NCBI GenBank assembly: GCA_009785615.1
Contig: WQVX01000016.1
Location: 1-33,548 of the forward strand
Reading direction: 5' to 3'
Origin: Defluviitaleaceae bacterium
GTDB taxonomy: Bacteria > Bacillota > Clostridia > Lachnospirales > WQUN01
DNA length: 33,548 nt
Position 1 is the first letter of the stretch. Every line of letters begins with the position of its first letter. A program made the position numbers and the translations under genes. Of this stretch, positions 1 through 33,548 are shown piece after piece. The notes beneath the pieces are model-generated. The model worked only from the letters and a program-made list of their open reading frames with translations. It searched no databases and was not told where the DNA came from.

Positions 1-250
1 AAGTGAGATTTAGAAAAGCGAATCCCTTTTCTGACTAAGCGACTGCACCAAGTTCTGAGCGAAATATGTTTGTTTTCAATCCGTTGAGTGTTAGTTTTGC
101 CAACTATAACTTCGCTTTCTGTACTTTTTTATAAACAGGATTACCGTCAACATAAATGATTTTTATGTCGAAATAAGGGTTTAGTAAATCACGCAGCGCA
201 TCCAAATTGGCATGTTCTTTTTCCCTAAGTTTAAAGATTGGAACCAAGAT
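1..250 (-). pseudogene. IS1-family transposase (InsB-like), 3' remnant, frameshifted and cut by the window edge
   Basis: Read on the minus strand, 250 to about 125 encodes a stretch containing ANLDALRDLLNPYFDIK and then IIYVDGNPVYKK. After a one-base shift to the -1 frame, about 128 to 1 encodes GKTNTQRIENKHISLRTW and then VRKGIRFSKSH. This matches the C-terminal half of IS1 InsB, which has a TQRIE..NLTLRTR...RKTICFSKS signature carrying the last catalytic Glu of the DDE core; the D of YVDGN would be the preceding catalytic Asp. The first frame stops at 104-106 and the second has a stop at 129-131, so the shift must lie between about 107 and 128, just after an A6 run (minus strand, 125-130). 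One extra A would rejoin the frames. An in-frame stop at 251-253 marks the upstream limit of recognisable sequence. Family assignment is by remembered motif, not by search. Confidence 0.75.
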
Positions 251-381
251 TTAACAACCGCCGCCATAGCCGATTTAAAACACGGTGATGGCTGTACTCT
301 TCCTAACTATACAGACACTATAAAAATATTCTCTAACTCTGAGAGTATGGCTTATAAACTAGCAGAAAGCAAACATTTATC

Positions 382-415
382 AGGAGCCGCAAGAAATCCC
401 ATGGCTCCTTTTTTT
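382..415 (+). terminator. Hairpin with T-run, candidate intrinsic terminator
   Basis: Perfect 7-bp arms AGGAGCC (382-388) and GGCTCCT (403-409) with a 14-nt loop, followed at once by a T-run to 415. This fits a plus-strand intrinsic terminator, but no plus-strand gene is recognised upstream, so what it would terminate is unknown. Confidence 0.45.
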
Positions 416-512
416 GTTCTTGAAGAAAATTTAGACGGCGGCGGTTCGCTGAGAAAGTATTTAAATGAGGGGCTTGACCTACATTTTCTACAAGATAATT
501 CATTTTATTGGC

Positions 513-545
513 GGTCAACCGGTTCCATTTTGTCACCGGTTGGCC
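513..545. repeat. Inverted repeat / hairpin downstream of the GNAT gene
   Basis: Arms GGTCAACCGGT (513-523) and ACCGGTTGGCC (535-545) pair over 11 positions with one G-T wobble around the 11-nt loop TCCATTTTGTC. It lies 2 bases beyond the GNAT stop codon and could end the minus-strand transcript, although the T-run expected of an intrinsic terminator is poor. Core and loop closely resemble the terminator hairpin at 23801-23841 (loop CTCATTTTGTC). Confidence 0.55.
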
Positions 546-547
546 TA

Positions 548-1021
548 TTATTTATCCCGCTGAGCACACCTCACATTTCCCCACAAAACATCACCTTCAT
601 GCACCATAGCTATATGTGGTATCCCCGCTTCTTCATACACATTTCCGTGGGGCTTAAAGCCTAATTTTTCATAAAAACCTTGCACAGGCACTTGGGCATG
701 AATCCACTGCTGTTCTCCGCCCATATCGTAAGCCGCACGTATTAATTGTCGCATGACTAAATCTCCCAAGTGCTGCCCTCTAAACTGCGGAAGCACCGCT
801 ACACGTCCAATGCTAAATTCATCTTTTAACACTAAAAGCCGCCCGGTAGCGGCGGGAGTACCATTATAATAAACCAACAAATGGATAGCAGAAGGATCCA
901 AGCCATCTATTTCTAATGATAGATCTATCTTCTGTTCATCACAGAAAACAGCATATCGTATTGCATGTACTTCTGCTAAATCCGCTTCATTGATACCTAA
1001 TATCCATTCTGTTTTAATCAT
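548..1021 (-). CDS. GNAT-family N-acetyltransferase
   Basis: A 157-residue protein, the normal size for a single GNAT domain, which moves an acetyl group from acetyl-CoA to an amine. The acetyl-CoA motif is visible as RVAVLPQFRGQHLGDLVMRQ (about residues 73-92; Q/R-x-x-G-x-G/A pattern RGQHLG), preceded by the strand LLVYYNGTPAATGRLLV and followed by the late motif QGFYEKLGF. The early RYAVFCDEQKI segment resembles ElaA/YjcF-type GNATs. The substrate cannot be told. The ATG at 1021 overlaps the end of the upstream epimerase gene by 8 bases, so the two are probably translated from one transcript; a role in modifying an amino sugar is possible but is inference. Confidence 0.85.
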   Translation of the reverse strand: MIKTEWILGINEADLAEVHAIRYAVFCDEQKIDLSLEIDGLDPSAIHLLVYYNGTPAATGRLLVLKDEFSIGRVAVLPQFRGQHLGDLVMRQLIRAAYDMGGEQQWIHAQVPVQGFYEKLGFKPHGNVYEEAGIPHIAMVHEGDVLWGNVRCAQRDK

Positions 1022-2135
1022 TTATAGCCACCATAGCTTCTACAATTCGTTCTGATGCCTTGCCATCACCAAAGGGGTTTGGTGCTTGCGCCATGCGCTG
1101 ATACTTTTCTTTATCAGTAAGCAAAGAATAAAGATTATCGTATATACGTTGTTCATCTGTTCCCGCCAGCACTAAAGTTCCGGCTATTTCACCTTCGGGG
1201 CGTTCTGTCACTTCTCGCAAAACCACTACGGGCTTATCTAAAGCCGGAGCTTCTTCTTGCAATCCTCCGGAATCCGTTAGCACTAAATATGAGCGGTTCA
1301 TTAAATTATGCATATCAAAAATATTTATTGGCGAGGTCAAAATAATACGATCATGACCCGACAATAAATTTTCAACAGTTTCTTTTACTACAGGATTAGG
1401 GTGTACAGGATATACCAATATTACATCCTCAAAATCATCTACCATTCTTTTAACCCCACGGCAGATATTTTCTAAAGGCACGCCCCAATTTTCTCTTCTA
1501 TGTGCGGTCATTAAAATTACGCGCTTGTTATTGATATTTTCCAAATGAGAAATAGCAGGTTCTTGAAAGTGATAATCCTTTTTAACAGTGTGAGCCATTA
1601 TGTCTATAGCAGTATTGCCCGTTACAACAATAGAATTTTCCGGGACATTTTCTTTAACGAGCCGCTCTTTCGATAGCTCGGTAGGGGCAAAATGCAAATC
1701 TGCAATGGCAGTAGTTATTTTGCGGTTTATTTCTTCCGGAAACGGCTGATATTTGTCATAAGAACGCAACCCGGCTTCCACATGTGCTACACGAACTTTA
1801 TTATAAAAAGCAGCCATAGACGCCGCTAAAGTTGTAGCTGTATCTCCATGAACCATTACCCAGTCAGGCTTGGCTTTTTGAATAACTTCTCCTAACCCAA
1901 CAAGAGCACCGGCTGTAAATTCCGTTAAATTTTGGCGATCCTTCATCAAATCAAGATCATAGTCCGGCACGACATCAAACAAGGTTAAAACATCATCCAA
2001 AAGTTCCCTGTGCTGAGCAGTCACGCATACTAAAGATTCTACTGCGCTATTTGCTGCCAAAGCCTTTATTGGAGGCACCATTTTTGTAGCTTCCGGCCTT
2101 GTTCCAAAGATGCTAAGAACTCTAATTTTTTTCAA
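1014..2135 (-). CDS. wecB: UDP-N-acetylglucosamine 2-epimerase (non-hydrolysing)
   Basis: Converts UDP-GlcNAc to UDP-ManNAc in the cytoplasm for surface polymers (WecB/MnaA family). Family landmarks are all present: IFGTRPEATKM at the N-terminus, HGDTATTLAAS, HVEAGLRS followed by PFPEEINRK with the two catalytic Glu, MTAHRRENWG with the conserved His, and LTDSGGLQEEAP near the UDP site. I chose the TTG start at 2135 (373 aa, close to the 376 of E. coli WecB), which puts the protein start at KKIRVLSIFGTRPE and has GAGGA 9 bases upstream. The ATG at 2183 lies beside a -10 box and adds an unrelated leader. It is first in a two-gene minus-strand unit with the GNAT gene and diverges from the polysaccharide locus it may serve. 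Confidence 0.93.
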   Translation of the reverse strand: MKKIRVLSIFGTRPEATKMVPPIKALAANSAVESLVCVTAQHRELLDDVLTLFDVVPDYDLDLMKDRQNLTEFTAGALVGLGEVIQKAKPDWVMVHGDTATTLAASMAAFYNKVRVAHVEAGLRSYDKYQPFPEEINRKITTAIADLHFAPTELSKERLVKENVPENSIVVTGNTAIDIMAHTVKKDYHFQEPAISHLENINNKRVILMTAHRRENWGVPLENICRGVKRMVDDFEDVILVYPVHPNPVVKETVENLLSGHDRIILTSPINIFDMHNLMNRSYLVLTDSGGLQEEAPALDKPVVVLREVTERPEGEIAGTLVLAGTDEQRIYDNLYSLLTDKEKYQRMAQAPNPFGDGKASERIVEAMVAIND

Positions 2136-2160
2136 CTGAAAACATCCTCTGTAAATTTCC

Positions 2161-2190
2161 TTGTAAAATATACTAGAATTCATGTATTAT
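2161..2190 (+). promoter_or_regulatory. Candidate sigma-A promoter for the polysaccharide locus
   Basis: TTGTAA (2161-2166), an 18-base spacer and TATTAT (2185-2190) lie about 50 bases before the ATG at 2241. The -10 box nearly coincides with the opposing -10 box of the epimerase promoter. Confidence 0.45.
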
Positions 2191-2214
2191 ATCGTAGATG
2201 GAAGAGAAGTGCAA
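2186..2214 (-). promoter_or_regulatory. Candidate sigma-A promoter for the epimerase/GNAT unit
   Basis: On the minus strand, a perfect -10 TATAAT at 2191-2186 and a weak -35 TTGCAC at 2214-2209 are separated by 17 bases. Transcription would start near 2179, leaving a leader of about 44 bases before the TTG start at 2135. It overlaps the plus-strand promoter at 2161-2190. Confidence 0.5.
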
Positions 2215-2240
2215 AGCAAAGTCATAGAAAGGAAGCATGA

Positions 2241-2810
2241 ATGATCAAGATAAAGTTTTCAAAAATTTTAACCATTACAGTGCTAACCGGTTCACTGTAC
2301 TTTTCAGGATGGGTCGGGAACCTCACAACTGTTTATGCCCAACCGGGTACCCCTGAAGATCCACTGGTATCCAGAAGCTATATAAATAATCGTATAGCTG
2401 AATTGGAGGATCAGATAACCCAATTGACCAATGCTCTTGAAGCTATTTTGTTGTTGGATTCTGTTATAGATCCTAATATGATTTTTTCATCTAACCAATC
2501 TAATCAGTTGTATCAGCCACTTCCGCAAGTAACAATATCATCCGGGCCGGAATTATTTAGAGTGGTACGAGCTGAGCCAGGCATGATTTTAATAGGCGAA
2601 GCCAGCACAGAAATTATTCTTAGAGCCGGAGAAGCTACAGTAATAGCCGGAGCTAATGGACTCGCTAATGTTACTACAGGTGTGGACTTAACAAATGGAC
2701 AAGCTGTACCACATAATCATCTATTAATTGTTCCTCAAGCTGATGGGCGCGGATTACGCTTTCATACAGTGGCCTATTTAATGGTTAGAGGCGATTACCA
2801 TTTTGTGTAG
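2241..2810 (+). CDS. Secreted or membrane-anchored coiled-coil protein of unknown function
   Basis: 189 residues, not recognised. The N-terminus is a signal peptide or anchor (KIKFSKI followed by a hydrophobic run to about residue 27, then VYAQ as a plausible cleavage site at 31-34). A short predicted coiled coil follows (NNRIAELEDQITQLTNALEA, about residues 50-69), then a beta-rich C-terminal domain with GEASTEIILRAGEATVIAG and a histidine pair (VPHNHLLIVPQADGRG). The ribosome site GAAAGGA lies just upstream. It is the first gene of the plus-strand polysaccharide locus, 11 bases before the ligase-like gene, so a role in cell-surface assembly outside the membrane is likely by context only. 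Confidence 0.7.
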   Translation: MIKIKFSKILTITVLTGSLYFSGWVGNLTTVYAQPGTPEDPLVSRSYINNRIAELEDQITQLTNALEAILLLDSVIDPNMIFSSNQSNQLYQPLPQVTISSGPELFRVVRAEPGMILIGEASTEIILRAGEATVIAGANGLANVTTGVDLTNGQAVPHNHLLIVPQADGRGLRFHTVAYLMVRGDYHFV

Positions 2811-2821
2811 GCAGGTGAATT

Positions 2822-4294
2822 ATGGTAACTGATATTAAAAACAAATGCATCCTTTGGATGGATGGAAGTTTATTTTTTCGCGGGATAATCGGATTTTTTA
2901 ATATATTGATCCGCTTTTTTGAAGGAAGTTTTCTTGTACGGTTATTTGTAGCAGATTATGACAAAGATCGTTTGCGCCATAGCTGTTTTGTGAGAATTAT
3001 AGAAGGTGTTCTTAATATATTTCCTAAATTTTCGATACCTATTCCGCAAAGTAGATTTAATACAACGCTTCTGGGACGATTGCTGCAAGGTAGCGCATTA
3101 TGGAGGTTTTTTACCGGTGTAATGGGGTTATCTCTACCTGCTTATGGGCTATTAGCTGTAGTTATTGGGGCACCCTTTTTACCTACCATGATGGTCGCCG
3201 GAATGATAGTGCTTGTATTTGGCCTTTCGCTGTTCCATTTTAATTTTAAATTGGATTTGACATCTATGCCATTGCTGCTATTTATGGTTATCACCTTATT
3301 TAGTGGCTTTACATCTGCGGCAGCTTCTTACAGTGTGCTAATTGCAATACTTACCATAGCTATGATGTCATCTTATCTGTTGGCTAAAGTTTGTTTGACA
3401 TCTCGCAAGCGTGTTGATTTTGTAATTGCCGCATTTATTATTGCTGCTGCCGGTACAGCTCTGGTTGCATTTTATCAAGTGTATACAGGTTATATGGATG
3501 CTTCTTGGGTAGACCGAAATTTATTTGCCGCTTTATCTATGCGTGTATTTTCTACCTTTGCCAACCCTAATGTATATGGAACATATCTGTTGCTTGCTAT
3601 TCCGTTGGCGGCAGTGTGTATCTTGTATGCCAAAAATATATGGTATAAGCTGTTTGCCGCAGGAATTACAGGGTTGCTTTTGATAGCCTTGGGATTGACA
3701 TATTCTCGTGGCGGATATGTAGCTTTAGCCGGAGCAGTTTTCTTCTTTCTGATTTTGATAGAAAAAAGGTTGATTGTATTATTTGTGGCAGGTGTTGCGG
3801 CCATGCCCTTTATACTGCCGACAAGTATCATTGCAAGGGTTGTAAGTATAGTTAACTTTGCAGATTCTTCTACAATGTATCGTATTGCTATATGGCAAGC
3901 CTCTTTGCGTATGCTTGGTGACTTTTGGATGTCCGGTATTGGGCAAGGAGCAGAAGCCTATAATGCAGTCTATCCATTCTATGCCTTTAGCGGAGTTACA
4001 GCATTGCACTCTCATAATTTATATTTGCAAATATTTCTGGAAACGGGAATTGTAGGATTTCTAGTATTTTTAGCTATACTAGCTTGCTTCTTCCGCACCC
4101 AATTTTCATTTATGCGGCATACATCAGATCAACGCCGTAAGCTTTTGTCTGCTGCCATGGTTGCTGCGGTTGTAGGATTTTTAATGCAAGGAGTGTTTGA
4201 TCACTCATTCCATAATTATAGGGTGATGCTGGTGTTTTATTTATTCTTAGGAATAGCCAATTGCATTACTGAAGTCGAGGAAACCGACACATGA
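2822..4294 (+). CDS. O-antigen ligase / polymerase-like membrane protein (Wzy_C family)
   Basis: 490 residues. After an unusual N-terminal part of about 95 residues with one amphipathic or membrane stretch, the rest is about ten to twelve hydrophobic segments. The Wzy_C signature is clear near the C-terminus: a periplasmic-type loop ending LHSHNLYLQIFLETGIVG (about residues 396-413), and an earlier FANPNVYGTYLLL with the Asn/Tyr pattern typical of these enzymes. Such proteins join or polymerise lipid-linked oligosaccharides on the outer face of the membrane; in a Gram-positive cell this would be an exopolysaccharide or wall glycan rather than lipopolysaccharide. The stop overlaps the following glycosyltransferase start (ATGA), indicating coupled translation. 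Confidence 0.85.
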   Translation: MVTDIKNKCILWMDGSLFFRGIIGFFNILIRFFEGSFLVRLFVADYDKDRLRHSCFVRIIEGVLNIFPKFSIPIPQSRFNTTLLGRLLQGSALWRFFTGVMGLSLPAYGLLAVVIGAPFLPTMMVAGMIVLVFGLSLFHFNFKLDLTSMPLLLFMVITLFSGFTSAAASYSVLIAILTIAMMSSYLLAKVCLTSRKRVDFVIAAFIIAAAGTALVAFYQVYTGYMDASWVDRNLFAALSMRVFSTFANPNVYGTYLLLAIPLAAVCILYAKNIWYKLFAAGITGLLLIALGLTYSRGGYVALAGAVFFFLILIEKRLIVLFVAGVAAMPFILPTSIIARVVSIVNFADSSTMYRIAIWQASLRMLGDFWMSGIGQGAEAYNAVYPFYAFSGVTALHSHNLYLQIFLETGIVGFLVFLAILACFFRTQFSFMRHTSDQRRKLLSAAMVAAVVGFLMQGVFDHSFHNYRVMLVFYLFLGIANCITEVEETDT

Positions 4295-5379
4295 AGATAC
4301 TCCATATCTTAACAGACACCAATATTGGTGGAGCGGGAAGATATCTTTTGGCTTTGCTGGAATCCTATGATAGGGACAATTTTCAAATGGAAGTAGTGCT
4401 ACCTATAGGTAGCCAACTTGCACCGGCCATAACTGCCTTAGATGTACCTGTACTGGAAGCTCAATACATTAGCGACCGTTCCTTATCTGCAAAGGGAATC
4501 GGCTCCCTCAACCATATAATAAAAGAGAGAAAGCCCGACCTTGTAAATACCCATGCATCATTTTCAGGAAGAATTGCGGCTAAATTACAAGGAATACCGG
4601 TCATATATACGCGGCATTATTGTGTACCAAAGGATAAGTCGGGAAAAGGTAAGGCAAGCTTTATCAATAATATCTTTAGCTCCGGTGTTATTGCTACTTC
4701 ACCGGAGGTAGAAGCGGGACTTATAGCCACAGGAACAAAGCCGGAGCATATCACTACCATTTACAATGGCGTTCCACCTGTTAAATCTATTTCCGACGAA
4801 GAAAAATTGACCTTGCGTACTCACTATGGAATTGCACCTGATACCTTTGTAATTTCTCAGATAGCAAGGTTGGATCCGGTAAAAGGCCATGACCACACTT
4901 TGGATGTTGCCAAGCTTTTAGCTAACGATCCAAATATATTAATATTACTAGCCGGTGACGGCCCGTTAAAGGATCATCTTTCCCGCCGAATAAAAGAAGA
5001 GTCAATTACAAATGTGTTAATGATCGGATTTGTCTCAGAAGTAGAAAAGATTATCAATATTACAGATCTTCAAATTAATGCTTCATATACAGAGACAACC
5101 AGCTTGGCTTTGCTTGAAGGGATGAGCTTAGGCATTCCGGCAGTGGTAACAAATGGTGGCGGTAATCCTTACGTAATATCTGATGGAGAACAAGGGCTGG
5201 TGGTTCCTTGTGGAGATGCTGAAGCCTTGGCTAAGGCAGTATTAAAAATAAGAGGAGATCCGGAACTATACCAACAGATGTCAAATAAATCATTGGAGAC
5301 ATATAACAAAAATTTTCGTGCAGATAACATGGCTCGTCAAATAGAGGCATTATATAAGACTTATCAGAAAGGTAGGTAA
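4291..5379 (+). CDS. Glycosyltransferase family 4 (GT-B fold)
   Basis: 362 residues, the usual size of a single GT4 enzyme. The N-terminal donor/acceptor half begins ILHILTDTNIGGAGRY, with the glycine-rich loop of the family; the C-terminal half has ISQIARLDPVKGHDHTL, LLAGDGPLKDHL and the nucleotide-sugar motif ETTSLALLEGMSLGIP, an E-x7-E pattern, followed by TNGGGNPYVI. It transfers a sugar from a nucleotide-sugar donor at the cytoplasmic face; donor and acceptor are unknown. Its start overlaps the ligase-like gene by 4 bases and the DUF4330-like gene begins 4 bases after its stop, so it is in the same operon. Confidence 0.92.
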   Translation: MKILHILTDTNIGGAGRYLLALLESYDRDNFQMEVVLPIGSQLAPAITALDVPVLEAQYISDRSLSAKGIGSLNHIIKERKPDLVNTHASFSGRIAAKLQGIPVIYTRHYCVPKDKSGKGKASFINNIFSSGVIATSPEVEAGLIATGTKPEHITTIYNGVPPVKSISDEEKLTLRTHYGIAPDTFVISQIARLDPVKGHDHTLDVAKLLANDPNILILLAGDGPLKDHLSRRIKEESITNVLMIGFVSEVEKIINITDLQINASYTETTSLALLEGMSLGIPAVVTNGGGNPYVISDGEQGLVVPCGDAEALAKAVLKIRGDPELYQQMSNKSLETYNKNFRADNMARQIEALYKTYQKGR

Positions 5380-5383
5380 AATT

Positions 5384-5884
5384 GTGAAATTATTTAAAAT
5401 ATTACATGTAGCAGATATTATATGGCTGATACTGATTGTAGCATTAGTTTTTGTTGCGATGCAATTTTCTATTCCCAGAGAGGTAAGTGCTCAAACAGGA
5501 GATCCAATAATCCGCTATACAATTGAGCTTGGAGATCGTTTAGATGGTAACGCTCGTAGAGTTATCCGCGAAGGCTTTCATGAGAACATTCAGGTTGGAG
5601 ATCCTATTTTTAACAACCTGACAGGCGTACGTATTGGGACTATAGTGGATGTTTTTGCTTCGCCGTTACAAGTAGAGGCGTTTGACGAAGCAAATAACAT
5701 TGTCCGCCGCGCCGAAGTAGCAGGACTGGAATATGTATACGTTGTTGTAGAGGCTCAGGCTCAAATTTCTGATTACGAAACATTAATAGGGTCATTTTCT
5801 GTATCGGTAGGGCGGGAAGCCTTTGTGCGTTCAAGAGATTTTGCCGGTGCCGGATATATAGTTGCGATGGAGCGGGTGAATTAA
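5384..5884 (+). CDS. DUF4330-like single-pass membrane protein (first of tandem pair)
   Basis: 166 residues with a GTG start preceded by AGGTAGG. A single N-terminal membrane helix (IIWLILIVALVFVAMQF, about residues 12-28) is followed by an extracytoplasmic beta-rich domain with the features FHENIQVGDPIFNN and GVRIGTIVDVFASP, a pattern I associate with DUF4330. Function unknown. It follows the glycosyltransferase by 4 bases and precedes a second protein of the same kind by 1 base, so the two are likely partners or subunits in polysaccharide assembly or export. Confidence 0.7.
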   Translation: MKLFKILHVADIIWLILIVALVFVAMQFSIPREVSAQTGDPIIRYTIELGDRLDGNARRVIREGFHENIQVGDPIFNNLTGVRIGTIVDVFASPLQVEAFDEANNIVRRAEVAGLEYVYVVVEAQAQISDYETLIGSFSVSVGREAFVRSRDFAGAGYIVAMERVN

Positions 5885-5885
5885 T

Positions 5886-6380
5886 ATGGGATTAATAGAT
5901 GAAAAGGGACGTTTTTTTGGCAAAGTCAGTATAATTGATATTGTAATAGTACTAGCTATAGTAGTATTAGTTATAGGTTTTGTATACAACCAAACCGGTC
6001 AACAAATTAGACAAATTATCATGGCAGATGAACCCTTATATGTAACATTTCTGGTAGAAGGGGTACGGCGTTTCAGCTTGGATGCTGTCCGGGAGGGCGA
6101 TGTCTTTTTTCGCCAGCATGAACGTGTGCCACTGGGAACAGTTGCCCATATAGATATTAGTCCGGCTCATGCTATAATGACACGGACAGATGGCACTGCC
6201 GTATTTGCGCCGGTAGAAGATCGCTATAATATGTATATCACCTTGGCTTGCGTGGGCAGTATCACAGATACAGGATTTTTTATAAACGGAACTTTGCAAG
6301 TGTCAGAAGGTGGACGGCTTAGTATCCAATCAAATAATTTACTGACTATGGCAATGATATATCAAGTAAACCAAAGATAA
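5886..6380 (+). CDS. DUF4330-like single-pass membrane protein (second of tandem pair)
   Basis: 164 residues. It begins with the typical family opening MGLIDEKGRFFGKVSIIDI, runs straight into a membrane helix (VIVLAIVVLVIGFVY, about residues 19-34), then an outside domain with REGDVFFRQHERVPLGTVAH as the counterpart of the VGDPIFNN...VRIGTIVD segment of the preceding protein. Function unknown. It is separated from its paralogue by one base and followed after 46 bases by the phosphodiester glycosidase gene. The two proteins are too different to be a recent duplication. Confidence 0.72.
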   Translation: MGLIDEKGRFFGKVSIIDIVIVLAIVVLVIGFVYNQTGQQIRQIIMADEPLYVTFLVEGVRRFSLDAVREGDVFFRQHERVPLGTVAHIDISPAHAIMTRTDGTAVFAPVEDRYNMYITLACVGSITDTGFFINGTLQVSEGGRLSIQSNNLLTMAMIYQVNQR

Positions 6381-6426
6381 AAAATGGGAAAAATATTATG
6401 CATTTATTTTTAGGAAGAGGTGTCAT

Positions 6427-8649
6427 GTGAAGATAATTTTAAATGCAAAAATAGTATTTATGCTTTTGCTTTTTATGTTGGCTATGCCTGTACAAGTGCA
6501 GGCAGTCAACGTTTTATTTGAACATCGTGAACGTACGTATTTATCTAGGGATGTAGTGTACGAGCTAAACAGAAAAGTGACTAGTGCCGGATTTTTGGAT
6601 GTACATACTCTCACAATACCATTAAACGATCCATATATCACAATAGCTCCTGTTGAATCTCATCGTGAGTTGGGCCTGAGAGAGACTACACAAGCCCTTC
6701 TTACAGCCGCAGGAGCGATTGCCGGTACAAATGCAGACTTTTTTGGCATGGCAGGAACTCACTCTCTTGCTTTTGGCCCGGTAATATCAAATGGGCAGCT
6801 TTTGTCCATCAGTGCAGAGTACAACCAAGGGCACAATGAATTTGCAACTTTTTTTCTGGATGAAAATAATATGCCTATATTGCAGTATATAAGACCGCGC
6901 ATATGGTTTACTGTAGCCGGTGTAGAAGTTGCTCAGGTAGCTGCAATTAATAAAGTCGCATCTTTTCAGCGGCCTATAATTATTAACAGGGACGGTATGC
7001 TTAATACCTCTCCTCTTAGCGCACGCTTCCCGGAATTGCGTAAAGTTATGGTACAGGACGGGGTTATTATTGGGGTAGCTCAGCATGGTGTAGTTGTACC
7101 TGAAAATGGCTTTGTAGTTGTTATGAATGAATATAACTTTTTTAGATACAGGCCGGATTTTTGGATAGGGCTTACTGCCTACTATTCAGTATTTTCCAAT
7201 CTGAATTTGGATTTGTCTCAAATACAAATGGCTGTTGGTGGTGGTGGCTTAATCTTACAGCATGGCCAAATTGTTCATGATACAGGTACTGCTATAGCAG
7301 GAAGGCACCCACGTACAGCTATAGGATTTACTCCGGATTTACAACGTGTAATCCTTATGACTGTTGATGGCCGCGGACATTCGATAGGAGCAACTCACGA
7401 AGATATGGCGATGTTAATGCTTAGGCAGGGTGTATTTAATGCCATGCATTTAGACGGCGGTGGTTCTTCTACTATGATTGCACAACCTGCGGGACGCAAT
7501 ACCGGCTTGCAAGTTGTTAACCGTGTGTCCGAAGGTTCACAGCGAGCTGTCATTAACGCAATAGGAATATTTGACCGCTCTACCCCGGGAGCAATCAGTC
7601 AATTAGTAATGCATCCCGGTTATCGTTATATTTCACGAGGCAACACTTTAACAGTGCATGTTTACGGCCTTGATCTTTATCGGCATAGAATTGGAATCCA
7701 TCAGGATCAGGTTGCATTTTCTGCATACACTATAGATCCAACAGGCCAAATGATGCCTTCTGCGGGAACATGGCTTGGTAATACGTTTATCCCTGACCGT
7801 CCGGGCTCTGTATATATCCGTGCGCATTACAGAGGGCTTTCCGCAAGCAGAGCCTACATTGTGCGCGATATAATTGCTTTGCAGTTTAATACAGATTTTA
7901 TTTTTACCGGAGGAGAAGAAATTCCATTTGTAATTTCCGGTCTTGATGCCGGAGGATCCTCTTCTGTTTTATGGCCTGAAAGAGGTTATGTGCAATTTAG
8001 AGTAACCCCACCGGAACTTGGGACTGTGCAAAACCATGTATTTATCCCTAACCAGGTGGGAACAGGGAATATTACTGCTCTTTTAGGTAGTAACTATGTA
8101 CATTTACCTGTTATGGTAGCTTCTTATTATGATGAAGTCTGCCTTTTAGAGCTTGCGGCACAAATACCACCCGGAGAGTTGCCTTTTTTGGATCCTCTTC
8201 GTACAGCTATGACCGCAGTTGTTCCGGGAAATGCTTTTGACTTTAATGTATTTGTACCGGGGGGCGTACGTTTAGCTTATTCCGCCCGACAAGAAGGCCC
8301 GGCAGCTATTTTGCAAATGTCAGCGGCTTCAGGTGGATTATTTGCAACTGATCGTTCTCAGTGGGGGCGATTTTTACCGGATATACACATGATGTCGTCA
8401 GATTTTGTAATAATACAGATGGATGCTAATCCGCTTAATTTTCCTTCACGTGATGAATTTGAACTGTTTCATCAAGCCTTGCGCACTTTGCATGAATCAG
8501 GCCGCATGGTTTTTGTGGTTTCTAATGTGAGATATTCTCCTACACTTAACTTGCGTGATGGTATCAGATACATTGACTTGGGCAATGCTGGAGTAGATAC
8601 TACAATGTGGTTTAGAGTGATTGATGGGCAGATCTGGTATGACTTCTAA
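6427..8649 (+). CDS. Large secreted phosphodiester glycosidase-domain protein (NAGPA/DUF2233 type)
   Basis: 740 residues with a GTG start after GGAAGAGG. Signal peptide at residues 1 to about 20 (hydrophobic run ending PVQVQA). The phosphodiester glycosidase domain spans about residues 55-380: GTNADFFGM, AVGGGGLILQ, RTAIGFTPD, TVDGRGHSIGATHEDMA and the hallmark NAMHLDGGGSSTM. The family includes the mammalian enzyme that uncovers mannose-6-phosphate and bacterial proteins linked to exopolysaccharide. After it come beta-rich segments (about 395-560) and a C-terminal domain of about 180 residues with SSDFVIIQMDANPLNFPSR that I do not recognise; it resembles a second catalytic or calcineurin-like region but lacks clear metal motifs. 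It lies inside the polysaccharide operon and overlaps murJ, so it probably trims or modifies a phosphodiester-linked glycan outside the cell. Confidence 0.82.
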   Translation: MKIILNAKIVFMLLLFMLAMPVQVQAVNVLFEHRERTYLSRDVVYELNRKVTSAGFLDVHTLTIPLNDPYITIAPVESHRELGLRETTQALLTAAGAIAGTNADFFGMAGTHSLAFGPVISNGQLLSISAEYNQGHNEFATFFLDENNMPILQYIRPRIWFTVAGVEVAQVAAINKVASFQRPIIINRDGMLNTSPLSARFPELRKVMVQDGVIIGVAQHGVVVPENGFVVVMNEYNFFRYRPDFWIGLTAYYSVFSNLNLDLSQIQMAVGGGGLILQHGQIVHDTGTAIAGRHPRTAIGFTPDLQRVILMTVDGRGHSIGATHEDMAMLMLRQGVFNAMHLDGGGSSTMIAQPAGRNTGLQVVNRVSEGSQRAVINAIGIFDRSTPGAISQLVMHPGYRYISRGNTLTVHVYGLDLYRHRIGIHQDQVAFSAYTIDPTGQMMPSAGTWLGNTFIPDRPGSVYIRAHYRGLSASRAYIVRDIIALQFNTDFIFTGGEEIPFVISGLDAGGSSSVLWPERGYVQFRVTPPELGTVQNHVFIPNQVGTGNITALLGSNYVHLPVMVASYYDEVCLLELAAQIPPGELPFLDPLRTAMTAVVPGNAFDFNVFVPGGVRLAYSARQEGPAAILQMSAASGGLFATDRSQWGRFLPDIHMMSSDFVIIQMDANPLNFPSRDEFELFHQALRTLHESGRMVFVVSNVRYSPTLNLRDGIRYIDLGNAGVDTTMWFRVIDGQIWYDF

Positions 8650-10270
8650 AAATTTGGATAAAAATTCCAACAAACTCAATAAAAAACCTATGATTGCTAC
8701 TGTAGGCGTAATGATGACCATTACTTTAATTGGAAAAATAATGGGCGTATTAAGAGATCGGATGCAGGGGGTATATTTTGGCACCTATTCCGCAGAGGGA
8801 ATTGCTTTTATGCAGGCAAGTTTTCTACCAAGGGTGTTTTTAGATATTATGTTTGCCTCTGTGTTTTCCGCCAGCTTTATCCCTGTCTTTAATCGCTATC
8901 TTGAGACTAAAGGAAAGGAGGCCGCCTTCAATTTGGCAGCCTCTTTTCTTAAAATTATCCTTTTGGTATCGGTAACGGTAACGGTTTTGATGATTCTTTT
9001 TGCAACACCAATTTATTCGCTTTTTTTGGATGGTGAAAGCCTAACACCGGCAACCAGAGAATTAGGTATTATTTTGCTTAGAATAATGTTCCCTCTTTTG
9101 ATTTTAAGCAGTCTGGCTTTTTCACTAACCGGAATCCTACAGTCTTTGGGGCAATTTAATATTCCTGCTGCTATGAGTGTAGCTTCTAATGGTATAATAC
9201 TACTCTACTACCTGATTTTTATTGACCAATTTGGAGTCTATGGGCTTGCAACAGCATTTTTGCTTGGCTGGAGTATGCAAGTATTGATTCAAATTCCATT
9301 TTTAATTAAGCAGAACTTCTTTAGAATTAACCGTCAAAAATCCAAATCTAAAGATCGTACTGCATTAATTGAAATCAGAAATTTAGCTTTGCCTGTAATG
9401 GTAGCCTCTTGGCTTGGGCCTATTAATTTTTTAATTAATACTCGAGCCTCTGTAAACTTATATGGAGGAGAGCACGGCTTAGTATCTCTTAATATGGCAC
9501 ATAGCCTGTATACCGTTATTACAGGCTTATTTGTGTTATCTCTGGCCAATGTGCTATTCCCTACTCTATCTAAATTGGCCGCCCGCGAAGATTGGAATGA
9601 GTATACAACTTTTTTACGAAGCAGCTTGCGTGGTCTTTTGTTTTTGTTATTGCCCATAGCTTTTGGCTTGATGACTGTTGCTCATCCCTTGGTGCGGCTG
9701 GTTTTTGAAGGTGGTCGATTTCAAGATACTTCTGTTGACATTACTGCTACAGCACTGTTTTATTTTTCTATTGGAATAGTTGGGTTTGGATTGCATGTTA
9801 TTTTAAGCCGAGCATCCTTTGCTTTGCAAGATGGTCGTGGGCCTTTAGTGACAAGCATAGTAGCTATAGCGATTAATTTTGTGCTTAGCTTTACACTTGC
9901 ACCGATTTTAGAAATAGGAGGCCCGGCTCTTGCTTCTGCTATAGCAATTAGTGTAGCGGCTATGGGGCTATTTATAAGGCTGAACCTAAGACTTCCGGAA
10001 AATATTTGGACAAAAAACATGACAGTTGATACCATTAAAATGATAATATTGGTTATATTAATGAGCATAATTGTCAGATTTGGAATTGGATTTTTAGGTA
10101 ACTTACTTACTGAAGATACTTTGTTGGATAGGGTCTTGATGATAGCCCTTCCGGCAGGATTAGGTGTAGGAATTTATATGACCGGGGCATTATTTTTAAA
10201 AATACCAGAAGCAAGGATAGGGTTAGATTGGATGTTTCATATTATGCAACGATTCAATATATGTAGGTGA
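8639..10270 (+). CDS. murJ: MurJ/MviN-family lipid II flippase
   Basis: About 543 residues with some 14 membrane segments, the fold of the MOP flippase superfamily. Family features include [16 protein letters not shown] in the first loop, [23 protein letters not shown] in the second helix region, and [19 protein letters not shown] in the middle. MurJ moves undecaprenyl-linked peptidoglycan precursor outward; placed at the end of a polysaccharide operon, this copy may instead or also move lipid-linked glycan repeats. The start is uncertain: ATG 8639, ATG 8624 and TTG 8621 are in one frame and none has a strong ribosome site. All overlap the end of the glycosidase gene, so translation is probably coupled. 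A short charged cytoplasmic leader precedes the first helix. Confidence 0.88.
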
Positions 10271-10295
10271 TAAAAAATCATTTGGAGGAACTGCT

Positions 10296-12926
10296 ATGTT
10301 TGACAGCATAAAGAGTAAGATAATACTTCCGATATTTGGAGTTATATTGTTAATGGTTGTAATTATTGTTATGTATGTTTCTACATCAACAGCAAATCTT
10401 GTAGATAATTTTATTTCTGAAAAACTAGAGGCTACAACTCAAGCTGTACGTGCTTATCTGGCTTTATATGAACAAAAAAGCCTTGTGGCCTCTTCTGTAC
10501 TTGGTAGCAGTGCAGAACTTATTAGGCTTATGGATAGCGGAGATAGAGAAGCTGTTTGGCAGTATGTACACGAAATGCAAATGTTTTTTGGCGTGGATGC
10601 CATTATAATTGCTGACCATGAAGGTACAACTATTGCTCGCTCTCATGCAAGAGATTTCTATGGAGACAATATTGCCGGTGTCCAATCAATGAGGGTAGCA
10701 CTCCGGGGAGAGACGATATCCCTTTATACAGAAACACCAACAGTTCCTTTTGTTTTAAGCACGACATCTCCAATTTTCGATGGTGACAGGCTTATTGGTG
10801 GCGTTGTAGTAAATTTTGATATAGGTGTGTACGAATTTGCAGAAGAACTCCAAGAAATATTTGGGACAGATTTTACAATTTTTAATGGTAATACTTCAGT
10901 TGCTACTACACTTGTAAACCCTGCTACTGGAAATAGGACTTCAGGGACACAAGTAGCAACAAGTGTATCAGATATAGTTTTAGGAAGAGGAGAGCCTTTA
11001 ACCCTTGAATTGAACATACTTGGCATAATGCCTTATATAGCTCATTATTTTCCCTTACCGGGTGCTGACGGAAGCCCTTCGGGTATGCTTTTTATTGGTA
11101 TTCCTCAATCGGAAGCCATTGCTATCATAAATACTCAAAGAACTTACATGATTTTTATTGGATTTTTTGGACTTGTGGCTGCTGTTACTATAGTTTATTT
11201 TCTTGTAAATAAAATTACCAAGCCTATTGGCAATTTGACAATTGCTGCCAAGCAAATAGCTGAAGGTAATTTAAATGTCAATTTTGATACCAATAGAACC
11301 GACGAGATAGGCAAATTGGCAAAGTCCTTTAGTGATATGCAGAAAGAGTTTACCACCATGATTAATGAAATTCAAAAGAGAAACCATGAGATTTTTAAAG
11401 GCCATTTGATGAGAAGTGAAGACGATTTTACTGCAAAGGGAGATTTTCAAAAAATCCTGGATGGTGTTAATAATGTAGCTAATGGATTCTATCAGTTTTT
11501 AGATAAAATGCCTTGTGGCATCATAATTCATGATACCGAATATCGCTACAATTTCATAAACGCATATAACCAAAGCTATGGTTATGACCCCAATGTTATG
11601 CTGGGTCATTCTATTAGTGAGATGTTGCCACCCGACCAAGCGGAGTTTTTTATCGGAAAATTTAAACAAGTTGCATCTACAAGGAGGCCAATTCAATATC
11701 CAATTGAATTTACTACACTTGGTGGCAGTACCATACATGGAAGCCATACAATAGTGCCAATTAAGGATAATAAGGGCAAGATTGATGCCTACATTCATTT
11801 TTCCTATGATGTTACCGAAATGGTTCAAGCAAAACAACGTTCCGAAAAAATAAATGTTTACCAAGGTCATGAAGCTATTGATATTACCAAAAGACTTCAA
11901 GACGGGCTGGAAAAAGGTATATTACAATTTACCTATGAACCACAATCCCATGATAACGACACAGCCCAAGCAGCTTCTGCTTATAAAAAAATTGGTAATA
12001 CAATGGGCAATGCTGTTACCTTTATCAAAGGGTATGTTGATGAAATTTCACATTTATTAAAAGAATTTTCAAATAAAAACTTTGATGTGGAAATCAAGCA
12101 AATTTACGTGGGTGATTTTGCAACAATTAAACAATCTATGAATAGACTAATTTACTCTATCAGCACTCTGATATCAGAAATCCAATCTTCCACATCTCAA
12201 GTAGAAACAGGTGCAAACCAAATTTCTCTGTCCACGCAAGTGCTAATGACAAATTTTGAAGAACAGGCTACTGCTATGAGTGAAGTAAAAGAAGCTGTAA
12301 ACATCCTAACAGAAAAGACATTAACAAATGCCACTGATGCTCAATCAGCCAGTGACCTTTCCACACAAGTGCAAGATGTTGCAAACACAGGCAGTCGGCA
12401 CATGAGAGATATGTCTATGGTTATGGATGAAATTAAGCTTTCATCTTCTGAGATAGCCAAGGTAGCAAGCATTATAGATGGTATAGCTTTTCAAACAAAC
12501 CTTCTGGCTTTAAACGCATCTGTAGAAGCTGCCAGAGCGGGAGAACATGGCAAAGGCTTTGCTGTAGTGGCAGAAGAAGTGCGAAACTTAGCAGGACGAA
12601 GTTCTGAAGCCGCCAAAAACACATCTGAAATGATTGCAAAATCATTAAGTCGTGTTGATGAAGGCGTATCGAAATCTGCCGAAACAGCCGCCGCACTAGA
12701 AAAAATCGTTGAAGTAACATCAAGCGTAACGGATGTAATATCTAACATAGCCCACATTTCTAACGAACAAGCTGAAGAAATAAGCAAAATCCAAAACAGC
12801 ATGGAAGCAATCTACCGTGGAGTAACGGACAATGCTTTAGCAGTACAAAGTAATGCCTCTGTTTGTGAGGAATTATCAAGTCAAGCTACTATGTTGATGT
12901 CCTTAGTAGATAGATTCAAGGTATAG
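10296..12926 (+). CDS. Methyl-accepting chemotaxis protein with Cache-like sensor, HAMP and PAS
   Basis: 876 residues, start preceded by TTGGAGGA. Membrane helix 1 at about 9-29, an extracellular sensor of about 245 residues resembling a single-Cache domain ([35 protein letters not shown]), membrane helix 2 at about 281-303, then a HAMP domain ([20 protein letters not shown]). A PAS domain lies at about 400-505 ([20 protein letters not shown]). Two further HAMP-like segments flank it and lead into the signalling hairpin, whose tip is [20 protein letters not shown] followed by [18 protein letters not shown] (about 729-770). It has no terminal methylation pentapeptide. No other chemotaxis genes are nearby, so it reports to a CheA/CheW set elsewhere. 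The ligand is unknown. It follows murJ by 25 bases and may be cotranscribed. Confidence 0.93.
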
Positions 12927-12955
12927 CAGGAAGTAGAAACTATATCAATAAACGT

Positions 12956-12988
12956 GAGTTCGATGAACATTTTTTGTTCATCGAACTC
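12956..12988. terminator. Strong hairpin after the chemoreceptor gene, likely terminator
   Basis: Perfect 14-bp arms GAGTTCGATGAACA (12956-12969) and TGTTCATCGAACTC (12975-12988) around a T5 loop, 30 bases after the stop codon. The downstream T-run is weak (TTGATA), so it may stabilise the message end rather than terminate efficiently. Confidence 0.6.
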
Positions 12989-13018
12989 TTGATATACTTA
13001 CAATAGCTGGGTTAATAA
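12989..13018 (+). promoter_or_regulatory. Weak candidate promoter for the lipoprotein gene
   Basis: TTGATA (12989-12994), an 18-base spacer and TAATAA (13013-13018) lie 26 bases before the ATG at 13045. It follows the hairpin directly, consistent with a new transcription unit. The match to consensus is only moderate. Confidence 0.3.
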
Positions 13019-13044
13019 CGAGTAAAATTTAAGGAGCATAATTC

Positions 13045-15489
13045 ATGAGAAAGATTTTGTTTATGGCGATGTCGCTGTTTGTTCTTATCGCTTTGGCGGC
13101 TTGTAATGGTGATGGTGACACGCTGGAAATCCCGACAACACAAAACGAAAATAACACGATCATTGTTGTTGACGAACAACAGCCGGGATCACCCCGCAAT
13201 TATACACTCGAAGAACTTGGCACAACCATCGTAGCGGCAGGTGAATTTTGGAATGATTGGTGGTATAAACGCGGGGCGTTTGCATGGGAACATATGTATG
13301 AAACCCCATGGTATTATTGGGCAGAACAACCTTACCATCCGCGTTCAAGAGGATATTTCGTACTTTTGCCATCATCAGGTTTTGAAACCATAACCGATAT
13401 TGTTCTTCATCTGCAACAATTTTACACGGATATATGGATAAACAGGGAAATGTTTGGTGATCGCACAGAAACGGCAGATTTTGAATTTCTTTTTGGAGAA
13501 CCTTCTGCTTTTGAGGAATATGACAGCGTTTTATACGTTGCCGGTGTACGCTGGGGTGCGATGCGCCCGGATTGGAATACAGCAACCCATACATTAATTT
13601 CGCAAAACGATAATATTTCTGTTGTTGAAACAGTTGTGGCGGCATTCGACCATCGGGGAAGCGGAGATGTAATGCCAACGGCAACATTCCGAATTGTGTT
13701 CGATAATGGCAGAATCGAAAATGGTCTTGGACATTGGGAATGGCCGGGTTCATCCGATGTACATGACCACCTTTTCTCTCCAATTGGAGCGTTAGAAGGA
13801 GCATGGACAAACAGAGCGGGAGAAACCGTTGCATTCACGATGCCAAACATCGGAGAAATCAGAAGAACCCCAAACGGTGCGTATGTTTTGGAAATATTAT
13901 GGGATGTGGGGGAAAGCAGAGTGTGGTTATTCCCTGTTGGGGTTGAGATGATTAGGTACAACTCCCATGGAGAGAGGATGTACAATGAAAGCGTTGTAAG
14001 CGACACATCGCAGGTGCGCTTGTTTACAGGCGATTTTGAAGTTACTTCATGTTGCACTGACGAGTTTATAAATGAACAGTTGTTTACTCGTTCCATGATT
14101 ACATCCACAGAGGAACTAAAAATCCAAATTGAGGTCGCAACAGACGAACTTCTAAGTACATTTGCCAATCTCTACCATGCAGATGTACGTGTACCCGGGC
14201 AGGGCGAAGGAGTAACCCTTGTGATATGGGCAAATCAACTACTGCATCATTTTAATGTGGCTATGCTAATCTCCGATGTGCCGGAAGATGGGGATGAATG
14301 GGGATTTAGACCCACTGACAGTTTTGGTTCTGTGAGAATGCTGTTGCCGGGCGAGGCTTTTGTCATTGAAAATTACGTGGGGGCAGGTACATTGCCTCAT
14401 CGTGGCATTAGCTTTACAGATGAAAATGGCGGGAATACAAGGGTTTTCTTTTTTACCGAAAATCAAGCCTATCCTGAACATGGCAATCAATGGATTATTC
14501 AAGAAATTGAAGCAGAGCGGCTTATTTGGGTAGCTCCGTGTGGATTCGACCCACCAAGCGAAGAGGGTGATTATTCCATTATCATCAATGGGGTAGGTTT
14601 TGTTGATAATGCGTATGGCAATGCTGATGATGTTTATACATTGGCAGGTGAACAAAATCCAACCCATGTTACCATGTCTGTATTGTGGATGCTTGGGTTA
14701 GATGTAATATCAGGTGGTGCCCAACACTCGTTACAATATAACGGCGGTTCGATTGGCGTTTCGCTTCTTTCAGTTAATTATCTTACATTTGGCGCAGACA
14801 GGGATGCAGTGGGTATTAATGATACATTTATGGCGGATGATTTCACCACGTATATACCCATATCGCTACTTAGGCATTTAGGCTTTGATGTGCATTTCGA
14901 GGGGGGTCGTGTTCATATTGATGGTCAGCTTAATGTGGATATAAATCCACATCCATTGGCAATAGCTTTGCAAAACTTCATTGACAACGCAGAAGGTGAA
15001 ACCAGAGTGTCTGTACCGGCTGTTAATGGCACTCTTGCTTTGCTTGCGATAGAATTTGTTGATGGCTTTGCGGAAGCAACAGTTTTTGTGTATACCGGTT
15101 TTGAAGTTATTTACAAAGAAATTGGAAGCATTGAGGGTTTTCCGTTCTCAGTAGGTTTTACCGGAGATGGTTGGGGCAATCTTTTAAAAGTAACCGGCGA
15201 TGGCGGAAATAGCTCTTATACCATGTTTGGTGTAGCAACCAATCCTGCCACTTCAAGAGATGAAATAGTATATTTGTTCACCATTTACGATGAATTGGTG
15301 GATGATGGAAGCCGTAGTTACTACCGCTTTGATGGTGGTTGGCCGGAAGGTATTGAGGGTGGCCGCCATTCCATTACCGAAGAAGAATTTAACACAATTC
15401 GCTATGGTTGGGGCGATTTCATAACTTGTTGGCGAGATTCTTGGGATAGCACAGAATCCATTTTGGCTTGGGTTACACCAATTTGGTGA
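13045..15489 (+). CDS. Large lipoprotein with copper-amine-oxidase-N-like stalk domain
   Basis: 814 residues, start preceded by AAGGAG. A lipoprotein signal peptide ends in LAAC with Cys20 as the lipidated residue, then an acidic, low-complexity linker. The long N-terminal region (about 50-480) is rich in Trp/Tyr and not recognised. About residues 505-640 resemble paired beta motifs of the copper amine oxidase N-terminal-like domain seen in many clostridial surface proteins (VTMSVLWMLGLDVISGG and TYIPISLLRHLGFDVHFEGG, with RVHI after it). The C-terminal part is another beta-rich domain. It probably sits on the outer face of the membrane and binds wall or ligand; it is not an amine oxidase, as no catalytic domain is present. 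Its base use appears richer in G and C than that of its neighbours, which could hint at separate origin. Confidence 0.72.
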   Translation: MRKILFMAMSLFVLIALAACNGDGDTLEIPTTQNENNTIIVVDEQQPGSPRNYTLEELGTTIVAAGEFWNDWWYKRGAFAWEHMYETPWYYWAEQPYHPRSRGYFVLLPSSGFETITDIVLHLQQFYTDIWINREMFGDRTETADFEFLFGEPSAFEEYDSVLYVAGVRWGAMRPDWNTATHTLISQNDNISVVETVVAAFDHRGSGDVMPTATFRIVFDNGRIENGLGHWEWPGSSDVHDHLFSPIGALEGAWTNRAGETVAFTMPNIGEIRRTPNGAYVLEILWDVGESRVWLFPVGVEMIRYNSHGERMYNESVVSDTSQVRLFTGDFEVTSCCTDEFINEQLFTRSMITSTEELKIQIEVATDELLSTFANLYHADVRVPGQGEGVTLVIWANQLLHHFNVAMLISDVPEDGDEWGFRPTDSFGSVRMLLPGEAFVIENYVGAGTLPHRGISFTDENGGNTRVFFFTENQAYPEHGNQWIIQEIEAERLIWVAPCGFDPPSEEGDYSIIINGVGFVDNAYGNADDVYTLAGEQNPTHVTMSVLWMLGLDVISGGAQHSLQYNGGSIGVSLLSVNYLTFGADRDAVGINDTFMADDFTTYIPISLLRHLGFDVHFEGGRVHIDGQLNVDINPHPLAIALQNFIDNAEGETRVSVPAVNGTLALLAIEFVDGFAEATVFVYTGFEVIYKEIGSIEGFPFSVGFTGDGWGNLLKVTGDGGNSSYTMFGVATNPATSRDEIVYLFTIYDELVDDGSRSYYRFDGGWPEGIEGGRHSITEEEFNTIRYGWGDFITCWRDSWDSTESILAWVTPIW

Positions 15490-15518
15490 TTAAACCGCTA
15501 ATGATTTTACCCATTTAG

Positions 15519-15599
15519 AGAATAATAATTAGGGAGGCATATTTATGGCTTATAAAATAGTAGCTATTTATGACGAAACCGGGTTTACGATAGATAAAA
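15519..15599 (+). repeat. Direct repeat, copy A: duplicated ribosome site and 5' end of the SNF2 helicase gene
   Basis: This stretch matches 17575-17656. From the ATG the two copies differ at only two of about 55 bases (GTA/GCA and GAC/GAT); in the roughly 26 bases upstream they differ at several positions with one gap. The match stops abruptly after GATAAAA. The two copies are in the same orientation and flank a segment of about 2 kb. Confidence 0.9.
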
Positions 15600-15637
15600 A
15601 AGATCCATACAATCCAAACGGGCAAATTTCAGCCTGA
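15545..15637 (+). pseudogene. 30-codon ORF: truncated copy of the SNF2 helicase start, or a leader peptide
   Basis: ATG at 15545 is preceded by a near-perfect ribosome site AGGGAGG with 7 bases of spacing. The first 18 residues, MAYKIVAIYDETGFTIDK, equal those of the SNF2 protein at 17602 except Val6 for Ala6. The next 12 residues (KDPYNPNGQISA) are unrelated, and the frame ends in TGA. The second half is built into the left arm and loop of a long hairpin (15598-15656). It is most simply a truncated gene duplicate ended by a terminator. Because the ribosome site and frame are intact, a translated leader peptide cannot be excluded. Confidence 0.6.
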
Positions 15638-15656
15638 AGGGATTTATGGATCTTTT
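15598..15656 (+). terminator. Long hairpin overlapping the 30-codon ORF, likely terminator
   Basis: Arms AAAAGATCCATA (15598-15609) and TATGGATCTTTT (15645-15656) pair perfectly over 12 bp; after a single bulged C the pairing continues as AATCC with GGATT. The T-rich tail TTTTGATTTTT follows. It would stop transcription coming from the lipoprotein gene and the short ORF before the GT39 gene. Confidence 0.65.
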
Positions 15657-15684
15657 GATTTTTATGTATTGAATATGCTATAGT
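15655..15684 (+). promoter_or_regulatory. Candidate promoter for the GT39-like gene
   Basis: TTGATT (15655-15660), an 18-base spacer and TATAGT (15679-15684). Transcription would begin near 15691, giving a leader of about 77 bases that carries the hairpin at 15707-15742. Confidence 0.35.
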
Positions 15685-15706
15685 TAATGCAAGTCAATGT
15701 ATCAAT

Positions 15707-15742
15707 AGACCCTATTGCATAGCTGAGTAATGCAATAGGTCT
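15707..15742 (+). other. Hairpin in the putative leader of the GT39-like gene
   Basis: AGACCCTATTGCAT (15707-15720) pairs with ATGCAATAGGTCT (15730-15742) over 13 bp with one bulged C around a 9-base loop. There is no T-run after it. It lies 25 bases before the ATG at 15768, so it could affect message stability or translation of the membrane glycosyltransferase. Confidence 0.5.
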
Positions 15743-15767
15743 TAATTTATGAAAGTGTGGGAAATGT

Positions 15768-17369
15768 ATGAAAATTATCACTAATGGTAAAAATTCTGGA
15801 ATCGCAAGCTTTATCAAAACACACTATTTTAGTATATTACGTATGGTAATCGTAGTTATATCACTTATAATAATGCTTCGCTATGCGAATGGACGCTCCC
15901 TTTGGGTAGACGAGCTTTGGACTATTTCTTTTACCGGGATAGATCAAAGCTGGGCTGAAATGTTTGATAACTTTATTGCAGATGCCACTTCAAACCCACC
16001 GTTATTTTACATAATTGCCGCACTTTGGCTGCGAATTGTGCCCTATGGTGCTTTTTGGCTGAGACTAATTTCTATAATATTTGCTGCTATTGGTATATAT
16101 TTGATAGGCAACGTTGCAGGTAAAATTTATGAAAGAGATGGGAAAGATTACGTTGCTGTTTTTGCCACATTATTTGCTTCCACGTCTTGGTTTTTTGTAA
16201 CGCAAGGTGCATTTTCCTTTCGTTCCTATGGATTACTGTTTTTGCTTTCGACATTGTATGTATATGTTTATATTCTACGAACACAACGACATACTGGGGT
16301 TGCGTTAGGGATTCTTTTAGGGTTACTGGCCGCATTATTAGGATATACTCATTATTTTGGGCTGTTTGTACCAGCTTCATTATTTATTTGTGACTTGGTA
16401 CTCCTTAAACATAAAGTACTGAAATGGCAGCATATGCTGTCTTATATACTTGCCGCAGCACTGTATCTGCCGTTTTTTATCCCGATTTTTTTACGTGTAG
16501 TTGCACAATCAGGGAATTTTTGGGCAGAGCCAGCTTCATTTATTAGATTAGTTTGGCTATTTAGAATGCTTGTCAGTAGTTCAGACTTAGTAGGTGCTTT
16601 GTTTATTTTTGGATCGGTTGCCGGTGTAGTTATTATGATTTCGATTATTTTTGAAAATCGGCTTGTCGTTAGCGCGTTATTAGGGCATTCAGCGTTTACC
16701 GAATACCGAAAAACTACAGTCCCGCTATCATCAATTTTGTTTGCAGCACAAGTGTTTACAGTAGCTTTAACCGTCGGAATGGTTTTTATTTACAGCCGTT
16801 TTATTAATCCAAATGGCTCTATTTTTGTAAATAGATATTTTATTGCCATATTGCCACAGTTGTTAATAGTATCGGCCATAAGTGCTACTTGGCTAATTGA
16901 AAATTTTATCATATATCTAAAGATGCATGGCAAGCTACTGTTTTTGATATGTATTTGTATAGTATCCATACCTATGATTGGAAATTTTTATGCAGAGGTA
17001 AATAGGTTTGCCACTACTTATCATCATCCTTTCCGAGAGTTGGCGGAGTGGATTTATCAACGAGAAGATGCACATAATCCGGACACACTTATAGTTACAC
17101 ATGCTCCAGCCAGAGGGTTCTCATATTTGCTAACTCAAGGTGGTCAGCGTCCGCCAATACATATCGCTGGTGTACGTTCGTGGAACGCTTATACGTATAA
17201 ATACCATGTGGATCTTACAGTGGAAAACCACATTCAATGGAATATTATTTATCGTTTCAGAGGTAGGGTACCAAGGAATACATTGAGCATTCTTGAACGG
17301 TACTACGATCTGATCAGTACCTATAATAAATGGGGGGAAACAATTTACGTTTATCAGCGCGTACAATAA
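15768..17369 (+). CDS. GT39/PMT-like polytopic membrane glycosyltransferase
   Basis: 533 residues with about ten or more hydrophobic helices and a C-terminal soluble part of about 110 residues. The first outside loop carries the acidic motif LWVDELWTISFTG, where Asp-Glu are the expected catalytic or metal-site residues of dolichyl/undecaprenyl-phosphate-sugar-using GT-C enzymes, and then TSNPPLFYIIAALWLRIVP, the NPPL(F/Y) pattern typical of PMT_2/ArnT-like proteins. Such enzymes move a sugar from a polyprenyl-phosphate carrier to lipid or protein at the outer face. The acceptor is unknown. No ribosome site stronger than GTGGG is visible. The gene lies alone between two copies of the SNF2 gene start and upstream of a 144-bp inverted-repeat element, so it may have arrived by insertion. 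Confidence 0.8.
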   Translation: MKIITNGKNSGIASFIKTHYFSILRMVIVVISLIIMLRYANGRSLWVDELWTISFTGIDQSWAEMFDNFIADATSNPPLFYIIAALWLRIVPYGAFWLRLISIIFAAIGIYLIGNVAGKIYERDGKDYVAVFATLFASTSWFFVTQGAFSFRSYGLLFLLSTLYVYVYILRTQRHTGVALGILLGLLAALLGYTHYFGLFVPASLFICDLVLLKHKVLKWQHMLSYILAAALYLPFFIPIFLRVVAQSGNFWAEPASFIRLVWLFRMLVSSSDLVGALFIFGSVAGVVIMISIIFENRLVVSALLGHSAFTEYRKTTVPLSSILFAAQVFTVALTVGMVFIYSRFINPNGSIFVNRYFIAILPQLLIVSAISATWLIENFIIYLKMHGKLLFLICICIVSIPMIGNFYAEVNRFATTYHHPFRELAEWIYQREDAHNPDTLIVTHAPARGFSYLLTQGGQRPPIHIAGVRSWNAYTYKYHVDLTVENHIQWNIIYRFRGRVPRNTLSILERYYDLISTYNKWGETIYVYQRVQ

Positions 17370-17388
17370 CCCCTTAATAATTAAAACA

Positions 17389-17532
17389 GGCTCATATCGC
17401 GTTTCAGACTGCTGCTAACGAAGCCGCTATTTCAGGCACTTCTCGAACGAGTAGCAGTCAGGCAAAAACGGCGCAATTACTGGGTTTCTGGCAGATAGAA
17501 CCTTATCAGCAGTCAGAAACACGATAAGAGCC
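17389..17532. repeat. 144-bp element with 26-bp imperfect terminal inverted repeats (MITE-like or structured RNA)
   Basis: The left arm (17389-17414) begins GGCTCATATCGCGTTTCAGA and the right arm (17507-17532), read on the other strand, begins GGCTCTTATCGTGTTTCTGA; both then read CTGCTG. They agree at 23 of 26 positions. Inside, GTAGCAGTC (17451-17459) can also pair with GACTGCTGC of the left arm, giving alternative folds. No coding frame and no clear target-site duplication are seen. It lies between the GT39 gene and the SNF2 gene. It could be a non-autonomous transposon remnant or a regulatory RNA leader. Confidence 0.75.
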
Positions 17533-17574
17533 ATAATCAAAGATTAAATCCAACCGTGGATTCACATTACTAAT

Positions 17575-17656
17575 AGAATGATAAATCAGGGAGACGAATT
17601 TATGGCTTATAAAATAGCAGCTATTTATGATGAAACCGGGTTTACGATAGATAAAA
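17575..17656 (+). repeat. Direct repeat, copy B: ribosome site and 5' end of the intact SNF2 gene
   Basis: Same-orientation partner of 15519-15599. This copy continues into the full-length helicase gene. Confidence 0.9.
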
Positions 17657-20223
17657 TTGCTGTAAAATCTTCAAAAAGCAGCGACAGCAATGAGATAAAT
17701 CAAACAGATTTTTATGAAGCCTTGTTGAATTATCCATCCGGGACAATTTATGAACATGCCTTTTTATACAAAAGTGATTATGATGTATCTATTCAATTTT
17801 TGATAGATATCGCAAAGTCAATGATCAGCAATATTTCCGGTAGTCCGGACGTGGATATCACTCGCAAAGCCCCAAAGCCAAATATTGAAAATCTAATGAG
17901 TCTTTTACGCCGGGTTCCATACGTAATCGGTTGCGAATTTGTTAATCTAAATTGGATTGAACAAGTCTATTTAGATATTGCCGCAGTATTTAACACTGAA
18001 TTTACAACCTTTGATGGTGATCTTGATCAATATTTCAAATCAAAAAATCCGGAGTTAAATGCAGCCGGAAAAGTATTTTTTCACTTAGTTGAAAGCAATG
18101 ATGAAAAATATCCGTTTGCATTTTTAGCTACATATTCTGAAGGTGAAAACGAAAATATTAAGCATGTGCCCCTTAAAAATGCCCTTGAAACCAATAATAA
18201 AGAAAATTTGCAGGACAAGCTTCTAGCGTTGCTTTCGGCAGTTAGTCGAGCCGCGGATAAGAGTGAGTTTTTATCTGAGCTTATAGAAAGCGGCGAACTT
18301 TTTTCACCCCTGCGCTTTAAAACAAAAGAGGCATACACTTTTTTAATGGAAACTCCTATTTATGAAGAAAGTGGTGTTGTTTGCCGCATACCAAATTTTT
18401 GGAAAAACAAGCCCGGTGCCCGTTTAAAAGCAAATGTTGGCAGTAAAGAACCCGCCGTCCTGGGATTAGACGCCCTTATGGCGTTTTCTCCATCAATTTA
18501 TTTGGGCGATGAGGAATTTACCAAAGCTGAAATTGAACAACTATTGGCAGAAAGTCGCGGTCTTGCTTTTCTTAAAGGCAAATGGGTAGAAGTTGATCCC
18601 GAAAAATTACAAGCTCTCTTAAAAGCCTTTGACGAAATTGAAGGCAAAGAATTATCACTTGCTGAGGCTCTTAGAATGCAATCCGGCTTTATGTCTTTTG
18701 GGGAAGATGATACCACTGATGAAATTGAAGTTACAAACGGCGAATGGCTTAATGAACTTAAATCAAAAATGATTAATCCTTCCGAAATCAAAAAACAGCG
18801 TGTAAATAAAAGCTTTCAAGCAACTTTGCGCAAGTATCAGAACGTCGGGTTTAACTGGCTTTATTTTATGATAAAGTCTAATTTTGGCGCACTTTTGGCA
18901 GATGATATGGGGCTTGGAAAAACTGTTCAAATTCTTGCACTATTTGATTTGTTACGAAAAGATAAAATTAAATCATTGCTGATCATTCCTGCGTCTCTTG
19001 TAGCAAATTGGAAAAAAGAAGCGGAGCGTTTCGCTCCTATGCTTAAAATAAAAATTTTACATGGTACTGAAAAAGAATTTTCAGAATCTGCAATAGAAGA
19101 AGCAGACTTATTTATCACAACTTATGGCATGGTAAAACGCATAGAGCAGCTTAACAGCGTAACTTGGGATTTGATAGTGTTAGATGAAGCTCAAGCCATA
19201 AAAAATCATAGCAATAAGCAGACTACAGCCGTAAAAGCTTTAAATGCAAAAAGTAAAATTGCAATGACCGGTACTCCTGTAGAAAATAGACTTTCAGATT
19301 TATGGTCAATATTTGATTTTCTAAATAAAGGCTTGCTAGGTTCACAAAAAGAATTTATACAGTTCACAAAAGGCTTAAAAGATGATAAATTGGGCTATGA
19401 AAAGCTACGCAATGTTGTTAGCCCTTTTATTTTACGTAGGCTTAAAACAGATAAAACTATCATCAGCGATTTACCTGATAAAGCTGAAATCAAGCAATAT
19501 ACAACTTTGACAAAAAAACAAATTGTGCTGTACAATCAACTTGTAAAGGAATTGGAACAAGCAATGAAAATTACAGACATGTCCGGAATTCAGCGTAAAG
19601 GAATCATTTTAACAAGCATCATGAAATTTAAGCAAATTTGCAACCATCCTGATCAATATTTGGGAAACAAAGAATTTTTAGCAAAGTATAGCGGAAAATT
19701 TGAAGCATTATCCAATATCTGCGAGACTATCCGAGATAAAAGAGAACGGATGCTGATATTTACCCAATTTAAAGAAATGACCCAGCCTATTGCTGATTTT
19801 TTAACAGAAATATTTGAACGCGAAGGCTTAATTTTGCATGGTGGTACAACAGTAAAAAAACGTGGCGAACTGGTGGAACGCTTTAACAGTACAGAATATG
19901 TACCTTTTATGGTGCTATCCCTTAAAGCGGGGGGCGTTGGTCTTAATCTCACTTCTGCAAACCATGTGGTGCATTTTGACAGATGGTGGAATCCTGCAAT
20001 TGAAAATCAAGCAACAGACCGTGCTTTCCGTATTGGGCAGCAAAAAAATGTTTGTGTGCATAAGTTTGTTACAACAGGGACAATTGAAGAGAAAATTGAC
20101 CTAATAATTGAAGAAAAACAAAAGCTTGCAGGAGATGTTATTGGGGCAAAAAGTGGTGAAAATTGGATAACGGAGATGAATAACGAAGAACTCTTCAACT
20201 TATTAAAGCTAGGAGTAAACTAA
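17602..20223 (+). CDS. SNF2-family ATP-dependent helicase/translocase
   Basis: 873 residues from ATG 17602, chosen because AGGGAG lies 8 bases upstream and because the duplicate at 15545 begins at the same codon; an ATG at 17578 would add 8 residues without a ribosome site. The N-terminal ~400 residues include the SNF2-associated region (GLAFLKGKWVEVDPEKLQ, DUF3670-like). The motor domain follows: Q-motif region LRKYQNVGFNWLYFM, Walker A ADDMGLGKTVQI (Lys440), Walker B LDEAQAIKNHS (Asp528-Glu529, a DEAQ box), MTGTPVENRLSDLWSIFDFL, then the second lobe with LIFTQFKEM, LKAGGVGLNLTSANHVVHFD and TDRAFRIGQ. SNF2 proteins move along duplex DNA and displace bound proteins. It overlaps the SWIM protein gene by one base, the same pairing as ywqA/ywqB of Bacillus subtilis. 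Confidence 0.94.
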   Translation: MAYKIAAIYDETGFTIDKIAVKSSKSSDSNEINQTDFYEALLNYPSGTIYEHAFLYKSDYDVSIQFLIDIAKSMISNISGSPDVDITRKAPKPNIENLMSLLRRVPYVIGCEFVNLNWIEQVYLDIAAVFNTEFTTFDGDLDQYFKSKNPELNAAGKVFFHLVESNDEKYPFAFLATYSEGENENIKHVPLKNALETNNKENLQDKLLALLSAVSRAADKSEFLSELIESGELFSPLRFKTKEAYTFLMETPIYEESGVVCRIPNFWKNKPGARLKANVGSKEPAVLGLDALMAFSPSIYLGDEEFTKAEIEQLLAESRGLAFLKGKWVEVDPEKLQALLKAFDEIEGKELSLAEALRMQSGFMSFGEDDTTDEIEVTNGEWLNELKSKMINPSEIKKQRVNKSFQATLRKYQNVGFNWLYFMIKSNFGALLADDMGLGKTVQILALFDLLRKDKIKSLLIIPASLVANWKKEAERFAPMLKIKILHGTEKEFSESAIEEADLFITTYGMVKRIEQLNSVTWDLIVLDEAQAIKNHSNKQTTAVKALNAKSKIAMTGTPVENRLSDLWSIFDFLNKGLLGSQKEFIQFTKGLKDDKLGYEKLRNVVSPFILRRLKTDKTIISDLPDKAEIKQYTTLTKKQIVLYNQLVKELEQAMKITDMSGIQRKGIILTSIMKFKQICNHPDQYLGNKEFLAKYSGKFEALSNICETIRDKRERMLIFTQFKEMTQPIADFLTEIFEREGLILHGGTTVKKRGELVERFNSTEYVPFMVLSLKAGGVGLNLTSANHVVHFDRWWNPAIENQATDRAFRIGQQKNVCVHKFVTTGTIEEKIDLIIEEKQKLAGDVIGAKSGENWITEMNNEELFNLLKLGVN

Positions 20224-20936
20224 TGAGCAGGTTTTTTATTTATGGTGAATATGTTCCCATTGCAGAAAAAAAGAAAAGGGCTGAGAGGCGAATAGAAGAA
20301 TTAAAAAAAAGCGATCCTGACTTAGCCCCTATCATTGTTGAAGGACGTAAAATCACTAATACTTGGTGGGGAACAGCTTGGTGCAAAAATCTTGAGTCGT
20401 ATGCTGACTACAGTAACCGCATAGAACGTGGAAGATCTTATGCAAGAAATAGCTTTGTAGTGGACTTGAAAATAGGCGAAGGTACTATAATTGGAAAAGT
20501 ATTAGGCAGTCGCTTGTATACAGTTGAAATAAAAATTGATGTATTAAGCCACTCAAACAAGGAAAATATAATCAACACAGTTGGACGCCGGATTGACAGC
20601 ATGGCGGATCTTGTAGAGGGCAAATTTCCAAAAGATTTTGAAGAATTATTTTTGACACAAGAAAAAGGGCTTTTCCCATCTCCAAAAGAAATCGACTTGG
20701 ATTGCGATTGTCCGGATTGGGCTGATATGTGCAAACATGTTGCAGCGGTTTTATACGGAGTTGGTGTACGTCTTGATGAAGATCCACTATTGTTTTTTAA
20801 GTTGCGTGGGGTGGATGTAAATTCCTTTATTAAAGCGTCAATTGATGAGAAACTTTCGCATATGATGAAAAATGTAGGATACACTACTGATCGTGTGCTA
20901 AAAGATGTAGATTTGGTTGAGCTTTTTGGTTTGTAA
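20223..20936 (+). CDS. SWIM zinc-finger protein, partner of the SNF2 helicase
   Basis: 237 residues. The SWIM motif is CDCPDWADMCKHVAAVLYG, with Cys161, Cys163, Cys170 and His172 as the zinc ligands (C-x-C-x6-C-x-H). The N-terminal part (TWWGTAWCKNLESYADYSNR) is the conserved opening of bacterial SWIM proteins encoded next to SNF2 helicases. The start codon overlaps the helicase stop (TAATG), showing translational coupling and probable complex formation. SWIM domains bind DNA or protein. The exact job of the pair, in DNA repair, nucleoid remodelling or defence, is not established by the sequence. Confidence 0.9.
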   Translation: MSRFFIYGEYVPIAEKKKRAERRIEELKKSDPDLAPIIVEGRKITNTWWGTAWCKNLESYADYSNRIERGRSYARNSFVVDLKIGEGTIIGKVLGSRLYTVEIKIDVLSHSNKENIINTVGRRIDSMADLVEGKFPKDFEELFLTQEKGLFPSPKEIDLDCDCPDWADMCKHVAAVLYGVGVRLDEDPLLFFKLRGVDVNSFIKASIDEKLSHMMKNVGYTTDRVLKDVDLVELFGL

Positions 20937-20954
20937 ATTTAAGGAGTTGTGTTT

Positions 20955-21764
20955 ATGCGACGTCCAATCTCAAGTTTTCATCCATTTTTGTATTTTACTA
21001 TCGTTAAACTGAGACGCTTTATACGGCGCATAACATGGTGGTTTGGCAAACAAAAATTTGCAAAAACAGTATCACCAAACCCTTTGAAGTATAGAGTGTA
21101 TAAGCATCAACTTGTATCAATCAGATTGGGAGATACAGCTTTACAAAAAAATAAAGTTGAAAATTTAAAAATTGCTGTTAATAAATTAAACGGAGTACTA
21201 ATACATCCCGGAGAAACGTTTTCTTTATGCTGGTTGTTAGGCTGTGCTACAAAAAGAAAAGGATATCTTGAAGCTAATACCATACAAAATGGAAGAGTTG
21301 TTGCAAGAATTGGTGGTGGATTGTGTAAACTTCCTATTCTAATTAATTGGATTTGTTTACATAGCCCACTTACAGTGCTGGAATGCCATCAGCATAGTTT
21401 TGATCCTTTTCCGGACGAACCGGGCGTAATCCCTTCAGGGAGCGGCCCTACATTTTTTTACAATTATTTGGATTATCAATTCAAAAATAATACAAATTAC
21501 ACATTTCAATTTCTATTTTGGCAGGAAAATGAATACCTTTGTGGTGATTTGCGTGTAGATACAGAGCTTCCATATAAATATTATGTTTTTGAAGCTAATG
21601 ACCATTTTGTAAAAGCCAAAGGAAATTTTTATAGAAAAAATGAAGTATGGCGGCACAAATATGAAACAAATTCCCATGAAGAGCCTGTCGAGACACAATT
21701 GATTTATAAAAATAATTCCCTTGTAAAATATGTGCCTGATGAATATATCTCAGATGATTCTTAG
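20955..21764 (+). CDS. VanW-family protein
   Basis: 269 residues from ATG 20955, which has AAGGAG at the proper 8-base spacing; a GTG at 20949 is too close to that site. VanW features are PGETFSLCWLLGCATKRKGY, RVVARIGGGLCKLP, HSPLTVLECHQHSFDPFP and the C-terminal LDYQFKNNTNYTFQF. The family was named from vancomycin-resistance clusters, but its biochemical function is unknown and most members, like this one, lie outside such clusters. No vanA/H/X genes are present here. There is no signal peptide; a basic N-terminus may associate with the membrane. It lies 18 bases after the SWIM gene. Confidence 0.88.
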   Translation: MRRPISSFHPFLYFTIVKLRRFIRRITWWFGKQKFAKTVSPNPLKYRVYKHQLVSIRLGDTALQKNKVENLKIAVNKLNGVLIHPGETFSLCWLLGCATKRKGYLEANTIQNGRVVARIGGGLCKLPILINWICLHSPLTVLECHQHSFDPFPDEPGVIPSGSGPTFFYNYLDYQFKNNTNYTFQFLFWQENEYLCGDLRVDTELPYKYYVFEANDHFVKAKGNFYRKNEVWRHKYETNSHEEPVETQLIYKNNSLVKYVPDEYISDDS

Positions 21765-21824
21765 ATGATAGAACCCCGGCATTATCCGGTTATACAAGAA
21801 ATCTAATGAAATGGGGTAAAAGCC

Positions 21825-22505
21825 ATGGAATATTTGTATGAAACCCATGTACATACATCTGAATCAAGTAGATGTGGGCAAAATTCTGCGGTTGCGCAAG
21901 TTAGAGCTTATAAAAAAAGAGGATATACAGGAATCATTATCACAGATCATTTTATCCATGGCTACCGGAAGCATTTATATTTGCCCTGGAAAATAAAAAT
22001 GAAACATGTTGCATCCGGTTATGAAGCCGCAAAAAAAGAAGGTATCAAATGTGGGCTGGATGTCTTTTTTGGCTGGGAATTTACTGTTGATGGCTCAGAT
22101 TTTTTAACTTATGGGCTAGATTTAGATTTTTTATTTGAACATACACATTTAGCTAAGCTATCTTTGCCGGAATACAGTAACCTTATTCGCAAGTCCGGTG
22201 GATATATAGCGCAAGCCCATCCTTATAGAGATAAAGCCGGTAAAGGAAATAAATTTCCTGTTAATCCTGAATTTTTGGATGGGCTTGAAGTATATAACGC
22301 TTGGGACGCACGCAATAATAAAAATGCTAATGAAAAAGCATTTGCCTTTGCCCAAAAGCATAATTTACCAATACAAGCAGGTAGCGATTCTCATGGTATA
22401 AATATTCCGATCGTCAGCGGAATAAAATTGAAAAAGAAAGCTGACAGCATTTTAGATATTATAGAGGAGGTCAAAGCTAAAAAAGTAGAGCTTATACTAC
22501 CATAA
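21825..22505 (+). CDS. PHP-domain metal-dependent phosphoesterase
   Basis: 226 residues, a lone PHP domain. Metal-binding motifs in order are ETHVHTSESSRCG (HxH), IITDHFIHG, GWEFTVDG, IAQAHPYRD and QAGSDSHGI (the closing D-x-H). PHP enzymes hydrolyse phosphoesters, with histidinol-phosphatase, nucleoside-3',5'-bisphosphate and DNA-polymerase-associated members; the sequence does not say which. It follows the VanW gene by 60 bases with GGGG as ribosome site and precedes the BtpA-like gene by 18 bases. Confidence 0.88.
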   Translation: MEYLYETHVHTSESSRCGQNSAVAQVRAYKKRGYTGIIITDHFIHGYRKHLYLPWKIKMKHVASGYEAAKKEGIKCGLDVFFGWEFTVDGSDFLTYGLDLDFLFEHTHLAKLSLPEYSNLIRKSGGYIAQAHPYRDKAGKGNKFPVNPEFLDGLEVYNAWDARNNKNANEKAFAFAQKHNLPIQAGSDSHGINIPIVSGIKLKKKADSILDIIEEVKAKKVELILP

Positions 22506-22523
22506 AAATTACTGAGGTGAATT

Positions 22524-23324
22524 ATGAATTGGATAAAAGCTCTTTTTTCTACAAGCAAGCCAATTATTGGAATGTGCCATTTGATGGCATTGCCCGGTGA
22601 TCCAATGTATGATAAAAATGGGGATATGGAAAAAATCATTGACTATGCATTGAAGGATATAACGATGCTGCAAGATGGTGGAGTTGATGCTGTTTTATTC
22701 TCTAACGAATTTAGTATGCCCTATCAAACAACAGTCGAACCTATAACAATTGCAGCAATGGCACGGATAATTGGTGAACTTAAACATGCAATTAAGATAC
22801 CATATGGGGTTGATTGTTTATTTGATCCTATTGCCACAATTGATTTAGCCGCTGTTACAAATGCTGCTTTTATTAGGGAAGTAATGTCAGGCATTTATGC
22901 ATCTGAGCTTGGACTTTGGAATACCGATTTAGGAAAAACATATCGTCATTTATGTAATAGAGGACTCACAAACCTAAAAGTATTTAATAATGTTATGCCG
23001 GAATTTGCAAAATATATAGGTGAAAGGGATATAGGCGAAATTATCACAAGCACTTTATTTGTTTCAAAACCTGATGCATTATGCGTTTCCGGCTTAACTG
23101 CCGGCAAAAAACCCGGCACAGAACTCCTTATAAAAATTAAGGATTTAGGTCTTGACACATTACTTTTTTGCAATACGGGATGTACAAAAGACAATATAAA
23201 GGAAATCTTAAAAATAACAGACGGTGTGATAGTTGGAACAACATTTAAAGTGGACGGTAAATTTAATAACTCAATTGATATTAAAAGAGTAAAAGAATTT
23301 ATGTCAGTAGCACGCGAAAACTAA
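22524..23324 (+). CDS. BtpA/SgcQ-family TIM-barrel protein
   Basis: 266 residues. The family opening KPIIGMCHLMALPGDPMYD and the glycine-rich YGVDCLFDPIATIDLAAVTN are visible, as are SKPDALCVSGLTAGKKPG and GVIVGTTFKVDGKFNN at the C-terminal phosphate-binding end of the barrel. Relatives are BtpA, needed for photosystem I in cyanobacteria, and SgcQ of enteric sugar operons; in a non-photosynthetic Firmicute the role is more likely in nucleoside or sugar metabolism. Its place directly after a PHP phosphoesterase suggests successive steps on a phosphorylated compound, which is inference. The ribosome site GAGGTGA is strong. Confidence 0.85.
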   Translation: MNWIKALFSTSKPIIGMCHLMALPGDPMYDKNGDMEKIIDYALKDITMLQDGGVDAVLFSNEFSMPYQTTVEPITIAAMARIIGELKHAIKIPYGVDCLFDPIATIDLAAVTNAAFIREVMSGIYASELGLWNTDLGKTYRHLCNRGLTNLKVFNNVMPEFAKYIGERDIGEIITSTLFVSKPDALCVSGLTAGKKPGTELLIKIKDLGLDTLLFCNTGCTKDNIKEILKITDGVIVGTTFKVDGKFNNSIDIKRVKEFMSVAREN

Positions 23325-23341
23325 ATTGGAGGGATTTATAT

Positions 23342-23755
23342 ATGACAAATATATTATGTACACTTACTTTGGGGTTATTATTTTTGCTAACAGCCTGTTC
23401 AAATGATATTGGCACAACATATGATATTGGCGGCACGCCCCCGGGCATACAAACTATTACTGCCACAGAAGCACACAGAATAATGTACAATACATATGAT
23501 TTTATCCTATTAGATGTTCGTACCATCCCAGAATTTGAAGAAAGGCGAATTGAGGGAGCCATTTTGATCCCGTATAATGAACTTGCAGCTAGAGCCGATA
23601 TAGAGTTATCAGATAAAAATACAACCATACTTATCTACTGCCAAAGTGGACGCAGAAGTGCAATAGCATTGTCAATTTTGGCAGAGCTTGGGTATACATC
23701 TTTATATGATTTTGGAGGAATTATTAACTGGCCCTTTGAGACAATTTCAAATTAA
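23342..23755 (+). CDS. Rhodanese-domain lipoprotein
   Basis: 137 residues. A lipoprotein signal ends LTAC with Cys19 as the lipidated residue. The rhodanese domain has LLDVRTIPEFEERRIEGAILIPYNEL and the active-site loop YCQSGRRS with Cys100 as the expected persulfide carrier. The length fits a single-domain enzyme of the PspE/GlpE kind. It would handle sulfur or act on thiols on the outer face of the membrane. It is the last gene before a strong terminator and follows the BtpA-like gene by 17 bases. Confidence 0.9.
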   Translation: MTNILCTLTLGLLFLLTACSNDIGTTYDIGGTPPGIQTITATEAHRIMYNTYDFILLDVRTIPEFEERRIEGAILIPYNELAARADIELSDKNTTILIYCQSGRRSAIALSILAELGYTSLYDFGGIINWPFETISN

Positions 23756-23796
23756 ATGCCTATGAATACAGCTTTAAAATGAGATTTTAAATTTCA

Positions 23797-23847
23797 AAAG
23801 GGGCGTTCAACCGATCTCATTTTGTCATCGGTTGAACGCCCTTTTTT
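23797..23847. terminator. Strong two-way intrinsic terminator
   Basis: Perfect 15-bp arms GGGCGTTCAACCGAT (23801-23815) and ATCGGTTGAACGCCC (23827-23841) around the loop CTCATTTTGTC, with AAAAG before and T6 after. It ends the plus-strand SNF2-to-rhodanese unit, and read the other way ends the minus-strand Mor-like gene, whose stop codon overlaps the T-run. It is a near relative of the hairpin at 513-545. Confidence 0.9.
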
Positions 23848-24128
23848 CACTTATTCTTTCTTACTAAAGCTCTAACGTAACGCTCACTAAAACCAAATTT
23901 TTGCACAAGTTCACGAATGTTAGTTCCATTGTATTGAGATAGTATTTCCTTTTCTAAACATTGGCCAAAAATTGTTCGTAAACTTGGCACATAAATACTT
24001 GTACCACTAAAAGTACGTGAAAATGTACAAATTGCATTAAATCCGTCCATTTCCATGATTTCATCGTAAGGTGGCAAGATAAAATCGTTATGCTTTTGTG
24101 CCACTTGCTTTATTATCCGTTCATCCAT
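23847..24128 (-). CDS. Mor-type small helix-turn-helix protein
   Basis: 93 residues. The C-terminal half, SQYNGTNIRELVQKFGFSER followed by YVRALVRK, is a helix-turn-helix like that of the Mor/C transcription activators of Mu-like phages and related chromosomal proteins. The N-terminal half (ILPPYDEIMEMDGFNAICTF) matches the dimerisation part of that family, and the middle (SIYVPSLRTIF) links them. It is probably a DNA-binding regulator; the target is unknown. It is monocistronic, with its own promoter at 24199-24227 and the shared terminator. It may be a leftover of a mobile element or a local regulator. Confidence 0.78.
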   Translation of the reverse strand: MDERIIKQVAQKHNDFILPPYDEIMEMDGFNAICTFSRTFSGTSIYVPSLRTIFGQCLEKEILSQYNGTNIRELVQKFGFSERYVRALVRKNK

Positions 24129-24198
24129 GGTTGCATCCCCTCTCTAAGAAGCTATAAACACAGTTTCTTAATATTTATCGAACGTTTATTCTTTTATA

Positions 24199-24227
24199 AT
24201 GATATTCATTTTGCGCAAACTTGTCAA
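24199..24227 (-). promoter_or_regulatory. Sigma-A promoter for the Mor-like gene
   Basis: On the minus strand, a consensus -35 TTGACA (24227-24222), a 17-base spacer and -10 TATCAT (24204-24199). The leader before the ATG at 24128 would be about 64 bases. Confidence 0.7.
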
Positions 24228-24320
24228 GACTGATTCCGAACATTTTTTCACTGTATCTATTCTTAGGATATTAAACTTTTGACCTTTTATATACATTTTT
24301 TACTTTACATCCTATAAAAT

Positions 24321-24346
24321 TTGACATAAAATGACTTTGTTATAAT
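24321..24346 (+). promoter_or_regulatory. Extended -10 promoter for the HD-GYP/kinase unit
   Basis: Consensus -10 TATAAT (24341-24346) is preceded by TGT, making an extended -10. A perfect TTGACA lies at 24321-24326, but the spacing is only 14 bases, so the extended -10 probably carries the promoter. The leader before the ATG at 24460 would be about 107 bases. Confidence 0.55.
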
Positions 24347-24459
24347 GATTGAAAATGTATAGCATTTTTCACGTTGTTTTAAAGTACATTTGCTGTATAA
24401 GAACCTGCGGTCAATAGATAACAAAATATAGCTTTTAAATATCTTAGAGGTGAACATCC

Positions 24460-25524
24460 ATGGAAAAAACCATCTTTGTAGTAGATGATGTCGATACAGA
24501 TTTATTTAAAGCAGAAGAGGTTTTAGAAAAGCATTATGTTGTTTTTACTATGACAACAGCAAAAAAAATGTTTAACTTGTTAAAAAAAATCACTCCACAT
24601 TTGATTTTACTAGATATAGAAATGCCGGATATGAACGGTCTTGAAATACTATCAAAATTGAAGTCGGACAAATCTCTTGAGTATATCCCTGTTATTTTTT
24701 TAACAAGTTCTCGTGATGTTGATACAGAAACTAAAAGCTATGAAAAAGGTGTGGCAGATTTCCTTCATAAACCATTTTCCCCTACGTCTCTTCTTAATCG
24801 TGTAAACCTGCATATAAATTTAGGACAAATGATACGAGAGCAAACATCTTTATTAAAAGATGCTCATAGAAACATAATACATGTATTGTCTACCTTGGTG
24901 GAATATAGAGATGAATATACAGGTGGGCATATGGAGCGTACTGCATACTACATACGAATATTAGTAGCAGAAATGATGCGCCGGGGCATATATATAAATC
25001 AACTAAAGGATTGGGATATGGATATGATTCATGTTTTTGCACTTTTACATGATATTGGAAAGGTAGGAATTTCCGACTCATTATTAAATAAACCGGATAT
25101 CTATACTTCAGAAGAACGTCTGGCAATGCAAAAGCATTCATTAGTAGGAGAATCAATAATCAACAGGGTTATTGAAAAAGTAGGCGACAACGTTTTTTTA
25201 CATAATGCTAAAGCGTTTACGACTTATCATCACGAATGCTGGGATGGAAGCGGATATCCTTATGGCTTAAAGGGTGAAGAAATCCCTCTACAAGGGCGCA
25301 TTATGGCCATTGCTGATGTATACGATGCCCTTACCACCGAACGACCCTATAAAGATGCCTATTCTCCGGAAGAAGCTGTAGATATGATAATGAAAGAGTC
25401 CGGCATTAAATATGATCCCAAAATAGCAGAAGCCTTTTATGCAATAAGAGATCGTTTTGAAACTTTTAATAACTCAGCTAAAAAAGTAAAGGGGAAAAAC
25501 TGTGGAAACCAGCATGAACTTTGA
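24460..25524 (+). CDS. Response regulator with HD-GYP output (cyclic-di-GMP phosphodiesterase)
   Basis: 354 residues, start after AGAGGTGA. The receiver domain covers 1-120: acidic pair Asp9-Asp10, phosphoacceptor Asp52 in LLDIEMPDMNG, and Lys104 in FLHKPFSP. The HD-GYP domain covers about 140-335 with LLHDIGKVGISD (His197-Asp198), the later YHHECWDGSGYPYGLKGEE (GYP at 265-267) and IADVYDALTTERPYK. Enzymes with these residues intact usually cleave cyclic-di-GMP, in some cases cGAMP. The end overlaps the start of the hybrid kinase gene by 23 bases, so the kinase is its likely phosphate donor. It may control motility or surface attachment, which fits the polysaccharide and chemoreceptor genes in the window. 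Confidence 0.93.
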   Translation: MEKTIFVVDDVDTDLFKAEEVLEKHYVVFTMTTAKKMFNLLKKITPHLILLDIEMPDMNGLEILSKLKSDKSLEYIPVIFLTSSRDVDTETKSYEKGVADFLHKPFSPTSLLNRVNLHINLGQMIREQTSLLKDAHRNIIHVLSTLVEYRDEYTGGHMERTAYYIRILVAEMMRRGIYINQLKDWDMDMIHVFALLHDIGKVGISDSLLNKPDIYTSEERLAMQKHSLVGESIINRVIEKVGDNVFLHNAKAFTTYHHECWDGSGYPYGLKGEEIPLQGRIMAIADVYDALTTERPYKDAYSPEEAVDMIMKESGIKYDPKIAEAFYAIRDRFETFNNSAKKVKGKNCGNQHEL

Positions 25525-28075
25525 AGCCCGCAAGATATACGAACGTATGCAGCTTATGTTAGATGCTGCACCTATGGCAATTAGTTTTTTTAACAAAGAC
25601 TTAGATATAATTCAATGTAACCAGGAAGTTGTAAAAATGTTTTGCTTAACAAGCAAAGAAGATTACATAAATAAACTATATCAACTAATGCCACCCTATC
25701 AGCCTGATGGTACTATATCAAAAAAGGCTTTTAAAGAAATGATATCACAGGCGTTTAGTAAACGTTACACCCTACAAAAATTTGTGTATCAGCGTATGGA
25801 TGGGGTAATAATACATACTGAGACAACTTTTGTACGAGTACGACATGAAGGTGAAAATATTGTCATTGGCTATACTCAGGATCAATCAGATAAATACCAA
25901 GCTCAGGGGCGAGAACAGGAAGCTATAGCTACTTCAAAGCTAATGTTAGATGCCATGCCTCTTGCTTGTTTTTTAGTTAGAAAAGATTTTAAGGCTCTTG
26001 ATTGTAATGAAGCAGCAGTAACATTATTTGGCTTTGCCAATAAAAAAGAAGCCCTGGAACGTTACCGAGAAATTTATCCAAAAACTAACCCAAATGCCAA
26101 TAAAGCTAATTTTGTAAGCTCTGTCAAGTCACCATCATATTTAGAGATCACGCTTGAGTCAGGCTATAGTAACTTTGAATACACTCATCAGTGTGTTGAT
26201 GGTAGTCTAATTCCGTGTGAAGTAACATTAGTACGGCTGGATTTTCATGGGGAATCGGTAGTAGCTGCATATCTTAAAGATTTGCGCCCTATAAAGGATA
26301 TGGCTGCTAAGGTAAAATATTTTGAGGTAATTGAAGAAGAAAATCGAACAAAAACTCAATTTTTAGCACGTATGAGCCATGAAATACGCACTCCCGTAAG
26401 TGTGATTGCAGGCACGTCAGCCGTTGAGCTACGCAAAACCACCCATTCATCAGAAACAAGAGAAGCCTTTTTGCAAATTCAACGATCTTCAGAGCTACTA
26501 ACATCTATTATTGATGATATCCTGGATCTTTCAAAAGTAGCAGCAGGTAAAATGAAGATTATCAATAAACCTTATGATACAGCGAGTCTTATAGTGGATT
26601 CATTACAATTTAACAGATTAAATTTTGGAAGCAACAAAAATATTGCCCTTTTATTAGATGTAGATGAGCATTTACCTACAAATATAATTGGAGACGAGCT
26701 ACGTATAAAACAAATTTTAAATAATATATTGTCCAATGCATTTAAGTACACTGAAGAAGGCACAATAGCCCTTTCTTTTAAAATTGAAACCATATCAGAT
26801 TATAATGACAAAATTTACCTTGACATTAATGTAAGTGATACAGGGCAAGGTATGACCCAAGATCAAGTTGACTGCTTGTTTACAGAATATTCACGATTTA
26901 ACGAAGAAGAAAATCGTCATATAGTAGGAACCGGCCTGGGCATGTCCATAACTTATCAATTAGTTAATATGATGGATGGCGAAATTACTGCAACCAGCAA
27001 ACTAGGGGAAGGCACTATAGTTAGTGTACGTATTCCACAATTAAAACATGGAGACCAAGTTTTAGGTGAAGAATTAACACAAAAACTAAAAAATTACGAA
27101 ATTGATGAACTTACAACAGTTAAAAAGGAATCTTTTACATACGAGGCTATGCCATATGGAAAGGTATTAGTAGTAGATGATTTAACATCTAACCTGTACG
27201 TAGCTAAAAACTTGCTTAAACCTTATGAACTTACTGTTGATACTACATCAAGCGGTCAATCTGCTATTGACATGATTAAGTCCGGAAATGTATACGACAT
27301 TGTATTTATGGATCACATGATGCCTGATATGGATGGTATGGATGCTGTAAGACATTTGCGCAACTTAGGGTACAATCATCCCATAGTTGCATTAACAGCC
27401 AATGCCATTTTAGGCCAGGAGGAATTGTTATTAAAAAATGGCTTTGACGATTTTATTTCAAAACCTATTGAATTAAGCCGCCTTAACGGATGCTTAGTTA
27501 AATTTATACGGGATAAATATAGCCCTAAGATCTCGCAAAACTTATCTGCCGGATTAACAAACTCTTTTATACGAGATGCTCAGCCTGCAATAACTACATT
27601 AAAATTATGCTTAGATAAACTTAGTAATGAAACAGATGACGAAGCCTTAAAGTCATACATAATTACTACTCATGGCATGAAAAGTGCTCTAATATATATC
27701 GAACAACAAGCCCTTTCTAAAGAGGCGGACATTTTAGAAGAAGCGGGCAAGGAAAAAAACTTGGATGTTATTAAAGAGAAAACCCAACCTTTTATAGATC
27801 GTCTTACCTACGTTGTAGAAGCATTGATAGAATCATCAGGTGGTGCCTGTGGCGAAGATACCTACGATGAAGATCCAATTTTTCTGTATAGACAATTAAA
27901 AATTATTTGTGAAGCATGTAAAAATTATAATATAAAAGTGGCCAAAAACGCTTTGGAACAGCTAATGCAAAAAAATTGGTCTAAAGAAACTACTGCCTTA
28001 TTTGATAAAATTTCAGTTTTTTTACTACATAGCGAATTTGAAGAAGCAATTGAATATATACAGACATTTCTATAA
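25502..28075 (+). CDS. Hybrid sensor histidine kinase (PAS-PAS-HisKA-HATPase-receiver-Hpt)
   Basis: 857 residues from GTG 25502, with AAAGGGGA 7 bases upstream; an ATG at 25514 is an alternative. Two PAS-like domains (about 15-140 and 150-275) start with the matching phrases LMLDAAPMAISFF and LMLDAMPLACFLV. The phosphoacceptor is His293 in FLARMSHEIRTP. The ATPase domain has ILNNILSNAFKYTEEG (N box), DTGQGM and GTGLGMSI. The receiver has Asp604 in VFMDHMMPDMDG. The C-terminal Hpt domain has His724 in THGMKSAL. No membrane segment is present, so it senses a cytoplasmic signal. Kinase, receiver and Hpt in one chain can pass phosphate His-Asp-His to the separate receiver of the HD-GYP protein. 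Confidence 0.93.
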   Translation: METSMNFEARKIYERMQLMLDAAPMAISFFNKDLDIIQCNQEVVKMFCLTSKEDYINKLYQLMPPYQPDGTISKKAFKEMISQAFSKRYTLQKFVYQRMDGVIIHTETTFVRVRHEGENIVIGYTQDQSDKYQAQGREQEAIATSKLMLDAMPLACFLVRKDFKALDCNEAAVTLFGFANKKEALERYREIYPKTNPNANKANFVSSVKSPSYLEITLESGYSNFEYTHQCVDGSLIPCEVTLVRLDFHGESVVAAYLKDLRPIKDMAAKVKYFEVIEEENRTKTQFLARMSHEIRTPVSVIAGTSAVELRKTTHSSETREAFLQIQRSSELLTSIIDDILDLSKVAAGKMKIINKPYDTASLIVDSLQFNRLNFGSNKNIALLLDVDEHLPTNIIGDELRIKQILNNILSNAFKYTEEGTIALSFKIETISDYNDKIYLDINVSDTGQGMTQDQVDCLFTEYSRFNEEENRHIVGTGLGMSITYQLVNMMDGEITATSKLGEGTIVSVRIPQLKHGDQVLGEELTQKLKNYEIDELTTVKKESFTYEAMPYGKVLVVDDLTSNLYVAKNLLKPYELTVDTTSSGQSAIDMIKSGNVYDIVFMDHMMPDMDGMDAVRHLRNLGYNHPIVALTANAILGQEELLLKNGFDDFISKPIELSRLNGCLVKFIRDKYSPKISQNLSAGLTNSFIRDAQPAITTLKLCLDKLSNETDDEALKSYIITTHGMKSALIYIEQQALSKEADILEEAGKEKNLDVIKEKTQPFIDRLTYVVEALIESSGGACGEDTYDEDPIFLYRQLKIICEACKNYNIKVAKNALEQLMQKNWSKETTALFDKISVFLLHSEFEEAIEYIQTFL

Positions 28076-28090
28076 GAAACTATGTAAAAA

Positions 28091-28131
28091 ATAAACCGCC
28101 TGATCTTTAAATAGACTCTAAGGCGGTTTAT
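28091..28131 (-). terminator. Intrinsic terminator between converging units
   Basis: Perfect 11-bp arms ATAAACCGCCT (28091-28101) and AGGCGGTTTAT (28121-28131). On the minus strand the stem is followed by TTTTTTAC, a good T-run, so it ends the uppS-to-protease transcript. It may also help to end the hybrid kinase transcript, where the tail is weaker. Confidence 0.85.
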
Positions 28132-28154
28132 AACATTTACTTGAATCTTCTTAG

Positions 28155-28835
28155 TTATCTACGTCTAGCTATTAAAATATATCTTATCAAAGTTAATAAA
28201 GAAGTAATAGTTGCAGCCACATAAGTAAGTGCAGCAGCATCCAGTACTCGTTTAGCCGGTGCTGCTTCAGATTCTGATAATATTCTTTCGCTTTGAAGCA
28301 TTGAAATAGCACGGCTTGAAGCATTGAACTCTACAGGTAAAGTAACCACTTGGAACAATACTGTAACAGAAAACATAATGATACCTGCATACAACAGCCA
28401 GTCACCAAACCCACCGGCTCCCATTACCAGCCCTGCAAGCAATAGAGGCATAGATAACCGTGAACCAATGTTAACCACCGGGAATAATCCGCTTCGGAAA
28501 GCCAGCGGCCCATAGCTTTGATTATGTTGGATTGCATGGCCTACTTCATGAGCAGCTACACCAAGAGCCGCCAATGACCGTACATTGTGTACAGCCTCAG
28601 ATAAGCGCACTGTTTTGTCACGAGGATCGTAGTGATCTGTAAGCTGACCCGGTGTAGCTTCTATTTTTACATCTCTTATACCTGCCGCAGCCAGTAATTG
28701 AGCGGCTACTTCTGCACCTGTTTTGCCTTGCTTAGAAGCAACCTTTGTATATTTGTTAAAAGTTGACTGCACTTTATGCTGGGCATACATAGATAATAAA
28801 AATGCCGGGAGCATAAGCAAAATAGTGATGTCCAA
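28155..28835 (-). CDS. YugP-type neutral zinc metallopeptidase, membrane-bound
   Basis: 226 residues from TTG 28835, which has AGAGGTGA at correct spacing; a GTG at 28844 is itself part of that ribosome site. An N-terminal membrane helix (ITILLMLPAFLLSMYA) is followed by the zinc motif AAHEVGHAIQHNQSYGPLA (HExxH with the usual preceding Ala-Ala), then two or three hydrophobic segments and a C-terminal helix ending in arginines. This is the normal layout and length of YugP/DUF zinc-metallopeptidase-2 proteins. Substrate unknown; cell-surface or membrane protein turnover is likely. It is last in the minus-strand unit, 19 bases after fba. Confidence 0.9.
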   Translation of the reverse strand: MDITILLMLPAFLLSMYAQHKVQSTFNKYTKVASKQGKTGAEVAAQLLAAAGIRDVKIEATPGQLTDHYDPRDKTVRLSEAVHNVRSLAALGVAAHEVGHAIQHNQSYGPLAFRSGLFPVVNIGSRLSMPLLLAGLVMGAGGFGDWLLYAGIIMFSVTVLFQVVTLPVEFNASSRAISMLQSERILSESEAAPAKRVLDAAALTYVAATITSLLTLIRYILIARRR

Positions 28836-28854
28836 AGTTATCACCTCTTTATAT

Positions 28855-29718
28855 CTATGCTTTACCTACAGACCCAAAAAGAATCATCTTCTCTTTTACA
28901 GTATCTTTAATTGCTTCAAAGCCCGGAGCTAACAATTTACGAGGATCAAAACCTTTACCTTGCTTGTCTTTACCGGACTCAATATAAGCCCGGGTAGCAG
29001 CGGCAAAAGTAAGTTGGCATTCTGTATTTACGTTAATTTTAGATACACCAAGGCTAATGGCTTTTTTAATCATATCTTCCGGGATGCCTGTACCGCCGTG
29101 CAATACAAGTGGCATACCTTGTGTCGCTTTTTGGATAGCTTCAAGGGCGTCGAAGTCAAGCCCTTTCCAGTTATCAGGATATACACCATGAATATTGCCT
29201 ATGCCCGCCGCCAAAAAGTCTACGCCTAAATCGGCTATTTTTTTACACTCAGCCGGATCAGCTATCTCGCCGGTTCCTACCACGCCGTCTTCTTCGCCGC
29301 CTATACTACCTACTTCGGCTTCTATCGACAAGCCTTGATCGTGTGCCAGCTTAACCAATTCTTTGGTTTTTTGAACATTCTCATCAATATCAAAATGACT
29401 GCCGTCAAACATGATACTGCTAAAGCCTGCTTCTATGCAATCTAAGCAACCTTGGTATGAACCATGATCAAGATGCAGTGCAACCGGCACGGTTATACCT
29501 AAAGCCTTATCCATGGCTCTTACCATAGCAGCTACAGTACTGACGCCTGCCATGTATTTGCCCGCTCCTTCTGATACACCTAAAATAACGGGACTGTTTT
29601 GCTCTTGAGCTGTTTGAAGTACTGCCTTAGTCCATTCCAAGTTGTTAATGTTAAACTGTCCTACTGCATAATGCTCGTTAAGAGCCTTTTTAAGCATTTC
29701 TGTCGCATTTACTATCAT
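28855..29718 (-). CDS. fba: Class II fructose-bisphosphate aldolase
   Basis: 287 residues, start after GGAGGG. It splits fructose-1,6-bisphosphate into glyceraldehyde-3-phosphate and dihydroxyacetone phosphate using zinc. Motifs are VALHLDHGSYQGCLDCIEAG (active-site Asp and zinc His), IEAEVGSIGGEEDGV, PLVLHGGTGIPEDMIKKAI (zinc His and phosphate loop) and SKINVNTECQLTFA. The length and GGEEDGV loop fit the short class IIB type of Gram-positive bacteria; tagatose-bisphosphate aldolase is a less likely alternative. It sits between rseP and the YugP-type gene rather than in a glycolysis cluster. Confidence 0.93.
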   Translation of the reverse strand: MIVNATEMLKKALNEHYAVGQFNINNLEWTKAVLQTAQEQNSPVILGVSEGAGKYMAGVSTVAAMVRAMDKALGITVPVALHLDHGSYQGCLDCIEAGFSSIMFDGSHFDIDENVQKTKELVKLAHDQGLSIEAEVGSIGGEEDGVVGTGEIADPAECKKIADLGVDFLAAGIGNIHGVYPDNWKGLDFDALEAIQKATQGMPLVLHGGTGIPEDMIKKAISLGVSKINVNTECQLTFAAATRAYIESGKDKQGKGFDPRKLLAPGFEAIKDTVKEKMILFGSVGKA

Positions 29719-29748
29719 TTTCTTAATTCCCTCCTGTAAACTTGTATG

Positions 29749-30912
29749 TTATAACAAGTTCAGTATATCCTGATACGCGATAAATACCGCCAGTACCATC
29801 AAAAGCACAAAACCTACAAAATGCACCATTCCTTCACGCTCCGGTGAAATGGGCTTGCGGCGAATAGCCTCTAAAGTTAAAAATATTAACCGTCCGCCAT
29901 CTAAGGCAGGAAGAGGCAATAAATTTAGTACTGCTAAGTTTGCGCTAAGCAATGCAGAAAACTGAACCATGTTAAGAACTATTGTCAATATAACTGCACT
30001 CATTGGGGCTTGAACCTCAGCCGCTGTGTCCATCACTTGCTGATATTGTCCCCCAATCATGTCAACAATACCAATCGGCCCTGCAAATCCCGGGTTAACT
30101 TGAGTTGTAATCGCACGCACAATACTAATTACAACTGTTCTGATAAAGTGCCCTATGCGCAAAAATCCTACAGAGACTACATCAACTATACCGGCTCGCT
30201 CAAAACCTTCCGGCGGATCAGTAAATAATCCTGTGCGAAATTCCGGAGTAACACCAATTCTATAGCTGCCCCCTGATAATGTTGGGACAACAGTAACATT
30301 ATATTGTCGGCCATCTCGTATAAAGCCTATATCTGCCGGTCTACCATATCCCATAGAAATTTCAAAACGCAGATCATCAAAAAGAAGTATCCTGGAACCA
30401 TTGATAGAAATGATTCTGTCCCCTGTCATAAAGCCGCTTGCTTCTGCGGGAGAATTTGGCGCAATGTAACGTACTGTAGTTGTGCTAAATCCGGTAATTG
30501 ATACCAAAATGGAAAACAATACGAAAGCTAACACAAAATTCATAAAAGAACCTGCAACCATAACAGCCATACGTTGAGGGATGCTTTTACTATTGAAAGC
30601 ACGACCCTTTAAACGTTCTCTGCGTTCCTGCCTTGCAGCGATATCTTCTTCAGGTTCTCCATCTTCATCTTCAGAGTTTTCACTGTTAGATAAAGAATCT
30701 GCCTCATCGCCGTACATTCTGCAAAATCCGCCTAAAGGCAATAATCGAATTGTATAAAGAGTCTCGCCTCTTTGTATTCCAAATAATTTTGGCCCCATAC
30801 CAATGGCAAATTCTTCTACCAAAATGCCGCAACGTCTAGCCGCCCAAAAATGACCAAGTTCATGAATTAATACTACTAACCCAAAAACAATTACTGCTAT
30901 TAAAATGGGCAC
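29749..30912 (-). CDS. rseP: RIP site-2 metalloprotease RseP/RasP
   Basis: 387 residues with a GTG start. Cuts transmembrane segments of regulatory and signal-peptide remnants inside the membrane. The zinc motif HELGHFWAARRCGI lies in the first helix (HExxH at about 18-22), a PDZ domain spans about 165-240 (RYIAPNSPAEASGFMTGDRI), and the third zinc ligand motif LNLLPLPALDGGRLIF lies in the C-terminal helices. A highly acidic insert (SLSNSENSEDEDGEPEEDIA, about residues 73-92) sits between the first loop and the second helix and is longer than I expect for the family. It follows dxr by 8 bases, as in many Firmicutes. Confidence 0.93.
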   Translation of the reverse strand: MPILIAVIVFGLVVLIHELGHFWAARRCGILVEEFAIGMGPKLFGIQRGETLYTIRLLPLGGFCRMYGDEADSLSNSENSEDEDGEPEEDIAARQERRERLKGRAFNSKSIPQRMAVMVAGSFMNFVLAFVLFSILVSITGFSTTTVRYIAPNSPAEASGFMTGDRIISINGSRILLFDDLRFEISMGYGRPADIGFIRDGRQYNVTVVPTLSGGSYRIGVTPEFRTGLFTDPPEGFERAGIVDVVSVGFLRIGHFIRTVVISIVRAITTQVNPGFAGPIGIVDMIGGQYQQVMDTAAEVQAPMSAVILTIVLNMVQFSALLSANLAVLNLLPLPALDGGRLIFLTLEAIRRKPISPEREGMVHFVGFVLLMVLAVFIAYQDILNLL

Positions 30913-30920
30913 TTTAACAC

Positions 30921-32072
30921 CTACCTTCCCCTAAGTTTATCTAAAAATTCACTTGCCCATGCCTCAGCCTCTTCTACATCTGCAAAGCAGTTTACAGGCT
31001 TTACAGTATATGTGCCAATTGCTTTTTCTATTATCGAAGAAATATCATAAAAACCTATAGTACCTTGTAAATATGCAGCAACTAATTTTTCGTTAAGTGC
31101 ATTCATCATTGCCGGCAACGTGCCTCCAATTTTTGCGGATTTTATTGCCAAGCCCAAGCAAGGAAACCTTTCCATATCGGGTGCTTCAAACGTTAGTGTA
31201 TTTAAAGCTAAAAAATCAAGAGTATCATGCCGGAGATTTATCCTGTTTGGGGCAGTTAACGCATATTGGATAGGCTGACGCATATCCGGTGCCGCCATTT
31301 GCGCCATTATCGCACCATCTTTAAATTTTACCATTGAATGAATTATACTTTGCGGATGTATCAGTATTTGAATTTTTTCATAAGACATATTAAAAAGCCA
31401 ATGGGCTTCAATATATTCTAACCCTTTATTCATCATTGTAGCGCAATCAATGGTTATTTTAGATCCCATATTCCAGTTAGGATGCCGCAAAGCGTCTGCC
31501 GCAGATGCTTTTGCTATTTTTTCTTTAGTCCAAGTGCGAAAAGCACCGCCGGAAGCAGTTAAAATTAGCCGGCTTACAGCATCTTGATAACTATCACTTA
31601 AATCACCGTTAAGGCATTGCCAAATAGCGGAATGTTCGCTGTCTATGGGGCGAATGGTTACATTGTTTTTTTTTGCAGACTCCATTACTAAAGATCCACC
31701 TGCTACCAAAGTCTCTTTGTTGGCAAGGGCAACATCTTTTTTTGCTTCTATTGCCGCCATAGTAGGTTTAAGACCTATACTACCTACCATGGCATTTACT
31801 ACCAAATTAGATTCTTTTATGGTAGCGCACTGTAAAATGCCCTCCATGCCTGCTGCTACTTCAACATCAGGTAATAATTTTTTAAGTTGAAGTGCGGCAT
31901 CTTTGTCATATAAAGCTACCAGTGAAGGGCGTACAGCCTTAGCTTGCTCAGCCAGTAGTTCATAATCTGATTTTGCCGCTAAAGCGCATATGTTTATGTT
32001 TGGTAAATCCTTTACTACTTCAATGGTTTGACGGCCTATAGAACCCGTTGAACCTAATATGCTTATGTTCAT
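30921..32072 (-). CDS. dxr: 1-deoxy-D-xylulose-5-phosphate reductoisomerase
   Basis: 383 residues, full length, start after GGAGGG. Makes 2-C-methyl-D-erythritol 4-phosphate with NADPH, the committed step of the non-mevalonate isoprenoid route. The NADPH motif is ILGSTGSIGRQTIEVV at the N-terminus; the metal and substrate sites are RPIDSEHSAIWQCL and ILTASGGAFRTW, then WNMGSKITIDCATMMNKGLE with EAHWLF after it. Located between cdsA and rseP, the usual Gram-positive order. Its product feeds the undecaprenyl carrier made by uppS upstream. Confidence 0.96.
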   Translation of the reverse strand: MNISILGSTGSIGRQTIEVVKDLPNINICALAAKSDYELLAEQAKAVRPSLVALYDKDAALQLKKLLPDVEVAAGMEGILQCATIKESNLVVNAMVGSIGLKPTMAAIEAKKDVALANKETLVAGGSLVMESAKKNNVTIRPIDSEHSAIWQCLNGDLSDSYQDAVSRLILTASGGAFRTWTKEKIAKASAADALRHPNWNMGSKITIDCATMMNKGLEYIEAHWLFNMSYEKIQILIHPQSIIHSMVKFKDGAIMAQMAAPDMRQPIQYALTAPNRINLRHDTLDFLALNTLTFEAPDMERFPCLGLAIKSAKIGGTLPAMMNALNEKLVAAYLQGTIGFYDISSIIEKAIGTYTVKPVNCFADVEEAEAWASEFLDKLRGR

Positions 32073-32092
32073 AAACCCTCCAAGGCTCTATA

Positions 32093-32899
32093 TTATACTA
32101 AATATCCCATGCCCACCATTACCATATATACTATTGGTGCCGCTACAATGATACTGTCGAAACGATCCAGTACACCACCATGCCCCGGCAATATCTTCCC
32201 AAAATCCTTAATGCCCACAGATCGCTTGATAGCAGATGCAAACAAGTCACCAAATTGAGAAAAAATCGCTCCCATTACAGAAACTGCCATGGCATTAAAT
32301 ACTGTAAGGTGTTGAGTTTCAAAGAAGTGAGAGACTAATAAACCATACAAAAAGCCTACAAAGGCAGCACCAAGCACGCCCGCAATACAACCTTCCCAAG
32401 ATTTACCCGGGCTGGGTGTGTTTGTTAGTTTATGGCGACCCCACTTACGGCCTATCAGAAAGGCAAAGGTATCACTTGCCGATGCACTGGTAAAAATAAG
32501 CCATACAAAATACAAACTATGATCTCGCACAAAATAAATAAAAGACAACAAAAAAGTCACATAAAAAAAGCCGCTGATGGTAACAAGGCAATCGTTAAGT
32601 GTGATTTTATTATAAAAAATTACCAACATCGCAATTGTAAATAAAATAAATGCTGCAATTCTTGTTAGCGAATATGAAATAGAGCCAAAGTCGCCAACCT
32701 CCAGCAAATAATACAAACATGTGTAGATATAGCCTGTAAAATGAATAGCTAATACTTTTTTTGAAAGGGCATTGTAAAACTCATATAAGCCAATCAAGGA
32801 GAGTATCAGTAATCCGGCACGCAACCATATCCCACCTAAATTGATAATTACAATTAAGATGGGTAATCCTACAACCACTGTAAGCATTCGTTTTGCCAT
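32093..32899 (-). CDS. cdsA: Phosphatidate cytidylyltransferase
   Basis: 268 residues with about eight membrane helices. Makes CDP-diacylglycerol from phosphatidate and CTP for phospholipid synthesis. The family signature is clear at the C-terminus: SAIKRSVGIKDFGKILPGHG followed by GVLDRFDS; the earlier TPSPGKSWEGCIAGVLGA is also conserved. It lies 13 bases after uppS and 20 bases before dxr, so it is in the same transcript. Confidence 0.95.
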   Translation of the reverse strand: MAKRMLTVVVGLPILIVIINLGGIWLRAGLLILSLIGLYEFYNALSKKVLAIHFTGYIYTCLYYLLEVGDFGSISYSLTRIAAFILFTIAMLVIFYNKITLNDCLVTISGFFYVTFLLSFIYFVRDHSLYFVWLIFTSASASDTFAFLIGRKWGRHKLTNTPSPGKSWEGCIAGVLGAAFVGFLYGLLVSHFFETQHLTVFNAMAVSVMGAIFSQFGDLFASAIKRSVGIKDFGKILPGHGGVLDRFDSIIVAAPIVYMVMVGMGYLV

Positions 32900-32912
32900 A
32901 ACACTCTACCTT

Positions 32913-33548
32913 TTACACTCTTGCGCCAAAACGACGCTCTATATTTACATACCAATTTAAAGCTTCTTTAAGGTCACGGATAGAAAAATCCGGCCATAAG
33001 ATATCTATCGGATACATTTCTGAATAAGCAGTTTGCCATAACAAAAAGTTGCTTAAACGCTGTTCTCCGCCTGTACGGATAAGCAAGTCAGGAGCGGGGA
33101 TTCCTGCTGTATCCAGGTATTGACTAAACAAGTTTTCGTCAATAGCATCAGGAGGAAGTGCCTCTTCTCTTACGCGATGAGCCAACCGCCGCACAGCTCG
33201 TACAATTTCATCTCGACCGCCATAGTTAAGAGCTATTTGAACATGCATACCTCGTTTTTGGGATGTCACTTCAGATAATTCTATAATGGTACGTTGTAAG
33301 TCCGGCTCCAGCCGCGTTATATCTCCTATAACAGACATCCGCATATTGTTCTTTTTTGCATCATCAACATATTGTTGTAAATATTCACGCAAAAGGCGCA
33401 TAAGCCCTTCTACCTCGGATGCAGGGCGGCTCCAGTTTTCTGTGCTGAGGGCATATACTGTCAGATATTTAATTCCCATTTTTTCTACTTCCGGCACAAG
33501 TTTGCGCAGGGTTTGAGCACCGGCGCGGTGGCCTGCATTTGCAGGCAG
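32913..33548 (-). CDS. uppS: Isoprenyl (undecaprenyl) diphosphate synthase, 5' end cut by the window
   Basis: The frame is open through the window edge at 33548 and lacks the first ~30 residues with the MDGNGRW motif. What remains begins LPANAGHRAGAQTLRKL, the conserved second motif, and includes TVYALSTENWSRP, ALNYGGRDEIVRA and DLLIRTGGEQRLSNFLLWQ followed by the AYSEMYP segment, all hallmarks of cis-prenyltransferases. It condenses isopentenyl diphosphate units to the C55 carrier lipid for cell-wall and surface glycans. First of the visible minus-strand genes; frr is usually upstream, beyond this window. Confidence 0.95.
   Translation of the reverse strand: MPANAGHRAGAQTLRKLVPEVEKMGIKYLTVYALSTENWSRPASEVEGLMRLLREYLQQYVDDAKKNNMRMSVIGDITRLEPDLQRTIIELSEVTSQKRGMHVQIALNYGGRDEIVRAVRRLAHRVREEALPPDAIDENLFSQYLDTAGIPAPDLLIRTGGEQRLSNFLLWQTAYSEMYPIDILWPDFSIRDLKEALNWYVNIERRFGARV

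Follow-up and report, generated by a model that had tools for sequence, protein, structure and literature searches.

Organization of the locus

The window analysed here, a stretch of 33,548 nt, is contig C16 of a 3.29-Mb metagenome bin that comprises 240 contigs and may be short of repeat-rich ones. In this window the start of a SNF2 helicase gene is present twice in the same orientation, once as a truncated copy (copy A) and once at the head of the intact gene (copy B). A terminator-like hairpin, a membrane-protein gene and a longer palindrome lie between the two copies (Table 1). The gene upstream of copy A had been labelled a lipoprotein gene in the initial annotation; its product has no Pfam or NCBIfam family match. 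The product of the intact helicase gene carries SNF2, helicase C and DUF3670 domains, all matching Pfam over the curated cut-offs.

Table 1. Coordinates of genes and sequence elements around the duplicated helicase start
Feature	Position	Strand	Description and basis
Upstream gene, 814 aa	13045..15489	+	ORF list
Copy A	15519..15599	+	Truncated duplicate, comprising ribosome site, ATG at 15545 and 18 codons of the SNF2 gene; repeat search, BLAST
30-aa ORF	15545..15637	+	SNF2 start plus 12 codons entering the hairpin; translation
Dispersed palindromic repeat, ~69 nt	15595..15663		Terminator-like hairpin; fold z -5.0; six further copies
Second small hairpin	15707..15742		-15.5 kcal/mol; 5' of the membrane-protein gene
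Membrane-protein gene, 533 aa	15768..17369	+	Multi-helix, GT-C-like by WxDE motif; ORF list
144-bp palindromic element	17388..17531		Found once in the genome; G044 has a 75% relative
Copy B	17575..17656	+	Intact SNF2 gene start, ATG at 17602; repeat search, BLAST
SNF2/DUF3670 helicase gene, 873 aa	17602..20223	+	Pfam SNF2-rel_dom 1.7e-58, DUF3670 1.1e-32, Helicase_C
SWIM zinc-finger protein gene	20223..20936	+	Pfam SWIM 1.1e-4; conserved partner of the SNF2 gene

The duplicated gene start

A repeat search of the 33.5-kb window detected a gapless direct repeat of 73 nt (15527-15599 and 17584-17656; 92% identity, spacing 2057), which was the only one of such strength. When positions 15519-15599 were compared with the whole genome by BLAST, they matched only themselves and 17575-17656 (E = 4.1e-25, 90% identity), a value that excludes similarity by chance. 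Upstream of about position 15519 any further similarity was not significant (p = 0.07); at the other end the match stops sharply after ...GATAGATAAAA. The longest exact run common to the two copies is 25 nt. The duplication as originally described is confirmed.

In copy A, a ribosome-site-like GGGAGG is followed by the ATG of a 30-aa ORF, which encodes MAYKIVAIYDETGFTIDKKDPYNPNGQISA before reaching a stop codon. The protein that begins in copy B opens with MAYKIAAIYDETGFTIDK and then continues as the full SNF2 protein. From the ATG onward, the copies differ at two of 55 nt: codon 6 is GTA/GCA (Val/Ala), and codon 10 is GAC/GAT, a synonymous change. The 27 nt 5' to the ATG contain five substitutions and one indel. 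Comparison of the two parts (2/55 versus 6/27) gave a Fisher p of 0.014, or 0.03 without the indel, but these are small numbers, and better preservation of the coding part is suggestive at best. A motif approximating Y-x-I-x-A-I-Y-x-E-x-G-F-x-x-D/E recurs at the starts of SNF2 proteins in relatives. This N-terminus is therefore native to the SNF2 family, and copy A represents the truncated start of the helicase gene and does not belong to a separate short family.

The palindrome at the copy A junction

The hairpin at the end of copy A has the features of an intrinsic terminator, a long GC-containing stem followed by TTTTGATTTTT, and because its 5' side is A-rich, the putative terminator could act in both directions. 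The initial description of a terminator-like hairpin thus stands as far as the structure is concerned, but not as a purely local terminator, since its 69 nt have six further copies in the genome, on both strands and with 76-90% identity. No full-length copy was found in the 37 other genomes of the family. The copies have a common left edge, T-AAAAA-GGATCC-AT, and several of the others have unrelated flanks. Copy A stops exactly at this edge. The sequence TAAAA is common to the palindrome edge and to the native helicase sequence, being present in the helicase gene at the junction point on the copy B side. All six other copies of the palindrome lack the copy A start sequence. The new observation here is that the presumed terminator is a dispersed palindromic repeat whose left edge bounds copy A.

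A hairpin of about 69 nt, with seven copies in this genome that are intergenic where examined, resembles the REP-like and terminator-bearing dispersed palindromic repeats. It differs from these in that no named family was matched and that some copies form the 3' end of a non-coding repeat of about 600 nt. This larger repeat has many copies in the genome and contains further inverted repeats; it was seen at L171:1-608 (G000:C193) and L170:1-594 (G000:C69), and also on C67, C5 (twice), C114, C7, C1 and C51. Elsewhere on C193, L171:1181-1432 resembles the Rfam model BsrG below threshold (36 bits against a gathering threshold of 55, E = 3e-5) and is perhaps a type I toxin-antitoxin RNA.

The segment between the copies

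The gene between the copies was initially assigned to family GT39, an assignment that no Pfam or NCBIfam model supports; the PDB likewise held no sequence match to its product. The 533-aa protein has the WxDE motif, a feature of GT-C enzymes, and S-W-DE is conserved in three homologues; its helical model was of low confidence (pLDDT 46). The gene is rare, being present in 2 of 38 genomes of the family and 2 of 391 genomes of the class, with this genome counted in both cases.

The 144-bp inverted-repeat element noted earlier was borne out by folding (z = -5.3). Among the genomes searched it is rarer still than the membrane-protein gene, with one relative at L172:2478-2610 (G044:C38). In that relative the outer stem is changed on both arms with pairing kept, and the interior is conserved. 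The element lies about 18 nt past the stop codon of a gene in both genomes; in G044 it is placed between the end of a gene judged by eye to be nucleotidyltransferase-like and an N-terminally truncated IS1634-family transposase. In our window it stops 43 bp short of the copy B repeat, and it is a separate, unclassified element. An integron attC site was considered for this palindrome and discarded, as no RYYYAAC/GTTRRRY core sites were seen by eye. Rfam had no match within the interval between the copies, and no match to this segment was found in viral contigs, plasmids or phages.

Comparison with relatives

The start region was compared with its own surroundings at 73 related helicase loci, at least 52 of which have more than 2.5 kb of upstream sequence. 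No second helicase start was found at any of the 73, the few weak matches being short and near chance; the arrangement is thus not one that relatives share. The neighbouring genes also differ each time; the duplication appears to be private to the lineage of this bacterium. The upstream 814-aa gene has partial homologues in genomes of the family, but these are not syntenic with the window and no syntenic locus was found. To judge from isolate names, many of the related genome records appear to be termite-gut bins.

Origin of the duplicated start

On balance, copy A is probably the scar of a one-off local rearrangement of the microhomology type at the palindrome, and not a regulatory or excision system. 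The 69-nt palindrome would already have separated the 814-aa gene from the gene for the membrane protein, originally about 30 bp past the upstream stop codon, a normal place for a terminator. There it may have broken or stalled replication, and repair would have placed beside it a copy of the helicase start from downstream. Two routes can be envisaged: a direct templated insertion of 81 nt of the helicase start by template switching, or a tandem duplication of 2.06 kb, with helicase codon 18 and the palindrome joined at TAAAA, after which one of the duplicated gene sets was lost. By either route, the 30-aa ORF would be a by-product, the intact helicase gene would work from copy B, and the copy A fragment would have no dedicated function.

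Several observations support this rearrangement. The junction of copy A coincides with the boundary common to all copies of the palindrome, TAAAA is native to the helicase gene at the junction, and the N-terminal motif is native to SNF2 proteins. In addition, the 73 related loci lack a second start, and the ORF list and family searches revealed no recombinase or transposase in the insert, where the membrane-protein ORF occupies 15768-17369. Counting against it, an overlap of 5 nt is short and TAAAA occurs often (20 times in the 2.6-kb helicase gene), no clear microhomology is evident at the left boundary near 15519, and the coding part of copy A, on small numbers, is better kept than would be expected if a dead fragment had simply decayed. 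We infer the order of events, as no pre-rearrangement relative was found.

In bacteria, duplications and deletions often arise spontaneously with short homologies at their junctions (PMC3411829, where most confirmed junctions were longer, at least 8 bp). The present case resembles such duplications, deletions and template-switch insertions in consisting of a partial gene copy with a short overlap at one junction, in having a palindrome at the breakpoint, and in its restriction to one lineage; the left junction and the missing parent arrangement set it apart (PMC3411829). It illustrates how the breakpoint of a partial gene duplication can fall at a small dispersed palindrome, and the duplicated start as it stands would be an ordinary private rearrangement. 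In broad outline the evidence agrees with the original suggestion of an insertion, or of a tandem duplication that failed, at the start of a gene. Neither of the findings named as refuting that suggestion was made: no second start was found in relatives, and the N-terminus is that of the SNF2 family itself.

Alternative explanations

Less likely, in our estimate, is the insertion of a foreign 1.98-kb piece, made up of the palindrome, the membrane-protein gene and the 144-bp palindrome, at the helicase start with duplication of an 81-bp target, caused by a break with a wide stagger or by a transposase of the kind that leaves long target duplications. The structure has the exact form of an insert between direct repeats, its left edge coincides with that of a dispersed element, and both the membrane-protein gene and the 144-bp palindrome are rare. 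IS1634 and IS1549 reportedly duplicate 8-514 bp of target sequence (PMC2266710), other members of the family about 5-6 bp (PMC8024623). Direct repeats of about 80 bp around a segment of about 2 kb fall within the longer range; IS1634-family transposases are present in 8 of 38 family genomes, and one adjoins the G044 relative of the 144-bp palindrome. The locus differs from IS1634/IS1549 insertions (PMC2266710), however, in having no transposase and no IS1634-type terminal repeats, and in that its copies are only about 90% alike. The whole bin lacks any IS1634-family match, inspection of 15600/17574 revealed no terminal inverted repeats, and the 144-bp palindrome stands away from the repeat. 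The two rearrangement routes are favoured over such an insertion because only a short piece would have to move or the junction is typical of end joining, because the breakpoint coincides with the palindrome base, and because neither an enzyme nor terminal repeats for insertion are present.

Two further comparisons were made. An intact IS1634-family element of the family (L208:2259-4011, G004:C62) has terminal inverted repeats of about 55 nt and no evident long flanking direct repeat; its ends are unrelated to the 144-bp palindrome, and the idea that the latter represents an IS1634 terminal repeat was dropped. At the right edge of the insert, the closest resemblance to the hairpin ranked only within the top 5% of random windows, which is not significant, and the edge was not accepted as a decayed hairpin copy. 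Both results tell against insertion. We consider it improbable that 15600-17574 is a non-autonomous mobile cassette comprising the dispersed palindrome, a cargo gene and the 144-bp palindrome, one that duplicates some 80 bp of target on insertion and is mobilized in trans by an enzyme that may belong to the IS1634 family. An insertion, if it did occur, would bear on the origin of the long target duplications made by some IS1634-type elements.

A regulatory role for copy A is improbable. It would be a leader kept for attenuation, the 30-aa ORF running into the hairpin and thereby controlling read-through from the upstream gene to those for the membrane protein and the helicase. In favour of this, the ORF is preceded by a good ribosome site and terminates inside the hairpin, and copy A is less changed in its coding part than in the part preceding it. 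Yet the same hairpin stands at six other places without this start sequence, none of the 73 related loci has the arrangement, the 30 residues include no run of regulatory codons, and one of only two codon differences alters the protein. Moreover, an ORF that ends in a hairpin is what one would expect as a by-product when a gene start becomes joined to a palindrome. The initial proposals that the direct repeats allow the segment to be excised, or that the second copy is kept under separate control, gained no positive support, the insert lacking a recombinase and the longest exact overlap being 25 nt.

An assembly artefact is about as improbable as the regulatory leader. The window is one contig of a bin in 240 pieces, and the 25-nt exact stretch present in both copies is a place where a short-k assembler could swap flanks; but the copies differ at several places, and the other junctions have few common nucleotides, too short for a false overlap. 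Site-specific recombination, in which an integrating element used the helicase 5' end as its attachment site and brought a replacement start (attL/attR), would account for the sharp right end of the match, the imperfect identity outside a 25-nt core and the regenerated gene start, but is highly improbable: neither the insert nor the scanned ORFs of the window yielded an integrase in ORF and family searches, the insert is 2 kb with a single long ORF, no such element is present at the 73 related helicase loci, and the segment is unmatched in phages and plasmids.

The SNF2-SWIM gene pair

The pairing of the SNF2 gene with a SWIM gene recurs in genomes of the family and in numerous bins classified under several phyla, its neighbours changing from one to the next. 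In the pair (window 17602-20936; L031-L110), the helicase part, with its DUF3670 domain, scores against the ZorD and DpdE defence models.
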